From assembly GCA_958295775.1 (NCBI GenBank), contig CATQHC010000004.1, positions 1-64,000 on the forward strand: a DNA stretch of 64,000 nucleotides. The letters are read 5' to 3'. The stretch is from Chloroflexota bacterium. GTDB taxonomy: Bacteria; Chloroflexota; UBA11872; VXOZ01. The notes under the pieces are model-generated. The model was not told the DNA's origin. It did not search any database and saw nothing but the letters and a program-made list of their open reading frames with translations. Positions 1 through 64,000 of the stretch are shown in pieces (the first letter of the stretch is position 1; every line of letters starts with the position of its first letter). Both the position numbers and the translations under genes were made by a program.

Positions 1-603
1 CGCATCCTGGAAGAAGAGCAAGAGTTGCTCAAGATTGCCCGTGAGCGCATGGCGCGCCTGCCCGGGGAAGAGATTGACGTGCTAATCGTCGACCAGCTCG
101 GTAAGGACATTAGCGGCATCGGCGCCGATACCAACGTCATCAACCGCTACTGGAGCGGCCCGTTGCCCCAACCTCCCCACATCAAACGGATCGTGATGCG
201 CGACCTGACCAAAGACACGGAGGGCAACGCCTGCGGCATTGGGCTCGGCGACGTTGTATTGCAGCAGATTGTCGATAAGCTGGACCCCGTGCAAACCTAC
301 ATGAATGTGATCACCGCCAAGGGCCCCGAGGGCGCGCGCATTCCACTCACGGTCGCCAACGACCGCGAAGCGCTCTTCGTAGCGCTGGCCTGCTGCCATC
401 AATTAGAGAACGAAAACGCCCGCATCATGCGCATTCAGGACACGAAAAACCTCGAAGACCTCTGGGTTTCCGAACCGCTCGCGCCGCAACTGGAAGCCAC
501 CGGTCGCGTCCATCGCGTAGGTGAATCGGAAGCTATCACTTTCGATGCGCAGGGCATGTTTACGCAAGCTACGCGGAGTGGTTCCGCAGTCGCTGCTTCT
601 TAG
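1..603 (+). CDS. LarA-like (DUF2088/lactate racemase family) protein, C-terminal part
   Basis: The reading frame is open to the first base of the window, so only about 200 C-terminal residues are present and the start lies outside. A conserved block (VLIVDQLGKDISGIGADTNV) resembles the C-terminal half of LarA-like/DUF2088 proteins, the superfamily of the nickel-pincer lactate racemase. The N-terminal domain, where cofactor ligands would lie, is missing, so the reaction cannot be inferred. The assignment rests on remembered motif similarity only. The gene runs in the same direction as the next four genes, but a 155-base gap separates it from the following one. Confidence 0.5.
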   Translation, partial: RILEEEQELLKIARERMARLPGEEIDVLIVDQLGKDISGIGADTNVINRYWSGPLPQPPHIKRIVMRDLTKDTEGNACGIGLGDVVLQQIVDKLDPVQTYMNVITAKGPEGARIPLTVANDREALFVALACCHQLENENARIMRIQDTKNLEDLWVSEPLAPQLEATGRVHRVGESEAITFDAQGMFTQATRSGSAVAAS

Positions 604-758
604 TTCAAGGATAGACAGGATTAAATGGGGTAGCATGAAGTCGTGCTACGGAAGATGATCAACAACGAGGTTGAACGCGTAGATTGAGTAGTATGCAAAT
701 GCCCCTGCGCGTTGGCCAAAAGAAATGAGTGTTGAATTCCGTAAAGGTAGAGAACGCT

Positions 759-1013
759 ATGGCTGTCGAGTCTCAAAGTACGCGCAAATCCTCCAAGCGT
801 AAACTTAGCCGGCAGGCAGAGGAACTCTACGCGCGTTACGGCAAGCCGCTCGAAGCTGAGCACCCCGGTGACTTCATTGCCATCTCAACGCAAGGCAAGG
901 TTGTGCGCGCCCCCACGCTTCAGAAGGTTCTAGACCTGTCAATGGAGCAACTTGGTAAAGGCAGCTATGTATTCAGGCTAGGAGCCGACTGTAGTGTCAT
1001 TAAGTGGCGATGA
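759..1013 (+). CDS. Small hypothetical protein paired with a retropepsin-like protease
   Basis: This is an 84-residue, lysine/arginine-rich protein of unknown function. ATG at 759 is chosen over the GTG at 729 because it follows a purine-rich stretch and removes a poorly coding leader. The last 50 residues (from about GDFIAIS to the end) look like a small beta-rich domain of the kind often found beside clan AA proteases in archaea and bacteria. The stop is 15 bases before the next gene, so the two are probably co-transcribed. No signal peptide or membrane segment is visible. No catalytic function should be assumed. Confidence 0.6.
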   Translation: MAVESQSTRKSSKRKLSRQAEELYARYGKPLEAEHPGDFIAISTQGKVVRAPTLQKVLDLSMEQLGKGSYVFRLGADCSVIKWR

Positions 1014-1028
1014 CGGGGCACACTTACC

Positions 1029-1376
1029 ATGCGTGTCGAGAGTGATCGTTTTCCATACCTTCCTGTTAGTCTCTCGCTTCGGGGACGTAAGACCGAATTC
1101 GAGGCCCTGCTAGACACCGGCTTCGATGGCGGTTTGGCGGTATCCGAAGGTGCCGTGGCAGACGGGCAGACCGCCGAGTGGCACCTCACCGCTTGCCTGG
1201 CCGATGGGTCTGTGGTGGACGTTCCTGCATATCTGGGAACGGTTCAAGTCGGATCGCTGCCACCTTTAACCACGATCATCATCACTCTTGGCAACGAGCC
1301 AATTCTTGGTCGTGCAGTAGCCGATCAGTATAAAATCACACTCGACCATGGACAGCGAGTAATCGCCGAAGTTTAG
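1029..1376 (+). CDS. Clan AA retropepsin-like aspartic protease
   Basis: The 115-residue protein carries LLDTGFDG, with the catalytic triad Asp29-Thr30-Gly31, followed about 70 residues later by a hydrophobic-hydrophobic-Gly element (EPILGRA). This is the single-domain retropepsin fold, active only as a homodimer. It resembles the short AF_0612-type bacterial and archaeal family, whose substrates are unknown. There is no signal peptide, so it should be cytoplasmic. It sits directly behind the small gene at 759-1013 and likely shares its transcript. The fold is a firm call; actual protease activity is inferred from the intact DTG. Confidence 0.75.
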   Translation: MRVESDRFPYLPVSLSLRGRKTEFEALLDTGFDGGLAVSEGAVADGQTAEWHLTACLADGSVVDVPAYLGTVQVGSLPPLTTIIITLGNEPILGRAVADQYKITLDHGQRVIAEV

Positions 1377-1559
1377 GTGCGGGCCGTTGCCACCCAATAG
1401 GCGAGTTGGCACAATGAAATTCACGCAAATTCCACTTCTTCAATGTGCATTTGCACTCCACTGCTAACAAAGCAGCCGCGTAGTATGAACGGCCGCATCA
1501 AGTAAGTCGAACCAATTCAGAGAAGCGCACCTGGGATATGCTTGAGAAGGGAACTCTTA

Positions 1560-2315
1560 ATGCTAGACGCATTTGACCTCACGGGTAGGACAATCATCGT
1601 TACCGGCGCGAGCCGCGGTATCGGTCGCACTACGGCAGAAGTGCTTGCAGCGGCGGGCGCCAACGTCGTGGCCGTCGCCCGCACGGAGAGCGCGCTGCAA
1701 TTGCTTGTGCAAGACATCTTGGGATCGGGGGGCAAAGCCCTGGCGGTTCGCGCAGACGTAAACGTGCCGGAAGACGCGGAGATGCTGGTGGAGCGCACCA
1801 CCCAGGCGTTTGGCAGCGTGGACGTGCTGGTAAACAATGCGGGCGAGTCCGGGCGGCACGGAGCCATGAGCGAGACCACCGCTGCCGATTGGAACGACCT
1901 GCTGGAAAACAACCTGCGCAGCGCGTTTCTCTGCGCCAAAGCCGTGTTTTCGGCCATGGAGCAGCAACAACGCGGCAACATCATTAATATGGCAAGCATC
2001 AGCGGCCAAAACGGCGGCCAAAGCGCGCGCGTGCACTACGCGGCGTCAAAAGGCGGCATGATCGCCTTCACCAAAGCGCTCGCCCGGCAAATGGCGCCCT
2101 GGGGCCGCGCCAACAATATCGCGCCCGGTCAGATTGACACCGGCTTTGCCCGTATACCGGAAGACCGCTTGCGCGCCGTGCTCGACCGCACGCCGCTGCA
2201 ACGCCTCGGCAAATCGGAAGATATCGCCCATGGAGTGCTCTATCTCGCCAGCGATGCGTCGTCCTTCATCACCGGCCACACACTCGCCATCAACGGCGGG
2301 ATACTGATGGACTAA
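1560..2315 (+). CDS. Short-chain dehydrogenase/reductase (SDR), FabG-like
   Basis: This 251-residue classical SDR has the cofactor motif TGASRGIG (residues 15-22), the structural NNAG (92-95), and catalytic Ser146, Tyr160 and Lys164 in YAASK. Arg-41 after the second strand suggests NADP(H) may be preferred. The C-terminal GHTLAINGG is typical of FabG/glucose-dehydrogenase-like members. The start at ATG 1560 is preferred to the TTG at 1542 because GAGAAGGGA lies just upstream of it. The substrate cannot be told; polyol, 3-oxoacyl and sugar substrates are all possible in this family. Confidence 0.9.
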   Translation: MLDAFDLTGRTIIVTGASRGIGRTTAEVLAAAGANVVAVARTESALQLLVQDILGSGGKALAVRADVNVPEDAEMLVERTTQAFGSVDVLVNNAGESGRHGAMSETTAADWNDLLENNLRSAFLCAKAVFSAMEQQQRGNIINMASISGQNGGQSARVHYAASKGGMIAFTKALARQMAPWGRANNIAPGQIDTGFARIPEDRLRAVLDRTPLQRLGKSEDIAHGVLYLASDASSFITGHTLAINGGILMD

Positions 2316-2405
2316 TTGGGCTGCACTCTGTAGCCTATGTCTTCACGACGCATTCAATCTGCGTCTCGCGCTGAACAACACACTTCCTTAATAGAGCGCT
2401 CCGCT

Positions 2406-3056
2406 ATGGCAGCCCTCGAATCGTTCGCTATCGTATTTGCCGCGTCGTTCTCCATCGGCCTTTCAGGCGCCATGTCGCCCGGGCCGCTGACTATCTTTGT
2501 GATGGGGCAGAGCGCCCGTTACGGCGTTTTGGCCGGCCCGCTCGCGTCGCTTGGGCACGGCTTGCTGGAAGTCGCGCTCGTCGCGCTGCTGTGGCTCGGA
2601 CTGGCCCGCGTTCTGCAATGGGACCCTGTGCTGGCCGTGATTGGCGTGATCGGCGGCCTGGTGATGATCTGGATGGGCTGGCAGATCGTGAGCGGGGTCC
2701 GCCGCAAGGGCGCGCGGCTAGCAGCATCTTTCTCCGACCGGCGCGCTGATAACCCTATGGTCGGCGGGGCCGTGCTCAGCCTCGCGAATCCCTACTGGTC
2801 GTTCTGGTGGGCCACCGTGGGCATCTCCACCATGACAACCCTCGCGTTACCGCGCGGCATACTCGGTCTCACGGCGTTCACCATCGGCCACGTCGCCAGC
2901 GACTTCTTCTGGTTTACGCTCGTTGCCATAGTCTTCGCTACCGGGAGACGCTTCATCACGGATCGGGTGTACAGAGGTGCGCTCTACCTCTTTGGCATCC
3001 TGCTGGCGCTCTTTGGGGTCTACTTCATCTGGCAGGGCGCCACGATATTCCTCTAA
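2406..3056 (+). CDS. LysE-family translocator
   Basis: A polytopic membrane protein of 216 residues with about six hydrophobic segments and the family motif SPGPL near residue 24. LysE/RhtB proteins export amino acids or similar small metabolites using the proton gradient. ATG 2406 is chosen because the 23 residues ahead of it are polar and unlike the family, and the first membrane segment begins straight after MAALESF. It follows the SDR gene by 90 bases on the same strand, so co-expression is possible. Substrate unknown. Confidence 0.87.
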   Translation: MAALESFAIVFAASFSIGLSGAMSPGPLTIFVMGQSARYGVLAGPLASLGHGLLEVALVALLWLGLARVLQWDPVLAVIGVIGGLVMIWMGWQIVSGVRRKGARLAASFSDRRADNPMVGGAVLSLANPYWSFWWATVGISTMTTLALPRGILGLTAFTIGHVASDFFWFTLVAIVFATGRRFITDRVYRGALYLFGILLALFGVYFIWQGATIFL

Positions 3057-3156
3057 GAGCCGCTCTAAGGTCATGTATGCCATGAAGCAAGCGGATATAC
3101 TGAACTGAGAGAGGGTGAAAAGCGTTCAGCCGCCACAAACGGAAGGAGCGATCACG

Positions 3157-4530
3157 ATGGCCAGCAAAACGGTGAACAACGCGCGGCGCACGCCGCCCGG
3201 CCCACGTGACTTCCTGGGCTTGCGCACCATTGACGCGATGAAGCGCAATCCTCTGCAACTCATGCTCGACCTCCACAATACCTATGGGGAAATCGTCCAC
3301 CACACGCTGCTCAACGCGCCGGTCTACTTCTTCACCCATCCCGATCATGTCGGTCACATCCTCCAGGATAACCACCGCAACTATCAGCGCGGCCGTGACT
3401 ACAGAAGGCTCCGGCGGCTGCTCGGCAACGGCTTAGTAACCAATGACGGCGCATCGTGGCTCAAGCAGCGCCGCCTCATGCAGCCGGCCTTCCACCGCCG
3501 CCGTATCGCCGGCTTTGGCGAGACGATGGTCCAAGAGACACAGAAGATGCTGGCGCAGTGGGAAGGTCCAGCGACAAGCGGCTCCCCGCTCGACGTTTCG
3601 AGCGAGATGATGCGCGTGACGCTCAATATCGTGAGCCGCGTGATGTTCGGCGCGGCAGTCCAGGACGACGCCGAGCGGCTCGAGCCGCTCGTTACGGTGG
3701 CGCAACGGGAGGCCCGCAAGCGTCTCTACGTGCTGGTTGACGTGCCGGAATGGATACCCTTGCCGGGCAATCGCCGCTCCAGGAGCGCCCGGCAGACCAT
3801 CGATGCGGTGGTAACGCGCATCATCGCGGCCCGCCGCCAGTCGGATACGCCCCAAGAGGATGACCTGCTTTCCATGCTGTTAGAGGCCAGAGATCCGGAC
3901 ACCAATGAACCCATGGACGACGATCAACTGCGGGATGAGGTACGCACCATCTTCCTCGCCGGACACGAAACGACAGCCAACGCGCTCACGTGGACCTGGT
4001 ACCTGCTCGCCCGCAATCCCGCCGCCGCTGAAAAACTGCGGGCAGAGCTCGCCCAGGTACTGAACGGACGGTTGCCCACCGTTGCCGACGTGCCCCAACT
4101 CCCCTATACGAAGATGGTCGTCGAGGAGTCCATGCGCCTGCTGCCGCCGGTTTGGAGCATTTCCCGCGAGGCCATCGACGCTGATGAAATCGGCGGGTAC
4201 CGCATACCCGCTGGCGGCGCCGTCATCATGAGCCAGTACCTAACGCACCGGCACCCCGACTTTTGGGAGGAACCTGAAGCCTTCATCCCGGAGCGCTTTG
4301 CGCCGGAGCAGGCAAAGGAGCGTCACCGCTTTGCCTATTTTCCCTTTGGCGGCGGGCCGCGCCTCTGCATCGGCAACAACTTTGCCATGCTGGAGGCGCA
4401 ACTGTTGCTCGCCACGATCGCCCAACGGTACGAGCTTGACCTCGTCCCCGAGCATCCGGTCGATTTGGAGCCGCTTATCACCCTACGCCCCAGACACGGG
4501 ATGATGATGACGCTCCGTCCGCGTGCATAA
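3157..4530 (+). CDS. Cytochrome P450
   Basis: A 457-residue P450 with no N-terminal membrane anchor, so soluble and of bacterial type. The I-helix oxygen-activation motif AGHETT is at residues 268-273, the K-helix ExxR is Glu324-Arg327, and the heme-binding stretch FGGGPRLCIG has the axial thiolate Cys404. The start ATG 3157 follows AAGGAG at good spacing; the GTG at 3115 is an unlikely alternative. No ferredoxin, ferredoxin reductase or fused reductase domain lies nearby, so electrons must come from elsewhere. The substrate is unknown; the overall look resembles fatty-acid or terpenoid hydroxylases of the CYP102/110-like branch. Confidence 0.93.
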   Translation: MASKTVNNARRTPPGPRDFLGLRTIDAMKRNPLQLMLDLHNTYGEIVHHTLLNAPVYFFTHPDHVGHILQDNHRNYQRGRDYRRLRRLLGNGLVTNDGASWLKQRRLMQPAFHRRRIAGFGETMVQETQKMLAQWEGPATSGSPLDVSSEMMRVTLNIVSRVMFGAAVQDDAERLEPLVTVAQREARKRLYVLVDVPEWIPLPGNRRSRSARQTIDAVVTRIIAARRQSDTPQEDDLLSMLLEARDPDTNEPMDDDQLRDEVRTIFLAGHETTANALTWTWYLLARNPAAAEKLRAELAQVLNGRLPTVADVPQLPYTKMVVEESMRLLPPVWSISREAIDADEIGGYRIPAGGAVIMSQYLTHRHPDFWEEPEAFIPERFAPEQAKERHRFAYFPFGGGPRLCIGNNFAMLEAQLLLATIAQRYELDLVPEHPVDLEPLITLRPRHGMMMTLRPRA

Positions 4531-5042
4531 TCCCCGTTCGTCCTGAACCTGCCTGTCCTGGGCACTTCGACAAGCTCAGCACAGGCTTGCCGAAGGGTCG
4601 AAGGATGAACGGAGTCTATGCTCAATGCGGACAGACCGCCGCCCAGGAGAACTGATCGTGCATCGCACTGCGCGCCTCTCCTTCCGCGCGCCACACCGCT
4701 GGGGTATAATTAATGGCGAGGTCGCTGCCGCGTCAAGTGTTACGCGGGTAGCCCAATGGCCTGTCAATTGAGCGCTCGCGCATACCCTATCGCCCCGCAT
4801 GCTCTCTCTCTGAGCGAGAGGGCTAGAGCCTGCCCCGAATTTGATACGGGGGTGAAGGGGAACATTGGAACACACTCGCGTAGAAGCGATATCAACAGTC
4901 CAAGACATGCGCATTGATGCGTAGGAGTGACGGTAGCGTAGATTGCAACCTGCGCCGAGTGCCGGTATTGTCGAGTAGTCACACCGCTCCGGATGACTCC
5001 TCAAGACCACGCAGTTCAACAACCGGCGCGCGCACCTTCCCT
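4531..5042. other. 512-base non-coding stretch before tRNA-Arg
   Basis: No credible gene is visible. The left end holds the palindromic element at 4534-4612. Around 4800-4870 there is a CT/GA-rich short hairpin followed by a GCCCCG/CGGGGG pair, which resembles a decayed intergenic repeat. A TATAAT hexamer lies at 4705-4710 but has no convincing -35 at the right distance. The remainder is featureless by eye. Confidence 0.5.
4534..4612. repeat. Imperfect palindromic intergenic element
   Basis: Outer arms CCGTTCGTCCT (4534-4544) and AGGATGAACGG (4602-4612) are complementary except for one G-T pair. Inside lie CTTCGAC (4565-4571) and GTCGAAG (4597-4603), flanking CAAGCTCAGCACAGGCTTG. This type of sequence is widespread between genes in some environmental genomes. 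It lies just after the P450 stop codon and could also act as a transcript-end hairpin, although no T-run follows. Confidence 0.65.
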
Positions 5043-5115
5043 GCCCCCGTAGCTCAGTGGACAGAGCAACTGCCTTCTAAGTAGTCGGTCGGGTGTTCGA
5101 ATCACCCCGGGGGTG
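5043..5115 (+). tRNA. tRNA-Arg (anticodon TCT)
   Basis: A full cloverleaf can be drawn by hand. Acceptor strands are GCCCCCG (5043-5049) and CGGGGGT (5108-5114). The anticodon stem is ACTGC/GTAGT around the loop CTTCTAA, giving anticodon TCT, which reads AGA/AGG. The T stem GGGTG/CACCC encloses TTCGAAT. The D arm is GCTC/GAGC. No CCA is encoded after the discriminator base G5115. Confidence 0.95.
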
Positions 5116-5138
5116 CCCTCTTCCCTGCGCGCGGCTCT

Positions 5139-6341
5139 CTAGCCGCCGTCACGGACGAAGCCTTTGGCTACCCATGGTTCAGCAGGAGCTACCAACGGCG
5201 CCCGCACCATAGCGTGCTTGCCAAACTTGTCGCGAATGGCATCCACGGCTTGATCGCGCTGGCTCAGCCGGTCTGCCGTCTCGCGCCAGAGCGGCAATTG
5301 GCCGCCGCTGGCGGGCACGAGATCATGCATGCCAACCCCTACGAGACGATACCCCGCCGCATCGGGATGCACATTCGCGAGGAGCCGCTTGACTTCGGCA
5401 TAGATGACGTCGGTCGCATCGGTGGCGTTGACCAGCGTGGCTTGCCGTGATTGGGTCGCGAAGTCAGCCGAGCGCAACTTCAGGGCAACCGTGCGGCCGC
5501 GCAGTCCTTGCTTGCGCAGTCGTCTGCCAACCTCCTCTGCAAGCGCCATGAGCATGTGTAGCAGCGTGATGCGATCATATACCGTATGCGGGAACGTAGA
5601 CTCATTGCTGACGCTCTTTGTCGATCTTCCTGAAGACACAGGGCGCCGGTCGCGCCCGTTCGCCAGGTGATGGGCTTGCACACCCCAGAGGCCGAATTCG
5701 CGCGCCAGGGCATCGCTTGAATACGCCGCCAGTTGGCCGATAGTGCGAATACCGTAGGCGCGCAGGCGCTCGCCCATTTGTGGACCCACACCCCAGAGCG
5801 CGCCAATTGGCAGTGGCGCCAGGAATGCTTGTTCCTGTCCGTGCGGCACCACCACCAGTCCGTCGGGCTTGCCGGTGTTCGTCGCCATCTTGGCCACCAA
5901 TTTAGAGCTTGCAATGCCGACGGATATCGTGAGCCCGCACTCCCGCTGGACACGATCCCTGATTTCTCTTGCTGCTGCCACCGGCCCGCCCTTCCACCGT
6001 TCCAGGCCGGTCGCGTCTACAAACGCCTCGTCAATAGAGAGCGTCTCCACCATGGGCGAAAAGTCGGTCAGTATGCCCATCACTTGGGCAGATACCGCCT
6101 GGTATTTCCTGTAACTGCCCCTGACGAAAATGCCGTGGGGACAGAGGCGCCGCGCCCGCGCGCCGGGCATCGCCGCATGGACGCCAAACACGCGCGCCTC
6201 GTAAGACGCCGCCGTTACGACACCGCGTCCGCCGGCGCCGCCAACCATAACCGGCTTGCCGCGCAAGGCGGGGTTGTCCCGCTGCTCGACTGCGGCAAAG
6301 AACGCATCAAGATCGGCATGGATGATCCAGCGCGGCGGCAT
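5139..6341 (-). CDS. dinB: DNA polymerase IV (Y family)
   Basis: The 400-residue protein has the palm motif DLDAFFAAVEQ, with metal-binding Asp10, and SIDEAF with Asp104/Glu105, the second catalytic pair of Y-family polymerases. A helix-hairpin-helix thumb (GALWGVGPQMGERL) and a little-finger domain follow. It carries out error-prone translesion synthesis. ATG at 6341 is preferred over the longer frame to 6509 because the Y-family fold begins immediately there and GAGAGAAG precedes it. The last residues do not show a clear QLxLF-type clamp-binding tail. It lies 24 bases past the tRNA, converging on it. Confidence 0.95.
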   Translation of the reverse strand: MPPRWIIHADLDAFFAAVEQRDNPALRGKPVMVGGAGGRGVVTAASYEARVFGVHAAMPGARARRLCPHGIFVRGSYRKYQAVSAQVMGILTDFSPMVETLSIDEAFVDATGLERWKGGPVAAAREIRDRVQRECGLTISVGIASSKLVAKMATNTGKPDGLVVVPHGQEQAFLAPLPIGALWGVGPQMGERLRAYGIRTIGQLAAYSSDALAREFGLWGVQAHHLANGRDRRPVSSGRSTKSVSNESTFPHTVYDRITLLHMLMALAEEVGRRLRKQGLRGRTVALKLRSADFATQSRQATLVNATDATDVIYAEVKRLLANVHPDAAGYRLVGVGMHDLVPASGGQLPLWRETADRLSQRDQAVDAIRDKFGKHAMVRAPLVAPAEPWVAKGFVRDGG

Positions 6342-6636
6342 TGCAGACTTCTCTCGTCTACTCAGGAGACTCTTAACCCCCGATATTTCGGTCCTCTCTG
6401 GGCGGTTCCTGGATAGTAGCATTCCGGTCGGAGCGATTTGCGCAACGGCAACTCGCGGCAATACGGGAAAGGAGTGCAGGTCGCTCTGCGCAGTCAACAA
6501 AAAAGACATGAGGATGAGGAGACCCTATGCCTCCCCGCTTGTAAGCAGTTACACTAAGGTTGCCGTCCTCTAGCATGAGGCCGCAAAAATGGACTGACTT
6601 AGTCTGACACAGTAAAACAGATAAGGACAACGCACG

Positions 6637-7593
6637 ATGGTTACACTTGGCGCAGGAAAGTTTACGTACGCACTTACGGGAGCCAACTGGGGTAATTTGC
6701 CGGCAGGCGCGAACTACAAAGAGGCCACGTCGGTTGCCGTGGACTCACAAGATAACGTGTACGTCTTCAATCGCGGTACGCATCCGATGGTCGTCTACAA
6801 TTCTGAAGGCAACGTATTGCGGACCTGGGGACACGGCATCTTCGATACGCCGCACGGTGTCTCCGTTGGGCCCGACGACTCCGTGTATTGCATCGATAGC
6901 GGTGACTCTACCGTGCGCAAGTTCACGCCGGCGGGCGAATTGCTCATGACGCTCGGCACGCCGGGCGAGGCGGCGGCGCCCATGAGCGGCAAACCGTTCA
7001 ACCGCCCGACAACGGTGGCGTTTGCGCCGGGTACGGATGCCTTTTACGTGGCGGACGGCTACAGCAACGCGCACGTGCATAAGTTTTCAGGCGAAGGTGA
7101 GTTGCTGCACTCATGGGGCGCGTCCGGCACGGAGCCGGGGCACTTCAACATCGTGCACGATATTTCGGTGGACGGTGCCGGGCGGGTCTACATTGCCGAC
7201 CGGGAGAACCACCGCGTGCAGATCTTCGCGGCAGACGGCACGTATCTAACGCAGTGGGTAAACCTATCAAAGGCCGCTTGCGTGCTCGTGGACCCGCGCG
7301 GTGAGGATCTCGTCTACGTGGGGGAGTATTTTGGCGGCATTGATTCGAACGCCATGGGCACGGACCTCGGTCCGCGCGTATCCATTCTGGATACCAGTGG
7401 CACCGTGCTGGCGCGCTTGGGCAGGGAATCCTACGGCGACGCGCCCGGCCGCTTCTATTCACCGCACAGCCTCGCCGTCGATTCCAAGGGCGCCATCTAC
7501 GTAGCGGAGGTCTCCTGGAGCGAGTACGGCATGAAGCTCGACCCGCCGCGCGAACTGCGGTCGCTGCAGAAGCTCATCCACCAACCAGCGTGA
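6637..7593 (+). CDS. NHL-repeat beta-propeller, peptidylglycine amidating lyase-like
   Basis: A 318-residue protein made of repeated blocks of the form VAVDSQDNVYV...V..YNSEG, i.e. about six NHL blades. Repeats such as ISVDGAGRVYIADRENHRVQIF and the closing HSLAVDSKGAIYVAEV are typical of the group annotated as peptidyl-alpha-hydroxyglycine alpha-amidating lyase-like in bacteria. No signal peptide is visible, so it is probably cytoplasmic. The lyase activity is not established for bacterial members. It is convergent with the solute-binding gene downstream, with a shared hairpin terminator between them. Confidence 0.8.
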   Translation: MVTLGAGKFTYALTGANWGNLPAGANYKEATSVAVDSQDNVYVFNRGTHPMVVYNSEGNVLRTWGHGIFDTPHGVSVGPDDSVYCIDSGDSTVRKFTPAGELLMTLGTPGEAAAPMSGKPFNRPTTVAFAPGTDAFYVADGYSNAHVHKFSGEGELLHSWGASGTEPGHFNIVHDISVDGAGRVYIADRENHRVQIFAADGTYLTQWVNLSKAACVLVDPRGEDLVYVGEYFGGIDSNAMGTDLGPRVSILDTSGTVLARLGRESYGDAPGRFYSPHSLAVDSKGAIYVAEVSWSEYGMKLDPPRELRSLQKLIHQPA

Positions 7594-7640
7594 CTCGGAG
7601 CTAAGGTGAGAGATAGCAGAGCAGAAAATCGGAAAGCAAA

Positions 7641-7675
7641 GAGAGCGGGCAGACCAAGATGGTTTGCCCGCTCTC
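7641..7675. terminator. Bidirectional intrinsic terminator
   Basis: Fifteen-base arms (7641-7655 and 7661-7675) pair with a single G-T wobble around the loop AAGAT. CAGTTTTC follows on the plus strand, and an A-rich stretch precedes it (GAAAATC, AAGCAAA), giving a U-rich tail on the minus strand. It lies between convergent genes, so it can end both transcripts. Confidence 0.8.
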
Positions 7676-7734
7676 CAGTTTTCGATGATCGCCCTTGTCA
7701 GCCGGTCAAGCGGCTTCAAGCGCGAGAACCGGAA

Positions 7735-9168
7735 CTACCCGCTGCCCGCCGCATCGATAATGGAGTTCAGCTGGTCTTGCAATTGCTTCAAGCCCTCGGC
7801 TACGGTGATCTCATTATCGAAGATCGGATTCATGCTGGGATTGACGCCTTCGCGGATCATCTGCTGCCACGTCACGACATCGTGGGTCGGCAGCGAGATG
7901 GTTGCGCGCAGCGAGTCCTCAAGCTGAGCACGTGACGCAGGCGGCCCCGCTGCCTCTGTGCTGGTGTAGAACTCAAGCGCGGAGTCTAGCCGTCCCGGCA
8001 CCTCGTTGAAGAGTTCCACCACGCGGTCCTGCACCGGCTTCGTGATCGAATGCGCCATCCACTTCCACGCCGCATCCGGATTGTTGGCCGCCGCGTTCAT
8101 GACGGTGCCGCGGAAGTTACTGTTGTTCCCGGTCTGCCCGGTGTTTGGTGACTTCGCCAGAAACGTCACGTCCCAATTCAATGCAGGATCTTCGAAGTAG
8201 CGGTTAAAGTACCAGTCGCCGGCCGAGAAGATCGAAACCAAGCCCTGGTTCATGAAGTAGGCGGGGTGGAGATTGTTTTCGCCGCGCAGCGCCGTGTATT
8301 CGTCTCTAGTGGGCGCCACCCTGTGCTTCTGTACCATGTCGACGCAGAACTGCACCGCATCAATCGCCTCCTGTGAGGCAATCACACACCGCGAGCGGTC
8401 CTCGCTGAGCACGCTGCCGCCGTTCATTTGGATAAAGTTGCCCCAGCCCGTTTCAATACCGTGCAGATGCCCGGAGCCGAAGCGCGTGATGTTCTCGCCT
8501 TCACGCTGCGTGAGCTTCTCAGCGTACTCCTGATACGCGTTCCAGTCCCAGCCGTCACCCAATTCGGCAGGCGGGGTCAGGCCGCCGGCAACGACGTGGT
8601 CCAAGTTGTACTGCGTGTTGCTGGTACTGTAGTTCCAGGGAGTACCGGACGCCTTGCCGTCGGTTGAGTACCAATCGACGAATGAAGGCAATGCCGCGCC
8701 CAGGTCCGCCGTGGCCTGCTGATCGCTGGAAACATACTGAGACAGGTCGGCGGCGACACGACCGCCCGTAATCCACGACTTGATGTTCACACCGTTCATC
8801 AAGAAGATGTCGGGGCCAGTCTGCGCGGCAAGCGCCGCCAGGACTTTGTCCCAATAGCCGGACGGATTCTCGACGGTCAGGTCAACCTCATCCTGCATTT
8901 CGTTGTACTCACCGACCAGCACGTCGAAGCCGGGTACGTACGTGGAACCCCACTGCCAAAAGAGTACGGGTTGAGCATCTGCGGCTGCAGGCGCCTTGGC
9001 ATCCTCTTTGGCCGGCGCATCGTCTTGCGCCATCTCCTCGCCGTCACCGGTCGGCCCGGCCTGCATCCCGCAGGCCGCCAGCAGCATTCCGGCGCCTGAG
9101 AGCGTCGCGCCGCTTAGGAATGAGCGACGTGAAACCCCAAATCTTTCGCTCCCTAAAACCCTGTCCAT
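7735..9168 (-). CDS. Sugar-type ABC transporter solute-binding lipoprotein
   Basis: This 477-residue protein starts with a twin-arginine signal (SRRSFLSG) ending in the lipobox LAAC, so it is probably exported folded and lipid-anchored outside the membrane. An acidic/Ala-rich linker and a cluster-B (MalE/UgpB-like, extracellular solute-binding family 1) body follow, with Trp/Tyr-rich ligand-site segments. The start at 9168 is set by a strong AAGGAGG. A promoter is readable at 9233-9261. No permease or ATPase gene is adjacent; the next gene on the strand upstream is a Gfo/Idh/MocA oxidoreductase, suggesting carbohydrate or polyol uptake linked to oxidation. Confidence 0.9.
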   Translation of the reverse strand: MDRVLGSERFGVSRRSFLSGATLSGAGMLLAACGMQAGPTGDGEEMAQDDAPAKEDAKAPAAADAQPVLFWQWGSTYVPGFDVLVGEYNEMQDEVDLTVENPSGYWDKVLAALAAQTGPDIFLMNGVNIKSWITGGRVAADLSQYVSSDQQATADLGAALPSFVDWYSTDGKASGTPWNYSTSNTQYNLDHVVAGGLTPPAELGDGWDWNAYQEYAEKLTQREGENITRFGSGHLHGIETGWGNFIQMNGGSVLSEDRSRCVIASQEAIDAVQFCVDMVQKHRVAPTRDEYTALRGENNLHPAYFMNQGLVSIFSAGDWYFNRYFEDPALNWDVTFLAKSPNTGQTGNNSNFRGTVMNAAANNPDAAWKWMAHSITKPVQDRVVELFNEVPGRLDSALEFYTSTEAAGPPASRAQLEDSLRATISLPTHDVVTWQQMIREGVNPSMNPIFDNEITVAEGLKQLQDQLNSIIDAAGSG

Positions 9169-9232
9169 TTCCGAACCTCCTTGATGAGAGAGCACCACCG
9201 ATACGACAACAACCTTTGTGGTTGCTGGTTGC

Positions 9233-9261
9233 AGGATAACCATCCACTTTGTCGGCGTCAA
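9233..9261 (-). promoter_or_regulatory. Predicted sigma-70-type promoter of the solute-binding gene
   Basis: On the minus strand TTGACG (9256-9261) and TATCCT (9233-9238) are separated by 17 bases. Transcription would start about 70 bases ahead of the start codon at 9168. The leader includes a small hairpin with arms near CAACAACC and GGTTGCTG. Confidence 0.5.
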
Positions 9262-9376
9262 GAGTACCGAGTGCCAATTCCGCCCAGAAAGTCAATTTTC
9301 GCCCGCGCTGAGATTGCAAGAAACCAAAGCCGTGAAATAGCTGATCGAATGACTTCACCATGCAGGAACATGAGCG

Positions 9377-10501
9377 CTACTCGCGCAGGGCAGCCTCCAC
9401 GCCATATTGCACAGTGACTTGTTTACCAATACGCGCTGCTTGATACGCGGCCTCGATAACCTGCAGGACATGAAGCGCGTCCTCAAGCGTCACGGCGGGA
9501 GGCCGATCGGTGTGGATTTCCTCAACAAAGCGCCGCATGATGTCGTAGGACCAGCGGTGGCCGCCGTAGACCGCCATCGGTGTCGGCGTGTAGGTGATGC
9601 TCTTTTGCGGCGCGCCGGACCAAGTTGGCGCTTCACTTGTGATTTCCAACTGATTCCCGCCCACGGGCATCCAATTGGCCCAGCCATGCATGCCGCGATA
9701 GACGAAACAGGAATCATAGCCACTCGCCAGGGGCGGCTGCGCATACGCGGCGTGCAAACTGCCCAAAGCGCCGTTTTCGTACTCCATCGCGACCACAGCC
9801 ACGTCTTCAAGAGGGTCGTCGATGTATCCCACCGGACGGCCTACAAGCGCCTGCACGGACTTGACCTCGCACTGCACGAGGTGCCGCATGAACTCAATGT
9901 AATGTCCGCCCAGCATATGGAGCACCCCGCCGCCTTCGTTGGCAGCGGTGAACATGAAGTGCGTCGGCTCGCGGCTGCCGGGCCGCACTTGCGTGGTCAC
10001 CAGACGGCTCTCCAGGGAGAGCGGCGCGCCAAAGACGCCTTGATCGATTAATTGCTTCAAGTCCTGCATTGCGGGATGAAAACGCCAGGGATACCCTGCA
10101 AGCACTTTGACGTTATTGCGCCGCACGGCCTCCACCAGCCGTGCCAGGTCGGCAGCCGTGCGGGCGAATTGCTTCTCCACAAAGAAGTGCTTGCCGGCTT
10201 CCGCCAGCTTGATGCCGGCAGCGGGTATTTCGTTTGCCGGCAGCACAACGCAGGCGAGCGCGAAGTCTTCTTTCTCCAGCAATTCATCAATGCTCGCGTA
10301 GACCCGCGCGGCAGGATCGTGCGCCTGCGCCAGATCCAGCAGAGAAGAGTCGCTGTCCTCGCAGTAGGCGACGATCTGGACACCCGGAATCTGCTGGAAG
10401 GTATGGATGTATCCCGGCGACGGCCGCGCCGGGTCCAGGCTGCCTACGTGTGGATGCCGGAGACCGATCATGGCAACGCGCAGCGGTTTCTCTGGCGACA
10501 T
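9377..10501 (-). CDS. Gfo/Idh/MocA-family oxidoreductase with altered EKP motif
   Basis: A 374-residue protein with an N-terminal Rossmann domain and a C-terminal alpha/beta substrate domain. The usual GxGxxG is replaced by GLRHPHVG, and the usual EKP of the family is EKQ (in FVEKQFART), where Lys normally supports catalysis. A GGHYIEF segment carries the active-site-region His. Members oxidise or reduce sugars, inositols or their derivatives with NAD(P). An AAGGAAAGAG precedes the ATG at 10501. It lies between the two solute-binding genes on the same strand, pointing to uptake and oxidation of a carbohydrate. Confidence 0.87.
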   Translation of the reverse strand: MSPEKPLRVAMIGLRHPHVGSLDPARPSPGYIHTFQQIPGVQIVAYCEDSDSSLLDLAQAHDPAARVYASIDELLEKEDFALACVVLPANEIPAAGIKLAEAGKHFFVEKQFARTAADLARLVEAVRRNNVKVLAGYPWRFHPAMQDLKQLIDQGVFGAPLSLESRLVTTQVRPGSREPTHFMFTAANEGGGVLHMLGGHYIEFMRHLVQCEVKSVQALVGRPVGYIDDPLEDVAVVAMEYENGALGSLHAAYAQPPLASGYDSCFVYRGMHGWANWMPVGGNQLEITSEAPTWSGAPQKSITYTPTPMAVYGGHRWSYDIMRRFVEEIHTDRPPAVTLEDALHVLQVIEAAYQAARIGKQVTVQYGVEAALRE

Positions 10502-10624
10502 TGCTCTTTCCTTTCCCTAAGCTTATCTTAGTGGAATTCTACCTATTCCCATTTGATGTGGATTCCGCCCCGGGACTTTACCTTGAATGTAGCAGTGTTC
10601 AAGATGCTTGAATGTCGATCAATC

Positions 10625-10652
10625 GTAGGGGCACGACATGTCGTGCCCCTAC
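10625..10652. repeat. Perfect 28-base palindrome
   Basis: GTAGGGGCACGACA and its exact reverse complement abut at 10638/10639. It lies in the gap between two minus-strand oxidoreductase genes. There is no T-run on either side, so it is more likely a dispersed intergenic palindrome than a classic terminator. A cruciform or transcript hairpin with a tight loop is possible. Confidence 0.75.
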
Positions 10653-10722
10653 CGTTCAGCACTGCCTTGCGAACGGGCTTCACCTACGCAGGTCCGCAAA
10701 TCCATTCGCAGTCTCCTTTATG

Positions 10723-11772
10723 TCACGTGGCCGTAATCAACCGTGCCGCCTTGTCACCAAACGGAAAGTCCACGCGCGCGGACCCACGACGAAACGACTC
10801 CCGCATGGCGATTGCAATCTCCAAGGCAGCGTAGCCGTCCTCGCCGTTGCACTCCGGCTCCTTATCGGTTTCCAAGCACTGGACCATGTCGGCAACCGCT
10901 TGGGCCGTGGGGCTGGGCAACCGCTGGGGACGCGGAAACGCTTCCCGCAGCGGGCGGTCGGCTTTCGTATTTCCCGCGCGCCGCCAGAGTTCAAACTCTC
11001 TCCCGCCGTCCAGGGCGCGAATGCGCCCCCGCTCACCGATGATGTCCCATTCTTGCACCGCCGCGCCAGTACCCATCATGCGCAAGTACCCGCGCACGCC
11101 ATTGCGAAACGCCACGTAGGCATTCCCTCCGTACGCATCCTTGTCGTCAGTCAGGGCTGCAGGATTGCCAATCTCGCCCACGAGCCAGTCCACCGGCGCG
11201 TCACCGGCAAAATAGCGCAGCAAGTCCACCCAGTGGCTGCCGTCATGGGATAGGGTGGAGCCGCAGTAGCCGGTGACTTGAAGTACCTCGCCGATTGCGC
11301 CCTGGTCGATCAACTGTTTGGCTTTTCGATAGAAGGGATGCCAGCGGCGCAGGCAACCAACGCCGAGCTTGACGCCGTGGCGGCGGCACGCGGCAACCAC
11401 TGCCTCAGCCTCTCCCAGCGACCACGCCAGCGGCTTTTCGGCAAAGATCACCTTTACCCCTGCCTCGGCACACGCCGTAACCACCTCCGGCCGCTCCTCG
11501 GCGCGGGTGCAGACGCTGACTATATCCAGGTTCTCGCGCTCCAAGAGCTCGGAATGGCTTTCATAGACGCGCTCCACGCCCCAACGCTGCCGGTAGGCAG
11601 CGCGTTTCTGCGAGTCGACATCTGCGGCGGCAACCACCTCCACCCGCGGCTCCTCCATATAGGCGGCGGTATGGGCAAACGGCAGGATGACGCTGGTGTT
11701 GCCCTGCACTTCATCGTCGATGGTGCTGCCTATGCGGCCGCAGCCGATGACCCCTACCCGATACGGTGCCAC
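10723..11772 (-). CDS. Gfo/Idh/MocA-family oxidoreductase
   Basis: The protein has the dinucleotide motif GVIGCGRIGS near the N terminus and the canonical family EKPLAW segment. It also has GSHWVDLLRYF in the substrate domain, where the His-Asp pair sits near the active site. It is about 349 residues if it starts at GTG 11772, which has GAGAGG at suitable spacing; an upstream GTG at 11802 would add ten residues. It probably oxidises a sugar or cyclitol. It is one of two such enzymes between two solute-binding genes and is separated from the other by a palindrome. Confidence 0.9.
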   Translation of the reverse strand: MAPYRVGVIGCGRIGSTIDDEVQGNTSVILPFAHTAAYMEEPRVEVVAAADVDSQKRAAYRQRWGVERVYESHSELLERENLDIVSVCTRAEERPEVVTACAEAGVKVIFAEKPLAWSLGEAEAVVAACRRHGVKLGVGCLRRWHPFYRKAKQLIDQGAIGEVLQVTGYCGSTLSHDGSHWVDLLRYFAGDAPVDWLVGEIGNPAALTDDKDAYGGNAYVAFRNGVRGYLRMMGTGAAVQEWDIIGERGRIRALDGGREFELWRRAGNTKADRPLREAFPRPQRLPSPTAQAVADMVQCLETDKEPECNGEDGYAALEIAIAMRESFRRGSARVDFPFGDKAARLITAT

Positions 11773-11881
11773 GATATGCTTCCTCTCTTTCGCATGCTTC
11801 ACCTGGAACGCAGCTTAAGGCCTTTGGCAGTGATGCGAACGACGTGCCGCGGCCCTCACAAACTGTTTGTTCGAGAAATGA

Positions 11882-11917
11882 CAAGAAGCCAGTTAGTCTA
11901 TCCTAACTGGCTTCTTG
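11882..11917. terminator. Perfect 15-base-pair hairpin, probable terminator
   Basis: Arms 11882-11896 and 11903-11917 pair without a mismatch around the loop TCTATC. It lies past the 3' end of the minus-strand solute-binding gene (12038-13423) and ahead of the next oxidoreductase gene. The U-tract on the minus strand is weak (CTTGTCATTT), so efficiency is uncertain. Confidence 0.7.
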
Positions 11918-12037
11918 AGAATCTTCCAAAGATCAAGGTCAGCTACGTGCCTGAAAGGGCACTCCTAGCCTCGATGCAAGCTGTACAAACGACTGTTCAA
12001 GCAGTAGTTACGTCTGTGCCCTTTTCACTTGCTAGGC

Positions 12038-13423
12038 TTAGCCGCCCATGCGCGCGATGTCAGCCTCAAGCTGCACCTGCGCAATGTCCTGAATGATCTT
12101 CATGCCTTCCTCTGCAGTCAGCTCGCCGCGCCACACCGGGTGGAAACCATCGCTGAAGAGCTGAGCCTGGAAACCGCCATAGCCGGACGGCAGACCGGGA
12201 TAGCGGCCGCCGTATTCCAGTTCCGCCGCAAACGTGGCGTAGTCCGGATCTTCGGCGATGAGGCCCTGGTAACCCTCGTGGTTCAGAACGGACCTACTCA
12301 CCGGCAGGTTCGTGCCGCCGGAAGCCCTGATGACGAAGACCTGGGCGTCTGCCGAAACGGCGTACTGTGCAAACCGCAGCGACGCATCGAGAATGTCGGC
12401 GTTTTCCTGCACGAACACCGCGACGTTCTGGCCGCCGTTGGGCGCATGACGCTTCGCTTGAATCGGCGTGTGGATCACCTTGAAATTATCGCCGCGCTGG
12501 CGGAGCGTCGGCAGGCGGTACGGGCCCTGGGACTCGAAAACCGTCTTGCCGTCGTGGAACAACTCGCCGCCCCACTCGTCCTTATACGGCGCGAGTTGGT
12601 AGGCGTTCATCCAATCGCTAACCATCTGGGTGGCCCAGATCGCCTCTTCGGAATCGAAGTTCCAGCGTGTCTGTTCCTCGTTCAGCCACGTGAAACCGGC
12701 GCTGCCGGCAACCTGGTCCCAGCGGCTGAGACTGCGCGGGTGATAGTCCCAACCCCAAACTTCAGGCGGGTTGGCGGCTTTCTGCGCCATCTCGAGCATG
12801 TCTTCCCAGGTCCAGCCCTCTTCCGGATCGCTGACGCCGGCCGTCGAGAGGATGTCCGGATTCCAGATCATAATGCTGTTGTTGGTATTGATCGGCAGAC
12901 CGGTCAGCTTGCCCTGCCACGTGGTACTAAGGGTCATGCCCTCAAAGTAGTCAGCGCGCTGATCGGCCCAGCCGGGGAAGCGCTTCAGCTCTTCCTCGTG
13001 GTCCACCGTCACGCCGGCGGCAAAGAAGTTTGTGCTGTCCGGCCAGGCATGCCAGTGCAGTCCAGGCGGCACGCCGCCCGCTGACGCGGTCTTCGCTTCG
13101 TCCGCACCCTTGCCGGGCACGATCTCGACGAGGATATTGTCCTCGTTCTCGGCGTTATACTTGACGACCATGTCGGACAGGCCCTGCACCTGCGGGTGCA
13201 GTCCGGCGGCGCCAAAGCCAATGTAGGACCAGAACGAGATAATGGTGCGCCCATCGGCCATGCTCATCGACTCTTCAGCTTTGGGAGCCTCAGCATCTGC
13301 TGCCGGCGCATCCGCGGGGGCAGAAGCGGGAGCCATGCCCTCACCGCAAGCGGCCAGTAGGACCGAACCGAAACCGGCGACGGCGCTACCGTGGAGAAGC
13401 TTTCTTCGGCTAATTCGCTGCAT
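12038..13423 (-). CDS. Sugar-type ABC transporter solute-binding lipoprotein
   Basis: The 461-residue protein begins with a twin-arginine signal (SRRKLLHG) and lipobox LAAC (Cys26), then an Ala/Pro-rich linker and a family-1 solute-binding body. Segments such as LTGLPINTNNSIMIWNPD and WTWEDMLEMAQ are typical of sugar-binding members. AAGGAGG precedes the ATG at 13423, and a promoter is readable at 13513-13541. As with the protein at 7735-9168, there are no permease genes beside it. It is likely the receptor for a carbohydrate handled by the neighbouring oxidoreductases. Confidence 0.9.
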   Translation of the reverse strand: MQRISRRKLLHGSAVAGFGSVLLAACGEGMAPASAPADAPAADAEAPKAEESMSMADGRTIISFWSYIGFGAAGLHPQVQGLSDMVVKYNAENEDNILVEIVPGKGADEAKTASAGGVPPGLHWHAWPDSTNFFAAGVTVDHEEELKRFPGWADQRADYFEGMTLSTTWQGKLTGLPINTNNSIMIWNPDILSTAGVSDPEEGWTWEDMLEMAQKAANPPEVWGWDYHPRSLSRWDQVAGSAGFTWLNEEQTRWNFDSEEAIWATQMVSDWMNAYQLAPYKDEWGGELFHDGKTVFESQGPYRLPTLRQRGDNFKVIHTPIQAKRHAPNGGQNVAVFVQENADILDASLRFAQYAVSADAQVFVIRASGGTNLPVSRSVLNHEGYQGLIAEDPDYATFAAELEYGGRYPGLPSGYGGFQAQLFSDGFHPVWRGELTAEEGMKIIQDIAQVQLEADIARMGG

Positions 13424-13512
13424 GTGCGTTTCCTCCTTCGCACGCTACACAAAAAACCCAGAGTAGCCCTCTCATCGAAACCGATATTCCAGCAGGCCAC
13501 TCCGCTCTCTTA

Positions 13513-13541
13513 ATGGTAAATTCACTGATGCTGTCAGTCAA
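13513..13541 (-). promoter_or_regulatory. Predicted sigma-70-type promoter of the solute-binding gene
   Basis: On the minus strand TTGACT (13536-13541) and TACCAT (13513-13518) are 17 bases apart. This gives an untranslated leader of about 80 bases before the ATG at 13423. The layout matches that of the promoter at 9233-9261. Confidence 0.5.
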
Positions 13542-13725
13542 GAATAACCAACGACTTGAAGCCGAGACATTGGAAAGCGGGATTAGGCAAACGGTGAACC
13601 TATTGCACTGAATGAGTCCAACTCCACGGCATCGAACACTTACGTGCGCCCCCCAGTGTGGCGACCCACCGTGCTGAAAGACGATGCCGCCGCCAAGAAG
13701 AAAATTCTCATTCTCCCGCCAATTT

Positions 13726-13761
13726 AAAAAAACGTAGAATGCGATGACATCGCATTCTACG
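13726..13761 (-). terminator. Intrinsic terminator of the bS21 gene
   Basis: Fourteen-base arms CGTAGAATGCGATG (13733-13746) and its exact complement (13748-13761) flank a single base. On the minus strand seven T residues follow (the A-run 13726-13732). It lies 50 bases downstream of the ribosomal protein gene at 13812. Confidence 0.88.
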
Positions 13762-13811
13762 GATAGACCATCTGCAGTTGCATTCGGCCGGGGCCAAAGA
13801 GAGCGAACTCT

Positions 13812-14021
13812 CTAGACGCCCATAGTTCTTCGCACTTTAGCCTCGCGGCGACGTTGCCGGCGAATAGCCCGCTGTAGTGCCAAGCGTTCTTTCTCTGCTT
13901 TCGAGCGATAGAACCGCCGCAAACGGACTTCTCGCATCACTCCGGATCGGTTTACAGATGAACGAAACCGCTGCAAGAGACTTTCGAAGCTCTCACCGTC
14001 GCGCAAGGTCACTGCTGACAA
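13812..14021 (-). CDS. rpsU: Small ribosomal subunit protein bS21
   Basis: A 69-residue, very basic protein whose central stretch ESFESLLQRFRSSVNRSG and following VRLRRFY match the bS21 signature. bS21 binds the 30S platform near the anti-Shine-Dalgarno region and aids initiation. TTG at 14021 is chosen because AAGGAGT (14031-14037) lies nine bases ahead of it; the GTG at 14030 would sit one base from that site. It forms its own unit, with a strong terminator at 13726-13761. Confidence 0.88.
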   Translation of the reverse strand: MSAVTLRDGESFESLLQRFRSSVNRSGVMREVRLRRFYRSKAEKERLALQRAIRRQRRREAKVRRTMGV

Positions 14022-14141
14022 ATCAATCACACTCCTTATGGCATTTCACCGCAAAACGTGCAGGAACACACGTGCGGTCATCACTCTACGAACCTAGGCT
14101 AATCACGATACCATACTTCGCGCTCTACAACAATCCAGGAG

Positions 14142-15116
14142 TTACACCGGATCGGCGACGGCGCTCTCTTGCTTCAAGTCGCTCGCCACCATCATCTGAA
14201 CCAGACCTGAAAAGTCCACTGTGGGGTTCCAGCCCAATTCTTCGCGGGCTTTCGTGCTGTCCGCGATCAGCAGATTCACCTCCGCCGGTCGGAGAAACCG
14301 CGGGTCTGTTCCCACATACGCTTCCCAATTCAGACCCACGTGCGCAAATGCCACCGCGCACAGTTCCTGCACCGAGTGGGTCTCGCCGGTGCCGATCACG
14401 TAGTCGTCCGGCGCGTCTTGCTGCAACATCAAGTGCATCGCCTGCACGTAGTCGCCTGCATATCCCCAATCGCGTTTTGGCGACAGATCGCCCATCAGGA
14501 GGTTTTGCTGCTTGCCAAGTTTGATGCGGGCTGCCGCGTTTGTTGTCTTGCGCGTGACAAACTCCAGCCCACGGCGCGGCGATTCATGGTTGAACAGAAT
14601 TCCCGAACACGCAAACATGTCATAGCTCTCACGGTAATTCACCGTGGTGTAATGCCCGAACGCTTTGGCGACGCCATACGGGCTGCGGGGATGAAAGGGG
14701 GTGGCCTCACGCTGCGGCACCTCGCGCACTTTGCCAAACATTTCGCTGCTCGATGCCTGGTAGAAGCGAATGTCCCGATTCACGATGCGAATTGCTTCCA
14801 GCAGGCGCGTTACGCCCAGACCCGTGATCTCGCTCGTGAGCACCGGTTGACGCCACGACACAGGCACAAAGCTTATCGCCCCCAAGTTGTACACTTCATC
14901 CGGTTGCGTGACCTCCACTGCGGCAATCAGCGAGCTCTGGTCCAAGAGATCCCCTTCAATGAGCTCGAGGCTTGGAATGAGCCGCTGCACCGCCTCCGCC
15001 TTGGGATTGTTCTGGCCCCGGATCAAACCATGCACCTTGTAGCCCAAGCTGATGAGATGCTCGGCAAGGTAGGTGCCGTCTTGGCCCGTAATGCCCGTAA
15101 TCAACGCTGTCTTCAC
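14142..15116 (-). CDS. gmd: GDP-mannose 4,6-dehydratase
   Basis: This extended SDR of 324 residues has TGITGQDG at the N terminus, the SSSEMFG catalytic segment (Glu near 125) and Tyr147/Lys151 in YGVAKAFGHY. The C-terminal SPKRDWGYAGDYVQAM is a hallmark of the family. It converts GDP-D-mannose to GDP-4-keto-6-deoxymannose, precursor of fucose, rhamnose or perosamine-type sugars. GTG 15116 is preferred over ATG 15146 because AAAGGA lies just upstream and the Rossmann strand starts there. No GDP-fucose synthase or reductase gene lies beside it. Confidence 0.92.
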   Translation of the reverse strand: MKTALITGITGQDGTYLAEHLISLGYKVHGLIRGQNNPKAEAVQRLIPSLELIEGDLLDQSSLIAAVEVTQPDEVYNLGAISFVPVSWRQPVLTSEITGLGVTRLLEAIRIVNRDIRFYQASSSEMFGKVREVPQREATPFHPRSPYGVAKAFGHYTTVNYRESYDMFACSGILFNHESPRRGLEFVTRKTTNAAARIKLGKQQNLLMGDLSPKRDWGYAGDYVQAMHLMLQQDAPDDYVIGTGETHSVQELCAVAFAHVGLNWEAYVGTDPRFLRPAEVNLLIADSTKAREELGWNPTVDFSGLVQMMVASDLKQESAVADPV

Positions 15117-15722
15117 TAGCGATCCTTTATTGCAGCACTTGATCAAGATCCATTGTATCTACAAGAGCGTTTCTGCAGTATGAAACGGTGGCAATTGCCG
15201 CCCCTGCAGGGCCTGCGCTTGCGCTCAGGGTCCACTTTGAACGGTGTCCTTGCCCCTGACCTTGAACTTTCCATCTTGCGTGAGAGCTAGACTATTGCGA
15301 GGAAGTCTCGTAGGCTACGTGGCACCAAAAGCGGAGCGAATGACGTCAGTGCTCTTCCTGCACGCCAGTTAGGTTCGCGGCCAGCGCAGGACTCACATTG
15401 AGGTCGACCATCGAGAGCGAGATTCACCACCTACACTCTAATGCTATCATAGGGACGAGGCTAAGCGAATTGGAGGCGTTGCGAGCGGCCTGCTATTGCT
15501 GGGTTATCGCCCTTGACAAAGGGCTATTCCGGAGACCAGGGCTCACTTTGAAGATAGCTGAAGGGCGCTTGTGCAAACGACTGCTTGGCACACTTTGGGG
15601 AAGGTCGCCCGGTGCCGCCGGGCAGGGAACGGCAGAAGACTCACCCTCCTGATCCAATTGCACCGTGGCAACACTTCCGGGAGGGCCGCACGGATGAGGC
15701 AAGTCCACTTAGGGAAGAGAGC
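15117..15722. other. 606-base stretch without a supported gene
   Basis: A possible promoter for the small downstream gene is TTCACC, 16 bases, TATCAT, ending near 15451. Downstream are a perfect GCCCTT/AAGGGC hairpin (about 15508-15524) and a GCCCGG/CCGGGC hairpin (about 15608-15625). Together they would give a structured leader of roughly 260 bases. I cannot match it to a known riboswitch, RNase P, 6S or SRP RNA consensus. Confidence 0.35.
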
Positions 15723-15977
15723 ATGACTGAGGAACGTGAGCCGCTGACACTCAAAATAGAAACCAAGCGCGGCGTACGCACGCTTTCGTTTCCGGATGAA
15801 ATCGTCGCCCAGGGGCGGGGCGTGCCGCGTACCATCCGGTGTTACGCCATGACGGATGAAGTGCGGATGGTGCGCATTGAGGCGCGGCGCGCGGACGGTC
15901 TGCGCTTCAACGTGCTTGACGAGTATAATCAGCCGCTAAACGATGCGCCGGTCCAGTGGGAGATCATCTGGCGCTAA
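15723..15977 (+). CDS. Small hypothetical protein
   Basis: An 84-residue protein that I do not recognise. ATG 15723 follows GGGAAGAG, and the residues upstream of it in the same frame look non-coding. The body alternates charged and hydrophobic residues in a way that suggests a small beta-rich domain (LTLKIETKRGVRTLSF...EVRMVRIEARRADG...VQWEIIWR). There is no signal peptide or membrane segment. It stands alone between a 606-base gap and an inverted repeat. Confidence 0.6.
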   Translation: MTEEREPLTLKIETKRGVRTLSFPDEIVAQGRGVPRTIRCYAMTDEVRMVRIEARRADGLRFNVLDEYNQPLNDAPVQWEIIWR

Positions 15978-16496
15978 GGGCGCCGCCCCCTTCTTTTGGG
16001 GATCCTTCACTCTTCAGTGCGGCGTGCAATGCTGTGATTGCGGCGCGCCAAATCAACTGCGCTGACTGAAGAGTGAAACCGGCCTAGAGAAAGTTAAACG
16101 GCTGCAGTGACATGCAGGGCATTCGCACGGAAATCGACCCTATCCACCAAGAGATCATTCGACTGTTCAGCCGGCGAATTGAATAAGATCAGTAGGCGCC
16201 TCAGTCCAAGACAAGCGCCGCCACAACGCTCGCGCTGGAACGCTCCCAAGCAGTGCCCCAGCAAGGCCGAGTCTGGGCGCAGGCAGTTGACATTCTTGGC
16301 GAAGTTTTCGAAGAGATGTACCTTAGCCCCGTAAACTCCTCCAGCAGAGAAAAGACTGAGAAGGTCGGGCAAGAGCACGGTGAGATGTGCGGTCCTACAG
16401 TTTTAGCGAAGAACGCATAGAGTACTCAGTTCACCAGACTCGCGTAGAAACTGCCCGCTCGTGCCCAACCGGCTGTCAAGACGACAACCCAACTAA
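15978..16496. other. 519-base non-coding stretch with an inverted repeat
   Basis: The only structure seen is the inverted repeat at 16006-16077. Between 16080 and 16496 there is no convincing gene, promoter pair or hairpin. Confidence 0.4.
16006..16077. repeat. 72-base inverted repeat with perfect 13-base arms
   Basis: TTCACTCTTCAGT (16006-16018) is exactly complementary to 16065-16077. The 46-base interior contains short GCG/CGC runs that can extend the stem. It lies just after the small gene ending at 15977 and may stabilise or end its transcript; no T-run follows. Confidence 0.7.
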
Positions 16497-19400
16497 ATGA
16501 TATCAATGCCCCACGTCGATGCAGCCCTCATCCTGCCGCTATTCGTCAGCTTCCTGGCATTGCTCTGGGTGTCGTATTGCGGCGCTGTTCTCGTTCGCAT
16601 TTCATGTAGAATCCGCGAGTGGTCGTTCCTCGCGCCGCTCGGTTTGGCAGCCGGTTGCGCCATTTTCCTTGTGTGCGCCAACCTTGTCGGTAAATTCGGC
16701 TCCGTCCCCTTAGCCTTCGGCGCCGCCTTTCTCGTAGTCAGCGCGCTCGGCATCTATGCTTCCATCCGGCTACGGCCCCGCTCTTGGCACATCCCCTCTG
16801 GCCGCGTTGCCATCGCTGTCTCTGGCTGGACGCTCTTGGCGCTCGCCCTCACTTACGTCTGCCTCGCGATCCGTAACCAGTCATATTTCTTTGATTTCCC
16901 AACACACATGGCCCTCGCCACCACCATCGCGCGCGACAACCTGCCCGTGCGCAACCCCTTTTCGCCCATGTTGCCGTCGGGCTATCACTATGGCGCCGCG
17001 CTCCTAGTGGCCGCGCTCAGCCGCGGCGCCGGCCTGCCTGCCGTCACCGGCTACCAACTCCTCGCGGCCTTGCAGGGCGCAGCATTGTTACTCTTGGTCT
17101 TCTCCTTAGGCCGCGAAGCCGGAAGACACGCGCTCTGGGGTCTCGCGTGTGTCATCGGCGCTCTCTCTTTCGGCAGCATTGTGCTCTGGCGGCCGTTGGC
17201 CGCAACTCCAGCGGCACTCACTTCCCTACTGCAAGGGGACTTCTCCCAAGAAGTGCTCTTGCAGTTTCCCAGTCTGCGCGAGAACATTGAGTTCGCCTAT
17301 CCAATTCTGTCATTCTCCACCGACCTGCTCTGGCTCTTGATCTACCCCCATCGCCTTGCCAGTTTTTTTTCGGTAATTGCGTTGGCAGTGCTGCTGGTAG
17401 GTCCGGGGAGAAGACGCTGGGGCCATGCGAGCTTGGCCTTGGCCGTATGTCTCGTTGCCGCAGTCTCCCTTTTCGATGAGACGCTACTGCCGCTGGCGCT
17501 GATGGCCCTCGCGTGGCCGCTCCTCTCGCTTCGCCGCAAACCGCAGCGATTCCTCCTTTGGTCTGGCGGCATTCTTGCCGCGGTCTTCCTCGTCGCCATC
17601 CAAGGCGGCTCCGTCACGGATGCGCTCTCAGGCGCGACCGGCACCAGCCTTCCCTTTGCCTTGCATTCAGCGGGAGAAGTGGTCCGCTCAATAGTCTTGG
17701 CCAAGGTGCTGCCTCAGGGATGGCTCTGGCTGCTACCGCCGCTGCCGCTCGCCGCCAGCGCCCTCATCTTCATTTGGAAACGCTGGTGGTTAGGGCTCAT
17801 GCTTTGCGCTTTTGGCTTCGCAGGCTACGTCGGCTTCCACATCCTTGACTTTCAAGGAGAGGCCGGTACCGGAGAATTCGCCCGCGTTGTGAATCTCGCC
17901 TTTCTCGCGCTCGCCTTAGTCGTGCCCATGGCTGTGGCCCGCCTGCTGCGCGCTTCGCCGCCCTGGCGAACTGCGCTGGTTGTGCTTGCGCTTTTGCCTG
18001 TTGCCATACCTTCCCTCGTACAACCGACGGTGAGCGTCATCTCGCATCTGGAAAAAGGTGTCAAGCTGCTCCACCCCAAGACTGAGGAGCTAGTGTACAC
18101 ACCACAGATCACTGACCCCGCCGTAACCCGCGAGCTGTTTCATGATCAAGTCGCCTATGCAGACCTTTCACGGATACTCTCCGCCGACAGCGTCGTGTTG
18201 ACCCAGCATCCCGTATCATTCGTGATCGCAACCGGAATCCCCGCCGCGTTCGCGCCGACCTCCGGGCTCATCTTCTTTCCTACGCACCACTACATTCCGG
18301 ATCCCGCGTTCTATGACGCCTATTGGCGGCTAGATCCCACAGCGTGGCGTTCACTTGGGGCTACTGCCGTCTTGTATGATCGGAAGACGTACACCTCGCT
18401 GCCGCCGTCCGTGCGCTCTCAGGTTGAAGGCAGTGGTTGGTTTGTCACGCAATATGACGAGAATGGGTTTCTCCTGCTCGCGCCCACCGAGGCCTTCTTC
18501 CGCTATGGGACTGCTGCTCCCAGTACATTCTCCGCGCTCCGATCGACACTGACACCGGCGGATACCATGTATTTGTCACCCGACCTGCCCTACGGCGTGG
18601 GCCAGGCGCTTGTTCATCTACTTAGCGATCATCCCGTCACCGGCCTGATCCCCGATCCAAACGCACATGCCTGGATGGATCTAAACCGGCCCACCGGACT
18701 TGCAGCAGAATCGGCAGTCTGGCAAGCGCGCGGCCATGAGGAAGCGCGACTCTTAGGAATTAATCCCGAGGCTGCACTGTGGCAGTGGCGCGCACCCGGC
18801 GAAAGCGCGGGTGTCTACCCCAATACCACAATTCCGGCATTTGCTCTCATCAAGCTTACGCAAGGCCAAGCGATTGGACTGCAAGCCAACGACACCAGCC
18901 TGGCCATGAACGACACAGTTGTAAGCACTGCGCATGCCCGGTTCCGTTCGCTCTCAGTCTTGCTTGCCGGACACCCAGGGAGCGTCGTGCGGCTCTGCGG
19001 TCCCGCCGGCTGCGTGCAACGCAATCTGGACGGAGGCGCATGGTCGCTGAGGCTGCCGCTCACCCAGGAACTGACGCAGTTTGAATTCTCCGTCGTGCAA
19101 GGTGAAGCCTTCATTGCGGGCACGCTTGGATACGGCGACCCGCTCTCTGCCGTCCGGACAACCGGAGTTGTAATCCGACCGCGGCTGCATGAGAATACCA
19201 TTGAAGTTGACGTGAGCTACTTCAATCGCCTGGGATGGACTCTTGGCAACGGCGTTGCCTGGCAACTTTTCCGCGCCCCCGACACGAGGGAGAATCCGAG
19301 TCTTTCGCGCCCAAGCCAGCTCATAATCTTTGGCGAGCGCGGTGACGTGGGCTTTGCGCTCAGTGCTGACGGCAGCCATTCGGAACACAATTTCACCGGT

Positions 19401-19616
19401 TCGCCGCCGCTTCTTGAAGAGAGACGCGCCTTGCCTGATGGTGAGTATCACCTCTATCTGAGCTTTCTGACGGAGCATTTTGGGGCCGCCGATCGAATAC
19501 CTGCCGCTCGCTTCACTGTGCAGAGCGGTTCTTTGGATTCGGTAGTTCTGCTGCCCCAAATCGCGCAACTCAGTTTCGGCGCAGAACAGTCGGAACAGTT
19601 TGAACTCGGGGAGTAA
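16497..19616 (+). CDS. Large polytopic membrane protein, GT-C-like, with extracytoplasmic C-terminal region
   Basis: The 1039-residue protein has about 12-14 hydrophobic segments in the first 520 residues and then about 500 soluble residues, presumably outside the membrane. The segment FFDFPTHMALATTIARDNLP followed by NPFSP and a YHYG motif resembles the first periplasmic loop of GT-C glycosyltransferases and of the Chloroflexi/archaeal YYY (DUF2298-like) membrane proteins, where an Asp in that loop is catalytic. It may transfer sugars from a lipid carrier, but that is inference. The C-terminal part includes beta-rich stretches near residues 850-1020. The start is uncertain between 16497 and 16506. 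Confidence 0.6.
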   Translation: MISMPHVDAALILPLFVSFLALLWVSYCGAVLVRISCRIREWSFLAPLGLAAGCAIFLVCANLVGKFGSVPLAFGAAFLVVSALGIYASIRLRPRSWHIPSGRVAIAVSGWTLLALALTYVCLAIRNQSYFFDFPTHMALATTIARDNLPVRNPFSPMLPSGYHYGAALLVAALSRGAGLPAVTGYQLLAALQGAALLLLVFSLGREAGRHALWGLACVIGALSFGSIVLWRPLAATPAALTSLLQGDFSQEVLLQFPSLRENIEFAYPILSFSTDLLWLLIYPHRLASFFSVIALAVLLVGPGRRRWGHASLALAVCLVAAVSLFDETLLPLALMALAWPLLSLRRKPQRFLLWSGGILAAVFLVAIQGGSVTDALSGATGTSLPFALHSAGEVVRSIVLAKVLPQGWLWLLPPLPLAASALIFIWKRWWLGLMLCAFGFAGYVGFHILDFQGEAGTGEFARVVNLAFLALALVVPMAVARLLRASPPWRTALVVLALLPVAIPSLVQPTVSVISHLEKGVKLLHPKTEELVYTPQITDPAVTRELFHDQVAYADLSRILSADSVVLTQHPVSFVIATGIPAAFAPTSGLIFFPTHHYIPDPAFYDAYWRLDPTAWRSLGATAVLYDRKTYTSLPPSVRSQVEGSGWFVTQYDENGFLLLAPTEAFFRYGTAAPSTFSALRSTLTPADTMYLSPDLPYGVGQALVHLLSDHPVTGLIPDPNAHAWMDLNRPTGLAAESAVWQARGHEEARLLGINPEAALWQWRAPGESAGVYPNTTIPAFALIKLTQGQAIGLQANDTSLAMNDTVVSTAHARFRSLSVLLAGHPGSVVRLCGPAGCVQRNLDGGAWSLRLPLTQELTQFEFSVVQGEAFIAGTLGYGDPLSAVRTTGVVIRPRLHENTIEVDVSYFNRLGWTLGNGVAWQLFRAPDTRENPSLSRPSQLIIFGERGDVGFALSADGSHSEHNFTGSPPLLEERRALPDGEYHLYLSFLTEHFGAADRIPAARFTVQSGSLDSVVLLPQIAQLSFGAEQSEQFELGE

Positions 19617-19918
19617 CGAGCGACTCGACGAAGTTTCACAGTGGTGTGCTTAGACGTCCTCGGCTTTGCCTGACATGCGCCGGCGTATTGGCCAAGTCTA
19701 GGGTCGAACAGATGCGCAATATTAAAGAGCTAGAGATTCTCATTAGTTAGTCTTGGCCCAGCAAACAATCGAAGAGGCAGCCGGACTGTAGCATCTACGC
19801 ACACGATCCTGCGAAGGTTTACATGGTCTTGCGTATGAGTGCAAAAACATACTCAGGTTCCAGCGAATTCTTGCCGCGCCGGGGATGATGTCTGGCGATA
19901 GAGAAAAGTGGAAGTCTT
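19617..19918. other. 302-base non-coding stretch
   Basis: No gene, clear promoter or hairpin is seen between the large membrane protein and the CinA-like gene. Confidence 0.3.
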
Positions 19919-20410
19919 GTGACTGCGTCAACAATCGAGATGCTACGCCAACGCATTGCTGCCGGCCTTAGCGATCGCGGCCAGACGCTCGCGTGTGTTG
20001 AAATCGGCAGCGGTGGGAGAGTCGCCTCCCGCCTTACCGCCAAGGCCGGCAGTTCGGCATATTTCGCCGGCGGGCTAGTGCTCACTGCGGACTCTTCCTA
20101 CTGGCCTGCGTCCCTCGTGGGCGAAGGCGCCTGGCTCCGGAAACCGCCCGGTAGCCGTTCTCGCCTGAATGAGATCGCGCGGATCACACAGCACGCCTTC
20201 CATTCAAACTGGTGTCTGGTGGTGGAGTGCGTTCCTCAGGCCGCTCCGTTTACCGTCTACCTCGCGCTGCGCAACACTGAGAATAATGCAACTCACACTG
20301 CCAATGTACTCCCACCAGGATCCTCACAGCCCTGCTGGGAACGACTGGTACAATATGCTCTGAAGCACTTGGCAGAGAAGTTGGTAGAGAACGGCGGAGA
20401 AACAGCGTGA
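19919..20410 (+). CDS. Divergent CinA C-terminal-domain (PncC-like) protein
   Basis: The 163-residue protein matches the CinA/PncC fold in order: RGQTLACVEIGSGGRVASRLT, then GSSAYFAGG. In NMN deamidases of this family the first block reads ESCTGG; here it is EIGSGG, so the Ser-Cys-Thr trio is largely replaced and activity is doubtful. It would otherwise hydrolyse NMN to nicotinate mononucleotide. The start is a GTG; ATG at 19940 is an alternative. Its stop overlaps the start of the next small gene by one base, suggesting translational coupling. Confidence 0.65.
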   Translation: MTASTIEMLRQRIAAGLSDRGQTLACVEIGSGGRVASRLTAKAGSSAYFAGGLVLTADSSYWPASLVGEGAWLRKPPGSRSRLNEIARITQHAFHSNWCLVVECVPQAAPFTVYLALRNTENNATHTANVLPPGSSQPCWERLVQYALKHLAEKLVENGGETA

Positions 20411-20667
20411 TGCGCGTCACCCATGAGAAAGCCGCACTCCTGCTCCAGGTGGAAACCTATGACCTGGAGGGGGTCGACCAATACAAGCTAATGGTCGTGT
20501 GGCGAGAGGACCGCAATACAATCCACGAAATGCATCTTGATGCTAATTCTGTTTACGCTGGTCCCAGAGCGGGCGACCGTATCGAGATCACCTTCTTGAT
20601 GGACACGCCGCTGCGCGTAAAACCGCTTGAAGAATCCCCGTTACCCGGCGTCTCTGGCTCAGAATGA
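20410..20667 (+). CDS. Small hypothetical protein coupled to the CinA-like gene
   Basis: An 85-residue, acidic, beta-rich protein of unknown function. ATG 20410 overlaps the preceding TGA (20408-20410); the GTG at 20407 is an alternative start. No membrane segment or signal is visible. The tight coupling suggests it is made in fixed ratio with the CinA-like protein. Confidence 0.6.
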   Translation: MRVTHEKAALLLQVETYDLEGVDQYKLMVVWREDRNTIHEMHLDANSVYAGPRAGDRIEITFLMDTPLRVKPLEESPLPGVSGSE

Positions 20668-20780
20668 GAATCGCGGGCGTGAAGGCGCTCGTAGCAGCTT
20701 TGCAGGACAAGCACAGCCAGCGCATGGACGCCGCCGGTAGAACAGGCAACAAAACGTCATTCCCAGATTAAGGACCGAGC

Positions 20781-21911
20781 ATGCCCACCATTGAAAACAT
20801 CGAAGTCTTTTCATTCACCCTCCCTTTCGCGGGTCTATTCCGCACGTCACGGGGTACCGTGGGCAGCGCGGCCTCCGGCCGCCCAATTGTCCTGACCAAA
20901 CTTACCGCCAGCGACGGCACCGTCGGCTGGGGCGAGGGGTCGCCCTCCCATACCTGGTCGCCGGAGACTCGCGAATCAGTGGTAAGTGTGCTCAGCGACC
21001 ACTTCGTCCCTGCGGTAATTGGCAAATCGCTGGCAGACCTCGACGGCCTGCATGCGGCAATGAACGGCGCGATTGCGCCCCTCTGGGGCTTGAGCATGCC
21101 GATTGCCCGGGCCGCTATCGATGTCGCCGCTCACGACGCGCTGGCGCGGCACTACGGCGTTCCCCTTTTGGACCTGCTTGGACACCGGCGCGCGGATCGG
21201 GCGCGCTTGAGCTGGACCGTAACCGGCAGCTCTCAGGCAGAGGTAGAAGAGAGTCTGCATGATGCCAAGGAGCGCGGCTATCGGAGCTGCAATATCAAGG
21301 TTGGCGGCTCCATGGATTGGGACGTCCAGCTCTGCGAAATGGTGCGCAGCGCCTTTCCCGACGGCTTCCTCTGGGCGGACGCCAACGGCGGCTTTCCGCC
21401 CCATGAGGCGCGCCAGCGCCTGCATACGCTGGTGGCTGCGGGAGTTGACTTGCTCGAACAACCGGCCGCGCCCGACCGGCCCGATGTTTCCGCGCGCATA
21501 GCCGCGGAATCGCCCATCCCCGTGGCACTCGACGAGTCCATTTCCGGCCCGGTGCCGTTGCTCGCCATGCTCAAGCAAGAAGCGCTCACCGCGTACACAT
21601 TCAAAGTCACGCGCACCGGCGGACTGTGGCCGGCCCACATGTGTGCCGCGCTTGCGGACACAGCCGGGCTCATGCTGGTGTGCAGCGGTCTCACCGAATG
21701 CAGCGTGGCGTTCGCCGCCAGCATACACCTCTCCGCGGCGTGGGGCATTACCCATCCGTGCGCGCTGAACGGCCCCCAATTCCTCACTGACGACATTGCG
21801 GCCAAGAGCCTGCCCCGCGAGGGCGACGCAGTGCTTGTCACAGATGATCCGGGACTCGGCATCGAGGTGGACGAAGACAAAGTCCGGCATCTTTCCGCAC
21901 AGGAAGCATGA
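20781..21911 (+). CDS. Enolase-superfamily enzyme (mandelate racemase/muconate lactonising type)
   Basis: The 376-residue protein has the N-terminal capping domain and the barrel with NIKVGG (Lys173), metal ligands Asp200 (WADANGG), Glu226 (LEQP) and Asp251 (ALDES), and Lys275 in FKVTRTGG. The two lysines on opposite strands place it in the MLE subgroup (cycloisomerase, dipeptide epimerase or related acid-sugar or N-acyl substrates), not the mandelate racemase subgroup with a His-Asp dyad. The start ATG 20781 follows AAGGAC. Its stop overlaps the next gene's ATG (ATGA at 21908), so the two are translationally coupled. Confidence 0.88.
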   Translation: MPTIENIEVFSFTLPFAGLFRTSRGTVGSAASGRPIVLTKLTASDGTVGWGEGSPSHTWSPETRESVVSVLSDHFVPAVIGKSLADLDGLHAAMNGAIAPLWGLSMPIARAAIDVAAHDALARHYGVPLLDLLGHRRADRARLSWTVTGSSQAEVEESLHDAKERGYRSCNIKVGGSMDWDVQLCEMVRSAFPDGFLWADANGGFPPHEARQRLHTLVAAGVDLLEQPAAPDRPDVSARIAAESPIPVALDESISGPVPLLAMLKQEALTAYTFKVTRTGGLWPAHMCAALADTAGLMLVCSGLTECSVAFAASIHLSAAWGITHPCALNGPQFLTDDIAAKSLPREGDAVLVTDDPGLGIEVDEDKVRHLSAQEA

Positions 21912-22924
21912 CAGCCATGGCACGACCAACACCCATCAGGACCATCCATGTTGGTGTCGGCCGCCGCGGACGCTGGCCGCTTGAGGTGCTCACGGCCGAT
22001 CCCCGCTTTGTGCCGGTGGCCCTTGTTGATGTGTCTGCGGAATTGCTCGCCGCAGCGCAAGACTTAACGGGGCTTGCCGCGTCTGCCTCGTTCACTGAGT
22101 TGGACGCGGCGCTGTCACAAACGCAGGCCGACGCCGTAATCATCTGTACGCCAACGATCTACCATGCCCCTTTGGCCGGGCTGGCGTTTCAGGCAGGCAA
22201 ACACGTCCTTGTCGAGAAAGGCATGACGACCAACTGGCAGGAAGCCGTGGCGCTCGTAGCCGCGGCAGAGCGCGCCGGGGTTAAATTCTGCGTGTCGCAA
22301 AATTACCGGTACCGGCCGGAAATCGTCACCCTGAAATCTGCCATCGCCAGCGGAAACTACGGCACGCCGCGCCTCATCGACCTCATTCACCACCGATTTC
22401 GTCCCACACCCCGCACGTTGGACTATCCCTTCGCGATGGTGTGGGACATGAGCGTGCACCACCTCGATAACCTGCTCGCCTGCTTTGGGCCGGTCGCGGA
22501 AGCCACCGCACGCAGCTTTACCGCGCCGTGGTCGCAATATTCTCATGACGCGGGCATTGCGGCGGTGCTGCACTTTGTGAACGGCGCCATCGCCACGTAT
22601 GCAATGTCCCATATCGCCAGCGCCAACGACTATCGCTTTCTCGTGCAGAGCGCTGAAGGAGTGCTGGCCTGGGACGGAGAAGACTGGCAGTGGCAAGCTG
22701 CGCCCCATGCAGACTTCGGCAAAGCGCCCGCGCCGCAGCCGGTGCCGCACGCGCCAGCGCCAACCCGCAGCGAACAAGGCGTCGTCGACGACCTTTACCG
22801 GTACATCATTGACGACGTCGAGCCCGATATCAGTGGGCGCAACAACCTGGAAGTGCTCCGCGCCTGTGAAATGCTCTGCCGCTCCAGCCAAGAGCAGCGC
22901 ACTGTGGGGAGAGACCAGATCTGA
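21908..22924 (+). CDS. Gfo/Idh/MocA-family oxidoreductase, coupled to the enolase-family gene
   Basis: A 338-residue protein with the Rossmann motif GVGRRG and the family lysine in VEKGMTTNW, where the usual EKP is EKG. MSVHHLDNLLACFG carries the His-rich active-site-region segment. It probably oxidises a sugar acid, cyclitol or related compound and hands it to, or takes it from, the coupled enolase-family enzyme. An ATG at 21917 could also be used, but the ATGA overlap at 21908 favours the first. Confidence 0.88.
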   Translation: MTAMARPTPIRTIHVGVGRRGRWPLEVLTADPRFVPVALVDVSAELLAAAQDLTGLAASASFTELDAALSQTQADAVIICTPTIYHAPLAGLAFQAGKHVLVEKGMTTNWQEAVALVAAAERAGVKFCVSQNYRYRPEIVTLKSAIASGNYGTPRLIDLIHHRFRPTPRTLDYPFAMVWDMSVHHLDNLLACFGPVAEATARSFTAPWSQYSHDAGIAAVLHFVNGAIATYAMSHIASANDYRFLVQSAEGVLAWDGEDWQWQAAPHADFGKAPAPQPVPHAPAPTRSEQGVVDDLYRYIIDDVEPDISGRNNLEVLRACEMLCRSSQEQRTVGRDQI

Positions 22925-23178
22925 TAGCGATACCGCCCAGCCTTGAGGGAGCTTGGCGCAAGTTCATGCCGGTGCACATCCCCGAAAGGGAGCGGAAACG
23001 TCGTGATAACGCTCTTCCCGGCAACGAGATGCCGCTCTCGTGACTGCCGAGAAACGCGCGCGCTCTGGATTCAGATCTGACTGTGGACCCGGCGCGGGTC
23101 GTCTCTCGCAACGTCATGGGTTACGATAGGGTGGCTATCCCGTTACCGCAGCGCAGAAGAGAATGGGTAGACTTTGCC

Positions 23179-23769
23179 ATGAAGTTTCGTTTCCTCATCT
23201 TCCTGGCAGCTTTGCTTGCCGTCACGGCTTGCGAAACTGCGGCGGAATCCACGACCGTGATCACGCCGGAGCCGCAACCAACCGTAGCATCCGCGCCAAC
23301 GGCTGTCCCAGCGGTTCCAACACCGTCTGTTGAGAGCCTCATCATGCTCCAGGACCCGCTGGACGAGCCGGAGTTCTATTGCGTTGACGTTGCCGGTTTC
23401 GGGAGCAACCTCAACCTGAATAGTCCGCTCCAAGCCCACACGTGCAAACCCGGTGCCGACGATGAGCTCTTCATCTTCAACGCTCCCGGCGCGGGCCAAT
23501 TCTACATGGACGCCTACGATGTCTGCCTCGAAGCGGAAGCGGGCCTGCTGTACGTGAGGCAGTGCTCAGATGCCCCGGCGCAACGATTTGAATTCGGCAG
23601 CGATGGCGCCATCCGTACGCAAGCGGCTGATCTCTGTCTCGCGGTGCAATCCGGCGAGGGTCAGCCCGCCGGCGGCAGGTCGCATGTGCGCCGCGATCTC
23701 TTGCTTCAGAGTTGCGCGGATGTAGAACAGAGCCTCTCCCGCTGGCTGCTGCCGGGGCCAAGCCCGTAG
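23179..23769 (+). CDS. Lipoprotein with ricin-B-like (beta-trefoil) domain
   Basis: ATG 23179 opens a lipoprotein signal (MKFRFLIFLAALLAVTAC, lipid on Cys18) followed by a Thr/Pro/Val-rich linker. From about residue 60 the protein has spaced cysteines and Q/W-type blocks (FYCVDV, HTCK, VCLEA, RQCSD...QRFEF, LCLAVQ, LQSC...RWLL), the pattern of ricin-type carbohydrate-binding trefoils with paired Cys. At about 135 residues the domain would be one trefoil. It is probably anchored on the outer face of the membrane and may bind glycans, which is inference. It stands alone downstream of the sugar-acid genes. Confidence 0.65.
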   Translation: MKFRFLIFLAALLAVTACETAAESTTVITPEPQPTVASAPTAVPAVPTPSVESLIMLQDPLDEPEFYCVDVAGFGSNLNLNSPLQAHTCKPGADDELFIFNAPGAGQFYMDAYDVCLEAEAGLLYVRQCSDAPAQRFEFGSDGAIRTQAADLCLAVQSGEGQPAGGRSHVRRDLLLQSCADVEQSLSRWLLPGPSP

Positions 23770-23867
23770 CGGCGCTCTATTTGCCGCAGATTGCAGTGAA
23801 CTCTTCACCGGCACGGTTCGGAGGACGCTTGGGCAGCAATACTAGAGATAAATTCTGCGTCGAAAGT

Positions 23868-23897
23868 TTGACAGAATTCCGGGTAACCTGATAGAAT
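23868..23897 (+). promoter_or_regulatory. Near-consensus promoter ahead of aroF
   Basis: TTGACA (23868-23873) and TAGAAT (23892-23897) lie 18 bases apart, predicting a transcript start near 23904. It is the best promoter match noticed in the window. Confidence 0.6.
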
Positions 23898-23903
23898 TCC
23901 TAA

Positions 23904-24101
23904 TGCTGCAAAACTCGAACTAGAAATTGCAGCGTAGAAAAGGGAATTTGGGTGACAGTCATAGCTCTCACTTATTATTATCTGTTTATTGAGCCGGAGG
24001 GCCCGGCTTAAGCAGGTATGCCTTGACCGTCGACAACACCGAGAGCATGCAACACCCTCCGGCGATAGCAGAAAGTGTTTTCACTTTCTGCTTTTTGTTT
24101 T
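23904..24101 (+). ncRNA. Candidate structured leader or small RNA upstream of aroF
   Basis: From the predicted start, GCTGCAA/TTGCAGC forms a first hairpin (about 23905-23933). GCCGGAGGG (23993-24001) is exactly complementary to CCCTCCGGC (24055-24063), enclosing smaller helices. The same left strand can instead form a local AGCCGG/CCGGCT hairpin (23992-24008), so two exclusive folds exist. An intrinsic terminator ends the unit at 24101. No T-box sequence and no known riboswitch core was recognised. It may be an attenuator of the aromatic pathway or an independent small RNA. Confidence 0.4.
24067..24101 (+). terminator. Intrinsic terminator inside the aroF leader
   Basis: AGCAGAAAGTG (24067-24077) pairs perfectly with CACTTTCTGCT (24082-24092) around four T residues, then TTTTGTTTT follows. 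It lies 145 bases before the aroF start codon and about 300 bases past the preceding lipoprotein stop. Confidence 0.88.
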
Positions 24102-24245
24102 GTAGTTAGGAGCGCGCCATCGAAGAACTGCAGCAGTGATGACGAACGCCAATCTAGTTGGCCGGACATCTGTTCATCGAATTCCGAATTTCCAAAGACA
24201 TGTGCCATATGGCTACCACAGAAAGAGTTTGAAAGGTAAAGAGAC

Positions 24246-25295
24246 ATGATTGTCATTATGCGAACCAACGCTACTCCCGAGCAGATATCTACCGTGTGTA
24301 CGCGAATTGAAGACGAAGGCCTTGGGACGTCCGTCAGTCAGGGCGTCAACAAAGCCGTGATCGGCCTCATCGGCAAACGGCCTCCCGGCATGATGGAGCG
24401 CGTGGAAGTGCTGCCGGGCGTTGAGATGGTCATCCCGGTCGACAAGCCGTACAAGTTTGCGGCGCGTGGGTCGGGCGGCGGCGATACCCACATTCGGGTC
24501 GGCAACGTGACCATCGGCAGCAACGAAATTGCCGTGATCGGCGGGCCGTGCAGCGTCGAGAGCGAAGCGCAAATTACCGCCACTGCGGAAGCCGTGAAAG
24601 CGGCAGGCGGGCACATTCTCCGGGGCGGCGCTTTCAAACCCCGCACGTCTCCTTACAGCTTCCAAGGCATGGGCGGAGAAGGCCTGGAGTTGCTCCGTAC
24701 CGCGGCAAACGCCACCGGACTGCCCCTCATTACCGAGGTCATGGAGCCGGGTAGAGTTCCGCTGGTGGCAGAATACGTCGACATTCTGCAAATCGGTACC
24801 CGCAACATGCACAATTTCCCGCTCTTGCAGGCCGTCGGCAACACCGACAAACCGGTGCTGCTTAAACGCGGCATGGCGGCAACCATAGAAGACCTGCTCA
24901 TGTCCGCTGAGTACATCATGGCTGCGGGCAATATGCGCGTAATCCTCTGCGAGCGCGGCATACGCACTTTCGAGACGGCGACGCGCAATACCCTGGACCT
25001 GAGCGCGATTCCCATATTAAAGGAGCAATCGCACCTTCCGGTTATCATCGATCCTAGCCATGCGACCGGTATGTGGGAGTTGGTCAAGCCAATGTCGCTG
25101 GCTGCCGTCGCTGCTGGGGCGGACGGAGTGATGATTGAAGTGCACCCGAATCCGGAATTAGCCCTCTCCGATGGGCCCCAGAGCGTCACACCCGATCGCT
25201 TCTTCGACATCATGGCTGCCATTCGCAAAGTGGCGGCCGCCGTGGGACGTGAAGTTCCCGCCGCGACTGCCGAGATGGAAGCCGCCGCCACCTAG
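24246..25295 (+). CDS. aroF: 3-deoxy-7-phosphoheptulonate (DAHP) synthase, type I-beta
   Basis: The first enzyme of the shikimate pathway, condensing phosphoenolpyruvate with erythrose 4-phosphate. Residues 1-70 form a ferredoxin-like regulatory domain of the Thermotoga maritima type, which usually mediates feedback inhibition by aromatic amino acids. The barrel then shows GPCSVE (metal Cys102), [11 protein letters not shown] and IGTRNMHNF. The C-terminal IDPSHATG and EVHPNP carry further metal and substrate residues. At 349 residues it is full length. It heads an operon with an AhpD-like gene and aroA, behind a leader with an intrinsic terminator. Confidence 0.96.
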
Positions 25296-25330
25296 ACACT
25301 CTACTACTGTTTTTAAAGAAAGCGCTGCTC

Positions 25331-25879
25331 GTGAACGCCTGGGTGGAGATAATTGCGGAGAACGAAGCGGAAGGACAGTTGCGCGCGGTCTACCAAGAGC
25401 TACTCGGTGGTCGGCCGGGCGGCAAGGTGCCGGACTTCCTGCGCCTGCATAGCCTCGCGCCGCGCACTATCGTGCCGCTGGCGCAATTGCACAAGGCCAT
25501 AACCTACGGTCCCGGCGAACTGACGCGGGTTCAGCGCGAACTCATCGCAACGGTGGTCTCCGTGATCAACAGTTGCGCGCTCTGCCGGGAACTGCATTCG
25601 CGGCTGCTCCTCCAGCGCACGCGGGACGAAGCGCTCGTGGCACAGGTGCAACGGGACTTCCGGACCGCAGCCCTCTCCGCGGCTGACCGCGCAATGCTGG
25701 AATATGCGGCAGAGTTGACAACCGCGCCCCATGCAATCGCCCGCGAGGATGTGGGCCGGTTGCGCCACCTTGGCTTCAGCGATGCTGCCATCGTCGAGAT
25801 TACAACACAGGCTGCACTCTTCAACTATCTAAATCGGGTCATACAAGGGCTCGGTCTTGGGGAACCCGGCACCCCATGA
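25331..25879 (+). CDS. Carboxymuconolactone decarboxylase/AhpD-like protein
   Basis: An all-helical 182-residue protein with the redox motif CALCRELH (CxxC followed by His) and the SAADRAMLEYAAELT helix that marks peroxidase-related AhpD-like enzymes. Such proteins act as thiol-based peroxidase partners or, in other branches, as decarboxylases. It starts at a GTG 35 bases after aroF, and its stop overlaps the ATG of aroA (ATGA at 25876). It thus lies inside a shikimate operon, which is not explained by its known roles. Confidence 0.85.
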   Translation: MNAWVEIIAENEAEGQLRAVYQELLGGRPGGKVPDFLRLHSLAPRTIVPLAQLHKAITYGPGELTRVQRELIATVVSVINSCALCRELHSRLLLQRTRDEALVAQVQRDFRTAALSAADRAMLEYAAELTTAPHAIAREDVGRLRHLGFSDAAIVEITTQAALFNYLNRVIQGLGLGEPGTP

Positions 25880-27171
25880 AGCGCATCGAGCCCATAGACC
25901 ACCCGGTAAACGCGACTGTTACCTTGCCCGGATCGAAGAGCTATACCAATCGAGCGCTGATCATCGCGGCTTTGGCCGGAGGCACGTCGACACTGCGACA
26001 GGCGCTCTTTAGCGAAGACACCGTTTTTATGGCTGAGGCGCTCCGCAACCTTGGCATTCCAGTCGAAGCGGACGAGTCCGCCAACACATTTACCGTGGCA
26101 GGCAAGGGTGGCGAGATTCCCGCCGACCGCGCCGATCTGTTCGTCGGCCTCTCCGGCACAAGCGCGCGCTTCCTCACAGCCCTGGCGAGTATCGGGCACG
26201 GCCGCTACTGCGTAGACGGGACCGCGCGCATGCGTGAGCGCCCGATGCGTCCGTTGCTCGACAGCCTTCATCAGCTTGGCGGCAATATCCGGTCGCGGTT
26301 CAACAACGGCTGTCTGCCGCTTGAGATCACGGCGACAGGGCTCCGGGGCGGCCCCGCTCAAATGGCCGGCGACCAGAGCAGCCAGTATTTCAGCGCGCTC
26401 TTGATGGTCGCGCCGCACATGCGCGACGGGCTCGATCTCTCCGTGGCAGGCGAGCTTATTCATGGTCAATACATCACCATGACGATGAAGAGCATGGCAG
26501 ACTTCGGGGTGCAAGCGACTGCTGAGCATGGCTGGCGCTATCGTGTTGCCCCCGGTCAGGGTTATGTAGCCCGCACCTACGACGTCGAGCCGGATGCTTC
26601 CGCGGCTTCTTACTTCTTTGCCGCTGCCGCGCTTACCGGAGGCACCGTCCGTGTGGAGAACCTCGGCGCCGGGTCTGCACAAGGAGACTTGGATTTCGTC
26701 GACGTGCTCGCGGCAATGGGCTGCACTGTCGAAAAGAGCGCAGACTCTGTGGAGGTAGCGGGCCCCACGAGACTGCGGGGCGTGGACGTTGACATGGGAT
26801 CGCTGTCAGACACTTTCATGACGCTCGCCGCCCTCGCACCGTTTGCCAAAGGACCAACCACTATTCGCGGAATTGCCCACACGCGGTTGCAAGAAACCGA
26901 TCGTGTGCACGCCACCACTCTAGAACTCCGCAAGCTGGGCCTCTCGGTCGCGGAATTCGAAGACGGTCTGCGCATTGAACCGGGTCCAATGTGCGCGGCT
27001 ACCATCGATCCCCATGACGATCATCGCATCGCCATGAGCTTTGCCCTTGTCGGCCTGCGCCAGCCCGGCATCACCATCAGCAGTCCTGAATGCGTAGCAA
27101 AGACGTTTCCCGACTACTTCGACCGGCTGGAGGAAGCCGTTTCGCAATCGGCCCGCCCCACGGTGGTCTAG
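25876..27171 (+). CDS. aroA: 5-enolpyruvylshikimate-3-phosphate synthase
   Basis: At 431 residues this is full length. LPGSKSYTNRALI (Lys21, Ser22) binds shikimate 3-phosphate, GLSGTSARFLTAL forms the phosphoenolpyruvate-site loop, and QSSQYFSALL, QETDRV and DPHDDHRIAM follow in the expected order. It joins shikimate 3-phosphate to phosphoenolpyruvate in the sixth step of the chorismate pathway. The loop reads SGTSARF rather than the NAGTAMR of classic glyphosate-sensitive enzymes. It is translationally coupled to the preceding gene. Confidence 0.96.
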   Translation: MKRIEPIDHPVNATVTLPGSKSYTNRALIIAALAGGTSTLRQALFSEDTVFMAEALRNLGIPVEADESANTFTVAGKGGEIPADRADLFVGLSGTSARFLTALASIGHGRYCVDGTARMRERPMRPLLDSLHQLGGNIRSRFNNGCLPLEITATGLRGGPAQMAGDQSSQYFSALLMVAPHMRDGLDLSVAGELIHGQYITMTMKSMADFGVQATAEHGWRYRVAPGQGYVARTYDVEPDASAASYFFAAAALTGGTVRVENLGAGSAQGDLDFVDVLAAMGCTVEKSADSVEVAGPTRLRGVDVDMGSLSDTFMTLAALAPFAKGPTTIRGIAHTRLQETDRVHATTLELRKLGLSVAEFEDGLRIEPGPMCAATIDPHDDHRIAMSFALVGLRQPGITISSPECVAKTFPDYFDRLEEAVSQSARPTVV

Positions 27172-27513
27172 AGCGCTGCTGCGCGCTTGCACCCGCTGCA
27201 ATACCAATCTCCCGCGCAGGAGCGAGAGCCTTTGAGCAGGCCTTGACTGCAACCATGCTGCGCGCTCAGGTCTGTGCCGCTCTTGCCAATTGCGCTCCCC
27301 TCCTCTTCAGGAGGCAGCAGTTTTGCCGGATGCTGCTTTTGCGCTGGTGAAAAGGCGCCCAATCGCGATCCAGAACCTGACAACTGCAATCCACAATCTC
27401 TTTTCGAATTAGAACCGGCGTCATGTCACTGTGCGCGGAAAAGAGCCGGTTGCAGCAGTGCCCTGCCTAGCGTAGAGTAAGATTATCCGACTTCCTTTGA
27501 ATGCAAGCCTGCT
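27172..27513. other. 342-base gap after aroA with a possible terminator
   Basis: GCAGCA (27314-27319) and TGCTGC (27331-27336), followed by TTTT, could end the aro transcript, and a CTCC/GGAG hairpin lies just upstream. No gene is seen. Confidence 0.4.
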
Positions 27514-28275
27514 ATGGCGAGAGAAGGCATGTCTCGAAAAGAGAGCATTTCCGTTTTCTTCCCTGCGTACAACGATGAGCACACCATCGGCACGCTCGTG
27601 AAGCAGGCCGTCACCGTGGTAACTGATCTTGGATTCACTGACTACGAGATCATTGTCATCAACGACGGCAGCGAAGACGGCACCGCTGCACTTCTCACGC
27701 GACTTGAAGGCGAAGTAGCGCGGCTGCGCGTGATAACGCATGTGAAGAACCGAGGCTACGGTGGCGCGCTCCGGAGCGGGTTTGAGGCCGCAAGCAAAGA
27801 CTTGGTCTTCTACACCGACGGTGATGCCCAATACGACCTAAACGAGCTACCAGTGCTCCTCGATGAACTGACGGATGAGGTTGAAGCAGTTAATGGGTAC
27901 AAGATTTCCCGCAGCGACGACTGGGTCCGCGACATAGTCGGCAAAGTGTATCGCGGCACACTGCGCCTGCTGTACAAGACACCAATCCGGGACATTGACT
28001 GCGACTTCCGTCTCATACGACGCCATGCATTCGAGCCGGTAGAACTCACGATGGATAGCGGCACGATCTGTTTGGAGCTTGTTGCCAAGCTATCTGCCAG
28101 CGGCGCTCGCTTTGCTGAAGTCGGAGTCCATCACTACGCGCGGCAATACGGTCGGTCTCAGTTCTTTCGTCCGCGGCGCATCATCCAGACGCTGGTGGAT
28201 GACTTGCGGCTTTGGTTTCAGATGCGCCAGGTGCGACGGGCCTACGTTGCACGGGAAGAGCGAGATATTCCTTAA
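27514..28275 (+). CDS. Family 2 glycosyltransferase, dolichyl-phosphate mannose synthase-like
   Basis: A 253-residue GT-A enzyme without membrane segments. It opens with SVFFPAYNDE, has VINDGSEDGT and the metal motif in YTDGDAQYD, and later DCDFRLIRR. Such enzymes move a sugar from a nucleotide donor to a polyprenyl phosphate, feeding the GT-C-like enzymes nearby (28616-30892). ATG 27529 is an alternative start. It precedes the GT-C-like gene by 340 bases on the same strand. Confidence 0.9.
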   Translation: MAREGMSRKESISVFFPAYNDEHTIGTLVKQAVTVVTDLGFTDYEIIVINDGSEDGTAALLTRLEGEVARLRVITHVKNRGYGGALRSGFEAASKDLVFYTDGDAQYDLNELPVLLDELTDEVEAVNGYKISRSDDWVRDIVGKVYRGTLRLLYKTPIRDIDCDFRLIRRHAFEPVELTMDSGTICLELVAKLSASGARFAEVGVHHYARQYGRSQFFRPRRIIQTLVDDLRLWFQMRQVRRAYVAREERDIP

Positions 28276-28615
28276 GCGCTTCCCCAGGGTTGCCTCCAGT
28301 TCGCACTGGTAGGCCGCGATGCGCATGTTCCGCAAGCCGGGTTCTGCCCGCTGCGCCAATTCTCGCTGAGGCGGTCCTATCGTCACCAGTCCGGCTCTGA
28401 GTGCCTGCGGGCATTCATCGCTAGAACTCTGCGGAAGTCCTCTCATATCCCATGCGCTGCGTCTGAATGTCAGGGACATAAACTTTGATTTGCAGTTATT
28501 TGCTTACTGCCGGGAACCGCTGCACGGTGGACGTCGTTCGCCGCGTCTTTCCACCCATTCGGTGTCCTGACAACGCGGTTGCGACGGCGTGTAACTGCCT
28601 GCTACCATCGCTACT
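28276..28615. other. 340-base gap between glycosyltransferase genes
   Basis: No gene, strong hairpin or convincing promoter pair is visible. Confidence 0.3.
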
Positions 28616-30892
28616 ATGAGTCGATTCCAATCTACCGACGCCGCACCACTCTCAAGCTTCCATCCATCTCTGGAAGACGCACCGCCGCACACGCCACGCT
28701 TGATCGGCGTGCTCTTTCTCTTTTTCTTCTTGCTGTACGCCCTCACCGGGGGCGGTCATGAGTACAGCCCCGACGGACGTTTTGCGCTCAATATGGGACG
28801 AAGTCTCATCCTTGATACGGAGCACAAGTACTTGCGAGAGGAGTACCGCGGGCTCGCCTGGTGGGGAATCGGACTGCCGCTGCTGTTCCAGCCTACCTTG
28901 CTCATCGGAGCCGCCTTAGATTACTTGATGCCCCAGAAGGATTCATTTACGCACGAAGGAAGGACGTACGTCTTCGGAGATTACCCGGTGCTCGCAACCC
29001 GGGGCACGCCGGACACCCTCAGTACATTACACATTCCCTTGAATGACAGGCCTGCCAGGGGGCTCATAATCTTCTCCTACTTAGGGACGTCTGAAAACAT
29101 CGAAGATGGCACACGAATCGCCATAGTCTCGCTGGACACGGTACCCGTTGGGCGCTTCTTCGGAGAAATGCTCGCTGGGCGCGACACGGCTGAGTGGGCG
29201 TATGACCGCCCGGACATGGTAGGAAAAGTGGCGCACGCGAAAGCAGACGCCGCGGCGAGCAGAATTGGCATTCCCAATTCCAACGTCTACGTTTCCCAAT
29301 TACTATTTCCGCAGAGTTTGAGCGTCAAGAGTGTCACGATTCAATACGTTGCCCAAGAAGGCAATCTGTTCGTATCCTCCCTCAGTCTCATCGATTCAGA
29401 GACCAATCAGCCCATGATGATCGGAGCGAGCGGAAGGATCTGGTCGGAGCGAGAGAACTCCGACTTCTTCACACGTCTGATCGCACTCTTCACCAACGCC
29501 TGGGTCACGGCTTTGAATGCGGTGCTCGTGTTTCTCATTACGCGGCGGCTGGGCTATCACAGCTATGTTGCACTTGCCCTGACAATTCTGTTTGGCCTCG
29601 CAACCATTGCGTGGCCCTATGCAAAACACGATTTCGCTGAGCCGGGGGTGACCCTCGCGCTCCTTGGCACTGTGTACTTCCTATTGCGCGGACTTCAAGA
29701 CCAGCAACTGACCTGGCTGCTCATTGGAGGCTGCGTCATTCTTGGGGGCATTGGCGTCAAGTATGTAACGGCGATGAACCTTGCCGTCTTGGCGCCCATT
29801 CCGGCTCTCATTACGCTGCAAGACAGCCGGCGTTCTTTACAAATGGTAGGGTCAGCAATACTGCGCAGCGCCGTATTCCTGGCGCCTTTAGCTATACTCG
29901 GCTCGGCGGGTCTCTACGCGCTCGTGTTCGTTTTCGACGTACGCCCGCCGGTGCTCACGAGTTTCCCGGAAAGGTTTGCCGCCTGGCTTGACCTTCCCAT
30001 TTGGATCGGCCTCTATGGCAACTTGCTGAGCCCGGGAAAGAGCGTATTCCTCTATGCGCCGCCCCTCATTCTCGCCCTCTTTGGCAGCTTACCGTTCATT
30101 TCGCGCCACAAGTGGTGGGCTTTACCCTTCATAGGTATTCCACTGCTCTATCTGCTGATTTACAGCAGCAAGGGCGTTTGGTACGGAGGGAGCAGTTGGG
30201 GGCCTCGCTATCTGGTGCCGGCTGTGCCCTTCTTCCTGGTAATGGCTGCGCCCATCCTTGAGCGAGCTTTTTTTGATAACGGAGTTCGCGAGTTGCGGGC
30301 GGCTATAGTTCTTGGTCTGGCAGGAGTAGGCGTACAGCTAATTGCCATTGCCAATCACTTTGACTGGTACTTTGGCCTGCTGCGCTCCCAAATACTCCCG
30401 CAGATACCGGAAAGCGGGGCTTTTCTCGCTGGGCGCGTAGGCCAAGCCTACTACGCGCACCCTACGCACTTGCCTTGGGACAAAGAGAACGTCCTCTACC
30501 TTTTTGCGGCGCCATTCTCACCCCTATTCGGCCACATTTGGATGTTACTGGCAGACGCAGTGAGTTTGTTCTTGCCCTCCAGGCCGGAGCTTCTTCTTAC
30601 CATTCTCGGTCGCCCGCCATGGACGGTCTTAGGGGTGGCAATTTGGCCCCAGCATCCCGAATACCTGCTGGGTCTTGACTTTTGGTCCATGATTCTGTGG
30701 CGGGAATTCACCAACCACACGTTCTTCCTCGTAGTCGTGCTGCTTTTGGTGCTGGCTATGCAGGCAGCAATCCTCTACTGCTGGTCATGGCTGAGCCAGC
30801 GTTTTGAGCTTCCCTTGCGGCTGTTCTGGAGCGGCATTGCGGGCCTGGCGACGTTTTTCATACTGTTCGACGTCGCCCACATTCTTCAGTAA
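28616..30892 (+). CDS. Polytopic GT-C-like membrane protein
   Basis: The 758-residue protein begins with a cytoplasmic tail, then a membrane segment (LIGVLFLFFFLLYAL). After it comes GGGHEYSPDGRFALNMGRSL, with an acidic residue pair in the first outer loop as in ArnT/PMT-like GT-C enzymes. A 200-residue soluble insertion (about residues 80-285) is followed by about ten further membrane segments. It likely transfers a sugar from a polyprenyl-phosphate donor outside the membrane. The GT2 just upstream could make that donor. The acceptor is unknown. Confidence 0.65.
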   Translation: MSRFQSTDAAPLSSFHPSLEDAPPHTPRLIGVLFLFFFLLYALTGGGHEYSPDGRFALNMGRSLILDTEHKYLREEYRGLAWWGIGLPLLFQPTLLIGAALDYLMPQKDSFTHEGRTYVFGDYPVLATRGTPDTLSTLHIPLNDRPARGLIIFSYLGTSENIEDGTRIAIVSLDTVPVGRFFGEMLAGRDTAEWAYDRPDMVGKVAHAKADAAASRIGIPNSNVYVSQLLFPQSLSVKSVTIQYVAQEGNLFVSSLSLIDSETNQPMMIGASGRIWSERENSDFFTRLIALFTNAWVTALNAVLVFLITRRLGYHSYVALALTILFGLATIAWPYAKHDFAEPGVTLALLGTVYFLLRGLQDQQLTWLLIGGCVILGGIGVKYVTAMNLAVLAPIPALITLQDSRRSLQMVGSAILRSAVFLAPLAILGSAGLYALVFVFDVRPPVLTSFPERFAAWLDLPIWIGLYGNLLSPGKSVFLYAPPLILALFGSLPFISRHKWWALPFIGIPLLYLLIYSSKGVWYGGSSWGPRYLVPAVPFFLVMAAPILERAFFDNGVRELRAAIVLGLAGVGVQLIAIANHFDWYFGLLRSQILPQIPESGAFLAGRVGQAYYAHPTHLPWDKENVLYLFAAPFSPLFGHIWMLLADAVSLFLPSRPELLLTILGRPPWTVLGVAIWPQHPEYLLGLDFWSMILWREFTNHTFFLVVVLLLVLAMQAAILYCWSWLSQRFELPLRLFWSGIAGLATFFILFDVAHILQ

Positions 30893-31158
30893 GTCGGCTC
30901 TCCCGCACGCATGCGATTGACAGCCTTGACCGAAACAACTGGGACGTGCGGCACGGAGCAGTTGAAGCCAGACAACACGCTAGCGTGACAGCTCCGGGGC
31001 GAGTGTGCCCGATCAGCGAGCGGTCAGCCCCGCAACAGCCTGCACGCAAATAAGTGGTCGGGCCCAAGTAGAGCGACTTAGCCAAATCCAAGGCACAAGG
31101 TGCGACGAGGCAATGGGTGTCTCAGAGGATTCGCAGCGGTCAGAATCGTGACTCGGTC

Positions 31159-31557
31159 TTAGCTTGGAATTACCTGTACCGCTACCGACCTGCGCGGGCG
31201 TGGGCCATCGAGTTCTACAAAGAAGACGCTCTGCCAGGTACCCAGCACCAGGCGTCCTTGGTGGACGGGAATCATGAGGTTGCACCCTACGATCCCGGCA
31301 GTGAGGTGCGACCGCGCATTGTTGTCCACACAGTCATGCCGGTATGCCGCTTGGGGCAGCAATTCACGCACAACCGTCTCAAAGTCCTGCTTCAACCCGG
31401 GCTCATGCTCATTGACAATAATGCACGAGGTTGTATGCAAACAGAAGACACTGCACACGCCTTCTTGAATGCCGGCTTCCGCCACCGCATCATGAAGTTC
31501 GTTGGTTATGTCAAGAAGTTCGGTGGGTTGCGCGGTCGAAAGAGTTATCGTCTTCAT
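31159..31557 (-). CDS. YjbQ family (UPF0047) protein
   Basis: A 132-residue protein with the family pattern FCLHTTSCIIVNEHEPGL, YRHD.....NARSHL, and the C-terminal IPVHQGRLVLGTWQ...ELDGPR. Members form trimers with conserved histidines; some complement thiamine-phosphate synthase mutants, but the natural reaction is not settled. ATG 31557 is chosen because the longer frame adds 14 residues outside the family. It lies alone on the minus strand between glycan genes. Confidence 0.92.
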   Translation of the reverse strand: MKTITLSTAQPTELLDITNELHDAVAEAGIQEGVCSVFCLHTTSCIIVNEHEPGLKQDFETVVRELLPQAAYRHDCVDNNARSHLTAGIVGCNLMIPVHQGRLVLGTWQSVFFVELDGPRPRRSVAVQVIPS

Positions 31558-31861
31558 AGCTCTGATTTCACGATACCACACGACTTTGCGCTGCGACAAA
31601 GAGGCTAGGTAAGAATCCTCTCAGCTTTAAAAAACGCGGCGCCAACGCTTGCATTCACACCCTTGCCGAGCCGTGTTCAGTGCGGTCGGCGCCTGGATGT
31701 TCTCCAGCAGCGGAGGGACACTTCCTACGCCAAATCCTCGGTCTCGCTCAGCTATTCACCCACGTTCGCTGCACAGAGATCAGACCTGCAATGCTTCTCC
31801 ATTCAGAGCAGCGCTTTATCACGGCGACTCAGCCAGGGTTGGGCTGAGATCGAAGGTATGC
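31558..31861. other. 304-base gap
   Basis: No gene or regulatory structure is visible between the YjbQ gene and the 3' end of the large fusion gene. Confidence 0.3.
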
Positions 31862-34800
31862 TCACACCGCAGCAGGCGCTACCGTTTGGGATTCACTCCG
31901 ACTTCGGCTTGTCGCGTAGGCTAGAGCGCACAGTGCGGCGGACAGCCAGAACCAACTCGCCAAGTCCGGCAGAAAGTAGTAGTTGTCCAGCATGCCGTGG
32001 GTCACGGCGGCAAGTTGGCTGCCGGCGAGTCCGACGCCTAGCGCCCGCACCTCCGTCACTCTATTGCCGTACGCCATACGGTGGGTGAGCATGAAGAAGC
32101 GCGCCAGGAAAACGGCGACGAATACAAGCCCGACGCTGCCGAGGCGCAGCCAGAAGTCGAGGAAGAGGTTGTGCGGGTGCGAGAGATTCGGCTCGCGCCA
32201 TGCCGCTGGATTCAAGTATTGGGCGTGCACATACAGGTAATTGTCCAGACCGACGCCAGTAATGGGATAGTCCGCAATCATCTGAAGTGAGGACTGCCCT
32301 TGCAGGAGCCGCATGTGCGTGGACGTACCGGGTTCCGCGCTGACAAGCGACCGTACGCGCTCCGGCCCGAACGTCACACCGCCGGCAAACAAGAGCGTGA
32401 CAACCAGCACCACGCCGCCAACAACGCGAATTCGCTGACCGCGCTCCGGCAAGATCACCCATATAAAGAACAGCGCCATAACGAAAGCGGCAATCCAGCC
32501 CGCGCGGGAAAAGGTGCCCAATAGCGTGAGGGCGAGAATACCGGCGAGCGGCCAAGCCACGCGCGCGGGCCAGAGCTTGAAGAGGCCCGCTGCCACCACA
32601 AAGGGCAGCGCTCGTTCCAATATCATCGCCAAATGGTTCGGCGAGGGATAAAGTCCCGACAACCGTATCACTCCTTCCGCTCTCACCACTTCATTCGGGT
32701 CGAGAACCGGCTCCAACAACGCTGCCCCGGCGGCAATGACCGCGCCCGCGACAAATGCCTGGATCAGTCGCCACGCCTGCTGCCGGTTCTCTATCAGCCA
32801 GCACGCAACCATGAACAACAAAACCGGCACTATAATGGTCTGCCGCAGTTCACGCAGGCTAAAGACCATGTAGTGAGAGAACAGCAGCGAGACCGCGCCA
32901 ATCGCGACCAAACCGACGGCCCACCAGAAGAAGCTGCGCCGTGGTACCGGCAAGCGCTGTTGCAGATACATATGCACGATGAGCGATCCGGTGAGCAAGA
33001 GCGCGAGTATTTCGGTCACAGGCAGGGCGAACCGGCCGGCAGACGGTATTATTACTGCCAGGGGCAGGGTCGCTGCCACAGCGTACAGCAGCGCGCGGGG
33101 CCAGACCAACGCGGCGAGGGCGAGCAAGCCAATGAGCATGAGTTGTGCTGTCGTCCCCGGCGCAAGCCACAGCAGCCCCGTAAGCAGCAGGAGCAAGACA
33201 AGTCGTGCTAGGTCATGCCGCCAGATGCCGCTGGCGGTCCATCCCAACCCCTTACTGACCAGCCGGTGCGACCAGCGCCGCCGCCCTAGCCAACCCGCCA
33301 GGACCCAACCAGCGGCAGCAAGGAAGCCGGCATAGAGTCCGCCAACAAGAACGTAAGGCCACAGCGGCCGCTCCCGCACAACAACAATTGCGTCGATGTC
33401 AACACCGGCATCGCTTGCGAGCGGGTTGCGCCGGCCTGTGAGTTCGATCTCTACGCTGTGCTCGCGGTCCGGCAGCCGGTCAGCCAGCAACACCTCTTCC
33501 TGCCAGCGGTCTTCGGGCGCGTAGAGGTCCAGTTCGGCCTGTCCGCCGGAATCTTTCGGCAGGCGGTGCGCCAGCGACTGCGAGCCGTTGATGCGTACCA
33601 GCGCGATGCCGGTATCGGGCCCTCTGCGTACGATCACTGAGACCGCGGTCCCGCGGAAACGAAAGCGCAGACGGGCGTCGCCCACGGGGCTGCCCCGCGC
33701 CTGTCCTAGTGAGTAGCGTTCATCATCGATTTCAATCCAATCGCCTTCCCACGCCAGGGCCGGATGCGACTCTTGGTGATATCCTGGCCCCAGGACAGGC
33801 GGCGCGCGCATCACCTCGCGCAACGCGGTCAGCACGGGTCGCGGCGCAAAGTCCGCATCCACGATGGCAAAGTGCTGCGTCGGATCATCGGGGTGCGACT
33901 GGGGCCAGTAGAAATGCCAAAGGTTGATCATCGGCATCCAGGGCCACTCACGCGCAGCCCGCTCCATGCCCTGCACGGTATAGCGGGCCTGCGTGGCCTC
34001 GGACACATTTCCCCAGCTCGAGGGCTCTCCTTGCCAGTCTGTTGGCAAAGCCACCCAGCCGTACTCACCCGCCCACACCGGTTTCGCCGCGTCGCCGTTC
34101 CGCACCATTACTTCGCGAAAGAGGACTGCCCGTGAGAGATTCGTATGGTGCGCTGCCACGTAGCGATCGTCCGGGGCATTCCAAAGCCCATAGGAGGCGC
34201 TGCTCGCCACATCGAAGTAGGGGGCGCCCCCGTGCGCATACATCCCCTCGAGAAAGAGCAGTTCGCTGAGATTCTTCGGCCCTGTCTCGATCGTTGGCGC
34301 AAGGAGGGCGGCCACAATAACCGCCTCCGGATTTGCCTCCCGAATCCGCTGGGAGGCTACTTTGAGCATCTCCACGTATGCGGCCGGATCGGGGTTGCCC
34401 GGCCACCATTCGCCAAAGAGATTGGGCTCATTCCAGATCTGAAAAATCTCCACGTCGCCGCGGTAGCGCTGCGCGACCGTATAGGCAAAGTCACCAAAGT
34501 CCTCAAGCCGTTCCGGCGGGCCTTGTTGGCGCCCGTCATCAGGTGGCTTGCCGTCAGCATAGGCCCAGGGCGGGGGTCGTTCGAGCCGCGCAATAATCTT
34601 TAAGTTGTGCTTCTTTGCCAGCGCGACCAGGCGGTCATACTTCAGCCACGCGCTTTCCTGGGCCAAGTCGTCCCAGTATCTTCCTTTTAGAGGACGCTCG
34701 ATGCCTTGCCAAGGAAATACTTGCCGGATGTAGCGGAAGCCGGCTTCCTCCAACAGCGCCATGCCGCGCTCAACCTTTTCCCAATCCAGCTCTTGGTCGA

Positions 34801-34966
34801 AGCGCGTGTTGATACCGTACCGATATACGTCAGCATTGTGGACCGGAAAGACCGATTCTCGTCCGTAGGCGACGCCGGTTTCAAACCAGTACCGATAGCC
34901 CAGCAGGGCGAGGGTTGCCCCCACAAGCAGTACAAGATAGCCGAGAAAGAAGTAGAACCGCACCAC
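31862..34966 (-). CDS. Glycoside hydrolase/O-antigen-ligase fusion membrane protein
   Basis: This 1034-residue protein combines parts that are usually separate. Residues 5-25 form a membrane anchor. Residues about 45-390 form a clan-A glycoside hydrolase barrel with IWNEPN (acid/base Glu180) and WAGEYGW (nucleophile Glu301). Residues about 395-530 form a beta-sandwich-like module. After residue 535 about 13 membrane segments follow, with the O-antigen ligase/Wzy_C signature: GLYPSPNHLA (771-780), FSRAGW (819-824), GVGLDNY and SHPHN (929-933). It could both trim and polymerise or ligate a surface glycan. The start is a GTG; a second GTG follows it directly. Confidence 0.8.
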   Translation of the reverse strand: MVRFYFFLGYLVLLVGATLALLGYRYWFETGVAYGRESVFPVHNADVYRYGINTRFDQELDWEKVERGMALLEEAGFRYIRQVFPWQGIERPLKGRYWDDLAQESAWLKYDRLVALAKKHNLKIIARLERPPPWAYADGKPPDDGRQQGPPERLEDFGDFAYTVAQRYRGDVEIFQIWNEPNLFGEWWPGNPDPAAYVEMLKVASQRIREANPEAVIVAALLAPTIETGPKNLSELLFLEGMYAHGGAPYFDVASSASYGLWNAPDDRYVAAHHTNLSRAVLFREVMVRNGDAAKPVWAGEYGWVALPTDWQGEPSSWGNVSEATQARYTVQGMERAAREWPWMPMINLWHFYWPQSHPDDPTQHFAIVDADFAPRPVLTALREVMRAPPVLGPGYHQESHPALAWEGDWIEIDDERYSLGQARGSPVGDARLRFRFRGTAVSVIVRRGPDTGIALVRINGSQSLAHRLPKDSGGQAELDLYAPEDRWQEEVLLADRLPDREHSVEIELTGRRNPLASDAGVDIDAIVVVRERPLWPYVLVGGLYAGFLAAAGWVLAGWLGRRRWSHRLVSKGLGWTASGIWRHDLARLVLLLLLTGLLWLAPGTTAQLMLIGLLALAALVWPRALLYAVAATLPLAVIIPSAGRFALPVTEILALLLTGSLIVHMYLQQRLPVPRRSFFWWAVGLVAIGAVSLLFSHYMVFSLRELRQTIIVPVLLFMVACWLIENRQQAWRLIQAFVAGAVIAAGAALLEPVLDPNEVVRAEGVIRLSGLYPSPNHLAMILERALPFVVAAGLFKLWPARVAWPLAGILALTLLGTFSRAGWIAAFVMALFFIWVILPERGQRIRVVGGVVLVVTLLFAGGVTFGPERVRSLVSAEPGTSTHMRLLQGQSSLQMIADYPITGVGLDNYLYVHAQYLNPAAWREPNLSHPHNLFLDFWLRLGSVGLVFVAVFLARFFMLTHRMAYGNRVTEVRALGVGLAGSQLAAVTHGMLDNYYFLPDLASWFWLSAALCALAYATSRSRSESQTVAPAAV

Positions 34967-35115
34967 TATTGGAAACCTGCATCTGAAAGCCGGCAGACGC
35001 GCGGCGCCGGCAAGTATTCTTCACCGGAGAGAAGCGGGCCGCTCGCGTACCTAAGCCCCTCGTAACGACGATTCTAGTCCTTGCGCGGGCTAGGCGGCTA
35101 GCGACATACGCACGC

Positions 35116-36072
35116 TTAGGCGCTCAGCACCTCACGCGTATACCACTCCACGAAGCAAGCGACGCCCTCGCGAAATGTCATCTGGGGAGCAAAACCAAGC
35201 AACTGCTCCGCCCTGCGAATGTCGGCAAACGTGCGCGGCACATCACCGGGCTGCGGCGGCAGCATGATTCGTTCCGCGGTGATGCCCAACACGTCTTCGA
35301 TTGTGGCAATCATGTCCCGCAAGAGCACTGGGTGATTGCCGCCAAGATTGATCACCATATAGGGAAACACGTTGTGCAGGGCCGCTACAACGCCAGCGAC
35401 AATGTCGTCTACGTAGGTATAGTCGCGCCCACTGGTGCCATCGCCATAGAAAGGGATCGGTTCATTTTGCAGCAAGAGGCGCACAAAAGTGTAGATAGCC
35501 AAGTCGGGGCGTTGGCGCGGGCCGTGCACGTTGAAGAAACGCAAGCACGTCACCGGCAGGCCGTATGTATGGGCGTACACGTGGCAGTAGAGTTCGGCGG
35601 CGCGCTTGCCCGCCGCGTAAGGTGAGATTGTCGTACTGATGGGATCGTCTTCTGAAAAAGGCACCTTGGCATTGAGACCGTACACGGAGGACGACGAGCC
35701 GAAAATAAACTGCTCCACGTCAAAGTCGCGCGCCATCTCCAGCATGTTGATGGTGCCTTCTCCCAGCACCCGGGAGTAGAGCGCAGGCTCTTTCAAGGCC
35801 ATGCGTGCATTGGCTCGTGCCGCGAGATGGATCACGCGCTCAGGCGCCGCTTCCGTGAAGATGCCGCGCAAACCGGCGGGGTCCAGAATGTCCGCCTCGT
35901 AAAGCCGGAAGCGCGGGTGGTTGTTGACCGCAGCGAGATTGCGACGCTTGCGGTGCGGATCGTAGAACGAGTCGAAGTTATCCACCACGCAGACGTGGTG
36001 GTTCTCGCGCAAGAGCCGCTCCACGAGGTGCGAGCCAATAAAGCCCGCACCACCGGTAACGAGAATCTTCAT
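35116..36072 (-). CDS. NAD-dependent sugar epimerase (UDP-glucose/UDP-glucuronate 4-epimerase type)
   Basis: The 318-residue extended SDR has TGGAGFIGSH at residues 6-15, catalytic SSSS and Tyr152/Lys156 (YAAGK), and RFFNVHGPRQRPD and YGDGTSGRDYTYVDD, which bind the nucleotide sugar. The RQRPD block is common in UDP-glucuronate 4-epimerases, but substrate cannot be fixed by eye. ATG 36072 is taken over 36105 because the Rossmann strand starts there. It lies 150 bases upstream of the ligase fusion gene on the same strand, so it may supply its sugar precursor. Confidence 0.88.
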   Translation of the reverse strand: MKILVTGGAGFIGSHLVERLLRENHHVCVVDNFDSFYDPHRKRRNLAAVNNHPRFRLYEADILDPAGLRGIFTEAAPERVIHLAARANARMALKEPALYSRVLGEGTINMLEMARDFDVEQFIFGSSSSVYGLNAKVPFSEDDPISTTISPYAAGKRAAELYCHVYAHTYGLPVTCLRFFNVHGPRQRPDLAIYTFVRLLLQNEPIPFYGDGTSGRDYTYVDDIVAGVVAALHNVFPYMVINLGGNHPVLLRDMIATIEDVLGITAERIMLPPQPGDVPRTFADIRRAEQLLGFAPQMTFREGVACFVEWYTREVLSA

Positions 36073-36328
36073 AGTGCCTGGCTGGGTTTCAGTGTAGTCC
36101 GACAACTTGCGCCCATTATAGCGAGGTTTGCCGTATGGGACTCGCCATGAACGCAGGCCGGCGCGGCATGGATCAAGAGCGATGGGAAACTAGGCGTCTA
36201 CGCGATGGGCAAACGCACCCAAGCGAGCGAAAGCGGCAACAAACGAGAAGATCTGACTGGCAAATACATCAGTCCTGAATCCCGCCAGGCGCCTGACTCA
36301 CGCATAGGCACACACTCCGAAGCGTGCG

Positions 36329-37471
36329 TCACACGGCAGCCGCGAGAGCTTCCTGCACCGGGCTCAGCGCGCGGTCGATGCGCCCGCCGCCAATCACCTC
36401 GTCATCCTGATAGAAGACCGTTGCCTGTCCGGGCGCAACTGCGCGTATCGGCTGCGTAAACGCCACCCGCGCTGCGCCCGCCGCTGCCGGCTCCACGATA
36501 GCCTCCACCTCTTCCATGCGGTAGCGCGTCCGCACGCTGACCGTAATGGGCTCGGTAGGTGGCGCATCTGCCACCCAATGGACGTCAATTGCCTGCAGCG
36601 CGCTGGCGTAGAGGTCCTCCTCTTCACCGACGAATACGGTATTTGCCGCCGGATCCAGAGCAACCACGTAGAGCGGGCGCGGCCACGTCAGACCCAAGCC
36701 GCGGCGCTGCCCAACCGTGTAGTGCGCGATACCCTCGTGTTCGCCCAACACCCGCCCGTCCTTGTAACGGATCGGCCCGGTGCGTCCAATGCCGGGCTCC
36801 CAAGTCTCCAGGAATTCCCGATAATTGTCGCTGGTGACGAAGCAAATCTCAAAACTATCCGGTTTGTCGGCGACATGGAGACCGTACCGCCGCGCCAAGT
36901 CGCGAGTCTCTCCCTTGGTCTGCGTACCCATTGGAAACATTGTACGCGCTAGTTGGTGCTGACCCAGCATATAGAGCACATACGACTGGTCCTTCTGCGG
37001 ATCAACCGCACGGAGCAAACGGTGGCGGCCCGCGGCGTCGTCTTGCACGACCCGCGCGTAGTGACCGGTAGCCAGAAAGTCGGCATCCAACTCCTGTGCC
37101 CGCTCGAGAAAAGCAGCGAACTTTACGTACTGATTGCAGTCTACGCATGGGTTCGGTGTCCGTCCGTTCGCGTAGGAGGCGACAAACCGCGCCATCACCT
37201 CCCGCGCGAAGAGATCGCGAAAATTCAGCGAGTAATGGGGTATGCCGATGCGGTCGGCTACCCGTTGGGCATCGTGCGTGGCGCTCAAAGAACAGCACGC
37301 GTGCAGGCGGGTATCCACCATGCCCTTCTGCCAGACGTTGAGGGTAATGCCAATGACGTCATGCCCCTGTTCGGCAAGCATGGCAGCCACCACGGAGGAA
37401 TCAACACCGCCGGACATCGCGACCACGATGCGCAGCGGCTTGGTCGTTCGTTGGAGAGTATCGGGAACCAT
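36329..37471 (-). CDS. mnmA: tRNA-specific 2-thiouridylase
   Basis: MnmA inserts sulfur at the 2 position of the wobble uridine in Lys, Glu and Gln tRNAs. The 380-residue protein has the PP-loop SGGVDSS (20-26), the first catalytic cysteine in NPCVDCN (Cys109) and the second in SFEICFV (Cys210). In many homologues the latter motif begins SQEICF; here it reads SFEICF. The C-terminal beta-barrel domain is present. It is divergent from the thioesterase gene, with about 140 bases between starts. Confidence 0.96.
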   Translation of the reverse strand: MVPDTLQRTTKPLRIVVAMSGGVDSSVVAAMLAEQGHDVIGITLNVWQKGMVDTRLHACCSLSATHDAQRVADRIGIPHYSLNFRDLFAREVMARFVASYANGRTPNPCVDCNQYVKFAAFLERAQELDADFLATGHYARVVQDDAAGRHRLLRAVDPQKDQSYVLYMLGQHQLARTMFPMGTQTKGETRDLARRYGLHVADKPDSFEICFVTSDNYREFLETWEPGIGRTGPIRYKDGRVLGEHEGIAHYTVGQRRGLGLTWPRPLYVVALDPAANTVFVGEEEDLYASALQAIDVHWVADAPPTEPITVSVRTRYRMEEVEAIVEPAAAGAARVAFTQPIRAVAPGQATVFYQDDEVIGGGRIDRALSPVQEALAAAV

Positions 37472-37609
37472 AGCACATTAAGTGTAGCACACATTCAAGC
37501 AACTTCCGCCCGGCATGAACCGGCGCTCATTGGTCGCGTGGGACGCATGCGCTATACTGGAAAGCAGCAAGACCCGGCACGCCAATGCACCGCTCCCGGC
37601 ACCCTGCAC

Positions 37610-38047
37610 ATGATACTCGACGTCCCGATTCGCGTTCGCTATGCCGAAACCGACGCCATGGGCGTGGCCTATCACGGGCATTACTTCACGTGGTTCGAAG
37701 TAGCGAGAGTAGAGCTCATGCGCGCCTTGGGATTACACTACCGCGACCTTGAAACGGAAGGGGTCTACCTACCGGTGGTGGAATGTCGGGCGCGCTTCAT
37801 CGCTGCCGCACGCTATGATGCCTCCCTGCAGGTGCGCACCGCACTCATGGCGGCCTCGCGCGCCAAGATCGTGTTCGGCTATGAGGTGCGGGAGCCTGAA
37901 ACGTCGCCCACGCTCCTCGCCTGCGGACAAACTACCCACGCGTTCACAACCCGTCAGGGCAAGGCCACGCGCTTGCCCGCCACGCACCCGCTCTGGCAGG
38001 GAATGGGCCAGGTCGACTGCATGCCAGAATTCGTATCGTTCGCCTAA
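37610..38047 (+). CDS. YbgC/FadM-type acyl-CoA thioesterase (hot-dog fold)
   Basis: The 145-residue hot-dog protein has the signature RYAETDAMGVAYHGHYFTWFE, with the active-site Asp15 of the 4-hydroxybenzoyl-CoA thioesterase/YbgC group. It hydrolyses acyl-CoA or acyl-ACP thioesters; chain preference cannot be told. An upstream extension of the frame back to 36953 is antisense to mnmA and is not coding, so ATG 37610 is used. A 54-residue membrane protein follows within 20 bases. Confidence 0.92.
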   Translation: MILDVPIRVRYAETDAMGVAYHGHYFTWFEVARVELMRALGLHYRDLETEGVYLPVVECRARFIAAARYDASLQVRTALMAASRAKIVFGYEVREPETSPTLLACGQTTHAFTTRQGKATRLPATHPLWQGMGQVDCMPEFVSFA

Positions 38048-38065
38048 CGAGGAGCCCGGACGCCT

Positions 38066-38230
38066 ATGACCCCTCAACCCCAGCGTGAGACGCGTTCCGT
38101 CCTGCGGCTCGTGCTCTACGCGCTTGTAGTCCTCATGCTCATCGTGGGGTTCCTCTACGCGTACGAGCTCATGGGCGGGCCGGTTGACACCTTCATTGAA
38201 GCCCTTGGCGATCTCATCGGCTTATTCTAG
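38066..38230 (+). CDS. Small single-pass membrane protein (54 residues)
   Basis: An ATG preceded by GAGGAG opens a frame of 54 codons ending in TAG at 38228-38230. The product has a basic N terminus (MTPQPQRETRSVLR), one strong hydrophobic helix (about residues 13-32) and a short acidic tail. It begins 18 bases after the thioesterase stop on the same strand, so it is likely co-transcribed. The function is unknown. Confidence 0.6.
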   Translation: MTPQPQRETRSVLRLVLYALVVLMLIVGFLYAYELMGGPVDTFIEALGDLIGLF

Positions 38231-38377
38231 TGCCCTGGCCGTCGGCCTGCAGCGCCAAAAATGAAAGCCGCAACCACGAGCGCATCGCAGTGCCTGGGAG
38301 ATTTCCGTCCAGTAAATCTTGCCAGGACTCTGAGGCAGGAGGGCAACGGTGTCAGCCAGCGGCATTCGCAGCCCGTC

Positions 38378-39793
38378 TTAGGTTGACTGCTCCGGTACCG
38401 GGGTGGGCGGCGGCTTGGGGGTAAGGTACGCTTCCACCGCATCGTGGGCGTTTTGCGCCGCTTCCTCTATTGAGACATCGCCCCGGGCCACGGGCAGCGT
38501 CAAGTTGCTGAAGAACTGCCAGCTTAGCTGCGTCGCAGTTGCCAAATGGGAAGGCACACTGTCCACCATGAGTTCCAGCAGCACGTCACGCGCTACAGGG
38601 TCCAGGAGCAGAGACATGTGCCGGCCGTCGGGCTTGGCGACATACCCCTGCGCTTCCGTAACGGCAGGCACAAGGCGGTTCTGTCCGATGTGGTGCGCCA
38701 GCGGCAGCATCACGCTGTAGCCCGCATCGCCGTTCTGGCTGCCTGCCGGCATAACCAGCGCCTCCTGCAGGCCCAACGGCGTCCCGCTCCGGTCCTCCTT
38801 AGGTATAACGGCCGGCATGCGATCCGCGCGGAGACGACCGAAGAACGGTGTGAAGACCATCGCCGTCTGCAAGCTCTCGCCATCAATTGTGCCGCGCAGC
38901 GTTTGGGAATCGATGTCGGGCCCATGCGGCATGGCGCGGTGCGTGCGTCCAAGCTCTTGCCAGAAGCGGATGCCCCGCAGCGCCGGTCGCTCGGTAAGCT
39001 TGATTTCACCGGAGTCCAAGTCAACGGCGTCGCCGCCTTCCTGCAATACGAATGGCAGCCAGCCCGGTATGCTCCACTCGGAGTAGCCCCAGAAGTCAAT
39101 ACTCGTATCGCCGTCGTCATCACGAGTCAGCGACTTTGCGGTGGCAATGAAGTCCTCGTGATTCCACGTATGCGTCGGTTCCGCTACCTTGTACTCCTTG
39201 AACTTGGTGCTGTTGTACATCACCATTGCAGGCAGTACCGCAAGGGGAATTGCCATCAACTGACGTCGATACCGCGACAGTTGCAACGCGTTGTAATGGA
39301 ATGATTCGAGCAGGTCGCTATCGTCGGTTTGGGCGTAACGATCCAACGGCGAAAGGATTTGGTGCGTGAATGCGCGGGGGAAGTCGAGCGCTGCATGCAT
39401 CCACGCAAGGTCAAGCGGCACGCCGCTCGCGTCCCGCGCCACCACGAATTCCGTGAAACCGTCCCGCCACGACTTGTCGCTCGGCCGCCGGATTTCGACT
39501 TCCTCGAGCAGGGAACGCGGGGCCGGGCCGGGGATGCCTTCGTTGTTCCACGCGCCGATGAAATTCCTAGCCTCAGTGCTAATGCCAGCCAAACGCGCCA
39601 TGAAGGCAAACGTGAGCGTAACCTGCTCGGCGGTCTGACTGCCGCCGGCAGAACGGGGCGCGTCGCGAAACGGCACTTTGCCTTCAAGTTCAGGTCGGTC
39701 GGGCGCGCGACCGGGCCCGCCGCCGCACGCTGCAAGCGCAACGGCACTAGAGCACAGGGCGCCAAGCGTACCTATACACTCTCTTCGCGTCAT
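38378..39793 (-). CDS. Divergent ABC-type solute-binding lipoprotein
   Basis: A 471-residue protein starting with MTRREC and a lipobox LAAC, then a family-1 solute-binding fold with many family-like blocks (LMAIPLAVLPAMVMYNSTKF, WNHEDFIATAKSLT, FFGRLRADRMPAV). The C terminus is proline-rich. It probably binds a sugar or oligosaccharide outside the cell. It lies 45 bases after a second, distinct solute-binding gene (39839-41155), and no permease is nearby. Confidence 0.78.
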   Translation of the reverse strand: MTRRECIGTLGALCSSAVALAACGGGPGRAPDRPELEGKVPFRDAPRSAGGSQTAEQVTLTFAFMARLAGISTEARNFIGAWNNEGIPGPAPRSLLEEVEIRRPSDKSWRDGFTEFVVARDASGVPLDLAWMHAALDFPRAFTHQILSPLDRYAQTDDSDLLESFHYNALQLSRYRRQLMAIPLAVLPAMVMYNSTKFKEYKVAEPTHTWNHEDFIATAKSLTRDDDGDTSIDFWGYSEWSIPGWLPFVLQEGGDAVDLDSGEIKLTERPALRGIRFWQELGRTHRAMPHGPDIDSQTLRGTIDGESLQTAMVFTPFFGRLRADRMPAVIPKEDRSGTPLGLQEALVMPAGSQNGDAGYSVMLPLAHHIGQNRLVPAVTEAQGYVAKPDGRHMSLLLDPVARDVLLELMVDSVPSHLATATQLSWQFFSNLTLPVARGDVSIEEAAQNAHDAVEAYLTPKPPPTPVPEQST

Positions 39794-39838
39794 TCGGGTT
39801 TCTCTGGCCTTTCCGTACCTCTGCTCGCTTTTCCGATA

Positions 39839-41155
39839 CTAGCGCGGCGGAGAACCGAGCCACTCCCGTACTGTGGCTGCGCCTCTCTCCAGAGCGGCCG
39901 TGGCCGTAAGGTTGCCCCGCAGTGCGGGCAAAGCCATTTGCTCAGTAAGAGACTTCCCAATTCCACTATACAACGAGAGCGTGGTACCGACACTGTAGGA
40001 AAGGCTGCGCAGTACAACGTCCGCTCGGTCAAGCCCCAAAGCGAGGCTGGGGTGCAACCGGCTGGGACGCCGAATGAACTCAATGGCATTGTTGCGCGGC
40101 GGCACGAGCAACTGTGACCCTAGCTGCGCGGCCATTGGCTTGGCAACACTGTACGCCGCATCAAGGTCCGCGCTATTCGCCGAGACACCGACCATATCGG
40201 TAACCACCATGGGCACGGACTGCGCGGGGCCGTTCGGCGTCCCCACGTAGCCATACTGCAGCGATGCCGGTTCGGCATGGCGCCAATTGATCAACTCCAA
40301 GCGCAAGGGGGCATTGGAGATGCCGGTACGTCGCTGCATCATCGCGTTCAAGGACTGGTTCGGGCCGCCCTCAAACGCCTGGTGCCGGTGGGCAAGCTCC
40401 AACCAGAACTCCAGTCCAGCCTGCGCTGCGGCCTCGTCCAGCGTTGTCTTGCCGGTCTTCATGTCAGCGACGCGCCCGCCCGCTCCGACGATGAACAGCA
40501 GCCACGCAGGCACCGATGTCGTGCCAAAGCCCCAAACAGCACTGCCATTTGCAGTATGCGTAAGGGCTGCCGCCTTGGCTGCAAACTCGTCCCACGTCCA
40601 GCGGGACGTCGGGGGCGGCGCCTCCTGTGCGGCAAGCATCTCATTGTCGTAGCGCACGGAGAGAATTCCCAGGGCTGCCGGCAGCGCCATCTGCTGCCCC
40701 CAAGACTGGAGAGCCCACAGCGACTCCGGATGGTAGCCCTTTAGCGTGTTATCCGAATCGTTGTCGACAAAGGGATTGAGGGGACGAAGCAAGTCTCCGC
40801 GCAGGATTTCGGGCAAGTCATCCTGCAAGCTAAACCAGACAACATCGGGAGCCTCGCCGGCGGCCACGCGTTGGCGCACGCCTGTCACAAATGATCGCCC
40901 GGGGGTGGGCACGATGGGGATCTCCCTAATCGTGGGCATGCCGTTGCGCCCGCCGGGCGCAAGTCCGTAGCGAACGGATGGCAGCGCTTTCTCCAACACT
41001 GCATTTACCCGCTCGTTCGCTCGCACCGCTACGGTGACGGTGACGTCTTTCGGTACCGGGGTCGGAGGCTCGGGGCCGCCGCGCGTACCGCACGCAATGA
41101 GCAAAGCGCTACTGAAGACTGCGCTTCCGGCCCGAAAAACTTCCCGTCGTGTCAT
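39839..41155 (-). CDS. Divergent ABC-type solute-binding lipoprotein
   Basis: A 438-residue protein with a short twin-arginine-like start (MTRREVFRAG), lipobox LIAC and a Thr/Pro-rich linker. The solute-binding body has SVRYDNEML, WTWDEFAAKAAAL and a Trp-rich ligand cleft. ATG 41155 is favoured over the GTG at 41170. It is related in layout to the downstream gene at 38378-39793 but differs in sequence, which suggests an old duplication. The pair may form two receptors for one missing transporter. Confidence 0.78.
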   Translation of the reverse strand: MTRREVFRAGSAVFSSALLIACGTRGGPEPPTPVPKDVTVTVAVRANERVNAVLEKALPSVRYGLAPGGRNGMPTIREIPIVPTPGRSFVTGVRQRVAAGEAPDVVWFSLQDDLPEILRGDLLRPLNPFVDNDSDNTLKGYHPESLWALQSWGQQMALPAALGILSVRYDNEMLAAQEAPPPTSRWTWDEFAAKAAALTHTANGSAVWGFGTTSVPAWLLFIVGAGGRVADMKTGKTTLDEAAAQAGLEFWLELAHRHQAFEGGPNQSLNAMMQRRTGISNAPLRLELINWRHAEPASLQYGYVGTPNGPAQSVPMVVTDMVGVSANSADLDAAYSVAKPMAAQLGSQLLVPPRNNAIEFIRRPSRLHPSLALGLDRADVVLRSLSYSVGTTLSLYSGIGKSLTEQMALPALRGNLTATAALERGAATVREWLGSPPR

Positions 41156-41243
41156 GTTCGCACCCGCCACGAAGAACGCCGTGCAGCTACCATACTACAC
41201 ACCGCCGCCGTCAATTGTCTATATTCTGAAGCGTTTTTGGCCG

Positions 41244-41906
41244 CTACTTGCGCAGCGCGTACTTCGCTAACGTCCAGAGCGCGTGCGGCCCATCGGTCCA
41301 GATATTCAACTTGCGGTTGCTGCGGGGCGCATAGGAAATCGGCACTTCCCGTATGCCATAGCCCAGCTTCAAGACCTTGGCCGTTATTTCCGGTTCTATC
41401 TCAAAGCCGTTCGATTCGATTGTGAACCGATCAAATACCTCTTTCGCCATCATCTTGTAGCACGTTTCCATGTCATGCAGAGACACGCGAAACAGTATGC
41501 GTGTGACCAGGGATAGGAAATTGTTGCCGAGACGACGAGGTAAACTCTGGCGCCGCAGGGTGCGCACGCCGTAGACCACTTTGGTCTCGCCCCGCGCAAT
41601 CGGCTCCAGCAGCGCCGTGAAATCGGTCGGGTCATACTCCAGATCTGCGTCTTGAATGACGACAACGTCACCGGTAGCCGCCGCCAGCGCGGTGCGAATT
41701 GCGGCGCCCTTTCCTCTGTTCTCCGGATGGTAGACGACATGGAAGCGTTCATCCTGCAAGGACTGCAGCACCTCGGTCGTGCCGTCGGTAGACCCATCGT
41801 CAACGACGACTATCTCTTTCTCCAAGGAAACAGCGGCCACGCGCTCTAGAATCTCGCGCACGGTTTCACGCTCATCAAAGACCGGAATCAGAATGGAAAG
41901 CTTCAT
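41244..41906 (-). CDS. Family 2 glycosyltransferase, dolichyl-phosphate hexose synthase-like
   Basis: The 220-residue GT-A protein begins with MKLSILIPVFDERETV, has VVDDGSTDGT, QDADLEYDP (metal-binding Asp) and the DMETCYKMM block typical of polyprenyl-phosphate glucose/mannose synthases. No membrane segment is present, so it should be peripheral. It would charge undecaprenyl phosphate with a hexose for GT-C enzymes. It lies 90 bases upstream of the two solute-binding genes on the same strand. Confidence 0.92.
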   Translation of the reverse strand: MKLSILIPVFDERETVREILERVAAVSLEKEIVVVDDGSTDGTTEVLQSLQDERFHVVYHPENRGKGAAIRTALAAATGDVVVIQDADLEYDPTDFTALLEPIARGETKVVYGVRTLRRQSLPRRLGNNFLSLVTRILFRVSLHDMETCYKMMAKEVFDRFTIESNGFEIEPEITAKVLKLGYGIREVPISYAPRSNRKLNIWTDGPHALWTLAKYALRK

Positions 41907-42197
41907 AGTGGCTGTGACAATAGCTCAACGCAAAGCAAGACCGATTGCATCAAAAGTGGCGGGGCATTCGCGGCGAACTGTGTGGGGCGATTGGTATGGG
42001 CGGACTCGCGATCCCGAGCAGCTCTTGAAAGGGTTGGTATGAAATCGCCCCTACTATATCATTGGGTCTGTAGCCACGTAAACACCTGCCAATATATGAC
42101 AAGCCTGCGGCAGGTACTGCAATTATCTTGACAATGGCGTGCTGCAGATTGAGCCGCGCTACATTCACCGCCAAACCCGAACGCCAAGGAGCACACA

Positions 42198-43910
42198 ATG
42201 ACCAACCCGCCGTTTGCAGTCGACCTGGAGCGCAACGTCGCTGTTCCCATGCGCGACGGTGTCACTCTGCGCGCGGACGTATACCGACCGCAGGCCGACG
42301 GCCCGTTTCCCGTGATTCTCACGCGCACGCCGTACAACAAGAGCGCCTTGGACGGCAGCCCGTCACCTACCTATGAGAGCCTGGCTGCGGCGGGGTATCT
42401 CGTAGTAGCGCAAGACGTGCGCGGCCGCTACGCATCGGACGGCGAATTCACGCCCCTCTTCGCCTTTGGCTATCCCGATATCGAGGATGGCTACGATACG
42501 GTAGAGTGGTGCGCGCGGCTCGCGGATTCTAATGGGGACGTCGGCATCTTTGGCAACTCCTACGGCGGCTTCACGTCTTATTGCGCGGCATTCAGCCAGG
42601 CGCCCAGCCTGCGTTGCGTATTTGCCGAAGGCATGACCCAGCGCCTCACCGACTTTGAGCCCCACTTCCGACCCGGACGGCGCTTTGCCTGGTCTATGTG
42701 CACGATAGCGCCGGACATCCGCCTGAAGAAAGGGCTGCCAGGGACCCACACCAAGGACATTGCCGATCAGCTCTGGGAGCGGGAACGCCACAAGTGGCTC
42801 TGGTTCCTGCCCCGCAAGGATATACCGGACGATCACTTTGGCGGCCCCGTCCAGGCCGGCTACTACCGCACGTTGATGACGGAAGGGGGAGTCGATACGT
42901 TCCAGTGGCAGGACCGCTACCAGGACGTGCGGGTGCCGGTCTTCCATCGCACCGGCTGGTACGACCGCTTCGTGCGCGCGATCGACGGCCATACGCTGAT
43001 GGCACAGAAGGCCGCCACGCCGGCAGCCCGCGCCGGACAGCGCGCCATGATCGGTCCGTGGGGGCACACGAGCGCGCTGCACGCCTATGAAGGCGAACTG
43101 GACTTTGGGCCGGCAGGTCTTGTGGAGCAAACCGACCTGCTGCTGCGCTGGTTCGATCACTGGCTCAAGGGCCATGACACCGGCATCATGGACGAGGGGC
43201 CGATCCGGCTCTACATTCTGGGTGACAACGCCTGGCGCAATGAGCAAGAATGGCCGTTAGCGCGCACCCAATACACAGACTACTACCTGCACAGCAACGG
43301 CGGCGCGCAAACGGCACGCGGCGACGGCAACCTTTCGCCAGACCAGGCCGGCGACGAATCACCCGACCACTACGTGTACGATCCTCGTGATCCGGTGCCC
43401 TCCTGCCACTTGATGCACGATCAAGACGGCGTCTTCGATCAGCGGGTGCTGGATGCGCGCGCGGACGTGCTCGTCTATCAGACCGAACCCCTTGCCGCGC
43501 CGCTCGAGGTAACCGGCGAGCCGACCCTGCACCTCTACGCTGCCACAAGCGCCGTTGATACCGATTTCATGGCAAAACTGGTGGACGTGCATCCCGACGG
43601 CTTTGCGCAAAACCTCTGCTACGGGGTCGTGCGCGCCCGCTACCGCAATGGCTATACGGCACCGCAACTGCTCACGCCCGGCCAGGTGTATGAGTTCACC
43701 ATCGCGCTCAACCCCATTGCCAATGTCTTCCAGCCCGGCCACCGCTTGCGCCTGGACATCTCAAGCAGCGACTTTCCCAACTGGGACCGCAACCTGAACT
43801 CCGGCAGCGACGGCTACTCGGACGGAACGATGGTCAGCGCCCGCCAGACCGTGCTCCACGACTCCGTCCGCGCCTCACGCATCACTCTACCCGTGATACC
43901 GCGCGATTAA
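42198..43910 (+). CDS. CocE/NonD-family hydrolase (X-Pro dipeptidyl-peptidase-like)
   Basis: The 570-residue alpha/beta hydrolase has the nucleophile Ser121 in GNSYGG, Asp256 in TGWYDRF and His290 in PWGHT, giving a complete triad, then a C-terminal jelly-roll domain (HRLRLDISSSDFPNWDRN). Family members cleave esters or amides such as cocaine, glutaryl compounds or X-Pro peptides. No signal peptide is present. AAGGAG precedes ATG 42198. The substrate is unknown. Confidence 0.94.
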   Translation: MTNPPFAVDLERNVAVPMRDGVTLRADVYRPQADGPFPVILTRTPYNKSALDGSPSPTYESLAAAGYLVVAQDVRGRYASDGEFTPLFAFGYPDIEDGYDTVEWCARLADSNGDVGIFGNSYGGFTSYCAAFSQAPSLRCVFAEGMTQRLTDFEPHFRPGRRFAWSMCTIAPDIRLKKGLPGTHTKDIADQLWERERHKWLWFLPRKDIPDDHFGGPVQAGYYRTLMTEGGVDTFQWQDRYQDVRVPVFHRTGWYDRFVRAIDGHTLMAQKAATPAARAGQRAMIGPWGHTSALHAYEGELDFGPAGLVEQTDLLLRWFDHWLKGHDTGIMDEGPIRLYILGDNAWRNEQEWPLARTQYTDYYLHSNGGAQTARGDGNLSPDQAGDESPDHYVYDPRDPVPSCHLMHDQDGVFDQRVLDARADVLVYQTEPLAAPLEVTGEPTLHLYAATSAVDTDFMAKLVDVHPDGFAQNLCYGVVRARYRNGYTAPQLLTPGQVYEFTIALNPIANVFQPGHRLRLDISSSDFPNWDRNLNSGSDGYSDGTMVSARQTVLHDSVRASRITLPVIPRD

Positions 43911-43945
43911 CCACTGATTGCGGGAAGAGGCGGCAGTGGAGTTTG

Positions 43946-43966
43946 GCGCAGGTTTGAAACCTGCGC
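43946..43966. repeat. Short GC-rich palindrome after the hydrolase gene
   Basis: GCGCAGGTTT and its exact complement flank a single G. There is no T-run. It resembles the dispersed intergenic palindromes at 10625-10652 and 57780-57798 in composition and position. Confidence 0.6.
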
Positions 43967-44069
43967 TACCGGTCCGCTGGGGCGTTTGACTCAATGCCGG
44001 ACATAGCCTCTGTGCTGCCGGCGGCAATACAGAGTGTGTAGAGAGAATGGGGCACTTGGAGGCATGGGG

Positions 44070-45338
44070 ATGGGCTTCAAGGGCAAGCTGCTCCACGTTA
44101 CCAGAGGCTATCGCCGCCTGTCCCGCAACTCTTCGTTCGCACTCCTCTTAAGCGGCCAGACCGTATCCTACTTCGGCGATGCTTTCTTCAATCTTGCCGT
44201 GATGTGGGTGGTCTGGTCGGAAACCCAATCAACCCTGCAGACCGCAATCATCCAGGCCATTTGGCATCTCCCCGACGTTATCTTTGCCCCGCTGGCCGGC
44301 GTCCTTGCCGACCGTTGGGACCGCAAGGCGATCATGGTGAAAACCAACCTTGCCGCCGCGGCAGTAGTGGCAGCGGTGGCGCTGTTGGTAGCGCTGATCG
44401 GTCATCTGCCCCCGATCATCGCTTTTGTCGCCATCTTCAAGTTGAATAGCCTAACAGCGTTTATGAGTCCGGCCCGCGCCTCGGTCATGCCCTCAGTTGT
44501 GGGGCGGGACCTCCTGACCACTGCCCAAGGCCTGTTCTCCACCGCCAGAGAGACCGCATCGCTGGTAGGAAGCGCAGCCGGCGGGTTGCTGATCGCGGCT
44601 GCAGGCGCCGTGTGGGCGCTGGCGGTTGATGCTGCATCGTTCCTGTTCGTAGCGCTATGCATCACGCTCGCCCGCCTGCCGGGCAGGGAGGCGCCAGCCT
44701 CCGCCTCAAGCGAACCTCACTTCCGGTTTACTGCCAAGTCAGTCGTCCGGGACTTGCGCGAGGGGTGGCAGACAGCTACAGGGTTGCCCGTGGTGTGGGC
44801 CTTGCTCTGGCTCAGCGTGTGTATCAACATCGCCTCCTTTCTTGGCCCGCTGTGGCCGGCCCTCGTTCAGGAGCGCTTGGGCGGCGGGGCAGGAGCCTTC
44901 GGCCTGTTGCTCGCGGCTGCCGCGGCCGGCGGTATGTGCGGCGGGCTCGTGGCCGGGCCCTTGGAGCGGCGCCTTGGCGCGGGGCGCATCCTGGCAGCGG
45001 GTTGGAGTCTGGCAGGACTCTGCACTTTAGGGATAGCCGTCTCCACCTGGTTGCCGGTTACGATTGTGTTGGAATTCGCAGAAACCGCCTCATTGACCGC
45101 AAGTATGGTCGCGAGCGGCGCGATCACAATCGCGTCCGTACCCGAAGCATTTCGCGGCCGAATCTTCGGGGTATTTCGCAGCATGGCCGTCGTTCTCATC
45201 CCCGTCAGCGCCCTGGGCGGCGGCTGGATCGCGGAATTCGTGGAGATATGGGTCATGTTCACCGCGGGCGGGGTGTTAGTCCTCGCCCTCGCGCTCGCGG
45301 CATGGGCAAACCCTCACGTCAGAACCGCGCGCATCTGA
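44070..45338 (+). CDS. MFS transporter, DHA3-like exporter
   Basis: A 422-residue protein with about 11-12 membrane helices. The A-like loop LADRWDRKAIM between helices 2 and 3 and the block YFGDAFFNLAVMWVV near the N terminus are typical of the drug-efflux-like MFS_3/DHA3 group. It may export drugs, siderophores or other metabolites by proton antiport. ATG 44070 is chosen because GGAGG (44058-44062) is seven bases ahead; ATG 44064 is too close. Confidence 0.9.
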   Translation: MGFKGKLLHVTRGYRRLSRNSSFALLLSGQTVSYFGDAFFNLAVMWVVWSETQSTLQTAIIQAIWHLPDVIFAPLAGVLADRWDRKAIMVKTNLAAAAVVAAVALLVALIGHLPPIIAFVAIFKLNSLTAFMSPARASVMPSVVGRDLLTTAQGLFSTARETASLVGSAAGGLLIAAAGAVWALAVDAASFLFVALCITLARLPGREAPASASSEPHFRFTAKSVVRDLREGWQTATGLPVVWALLWLSVCINIASFLGPLWPALVQERLGGGAGAFGLLLAAAAAGGMCGGLVAGPLERRLGAGRILAAGWSLAGLCTLGIAVSTWLPVTIVLEFAETASLTASMVASGAITIASVPEAFRGRIFGVFRSMAVVLIPVSALGGGWIAEFVEIWVMFTAGGVLVLALALAAWANPHVRTARI

Positions 45339-45513
45339 CCGGCCCCGTGGGCCAAGGTCGCCGTGTCTTCGCTGGGCCTCTGTCTGTAACCGAGTCCCAG
45401 TTGCATGAGTTTCCAATTGTACGCCATCGTCCGGTTAGGGCGTTCGCCCCATGTCGACAAACGCCAACGATACCCAGCCGCACTGCGAAGTGGGATCAAG
45501 CTGATCGTCTTCG

Positions 45514-45927
45514 TCACGTCGGCACTACTCGTACTACGCCGGGAATCCTGTCAAAGTCAGTTTCCCAACTGTAAATCTCTGCGATCCCACGGGCATTCAT
45601 GTGCGCTGCTGTGTAGGCATCGGCGAATGAGATGTTGCGCTCGACATAGACTCCGAGCGCTTCTACGCACAGTTGTTTCTCGGCAAACTGGATGCCCGGC
45701 AGAGAGATAATGTCTCCCACCATCGTCCGCACTTTCTCTCTGGGTACGCCATAGGTGCGCTGGAGCGTGAGCACCGTTTCGAAGACGACCAACGCTGAAG
45801 TGACGACTTTTACCTCACCGCGCTCTATCGCCGCCAGCAGCCGCTGAGCTGCCTCGGCCATTTCCGGATCGCTGCCCGTGAAATAGCGCAAGAGAATATT
45901 GGTATCAAGAAAACGTGTTGCCCTCAT
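45514..45927 (-). CDS. vapC: PIN-domain toxin, VapC-type
   Basis: The 137-residue PIN-fold nuclease has the acidic set Asp8 (FLDTN), Glu50, Asp103 (SFADAY) and Asp124 expected for metal-dependent RNA cleavage. VapC toxins cut tRNA or rRNA when not bound by antitoxin. The ATG is one base after the antitoxin stop, so the pair is translated together. The neighbouring operator palindromes support autoregulation. The RNA target is unknown. Confidence 0.92.
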   Translation of the reverse strand: MRATRFLDTNILLRYFTGSDPEMAEAAQRLLAAIERGEVKVVTSALVVFETVLTLQRTYGVPREKVRTMVGDIISLPGIQFAEKQLCVEALGVYVERNISFADAYTAAHMNARGIAEIYSWETDFDRIPGVVRVVPT

Positions 45928-45928
45928 G

Positions 45929-46183
45929 TCAGCGGTCTGCCGTCGCTTCTCGCGCTACGCCTTTTTCAAATGCAGTACGCTCCTCCCGCCAGGAGCGGGT
46001 CTTCTTCGACCCGGCCGCGCCAAAGTGACGTTCAACGCGAGACGGTACCGGGAGCAAGCGCACGCCATCCGGCGTTGACTCGAACCGCACGAAGTCCCTT
46101 GGTTTTATGCCCAGCTTCTCACGAATCTCAGCCGGTACGGTCACCTGACCCTTTTGTGTAACCCGAGATTCATAGGCCGGCAT
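45929..46183 (-). CDS. vapB: AbrB/SpoVT-type antitoxin, VapB-like
   Basis: An 84-residue protein with an N-terminal swapped-hairpin DNA-binding domain (SRVTQKGQVTVPAEIREKLGIKPRDFVRFE) and a charged C-terminal tail that would wrap the toxin. It neutralises the PIN toxin encoded next and represses the operon. It reads from an AT-rich promoter region with two overlapping palindromes (46214-46240). Confidence 0.92.
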   Translation of the reverse strand: MPAYESRVTQKGQVTVPAEIREKLGIKPRDFVRFESTPDGVRLLPVPSRVERHFGAAGSKKTRSWREERTAFEKGVAREATADR

Positions 46184-46213
46184 GGTACTACTCCAATCAC
46201 TTACTTACTTTTC

Positions 46214-46240
46214 TATTAGTATTACTAATACTATAGTATT
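46214..46240. promoter_or_regulatory. Palindromic operator of the toxin-antitoxin operon
   Basis: TATTAGTA-T-TACTAATA (46214-46230) and AATACTATAGTATT (46227-46240) are two perfect, overlapping palindromes. They lie 30-57 bases ahead of the antitoxin start at 46183, within the only strongly AT-rich patch nearby. Such sites suit AbrB-fold repressors. Confidence 0.65.
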
Positions 46241-46452
46241 ACACCACGACCTGCTTGATCGAATCCCGCTCTCCCAGCTTCATTCACTATAGGTGTAGTT
46301 CAATGACGCTTGTGACAAACTTGCGCGCTCACAACTGCATTTCCCAATTGCCAGTCGCTGCCGAATCTCTCCGCATCCGCTACAATGGACGTTACTGTCT
46401 TTTGCCCACCGCTACGTGGCAGGTCCCGATTCCTTGTAAGGTAAGAAACACC

Positions 46453-49125
46453 GTGCGCACTGACGAAATACGCCAACGTTTTCTCGACTTTTTTGCCGAA
46501 AAAAACCATCTTGCCATGCCTGGATCGTCGCTGGTTCCCCAGGGCGATCCCAGCGTGTTGCTGACTTCAGCCGGCATGCAGCAGTTCAAGGACTATTACT
46601 TGGGTCTCGCCGACCCGCCCCATCCCCGCATCGCCACGGTGCAGAAGTGCCTGCGCACCGACGACATCGAGGAAGTGGGGGACACGTCACACCTCACGTT
46701 CTTCGAGATGCTGGGGAACTTCGCCTTTGGTGACTACTTCAAAGAGGAGGCCGTTGCCTTTGCCTGGGAACTCGTAACCGAGCGGTTTCCCTTTGCCAAG
46801 GAGCAGATTTGGGCGACGGTGTTCGGCGGTGAGGACGATCTCGGCCCCGATGAAGATGCCGAACGCGCGTGGCTCGCAGTGGGCGTGCCGCCGGAGCGCA
46901 TCGTCCGTTACTCCGGCTGGAAAGAGAACTGGTGGGGGCCCACCGGCGACTCCGGCCCCTGTGGGCCGTGCTCGGAAATCCACCTGGAATTAGCGCCGAA
47001 TACCGATGGGCATGACTGCATTGGTCCCGCCTGTCCTTGCGGCCGATTCCTTGAAATCTGGAATCTCGTCTTCAATCAATACTATTCCCGCGTCAGCAAC
47101 AGCCAACTTCATGCCGGCGCTCTGAATCCTTTGGAAAACGTCGGTGTGGACACGGGCGCCGGTCTGGAGCGTTGGGCCGTGGCCCTGCAAGGAGTTGCCA
47201 CACCGTTTGAAACAGACCTCTTTCAGCCAATCGTGCAGCAGACTTCGGAGCTTCTTGGCTGCACCTATGGTGACGACACTGACCAGGACATGGGCATTCG
47301 CATCATCTGCGAACACACGCGTGCCGCGGTCTTCCTGATTAGTGATGGTGTATTGCCGGGTAACGTAGGGCGCAGCTACGTGCTCCGCCGTTTGATCCGC
47401 CGCGCCATGCGTCACGCGTATTTGCTGGGGTGCCGTGAACCCATGCTGGCTTCGCTCGGCCGGACCTGCATCGAACTGATGGGCACAGCGTATCCGGGCC
47501 TGCGCACGCGCGAGGAGTTCATTCTGCGCATGATAACGCAGGAGGAAGAAGGCTTCTTGCGCAGCGTGAACCAGGGTTTGCCCCTACTCAACGGCATGCT
47601 GGCAGACTTGGCGCAAGCCGGCGGAAAAGTCCTCACGGGGACTGACGCGTTCCTGCTCCACGACTCGTATGGCTTCCCGATCGAGCTCACCCGGGAAGTT
47701 GCCGGGAAGCGCGGGGTTTGTGTGGACGAGGAGGGTTATCTGGCCGCGTTCCGTGAGCAGCAGGAGCGCAGCCGCCAGAGCGCGCAATTTTCAATCGTGC
47801 AGAACCTCCCTACAGATTTCACTGGCGTGACCTTCACCGGCTATGAGACTACCACTGATGCCGCCACTGTAGTCGGCATTCAGCAGGGAGACGAACGCAC
47901 CGGCAAGCTGGACTCCGGTGAAGAAGGTCTGATCGTTCTCGACCGCACGCCGTTCTACGCCGAAGGCGGCGGCCAGGTAGGCGATGCCGGTAGCATTTCG
48001 AGCGCCGGCGGTACTTTCCTGGTACAGAACACATACTCGCCGCAAGCCGATCTCATCGTCCATGAAGGGCGAGTCACTAAAGGCGCCATCGTTGCCGATA
48101 GTGCGGTAACGGCGACGGCGGATGCGGAACGCCGCGGGAACACCGCGCGCAACCATACGGCTACCCACTTGCTGCACGCCAGTCTGCGCAGCCTGCTTGG
48201 CGAGCACGTGCAACAGTCTGGCTCGTTGGTGGCGCCGGACCACCTGCGCTTCGACTTTGCCCATCCCGATGCCCTCACGCGCCCGGAAGTCGAGGAGGTG
48301 GAGCGGCGCGTGAACGCCCACGTTCAGTCAAATCTGCAGTTGGAAACCCAGCACCTGGAAACATCCGAGGCTGTCGCTGCCGGCGCGTTGGCGCTGTTCG
48401 GCGAGAAATACGGTGAAACGGTGCGCGTGGTCAGCATCGATGGCGTGAGCAAGGAGCTCTGCGGCGGCACGCACGTCGCGGCCACCGGCACGATCGGCCT
48501 CTTTGTCATTCGGAGTGAATCCAGCATCGGCGCGGGACTGCGGCGCATCGAAGCGCTCACCGGCCCCGCCGCCGTGCGCCATATGCAAGACCACAACGCG
48601 CTCTTGCTCGACCTCGCCAACACGCTGGAAGCGCCGCCGCACGAGCTCGCCGACCGCACCGCCGCCTTGCGGGAGGAACTCACCCAACAACGGCGGCACA
48701 TTACGCGCCTGGAGCGCGGCCAGGCGGGGCAGCAGGTCGAGCGCCTCATCGCCTCTGCTGAGGATATAGCGGGCGTGAAGCTCGTCGTGGGCAGCGTGGC
48801 TGTGCCCAACGTCGAGACGTTTCGCGAACTCGGCGATAGAGTGAAAGATCGCCTGGACGGCCCGGGCGCGTTGCTGCTCGGCACGGTACTCAACGACCGC
48901 CCCCAGTTCCTCGTCATGTCTACCAAAGGCTTGTCGGCGCAGGGCGTCCACGCGGGCAATCTCGTGCGCGAAGTCGGCAAGGCGGCCGGCGGCGGCGGCG
49001 GCGGCGGCCCTGAGACGGCGCAAGCCGGCGGCCGCGATCCCGCCAAACTAGAAGAAGCCCTGAAGCATGGCGCGCATCTCCTGCGGGATGCTATGGCAAA
49101 CGCCCACAGCCCAACGGGTGACTAG
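46453..49125 (+). CDS. alaS: Alanyl-tRNA synthetase
   Basis: A full-length 890-residue enzyme. The class II catalytic core has TSAGMQQFKDYYLG and FFEMLGNFAFGDYFK. The editing domain has HTATH (His568, His572) and CGGTH (Cys670, His674), which bind zinc and remove Ser or Gly. The C-terminal DHHA1 domain is preceded by a coiled coil and ends with a Gly-rich segment. GTG 46453 is chosen because the family-conserved RTDEIRQRFLDFF follows directly and AAGGTAAG precedes it; the frame extends 66 codons upstream without family similarity. Confidence 0.97.
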   Translation: MRTDEIRQRFLDFFAEKNHLAMPGSSLVPQGDPSVLLTSAGMQQFKDYYLGLADPPHPRIATVQKCLRTDDIEEVGDTSHLTFFEMLGNFAFGDYFKEEAVAFAWELVTERFPFAKEQIWATVFGGEDDLGPDEDAERAWLAVGVPPERIVRYSGWKENWWGPTGDSGPCGPCSEIHLELAPNTDGHDCIGPACPCGRFLEIWNLVFNQYYSRVSNSQLHAGALNPLENVGVDTGAGLERWAVALQGVATPFETDLFQPIVQQTSELLGCTYGDDTDQDMGIRIICEHTRAAVFLISDGVLPGNVGRSYVLRRLIRRAMRHAYLLGCREPMLASLGRTCIELMGTAYPGLRTREEFILRMITQEEEGFLRSVNQGLPLLNGMLADLAQAGGKVLTGTDAFLLHDSYGFPIELTREVAGKRGVCVDEEGYLAAFREQQERSRQSAQFSIVQNLPTDFTGVTFTGYETTTDAATVVGIQQGDERTGKLDSGEEGLIVLDRTPFYAEGGGQVGDAGSISSAGGTFLVQNTYSPQADLIVHEGRVTKGAIVADSAVTATADAERRGNTARNHTATHLLHASLRSLLGEHVQQSGSLVAPDHLRFDFAHPDALTRPEVEEVERRVNAHVQSNLQLETQHLETSEAVAAGALALFGEKYGETVRVVSIDGVSKELCGGTHVAATGTIGLFVIRSESSIGAGLRRIEALTGPAAVRHMQDHNALLLDLANTLEAPPHELADRTAALREELTQQRRHITRLERGQAGQQVERLIASAEDIAGVKLVVGSVAVPNVETFRELGDRVKDRLDGPGALLLGTVLNDRPQFLVMSTKGLSAQGVHAGNLVREVGKAAGGGGGGGPETAQAGGRDPAKLEEALKHGAHLLRDAMANAHSPTGD

Positions 49126-49373
49126 CTGCTGCATATCGTTGCAACTACCCATGCTGTATGGTTCTGGCAGTGCTTGCCCCTTATCCCGTTAGGAGAATCC
49201 AGTTCTTAGGGCCGAGGTGACGCGCAGATCCTATGTTCCACAAGCCTGCGTGGCTTAGAGCACCGATCGAGTAACGTCTTTCCGGTGGTGTTTTCTTGTC
49301 AAACCTGCACCGTATCAGGCATCGTGATAGAGTGAGTTGAGCAAAGAAACCTACGATTACAAGGAGTATTGGT

Positions 49374-50594
49374 ATGGCACTGTCTGCGGAAGAACAAGCG
49401 TTGTTGAGCGGAGAAAAGCGAAACCTCCCCTTTCTGCCCGCCCTTGGCGGCTGGTACAACGAGGAAGAAGTGGAAGCGCTGACCCAAGCGCTCCGTGAGA
49501 GCATGGAATGGAGAGTAGGCTTTAGCGGCAACGACATTGCGGAATTCGAGCGGGAATTCGCCGAGTATTGCGACGTTAAGTACGCATTCGCGGTCAACTC
49601 TTGCGGTACCGGTCTCGATGCCTCGATGCAGGTGCTCGACCTCGGTCCCGAGGACGAGGTAATAGTGCCGGCCATCACGTACATTGCGACGGCGCAGGCA
49701 GTTGTGGGCGTAGGCGCGAAGGTAGTGCTTGCCGAGTGCCATCCTGACACCTTCAATATTGATCCCAACGACGTGGAACGCCGCATGACCGCGAACACGC
49801 GGGCGATCATGCCCGTGCACAACAACGGTCTTTCCGCCGACATGGACGCATTGGCCGACATTGCCGAACGACACCCGCACCCCATACACGGACCGGCCCC
49901 GGTGGTGGGTGACGCCGCCCGTGCCGCCGGCGGCGGCTACAAAGGCACGCGCGTCGGCAAGAAAGGCGCGATGACGATCTTTAGTTTTCAGACCACCAAG
50001 AACATGACCACCCTCGGTGAAGGCGGCATGGTTACGACGGATGATGACGATTACGCCGCTTACATCAACAGCAGCCGCTCTTTCGGCTGGGGTCTCAAAG
50101 GCTGGGGTTCTAATTACCGCCTGACGAAGTTGCAGGCCGTCGCCGGCAGAATTCAGCTCGCGCGGCTCGACGAAATGAACGCACTGCGCCGCGACCGCGC
50201 GCTGATGCTATCCGATTGCCTCGCCGACGCGCCCGGCGTCATCATCCCGCAGACGCCGGCCGGCTATGAGCACGTGTGGTATGGCTATACCGTGCTGCTG
50301 GAATCAGAGTGGGCCGGTGAGCCGCGCGACAAGATGCTCGAGCACATGCAGGCCGAGTATGGCGTTGGCAGCGGCGTAATGAATGCCGCGCTGCCCGACT
50401 ACGACTCGGTTTTGAACAAGCTTGGCCACAAGCCGGAAGATGTGCCGGTCTCTACCGACGTCGGCCGCCGCCTGTTCTGCCCTTCGCTCCATCCGTTGAT
50501 GACCGACGATGACGTGCGCTTTGTCGCTGCCGCCCTCAAGGCGAGTATGCAGGAAGTCTCCAGTAAGGTTGGCGCGGCTGCTGCCGTCCGCTAA
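49374..50594 (+). CDS. DegT/DnrJ/EryC1/StrS-family PLP aminotransferase
   Basis: The 406-residue fold-type I enzyme has the cofactor Lys209 in FSFQTTKNMTTLGEGG, Asp180 beside the PLP nitrogen, and NSCGTGLDA near residue 77. It probably aminates a keto sugar nucleotide, as in amino-sugar or antibiotic-sugar synthesis, or serves as an AHBA-like enzyme. No sugar-nucleotide partner is adjacent. A hairpin at 50803-50833 lies downstream. Confidence 0.9.
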   Translation: MALSAEEQALLSGEKRNLPFLPALGGWYNEEEVEALTQALRESMEWRVGFSGNDIAEFEREFAEYCDVKYAFAVNSCGTGLDASMQVLDLGPEDEVIVPAITYIATAQAVVGVGAKVVLAECHPDTFNIDPNDVERRMTANTRAIMPVHNNGLSADMDALADIAERHPHPIHGPAPVVGDAARAAGGGYKGTRVGKKGAMTIFSFQTTKNMTTLGEGGMVTTDDDDYAAYINSSRSFGWGLKGWGSNYRLTKLQAVAGRIQLARLDEMNALRRDRALMLSDCLADAPGVIIPQTPAGYEHVWYGYTVLLESEWAGEPRDKMLEHMQAEYGVGSGVMNAALPDYDSVLNKLGHKPEDVPVSTDVGRRLFCPSLHPLMTDDDVRFVAAALKASMQEVSSKVGAAAAVR

Positions 50595-50934
50595 GGAACC
50601 ATACAGCGGAGAACTCAACCGTGAGTCCCGTGTCTTGGGTGCAGGGGCTGATCGGCACCCTTAGATGAACGTCGCGCGGGGTCGCGCCACATATGACAAG
50701 CAGTGGCGACCCGTTTCTTGCGGGGCAAGCAGGCGATGGGTTCCCGCACCTTGGTAACGTTGAGCTGGGTAAGAGCGGCCGCCAGCTATTGCCTTGAGCG
50801 GCAAGCAACCTCACATAGCCAGTGAGGTTGCTTCTCTACTACAGATGCTCTACATTTGAGAAAAGAGCGGCTGTGTCCCGGGTATGCGGGGCAATTGGGG
50901 ATGCACATACAATACGAGCGGCAAGGAGCCGACT
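50595..50934. other. 340-base gap with a 12-base-pair hairpin
   Basis: The hairpin at 50803-50833 is the main structure. The 200 bases before it are GC-rich with several short complementary runs, but no RNA family was recognised. Confidence 0.4.
50803..50833 (+). terminator. Possible terminator hairpin
   Basis: AAGCAACCTCAC (50803-50814) pairs exactly with GTGAGGTTGCTT (50822-50833) around ATAGCCA. Only CTCTACT follows, so the T-tract is weak. Confidence 0.5.
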
Positions 50935-51324
50935 ATGGCAGTGTTTGACACCCACAGGGCGTTTCAAGCACTCACGGACGTGGGTTTCTCGGAGCGCCAA
51001 GCACAAGCGCTGATCGACGTGGGCGGAGAAGGTTACGGCGCGTTGGCGACTAAGAGCGACCTGAAAGCGCTGGAACAAGCAACCAAGGCCGACCTGAAGG
51101 CGCTGGAACAAGCAACCAAGGCCGACCTGAAGGCGCTGGAACAAGCAACCAAGGCCGACCTGAAGGCGCTGGAACAAGCAACGAAAGCCGACATTGCCGC
51201 CGTGCGTGAAGTTATGGCGACCAAAGCCGACTTGAAGGACTTAGAATTACGCATCACGCTGCGTCTGGGTGCACTCATCGTGGGCGCGGCGGGGGTGCTG
51301 GCCGTGCTGGATTTTCTTCCATGA
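50935..51324 (+). CDS. Repeat-bearing coiled-coil membrane protein (DUF1640-like)
   Basis: A 129-residue protein. An N-terminal helical part (MAVFDTHRAFQALTDVGFSERQAQALI) is followed by repeats of KADLKALEQAT, then a C-terminal membrane helix (LGALIVGAAGVLAVLDFL). The layout matches DUF1640/CCDC90-like proteins: head, coiled coil, tail anchor. Eleven-residue repeats suit a right-handed or hendecad coiled coil. ATG 50935 follows AAGGAG at good spacing. The four central repeats are nearly identical in DNA (51058-51189). The function is unknown. Confidence 0.8.
   Translation: MAVFDTHRAFQALTDVGFSERQAQALIDVGGEGYGALATKSDLKALEQATKADLKALEQATKADLKALEQATKADLKALEQATKADIAAVREVMATKADLKDLELRITLRLGALIVGAAGVLAVLDFLP
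51058..51189 (+). repeat. Four 33-base tandem repeats inside the coiled-coil gene
   Basis: Units at 51058-51090, 51091-51123, 51124-51156 and 51157-51189 encode DLKALEQATKA. Units 2 and 3 are identical; unit 1 differs by one base and unit 4 by two. Being in frame, copy-number change would lengthen or shorten the coiled coil by 11 residues without breaking it. Confidence 0.9.
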
Positions 51325-51507
51325 TCGCGCCTGACTTCAATTCCCGCGTCTCATTGCGTACTCTCCAACTGTAACCGTGTGGATTACATACGTGAGAATT
51401 CAGGTCCCACTGTCTGAGGTCATTGCACGGGACTAGAGGGATAGCAAAGCAATACGTTGCCGTCCCAATGCAATGCGTTGAACCAACAGCAAGGACGGCA
51501 TAGCTCG

Positions 51508-52269
51508 GTGTTGCTCGTTTTCAATGTCTGGCGCAGGATGCTTGGCCTTCACTACTCTGATTTCTTCACCGTTATTAGAGGCAACATCCTGTGGGCGATC
51601 TTCTGTTTGCCCTTTGCGTTGTACAGCTACGTTACACTCGTGCCAATCCTCACCGAATCTGCTGAAACGCCCCAGGACACTCCGGGGATTCTCTTGGGCA
51701 TCTCCTACATAATCGCCTCGCTGGTGCTGCTTGCCCTGGCGGGCCCGGCCACTGCGGCTATTTACGAATTCGCGGCGCGATCGCTCGCCAATGAAGCCGT
51801 AGGCATGCAAGACTACATCCAGAGTTTTCGCACCCACTTCATCAGGGGCTACCTGGTGGCGGCGCTCGACCTGATCCTGTTGGCGGCGCTGGTGCTCAAC
51901 GCGTGGTTCTACTTGACGGCGGATCTTCCCTCGCTCTTTCGCGTCCTCAGCATTCTCTTCGTTTGGGGAATCGTGTTCTGGGTGGCGATTCAACCGTATT
52001 TGTTTTCAGTAATGATTCGGCTTGACACCTCCGTGCTGCAGACCTTTCGCAACGCGGTACTCCTGGCGCTCGACAATCTCGGCGTAACCATCAGCCTCAT
52101 TGGCGTGCAGTTGGTGATGATATTCTTCTTCGTCCCACTCTTTGCAATTGCATATCCGGTCTTGGCCGGCTCTATTTTCGCCCACACGCACGTTGGCGTG
52201 CTGAATGAACTCCTCGACCAGTACGATGAGAAGCGCAGTGCCGAAGAAGCCACGGAGAGTGGGTCCTAA
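51508..52269 (+). CDS. YesL-like (DUF624) membrane protein
   Basis: A protein of about 253 residues with five to six hydrophobic helices. Its N-terminal NVWRRMLGLHYSDFFTVIRGNILWAIFCLP block resembles YesL/DUF624 proteins. These are often encoded with sugar ABC importers, but their role is not settled. GTG 51508, with AAGGACGG upstream, is preferred over the frame start at 51457. The MalK-like ATPase gene starts ten bases after its stop. Confidence 0.65.
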   Translation: MLLVFNVWRRMLGLHYSDFFTVIRGNILWAIFCLPFALYSYVTLVPILTESAETPQDTPGILLGISYIIASLVLLALAGPATAAIYEFAARSLANEAVGMQDYIQSFRTHFIRGYLVAALDLILLAALVLNAWFYLTADLPSLFRVLSILFVWGIVFWVAIQPYLFSVMIRLDTSVLQTFRNAVLLALDNLGVTISLIGVQLVMIFFFVPLFAIAYPVLAGSIFAHTHVGVLNELLDQYDEKRSAEEATESGS

Positions 52270-52279
52270 GGAGTAAGCA

Positions 52280-53443
52280 ATGGCGAGCCTCACTCTTGAG
52301 GGAGCGGTAAGAACGTATAAAAGACCTAACCCATCTTCCTGGAAGGATTTATTTGGGAAGCTCAGGGGCGGGGAAGCGTCCGATGCGGTCGTCGCTGACA
52401 CCGAAGAAGAGCTAGTTTACGCGCTCGACGGGATTGATCTCCAGATCGAAGACGGCGAATCCCTGAGTATTCTGGGGCCCTCCGGCTGTGGCAAAACCGC
52501 CATATTGCGCATCCTGGCGGGACTGGAACAGTTGGATGACGGCAAAGTGCTCTTCGATGGGGAGGACGTGACCACGGTGAGCCCCCAAGAACGCAACGTC
52601 GCCATGGTGTTCCAGGACTACGCGCTCTACCCCCATTGGGCTGCGCAAGACAACCTGGGGTTCTTCTTTCAAACGCACCAGCGCAAGCATGAGATTCCCG
52701 AGCGAGTGCGCATCACCGCACGGGTTATGGGACTGGGTTTTGAGACTCTCCTCAGCCAGAAGCCGCCCAAGCTTTCGGGCGGCCAGCAACAGCGGGTTGC
52801 TATCGGTCGCGCGATAATTCGCGATCCGCAGGCATTTCTCTTCGACGAACCGCTCTCAAATCTCGACGCCACCGTACGCGCGCGTACGCGCGTCGAGATC
52901 AGGCGTCTCATTCAGCGTTTCGGCATTACGTCGGTCTACGTTACCCACGATCAGTCCGAGGCCTTTACTATGGGCGACCGCATAGCCGTAATGCGTAACG
53001 GCAAAATCCTGCAGGTGGATACCCGCCGCCAGCTTGTCGAACGGCCGCTCAACCGCTTCGTTGCCGACTTCATTACTGTACCGGCGATGAACTTGCTGCC
53101 CGGTGTGGTGCATAGAGACTACGTGGATGTGCATGACCGCAAGATCATGCCGCCGCCAATTGTGCTCCAGCAGTATCAGTTAGAGTCAATCACCATTGGA
53201 ATTCGCCCAACGGATGTGCAGCTTCGCCCTGAGAATGAAGAAGATACGATACCGGCCAAAGTCGAAACGGTGGAGCCGCTCATGAGCGAGCGTTCCGTCC
53301 TGCTCACCGTGCGCGTGGGACGCTACTTGTACCGCGTCCAGCGACCGCAGACCGAGCATTTCGAGCCGGATACGCTGGTGTTCATAGAAGTACCCCCCCA
53401 CTGCCAGCACGTCTTCGACAACCGCGGACGGCGCATCAACTAG
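52280..53443 (+). CDS. MalK/UgpC-type ABC importer ATPase with N-terminal insertion
   Basis: The 387-residue protein has Walker A GPSGCGKT (66-73), the Q-loop Gln112, LSGGQ (165-169), Walker B in FLFDE (to Glu190) and a C-terminal OB-fold/TOBE-like regulatory region as in carbohydrate importer ATPases. Compared with MalK, about 33 residues (14-46, Lys/Ser/Gly-rich then acidic) are inserted after the first strand. The TOBE part is shorter than usual. It is in an operon with the YesL-like gene but has no permease next to it. Confidence 0.9.
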   Translation: MASLTLEGAVRTYKRPNPSSWKDLFGKLRGGEASDAVVADTEEELVYALDGIDLQIEDGESLSILGPSGCGKTAILRILAGLEQLDDGKVLFDGEDVTTVSPQERNVAMVFQDYALYPHWAAQDNLGFFFQTHQRKHEIPERVRITARVMGLGFETLLSQKPPKLSGGQQQRVAIGRAIIRDPQAFLFDEPLSNLDATVRARTRVEIRRLIQRFGITSVYVTHDQSEAFTMGDRIAVMRNGKILQVDTRRQLVERPLNRFVADFITVPAMNLLPGVVHRDYVDVHDRKIMPPPIVLQQYQLESITIGIRPTDVQLRPENEEDTIPAKVETVEPLMSERSVLLTVRVGRYLYRVQRPQTEHFEPDTLVFIEVPPHCQHVFDNRGRRIN

Positions 53444-53563
53444 CGTCCCGAGGGACGCCGCCTGGACGTTGCCTAGGCCCCAAATCGGTGGCTTGGCGTC
53501 ACCACTCCTCTTCGGGTCAACTGGGCTGCTGCGGGTCATTTGTGCAGCGCAACGGTATGCCCT

Positions 53564-54550
53564 TTACGGGTACTCCAGGAGTACGCCGAGGTATTCATCC
53601 TTGCGGTCGCGCAAGCCTTCATACGCTGTTTGGCCCTGTGTGTAGGGCAATACGTGGGTGACAAGCGGCGCCACGTTGATACGGCCCTTAGCCAGCAACG
53701 ACCAGATAAACGGCATGTCCTGCGCGCGGGTAGCGGCGTCTACCGTGCTGGCATGCGCGCCAATCAGGTGCACACCCGTGCGATGAATGTCGAAATAGGG
53801 ATCGAGTTCCAGTTTATCCCGCGGGCTGCCCAACAGCACGACGCGCCCATGATCGGCGGCGGCTTTGATGGCAAGGTCAATCGTCGGACCGCTCCCCACG
53901 GCTTCGACGACGAAGTTGGCGCCGCGCGGACCGAGTTCCGGCAGCCAGTCGGCGAGCGGCTTCTCGCTCAAGTTGAACGCCAGATCCACGCCGCAGGCGA
54001 GCGCCTGCGCCAACCGGGGCGCCGCCAGGTCTGCGGCCGCAACTTGCCCGGCTCCCGCGAGCCCACAGAGCTGCGCGCAGAGATTGCCCACCAAGCCCAT
54101 GCCAAGCACCAGCGCGTTCTCGCCAAAATAGACCGGCGCTTGGCGGACAGCCGACATGGCAATCTGCACCATTGCGAGGAACGGCGCGTGCTTTTCGGGC
54201 ACGCCATCGGGCACCGGCAGCAGGTCATCACAGCCCAGAAGCGCGTGGGTCGCATGGCGTTTACGATGAAAGACGCGCGCGCCGGGCGCTAATTCGGAAA
54301 CTCCCTCGCCAACCGCCAGCACTTCGCCCACAGCGGCGTAACCCGGCCGAAACGGATACTTGGCATAGCCAAAATCAGGCTCTGCGAAGCCCCGGTGCGT
54401 CTCCGTGAACATGGCAAGCTCCGTGCCCGCGCTAATCAGCGAGAACCGGTTCCGTACCAAGACTTCACTGGTACCTGGTTCGTCTGAGATTGCCAGAGTC
54501 TCTGCGACGCAGGTATCCCTGCTTGGAAAGACTAGCCCCTGAATTTCCAT
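53564..54550 (-). CDS. Zinc-free MDR-family dehydrogenase, BchC-like
   Basis: The 328-residue medium-chain dehydrogenase has the cofactor domain motif VLGMGLVGNLCAQLCGLAGA and the N-terminal SLISAGTELAMF stretch of the BchC-like/sugar alcohol branch. The catalytic-zinc Cys-His-Glu set and the structural four-cysteine loop are absent. Substrate unknown. It converges on the ABC ATPase gene. Confidence 0.82.
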   Translation of the reverse strand: MEIQGLVFPSRDTCVAETLAISDEPGTSEVLVRNRFSLISAGTELAMFTETHRGFAEPDFGYAKYPFRPGYAAVGEVLAVGEGVSELAPGARVFHRKRHATHALLGCDDLLPVPDGVPEKHAPFLAMVQIAMSAVRQAPVYFGENALVLGMGLVGNLCAQLCGLAGAGQVAAADLAAPRLAQALACGVDLAFNLSEKPLADWLPELGPRGANFVVEAVGSGPTIDLAIKAAADHGRVVLLGSPRDKLELDPYFDIHRTGVHLIGAHASTVDAATRAQDMPFIWSLLAKGRINVAPLVTHVLPYTQGQTAYEGLRDRKDEYLGVLLEYP

Positions 54551-54759
54551 GTGCGCTCCTCTATAGCTCTTGCCTCGCTTTGGATGAAACCACGGTCGGC
54601 CCCTCGCGCCAAGTGTCGAAACTCAGACTATGCGGTCGCGATGCCAGCCTAGCCCAGTGCAGCCAAAGCGTTACCTATTGCGGTAACCACTTGACCTTAC
54701 CGCACGTTACTCCGTTGCCGCTAGGAATCGTAGCGCGCATCCTGCATTGCGGCAACAGT

Positions 54760-55089
54760 TCAATGGGCGCGCTCTATGAGCCGTGTGAGACTGGTAAGGT
54801 GCTCATGGAGCTTGGCGCGTCCTCGCGCACTCAGAGAATACCAAGTTACCGGCCGGCGGTCGCGAAAGGTCTTCTCGACCGCAACATAGCCACCATCTTC
54901 CAGCTTACGCAGATGCGTCCCAAGGTTGCCGTCCGTTTCGGCAAGAACTTGCTTGAGACGGCTGAAAGACATGAATTCATGCTTAGAGAGCAACACACAG
55001 ACAGCAAGTCGCACCCGATGCTCAAGCAGACCGCCGAGTGACGCTAATTCCTCAAGGCTAGCGATTTCTGGATCAGTTCGATTGGGCAC
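54760..55089 (-). CDS. Winged-helix transcriptional regulator
   Basis: A 109-residue protein with a single winged-helix domain (HTH_27-like: VRLAVCVLLSKHEFMSFSRLKQVLAETDGNLGTHLRKLEDGGYV) and a wing containing EKTFRDRRPVTWYSLS. GTG 55089 has GGAG nine bases ahead and overlaps the end of the upstream gene by 17 bases, so the two are coupled. It is the likely binder of the palindrome at 55678-55708. Confidence 0.8.
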   Translation of the reverse strand: MPNRTDPEIASLEELASLGGLLEHRVRLAVCVLLSKHEFMSFSRLKQVLAETDGNLGTHLRKLEDGGYVAVEKTFRDRRPVTWYSLSARGRAKLHEHLTSLTRLIERAH

Positions 55090-55642
55090 GGGAATTGTCT
55101 CCAAGATAGCCCAGCGTCAATAGCGCCGCAGCAAACAAGACCCCGGTAATCGTCCACCCATAGTCAGGTACGAAAAGGGTGATGACATAGCCAACGCCCG
55201 CTACCAGGCCTACTGTCAGCAAGCGACGATCCAGGTGCAAACCGGCGAGAAAGTATGTCAATGCCAGCAAAAGCAGCCAAATTGAACTATAGCCGGACCA
55301 TGTGAGCTGTTCCGTTGCGACCAATACGCTACAAAGCAGACCAACACCCAGAAATGACAGCCAATGCAGGCCCCACCGGATGCCTTCCCAGCTATCCGTT
55401 TGGCCGACACTCCGGCTATGGCGTATGCCCAGCCATGCCGAAATGACAACACCAAGCGGCGCCGCTACTGACCAGAACCATCCAATCCAGCGGGGGTCAC
55501 TGGCAAAATCTACCAGGGCAAAACCAATGAGCGCAGCAGCTGCCCAAAAGACAAAGGTAGCCGTAGGTTGACCGGGCCCAGATCGCTGCGCCACGGCGCG
55601 AACGTACGCTACGTCCTCTCTAAGCTTATCGGTATTCGACAT
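55073..55642 (-). CDS. Small polytopic membrane protein of the regulator pair
   Basis: A 189-residue protein with a 30-residue cytoplasmic N terminus, then about five to six membrane helices in pairs (TFVFWAAAALIGFALVDF and others). A strong AAAGGAGG precedes the ATG at 55642. No family is recognised with confidence. Proteins of this size are often encoded with an HTH_27 regulator. It may sense or be controlled by membrane stress, which is inference only. Confidence 0.65.
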   Translation of the reverse strand: MSNTDKLREDVAYVRAVAQRSGPGQPTATFVFWAAAALIGFALVDFASDPRWIGWFWSVAAPLGVVISAWLGIRHSRSVGQTDSWEGIRWGLHWLSFLGVGLLCSVLVATEQLTWSGYSSIWLLLLALTYFLAGLHLDRRLLTVGLVAGVGYVITLFVPDYGWTITGVLFAAALLTLGYLGDNSRAQSN

Positions 55643-55677
55643 GACAACCTCCTTTGAACCTAATACTACTCCTGTTT

Positions 55678-55720
55678 GACTTGTACTCTGTACAATAGAG
55701 TACAAGTCTCAACGTGTCAA
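55678..55720 (-). promoter_or_regulatory. Promoter overlapped by a perfect palindromic operator
   Basis: On the minus strand TTGACA (55715-55720) and TATTGT (55692-55697) are 17 bases apart. GACTTGTACTCT (55678-55689) and its exact complement (55697-55708) flank a 7-base spacer and cover the -10 region and transcript start. A second dyad, TTGTAC-TCT-GTACAA (55681-55695), is nested inside. The downstream operon encodes a winged-helix protein. Confidence 0.75.
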
Positions 55721-55775
55721 GGGTGAGTCCGGTCCTTGAGCTGTGAAATTGGAAATCTAACGGCAAAAAGAGCGC

Positions 55776-57581
55776 CTAGCGCGCTACACTCTCCACGTAT
55801 TCCAACGACTGGTGCCGGAAGTACGTATCGTAGAGCGCGGCGTAATGACCGTCTGCGGCCAGGAGCGATTGGTGGGTGCCCTCTTCCAGGATGCGTCCGC
55901 CGTCCAGCACCAAAATGCGGTCGGCGTGCTGCACGGTGTACAGACGGTGGGCAATCACGATTGAGGTGCGGTCCCGCATGATTGCTTCAACGCCGTCTTG
56001 GATTTGGACTTCCGTAAAGGGATCAACGCTGGCCGTGGCTTCATCTAGAATGAAGACGGCGGGGTCGTGCAGCATAACGCGCGCCAGGGCCACAAGCTGG
56101 CGCTGGCCCATAGAGAGGCGGCCGCCGCGCTCGCCGACGTCGGTATTCAGCCCGTTCGGCAAGTCGGCAAGCCAGTTGCCTCCCGCAATGTGCTCCACTG
56201 CGCGCAGGACGTCTGCCTCGCTCGCGTCCGGCTTGCCGTAACGGATGTTCTCGCCCACAGTGCCGCTGAAGAGAAACGGCGACTGCGGCACGATGCCGAT
56301 CTGGCGGCGGTACGATGCCAGGTTGAAGGCGCGGATGTCACGCCCGTCAACGAGCAATTGGCCTTCCTGGAATTCATAGAAACGCGCGACAAGCCGCACG
56401 ATGCTCGTCTTGCCGGAACCGGTGTGCCCCACCAAGGCGATTGATTCGCCCGGATGTATTGTCAGGTTGAAGTCCGGGAGCACGGTTTCATCGGGCAGGT
56501 AGCTGAAATTCATCTGCCTGAATTCAAACCCACCACGCAGAGTGTCCGCCGGCGCAGCACCGGTCTGCACTACCCGCGGCTCAGCGTCGATCAGGCCGAA
56601 CACGCGCTCGCTGGCAGACAAGCCGTTTTGAAATTGGCTCCAGAACGACGCGATCTGCGTGAGCGGAAACCAGAAGAACATCAGCGCCGTGATGAAGAGA
56701 TACCAATCGCCCACGCTCATCGAGCCGGACGCGGTGTTTATGCCGCCGAAGTAGACTATGACCGCGGTGCCGATACCGGCGGTGGCGTTGAACACCGGAA
56801 AGAACGTATTGAGGACCATGCCCTGCCGGAAGTTCACACGGTAGGCTTGCTCGTTGATGCGGACGAAATCATCGTGCACCGCCTTCTCTTGACGGAAGAC
56901 TTTGGCCACGGAAATGCCACTGATGGATTCTTCGATATGCGCGTTGACCCGCGCCATGATGCGCCGGGAGTGCAATGATGTCTCCCGAGCAATACGGCGG
57001 AATACTAGAGAAATCGATACCACCAGCGGCGCCATCGCCAGCGTAATCAACCCAAGCTGCAGATTGATGAAGAGCAGCAAACCTCCCATCAGCACCACAA
57101 GCATGACCTGGCTGGCGAGATTCATCGTCAGGGAGACAGTTTCGGCAAAACCGTCGGTGTCCGAGGAGACGCGGCTGACGAGCTTGCCGGTCGGCTGATC
57201 ATCGAAGAACGAGAGGTCATGCCCCATGGTTGCATTGAAGGCATCCTCGCGAATCTTGAGCGTTACATTGCCGATCGCCACCGCGCCGAGCCACTGGCGC
57301 AGGAAGTTGAGACCCCAGGAGACACTGCTTAAGGCCAAAATTGCGACCACGAGCAGCGCCATGACTTGCGTGGCAGGATCGGCGACCACGATGTCGATAC
57401 CCCGGGAGATGAGGTACGGGACCGCCGTATCGGCAAGCGAGCCAACGAAGATCGCCCCGGCCACCAGCAACATGGGGCGCAGTTGCGGACGGAAGTAGCG
57501 AATGATGCGGCGCAGCAGCGCACGATCGCTGTACTCGCGATCATACGCGTCAGCGTCCAAGCCATCCATCACGAAACCCAT
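55776..57581 (-). CDS. ABC half-exporter with canonical Walker B and altered signature
   Basis: A 601-residue protein with six membrane helices followed by an ATPase domain: Walker A GHTGSGKT, Walker B VFILDEATASVD with a catalytic Glu, but signature LSMGQ in place of LSGGQ. Its partner gene at 57923-59722 has the opposite pattern. Together they resemble the heterodimeric TM287/288-type exporters, which move lipids or drugs. ATG 57581 (with AAAGGAA) is preferred over 57632. Confidence 0.92.
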   Translation of the reverse strand: MGFVMDGLDADAYDREYSDRALLRRIIRYFRPQLRPMLLVAGAIFVGSLADTAVPYLISRGIDIVVADPATQVMALLVVAILALSSVSWGLNFLRQWLGAVAIGNVTLKIREDAFNATMGHDLSFFDDQPTGKLVSRVSSDTDGFAETVSLTMNLASQVMLVVLMGGLLLFINLQLGLITLAMAPLVVSISLVFRRIARETSLHSRRIMARVNAHIEESISGISVAKVFRQEKAVHDDFVRINEQAYRVNFRQGMVLNTFFPVFNATAGIGTAVIVYFGGINTASGSMSVGDWYLFITALMFFWFPLTQIASFWSQFQNGLSASERVFGLIDAEPRVVQTGAAPADTLRGGFEFRQMNFSYLPDETVLPDFNLTIHPGESIALVGHTGSGKTSIVRLVARFYEFQEGQLLVDGRDIRAFNLASYRRQIGIVPQSPFLFSGTVGENIRYGKPDASEADVLRAVEHIAGGNWLADLPNGLNTDVGERGGRLSMGQRQLVALARVMLHDPAVFILDEATASVDPFTEVQIQDGVEAIMRDRTSIVIAHRLYTVQHADRILVLDGGRILEEGTHQSLLAADGHYAALYDTYFRHQSLEYVESVAR

Positions 57582-57922
57582 CAGCGGTTCCTTTCCGGCA
57601 TCAGTGCGGACGGGCCGCAGTTCGCTAAACAAGCTAGGTCAGTCGCATAGGTCCTGCACAGACCGCACGCAAGACTATACGTGAGTGGCAGTTCGCCGCC
57701 CAACCGTAACGCACAAACTCCCCTGCGAAACTGATGTGGAAGTATTGCCAAAGGCAGTGTGCCAAGAGTGCCCTGTAGCGCGGGGGCTTGCCCCCCGCTC
57801 CGGTTGCCTTGCAAGACACGGAGCAGGGCTGGACTTCGGCTTGTGTGTAAATGGCGAATCAGCATACTGCCTCCTCTTGAGGCAACTCTTCTACGATCGC
57901 GTGCTGCAGAATTCCCCATCAC
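57582..57922. other. 341-base gap between the half-exporter genes
   Basis: A GC-rich hairpin lies at 57780-57798. No gene or promoter pair is evident. Confidence 0.35.
57780..57798. repeat. GC-rich hairpin between the exporter genes
   Basis: GCGGGGG (57780-57786) and CCCCCGC (57792-57798) flank a short CTTGC loop. There is no T-run. It may be another copy of a dispersed intergenic palindrome. Confidence 0.55.
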
Positions 57923-59722
57923 CTACTCTCCAACCACCGTTGCCGGCAAAACGGCTGCGTAGCGTTCGTCCCGGTGGGCAAAGATATTCCGATAGGCCGG
58001 GCTTCGTGTCATGAGCTCCTCGTGCGTTCCCTGGTCTTCCAATTTGCCCCCGCGCAGCACCAGAATGCGGTCGGCCCATCGAATCTGCGAGAGCCGGTGC
58101 GTAATCAAGAACGTGGTTCGTCCGTGCAGAATGTTGCGCAGAGCCCGTTGAATCTGGTCTTCCGTCGCGCTGTCGATGGCGCTGGTCGAGTCATCGAGCA
58201 CCAGAATGCGTGGGTCAGCCAAGAACGCGCGGGCGATGGCAATGCGCTGACGCTGTCCGCCGGAGAGCGTCACACCGCGCTCACCTACGATGGTATCGTA
58301 GCCGTCTTTGAAGCCCATGATGAAGTCATGGGCCTGGGCCTGTTTTGCCACCGCCTCGATTTCCGCGCGGCTGACCGGACGGCGCACGCCAAATGCGATG
58401 TTTTCCGCCAGCGTGCGGGAAAAGAGGAACACGTCCTGATCGATTGTGGCAATCTGCGAGCGTAGGGATTCCATCGACCACACGCGCACGTCAACGCCGT
58501 CTATCAACACGCGCCCTGCCGCGACCTCATAGATGCGGTTGATGAGGCGGGTAAGCGTAGACTTCCCTGAGCCGGTCTGGCCTACAATCGCGATGGTCTC
58601 GCCCGGTTTAGCCCTAAAACTAATGCCTTGCAGCGCATTAGCGCCTTGATAGGCAAATGAGACGTTATCGAATTCCACTTCGCCCTCGATGCGCCGTTCG
58701 ATACCGGCTCGGTTTTCGTCGATTTCAGTCTCCGCATTCAAGATGGCGAGGATCCGCTCAGATCCCGCCGTGCCCAACTTGACCAGGGAAAACGCAAAAA
58801 TTGAAACAAACGTCGGGAACCGCAGCATGGCCAGCAAGCCCATGAAATAGATGACATCGCCAATCGAGAGCGAATCGTTGCTGTAGAGAAACAGCGCGTG
58901 CGCCAACCCCAGCGCGAGCGTAAAGGAGAACATGAGCAGTGGCAGGTAAAGTGCCTGAATCTTGCCCTGCTTTACAAAGAGATCGCGGTAGCTCTGCGCT
59001 TCCGCGCGAAAGCGGACGTGCTCTTGCTCTTCCTGCGCGTTGGATTTCACGACTTCGATGCCGGAGATCGCCTCGGTGAGATTCGCGTTGAGTTTGCCAA
59101 ACTGCGCCCGCATCGCACCCGCCACCGGCGTCAGGCGCCGCAAGTATCCCCGCAGCGCAACGAGAAAGAGAATGAGAAAAAGCACCGGTATCGGCAACAG
59201 CGTGGTGCTCAAGAGGCCGATTGCAATAATAGGAACCACCATATTTACGAGCCACTCCGATAGCAGCAGGAGGCCGGGGTTGACCATCACGTTGAGTTGG
59301 CGCACGTCGTTCGTGGCCCGAGCCATGATATCGCCGACGCGCTGCTGGCCGTGAAAGGTCTGGCTCTTGCCCAGTAAGTTGACGTAGAGTTCGTCACGGA
59401 CGTCCCGTTCGATACGCAACGCGACAATTTCGGCCGTATAGTTCGCAAGGAGCTGCAACACGCCTCGGAGCAGACTGATGCCGAGAATCGCCAGCGCAAA
59501 GCCCAAGAGCACGCGGACCTCGGCACTTGCTCCCGCTACCGTATCGAAGGCGCTTCCCATCAACTTCGGCACCTGCACCGCGGCGACCACCACGCCTCCG
59601 CGAAAGAGAATGCCAATCACCACGTACAACGGATAGCGCAGCGCGTGGCTGACGAGCCAGCGCGCCACTGAAGAGCGATCATACGTATGTTCTGTTTCAG
59701 GCGTAAACTCGCGATTCTTCAC
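57923..59722 (-). CDS. ABC half-exporter with degenerate Walker B
   Basis: A 599-residue half-exporter: six membrane helices, then Walker A GQTGSGKS, canonical signature LSGGQ, and Walker B ILVLDDSTSAID, where the catalytic Glu is Asp. This marks the degenerate nucleotide site in heterodimeric exporters. It lies 341 bases upstream of the partner gene (55776-57581) on the same strand and is presumably transcribed with it. The cargo is not indicated by the neighbours. Confidence 0.92.
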   Translation of the reverse strand: MKNREFTPETEHTYDRSSVARWLVSHALRYPLYVVIGILFRGGVVVAAVQVPKLMGSAFDTVAGASAEVRVLLGFALAILGISLLRGVLQLLANYTAEIVALRIERDVRDELYVNLLGKSQTFHGQQRVGDIMARATNDVRQLNVMVNPGLLLLSEWLVNMVVPIIAIGLLSTTLLPIPVLFLILFLVALRGYLRRLTPVAGAMRAQFGKLNANLTEAISGIEVVKSNAQEEQEHVRFRAEAQSYRDLFVKQGKIQALYLPLLMFSFTLALGLAHALFLYSNDSLSIGDVIYFMGLLAMLRFPTFVSIFAFSLVKLGTAGSERILAILNAETEIDENRAGIERRIEGEVEFDNVSFAYQGANALQGISFRAKPGETIAIVGQTGSGKSTLTRLINRIYEVAAGRVLIDGVDVRVWSMESLRSQIATIDQDVFLFSRTLAENIAFGVRRPVSRAEIEAVAKQAQAHDFIMGFKDGYDTIVGERGVTLSGGQRQRIAIARAFLADPRILVLDDSTSAIDSATEDQIQRALRNILHGRTTFLITHRLSQIRWADRILVLRGGKLEDQGTHEELMTRSPAYRNIFAHRDERYAAVLPATVVGE

Positions 59723-59945
59723 CTGGGTCTCCGGGACGTGTTCACTCTTGCTCTCACCTCACTATAGCACCCTGAAATAGATGTGATACCTGCGCCCACC
59801 TCATCCCAAATTCATGCTTCGATTGCGGATTTTTCTGGTAAAACGACCAACATCGGTATTTCCCGCACTTGTTCAATTGCCCCATTCCTGGGTACATTAG
59901 ACAATAGAATGCATTGAATGCGAATTATTGGGAACGGGGTGACTG

Positions 59946-60575
59946 GTGAAGACCACAGATGAGCGCCGCCACAAGCGGCAGACTTGGCAGATCGGCCTCG
60001 CTGTGTTGGCGTGCGCCCTCTTCTTTGGCGGGTGCATCACGCAGCCGCAGGGCGTCATCATCAACACCAAGCCAACCCCCACACCCACGCCCGTCGTTGG
60101 CGATCCGAATAACCCCAAGGTCATCGAGGTTACGCTCTCGGACAATACCGTGCCGCCGACCGGTGTCGGCATCATCTGGGTCAAGCGCAGCGTCGGTTGG
60201 GCGCCCTATGAGAGTCCGGGCGACGGTCGCTTGCCGCCTGATGAGTACGGCGTGCAAGTCTACGTCGATGGCGAACGCATCGGCGTTTTCTGGCCGGACG
60301 ATACCGGCGGCATGGGGCCGCGCCCGCTTGCCATCCCCCAAAACGTCTGGGGCTTCGCGCTGGGTCAACATACCTTGAAGTTCGTACAAGAGGGACCTGA
60401 AGTCTGGCGCGAGTCAAATCCGATAATCATTGTGGTGACGGAAGACTTTAGGCCCACGCCCACAGTTCCGCCTAGTCCGACACCGGTTCCGCCACCGACG
60501 CCTACGCCGCTGCCGACACCACAACCGCCGCCGGCACCGGCGCCGCAGCCTACACCAACTCCCCAGTCTGCATAG
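59946..60575 (+). CDS. Proline-rich lipoprotein
   Basis: A 209-residue protein with a basic N terminus, a hydrophobic signal and the lipobox FGGC (near residue 30). After a TPTPTP spacer comes a beta-rich, Gly/Pro-containing domain (about residues 55-165) with YGVQVYVDGERIGVF and QHTLKFVQEG. The last 40 residues are a Pro/Thr repeat. It is probably anchored outside the membrane. The domain is unrecognised. It begins with GTG and its stop is two bases before the next gene. Confidence 0.8.
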   Translation: MKTTDERRHKRQTWQIGLAVLACALFFGGCITQPQGVIINTKPTPTPTPVVGDPNNPKVIEVTLSDNTVPPTGVGIIWVKRSVGWAPYESPGDGRLPPDEYGVQVYVDGERIGVFWPDDTGGMGPRPLAIPQNVWGFALGQHTLKFVQEGPEVWRESNPIIIVVTEDFRPTPTVPPSPTPVPPPTPTPLPTPQPPPAPAPQPTPTPQSA

Positions 60576-60577
60576 CG

Positions 60578-61924
60578 ATGGCAGCGCGTTTCGGCGAAAG
60601 TATTGGAGTTTTGCTGTTGGCCGCCGGCGAATCGCAGCGCATGGTGACTCCATCTCTGACGAAAGCTGCGTCAGAGACGAAAGCTGCGTCAGAGACGAAA
60701 GCCGCGTCCAATATTGCTACTGTCTCGGGGGCACCGGCTGCGTCACTGACGCCGAAGCCCAAAGCCCTGCTTCCGTGGCTTGGCCGCCCACTGATCCAGT
60801 ATCAACTGGAGCAGATTACGGCGATTGCTCCCGCCCACGTGGTCGTCGTGACCGGCTTCCATGCAGAGCGTTTGGCGCCCCACCTTGCACCCTTCACGGA
60901 CGTGCACGTCGTTGCAAACCCCGCTCCGGCGCGCGGTCGATCTTCATCGATTGTGCACGGCCTGCAGGCCCTGCCTGAAGGGCTGTCGGCGATTGCCGTA
61001 GTAAACGTAGACCAGCCCTGCGCCGCCGCCACGCTCAAGCTGCTAATTCGCGCAAGAAGTGCGGGAAACAAGCGCATTGCGATCCCCCGCTATCAGGGGA
61101 AGCGAGGTCATCCGCCCCTCTTTGCGAGTGCACTGCGCGGCGAACTGCTGCAGGTACGCGAGGAGACCCAGGGCCTGAAAGCGGTCACGCGGGCACACCG
61201 TGCGGAAACAGTGTATGTAGACGTCGACGACCCCAGCGTCGTGTGGAATCTGAACACACCGGACGACTACCGGCGGGCGCAGCAACAGCACGTCCTGCTT
61301 GCCACCACCAATAGCGCTAAGGCAGACCATCTCGCTTGGTTGCTCGAGGAAGTGCCGCTTCGGCCCGTAACCTTAGCAGAGGCCAATCTCCACACCGAAG
61401 TCCCGCCGGCAGAAGCCGATCGGACTCTGAAGGCAATTGCCGAAGGCAAGGCAATAGCATGGTCGCGGAAGTTTGGCGGCTTGGTGATTGCCTCGGACGG
61501 CGGCATTGCGATACCAGCGCTCGGGGAAAGTTGGGAAGCGCGCCTGACGGCTCGCTTTGCGGGCAGCAATGCCACCGATGCGCAGCGCGTAGAGGCGCTG
61601 CTGGCTTTGCTCCGGCCCTATCGCGATGCGGACCGGCAAGCCTACTTTCGCGAGTGCGTGGCGCTCGCGAACAACGGCACGCTGCTGCACTCGTGGTGCG
61701 CTGAGAGCGCGCCGGGCTCGATCGCGGAGTCATATCGTCCGGATGAGGTCGTGCCCGGCTTCTGGCTCCTGACGGTGTGGTGTGATCCGAGCAGCGGCAG
61801 GCGCGTCGCCGCGCGCTCACCGAGCGAACCGGGCTATCCCGACGGCGCTTGGGCGCGCATCAAGCCGAGCGTGCAGCAATTCTTGCGCGGCTACGTGGAC
61901 AGCCAGCTTACGTCGGCAACATGA
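60578..61924 (+). CDS. MobA-like nucleotidyltransferase fused to a HAM1-like domain
   Basis: The 448-residue protein joins two folds. Residues 9-230 resemble MobA/MocA-type nucleotidyltransferases: LLLAAGESQRM, then after an unusual insertion PKALLPWLGRPLIQYQLEQ, and VVNVDQPC carrying the metal Asp. Residues 245-440 resemble HAM1/RdgB inosine triphosphate pyrophosphatases (LLATTNSAKADHL, then IASDGGIAIPAL). The first could attach a nucleotide to a small molecule; the second would clear non-canonical purine nucleotides. About 38 residues, including the TKAASE repeats, separate the RM and PK halves of the nucleotide-binding loop. The stop overlaps the convergent MutY stop by 17 bases. Confidence 0.75.
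   Translation: MAARFGESIGVLLLAAGESQRMVTPSLTKAASETKAASETKAASNIATVSGAPAASLTPKPKALLPWLGRPLIQYQLEQITAIAPAHVVVVTGFHAERLAPHLAPFTDVHVVANPAPARGRSSSIVHGLQALPEGLSAIAVVNVDQPCAAATLKLLIRARSAGNKRIAIPRYQGKRGHPPLFASALRGELLQVREETQGLKAVTRAHRAETVYVDVDDPSVVWNLNTPDDYRRAQQQHVLLATTNSAKADHLAWLLEEVPLRPVTLAEANLHTEVPPAEADRTLKAIAEGKAIAWSRKFGGLVIASDGGIAIPALGESWEARLTARFAGSNATDAQRVEALLALLRPYRDADRQAYFRECVALANNGTLLHSWCAESAPGSIAESYRPDEVVPGFWLLTVWCDPSSGRRVAARSPSEPGYPDGAWARIKPSVQQFLRGYVDSQLTSAT
60659..60712 (+). repeat. 18-base tandem repeats within the nucleotidyltransferase loop
   Basis: Units 60659-60676 and 60677-60694 are identical, and 60695-60712 is a decayed third copy. They encode TKAASE and sit between the two halves of the nucleotide-binding signature. 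Confidence 0.88.
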
Positions 61925-62918
61925 TTATTGCTTGGGCTTGATCTTGCCGATCCCCCGCAATCACCACAAGCCCGTCGCGCTCCAGGTCCCGCGTCAACTC
62001 CCACAACCAACCCGCCGTCATCTCCATCGCCTCTCGGTCTTGCACGCGCTCTACCAACGCGGAAAACGGGATCGTGCTGCCTGGCGGACGTTCCCGCAGG
62101 GCGGCGATAATGCGTCCCCGGTAGTAGCGCTTTGAGCCGGCAAACTTCCCCTGACCGCGCGGCCGCAGCCCGGGCAGGTCTATGACCTCTCCCCTGCGGC
62201 GCGCCTGGCACCACGCAAAGAACGGACAGCGGTCGCAATCCGGTTGGCGAGACGTGCAGGTTACGGATCCCAGGTCCATGAGGGCCTGATTCCAGCGGGC
62301 GGAATGGTCCGCCGGTACAAGGCTGTCTGCCAGTGCCTGAAACTGCCGCTCCGTAGGTCCCGAGTTCCCATAGTGCGCGGCAAGATCGCGCTGAAAGACG
62401 CGGCCCAGCACTCTGCGCACGTTGGTGTCAACTACCGCGACGGGTGCGTTGTCCGCGAAGCTCAGCAGCGCCCGCGCCGTGTACGCGCCTACGCCGGGCA
62501 GCTCCAGCAGCGCCGCTAGATTCATTGGCAACCTGCCGCCGTGTGCCCGCACCACAGCCTGCGCGGCGCGATGCAGATGCACGGCGCGGCGGTTGTAGCC
62601 GAGACCCGCCCACAGACGAATAACCTCCGCCAACGGCGCGGCCGCCAAACGACGAATTGTCGGGTAGTGAGCCAGGAAGGCGTGATACTTCGGAACCACA
62701 CGCTCGACTTGCGTCTGCTGCAGCATCATCTCAGCCAGAAAGATGCGGTACGCGCTCTTGGAGCCCCGCCAAGGCAATCTGCGGCGGTGCGAGCGATACC
62801 AGCCCAGCAGCGCTTCCTGCAAACGCGGCGCCGCGATCCGCGCTACATGCAGCCCGCCGTCGGCCGCAACCGTGCAGTGCTCCCGGCTTTCTTGGTTGCA
62901 AGGATGTTGGCTTTGCAT
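61908..62918 (-). CDS. mutY: A/G-specific adenine glycosylase, short form
   Basis: The 336-residue protein has the catalytic Glu63 (LAEMMLQQTQVE), the helix-hairpin-helix LPGVGAYTARALLSFA, Asp164 (VVDTNVRR) and an iron-sulfur cysteine set Cys221, Cys228, Cys231, Cys237. MutY removes adenine mispaired with 8-oxoguanine. The usual NUDIX-like C-terminal domain of about 120 residues, which reads 8-oxoguanine, is replaced by about 75 residues with no obvious match. The start is uncertain; the first 30 residues lack family similarity. Confidence 0.9.
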   Translation of the reverse strand: MQSQHPCNQESREHCTVAADGGLHVARIAAPRLQEALLGWYRSHRRRLPWRGSKSAYRIFLAEMMLQQTQVERVVPKYHAFLAHYPTIRRLAAAPLAEVIRLWAGLGYNRRAVHLHRAAQAVVRAHGGRLPMNLAALLELPGVGAYTARALLSFADNAPVAVVDTNVRRVLGRVFQRDLAAHYGNSGPTERQFQALADSLVPADHSARWNQALMDLGSVTCTSRQPDCDRCPFFAWCQARRRGEVIDLPGLRPRGQGKFAGSKRYYRGRIIAALRERPPGSTIPFSALVERVQDREAMEMTAGWLWELTRDLERDGLVVIAGDRQDQAQAIIMLPT

Positions 62919-63034
62919 GCGCGAAATGAATTGTCTTCCTCATGAGGATGCCCGCATACACGGCCTCTGCGGCTGTGAACGACTCCTCAGAAAACCCAGG
63001 CGGAATCCGTTAGCAGCACTATTCAGGAACGAGT

Positions 63035-63931
63035 ATGCCACAGGCGCGCTACGAAGAAGTGCACTGCAAGACCGCGCTCACCCGGGTGCAAGGCATGGCG
63101 TTCGGTTGGAGTCTCAATCCCTACCGCGGGTGCACGCACGGTTGCCACTACTGCTTTGCCCGCAGCACGCACTTCTACTACGATCTTGACGCTGACGAGG
63201 AGTTTTCCTCCATCATCTTCGTCAAGAAGAACATTGCGGAAGTGCTGCGCTTGGAACTCTCATCGCCGCGCTGGCGGCGCCAGCGCGTGGTCATAGGGAC
63301 GGCCACCGACCCCTATCAACCGATCGAAGGCAAGTACCGGCTGACTAGAGCCGTACTCGCAGCCTGCTTGGACTTTCGCACACCGGTATCCATCATCACT
63401 AAGTCTTCGCTTGTCGTCCGTGACATCGACCTCTTGACCGAATTGGCTCTGCGCTTAGGGTGCACGGTGAACTTCAGCATAACCACCCTTGACCGCGCAC
63501 TCTGGCGGCAGCTAGAGCCGGGCACGGCGCCGCCGCTGCAACGGCTGCGGTCGCTGCAAAAGCTCGCCGCGGCGGGCGTGCACGCCGGCGTGCTGCTGGC
63601 CCCCATCATTCCCGGGCTTACGGCGACGAAAGAGAACCTTGAGGAAGTCGCCCGGGCCGCGGCAGCCCACAACGCCTGCTTTCTGGCTGCGAATGTGCTG
63701 AATCTTGGCGTGGGCGTCAAGGAACACTTCCTGGGTTTTCTGCGAGATGAATATCCGTGGCTCCTTGGCACGTACGGGCAGCTCTTTCCCGGTCGCTATG
63801 CGCCAAGAATCTACACTGAGCCCATTTATGATTATGTAAATTTGTTGCAGCAACGCTACACCCTAAACCAGCGAGAACTGTCACACTCACCTAAACCCAA
63901 TCCCAAGCAACTCTCTTTGGGTCTCTTCTGA
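63035..63931 (+). CDS. Rv2578c-type radical SAM protein
   Basis: A 298-residue protein with the iron-sulfur motif CTHGCHYCFAR (Cys33, Cys37, Cys40) and GTATDPYQPIEGKYRLTRAVL, both typical of the SplB-like/Rv2578c radical SAM group. The reaction is unknown; spore photoproduct lyase is the nearest characterised relative. It starts at ATG 63035 with AGGAA upstream and is divergent from mutY, which fits a loose DNA-repair theme. Confidence 0.9.
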   Translation: MPQARYEEVHCKTALTRVQGMAFGWSLNPYRGCTHGCHYCFARSTHFYYDLDADEEFSSIIFVKKNIAEVLRLELSSPRWRRQRVVIGTATDPYQPIEGKYRLTRAVLAACLDFRTPVSIITKSSLVVRDIDLLTELALRLGCTVNFSITTLDRALWRQLEPGTAPPLQRLRSLQKLAAAGVHAGVLLAPIIPGLTATKENLEEVARAAAAHNACFLAANVLNLGVGVKEHFLGFLRDEYPWLLGTYGQLFPGRYAPRIYTEPIYDYVNLLQQRYTLNQRELSHSPKPNPKQLSLGLF

Positions 63932-64000
63932 ATTTCGCCACGAAACTCAGTTGCATCGGGCTTGTTTTACTTTGCAGGTTGGCAACACAATTGCTACTCA

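Follow-up and report, generated by a model that had tools for sequence, protein, structure and literature searches.

In Pseudomonas aeruginosa, the synthesis of Psl involves PslG, a GH39 endo-glycosidase of solved structure (PDB 4zn2, 5bx9 and 9g17). BcsZ (cellulose) and AlgL (alginate) differ in fold and polymer from the Chloroflexota protein described here, and unlike it, they are not fused to a transferase. Both have been compared with PslG as degrading enzymes needed within a synthesis machine (PMC6813494); in the same work, PslG was attached to the inner membrane in Pseudomonas, and its E165Q and E276Q double mutant made little Psl. The need for a glycosyl hydrolase in polysaccharide synthesis clusters is called elusive in the Pseudomonas literature (PMC9075953).

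The second relevant group is the Wzy_C superfamily (Wzy, PglS, TacL), together with WaaL (PDB 7tpg and 7tpj), which stands alone and has lipid A-core as its acceptor. A proposed catalytic histidine and substrate-guiding arginines were described for WaaL and PglS (PMC12800693), and TacL of pneumococcus is a Wzy_C protein that functions as a ligase in cells without lipid A (PMC5727136). Both halves of the protein reported below are known, while the fusion, its age and its graded catalytic loss appear undescribed as far as the literature was searched; a search that reached few subscription papers yielded no published description of such a fusion.

The window, i.e., the whole analyzed stretch of 64,000 nucleotides from a Chloroflexota contig (CATQHC010000004.1), contains the fusion gene on its minus strand at positions 31862–34966, encoding 1034 amino acids plus a stop codon from a GTG start. 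These coordinates had been given correctly in the original prediction, where the strand was absent. The reading frame was uninterrupted, with 1052 codons open when the 18 codons upstream of the GTG are included. A promoter scan returned nothing above chance, and a terminator scan gave a weak excess of terminator-like sites within the gene.

An AlphaFold2 model of the protein was built with 60 sequences (pLDDT 91.1, pTM 0.84). From the N- to the C-terminus, with all features on the minus strand, it comprised a membrane helix of residues 2–29 (34880–34963), also evident from hydropathy, a barrel of residues ~45–390 (33797–34834), a beta-sandwich module of residues 395–530 (33377–33784), and about 15 helices from residue 536 onwards, compared with the approximately 13 predicted originally. 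The second membrane helix spans residues 536–562 (33281–33361), and split relatives break after this helix. The sandwich, which had been anticipated from the sequence, was retained in most relatives. Compared with carbohydrate-binding module families, the sandwich of the window protein matched none in Pfam, and CE2_N was marginally under the cut-off in one relative.

PslG was the best solved structure match of the barrel (Foldseek E 1.8e-18; Z 33.1 with 9g17), sharing its fold at 20% identity, and the N-terminal part is accordingly a glycoside hydrolase fold, as had been claimed. The PDB sequence search reached PslG with E 7e-9 for the single protein and 8e-32 for the 60-member family profile. 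The sandwich was shared in part, the alignment reaching model residue 504, and the likeness extended to the N-terminal hydrophobic segment and inner-membrane association. E180 (34427–34429, motif WNEPN), the putative acid/base, was aligned to PslG E165, and E301 (34064–34066, motif GEYGW), the putative nucleophile, to PslG E276; the window protein possesses both the glutamate within N-E-P and that on the later strand. The Pfam GH39 profile (PF01229) yielded 11 bits against a cut-off of 26, so the assignment to that profile did not hold, and the barrel, of GH39 type within clan GH-A, is named PslG-like rather than Pfam GH39. In contrast to PslG, which is a separate protein, the PslG-like unit is here fused to a WaaL-like transferase, and its glutamates are lost in many relatives.

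The first alignment comprised 15 sequences, among them the window protein, and each of these had both glutamates. The clade of the window protein, its neighbor families and most stand-alone GH39-like neighbors retained the complete motifs WNEPN and E-[YF]-G-W. Judged from its intact glutamates, the window copy probably cuts glycan.

The membrane domain of residues 585–1026 (31889–33214) gave a Pfam Wzy_C match (PF04932) at residues 809–950 (32117–32542), with E 1.4e-23 and 83.8 bits against a cut-off of 31.7. When this part was modelled separately (pTM 0.88), WaaL was its best structural match (7tpg, Z 25.2 over 380 residues, Foldseek E 1.1e-6), followed by the SEDS proteins RodA/FtsW with Z 12–15. 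In the PDB sequence search, WaaL 7tpg was matched with E 2e-11 by the single protein and E 5e-11 by the profile. The Wzy_C/O-antigen-ligase motifs of the original prediction were thus recovered, and the membrane fold, the arginines and the outer-loop histidine are shared with WaaL and the Wzy_C superfamily. Residues R768, R785, R886, D908, H932, H990 and D994 were invariant in all 60 fusions compared, and the position of R821 was occupied by R or K in 53 of them. R886, D908 and H932 (SHPHN motif) lie in the large outer loop of residues 867–943 (32138–32368), with R886 and H932 opposite 7tpg R265 and H313 in the profile alignment.

The designation of O-antigen ligase in the strict sense was not upheld. 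The NCBIfam RfaL equivalog model gave 48.9 bits, far under its cut-off of 277, and LpxC was not detected in the genome of the window (95% complete), although the search did give matches in control genomes that have lipid A. Lipid A is therefore probably absent as an acceptor, in contrast to the case of WaaL, and a strict O-antigen ligase acting on lipid A was rejected for this host. A genome lacking LpxC may nevertheless encode a ligase, since Wzy_C ligases such as TacL work without lipid A; the sequence of the transferase domain would be compatible with either a polymerase or a ligase.

By helix count in the model, the segment of residues 30–535 with barrel and sandwich and the H932 loop were placed on the same side of the membrane. 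Most of the positive charge of the short loops was located in those assigned to the inside. The topology derives from parity and the positive-inside rule, some of the counted helices being short, and it predicts that the barrel and the transferase active site share the outer face.

The full fusion was present in four other genomes of the genus at 73–79% identity, with a piece in a fifth, fragmented genome. A match over nearly the whole profile was obtained in at least 51 of 301 Chloroflexota genomes, a lower bound, as it counts the matches listed, with two candidates per genome scored. Approximately 19 family-level groups carried the fusion, counting one start-truncated member and one reported in two pieces. 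In a GTDB-wide scan, both halves occurred in one open reading frame in 76 of the 80 loci formed by the best 80 of 455 relatives. An assembly join of two genes, which would make the fusion an artifact, has nothing in its favor and a practically negligible probability: the same fusion recurs in independent assemblies across these groups, and the four same-genus genomes together with the at least 51 Chloroflexota genomes refute it. Chance is likewise excluded, because the same-genus genomes carry the full fusion at the identity given above.

With one exception, the best 80 of the 455 relatives were Chloroflexota or named Chloroflexota groups by title, including Anaerolineae, Caldilineae, Thermoflexus, Roseilinea, Chloroheliaceae and unclassified Chloroflexota. 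The exception, locus L055 (JAJDUK010000074.1), belongs to a metagenome-assembled genome titled Alphaproteobacteria; its fusion is nested in a Chloroflexota clade, and it is probably mis-binned or mislabelled. Plasmid records contained GH relatives in unfused form only. The fusion is likely to be restricted to Chloroflexota.

In the tree of transferase domains, all fused ones formed one clade (84 rows, SH-aLRT 99), separate from the Wzy_C genes that stand alone in these loci. The three split members (L043, L125 and L126) were located inside this clade, each near a GH-plus-sandwich gene. In L126 (5058–9796), the order was the GH-sandwich gene, a PMT_2-type glycosyltransferase gene and the transferase gene. 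The simplest reading is one ancient fusion with later splits, the direction not being fixed by the counts.

Unfused pairs were observed in other bacteria. In Paracoccus, two polysaccharide clusters on plasmids each contained a GH39-like gene, its two glutamates intact, alongside an unfused 'O-antigen ligase' gene; this arrangement is consistent with, but no proof of, hydrolase and transferase working together. On plasmid pDAETH-4 of Deinococcus aetherius (NZ_AP026564.1, 7117–11647; L139/L143), a gene for a 1048-aa GH39-like protein with both glutamates was followed directly by an 'O-antigen ligase family' gene, and a phage tail tape measure gene was present on the plasmid. This protein is possibly a tail depolymerase, in which case a phage would perhaps first cut and then alter the host surface glycan.

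A gene for an NAD-dependent sugar epimerase/dehydratase (35116–36105, minus strand; Pfam Epimerase E 2e-57) is located 149 bp upstream of the fusion on the same strand. This neighbor had been pointed out originally, and its recurrence supports the observation: among the best 80 of the 455 relatives, 28 of 76 related loci had an epimerase of the same cluster close to the fusion. In the same set of 80, further conserved neighbors, which like the epimerase are glycan genes, included a G5/PD40-repeat lipoprotein (21 loci), a second Wzy_C protein (18), GT4 glycosyltransferases (16), GtrA (11) and LPG_synthase_TM (6), often as overlapping or almost touching genes. A separate GH39-like gene, mostly encoding a lipoprotein, lay directly before the fusion in 20 loci of this set, and in all 20 pairs at least one of the two proteins carried both glutamates.

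In the genome of the window, the GH39-like lipoprotein partner sits elsewhere (C2:1121918, L122). There, an NYN-domain gene, a xylose-isomerase-like TIM-barrel gene and the GH39-like lipoprotein gene stand in a row (L122, 7243–9962); in related genera, similar NYN and TIM-barrel genes stand ahead of the GH39-fusion pair. The host genome contained three Wzy_C genes, two strong Wzx-family matches and two Wzz matches. The fusion gene of the window lies outside any large polysaccharide cluster, with about 50 kb between it and the nearest Wzx-family match on the contig. Located 1 kb from the 3' end of the fusion on the other strand, a 758-aa membrane protein (28616–30892) with a sub-threshold PMT_2 match follows a GT2 gene (27514–28275) and may belong to the same glycan pathway. 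Elsewhere in the window, a 1039-aa open reading frame (16497–19616) had no Pfam match at E 0.001.

Across the family, the catalytic residues of the barrel were frequently lost. Both glutamates were present in 41 of 81 fusions and one or both were gone in the remaining 40, with E301 being Glu in 44. At least eight changes of catalytic state were required on the tree. The Asn preceding the acid/base, a clan signature, was replaced by Asp or His in 41 of 60 sequences. Residues W187, P181, N182, G303 and W304 were invariant despite the loss of glutamates. For the GH half, dN/dS ranged from 0.08 to 0.17 in three closely related pairs whose dyad was incomplete, as low as in intact pairs and not above that of the transferase half. 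The barrel is held under purifying selection even where its catalytic residues are lost.

In loci L054 (partner gene at 2286–3539) and L073 (partner gene at 9806–11059), the stand-alone GH39-like partner was the protein without the nucleophile (SAYGW, WHEPN). The fusions of these two loci keep both glutamates, unlike their partners, and L060 shows the reverse arrangement.

Tabulation of E180 and E301 across the family led to the rejection of a universal trimming function. Because E180 and/or E301 is missing in 40 of 81 members, trimming or transglycosylation is not the shared function; half of the relatives are barred from the classical retaining mechanism, so cleavage is not general to what the protein does. 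Of the originally predicted enzyme that trims or transglycosylates a glycan and joins it at the same site, the placement of both sites on one face was retained as a predicted topology, and trimming as a common activity was abandoned. Since the transferase residues are invariant and the glutamates are not, the shared constant job is taken to be lipid-linked glycan transfer.

We consider the fusion to be a membrane glycan-assembly enzyme that combines WaaL/Wzy-type transfer with a PslG-like unit handling the same glycan, the window copy probably cleaving it (probability about 0.58). Acting at the outer face of the cytoplasmic membrane, the C-terminal domain would be a polymerase or ligase that transfers a lipid-linked glycan, presumably one carried on undecaprenyl pyrophosphate. 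The PslG-like unit (N-terminal helix, barrel and beta-sandwich) would be inserted in the first outer loop of the transferase, which would put the barrel over the outlet, where it would act on the transferase's own glycan. The barrel of the window protein probably functions as an endo-glycosidase that relies on E180 and E301; it would edit or limit the chain during synthesis or release, in a role likened to the requirement for PslG in Psl synthesis. A barrel without catalysis would be retained as a glycan-holding module in about half of the relatives. This reading is favored by the PslG and WaaL matches, the invariant transferase residues, the predicted common face, the single clade of fused transferase domains with its split members, the glycan genes around the fusion, the Paracoccus pairs and the low Psl output of the PslG double mutant. 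The position of the window gene outside a large polysaccharide cluster, the loss of glutamates in half of the relatives and the low GH39 score count against it.

The same losses are open to a further explanation, namely that in every family member, also in the window protein, the barrel serves as a glycan-binding pseudo-enzyme, with the glutamates of the window copy being relics or serving binding and the transferase doing all the chemistry. The five invariant residues and the low dN/dS of the GH half, alongside the 40 of 81 fusions deprived of one or both glutamates, favor this explanation; however, the full motifs kept by the window's clade, the neighbor families and most stand-alone GH39-like neighbors make it unlikely. 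Transglycosylation is possible in principle for retaining enzymes, and the barrel could cleave or transglycosylate the glycan, after which the transferase would attach what results, at the same site, to an acceptor. GH39 enzymes work by a retaining mechanism (PMC11912335), and both active sites are predicted on one face of one chain. The repeated loss of catalysis in the family renders such cutting and joining decidedly improbable. WaaL/Wzy-type enzymes also use pyrophosphate-linked donors, which the product of a glycosidase would not be.

If the transferase were a mere anchor, the barrel would work independently on surface or foreign polysaccharide, in turnover, release or feeding, as might be suggested by the similar GH39-like genes present as separate lipoproteins in the same genomes. 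This is slightly more improbable still: conservation is stricter for the transferase residues, which an anchor would not need, and the retention of a barrel that has lost catalysis contradicts a purely hydrolytic role.

The preferred reading of a glycan-assembly enzyme may be extended, tentatively and with less than even probability, to a single-chain editor on the outer face, in which nascent lipid-linked polymer from the Wzy/WaaL-type site passes through the PslG-type cleft, is measured and is cut where glutamates remain, so that one polypeptide sets length; this extension is rather doubtful. If it were true, a cleft without glutamates would be a ruler or guide, and nature would have provided a graded set of hydrolases, active through dead, on one transferase.

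The ancient fusion, its split versions and the separate pairs in other bacteria together indicate the transferase as the working partner of the hydrolase. The repeated catalytic loss in a domain that is kept allows cleavage to be told apart from glycan holding, with active and inactive versions occurring naturally for comparison. The fusion also offers a way to approach how Chloroflexota assemble their surface glycans.
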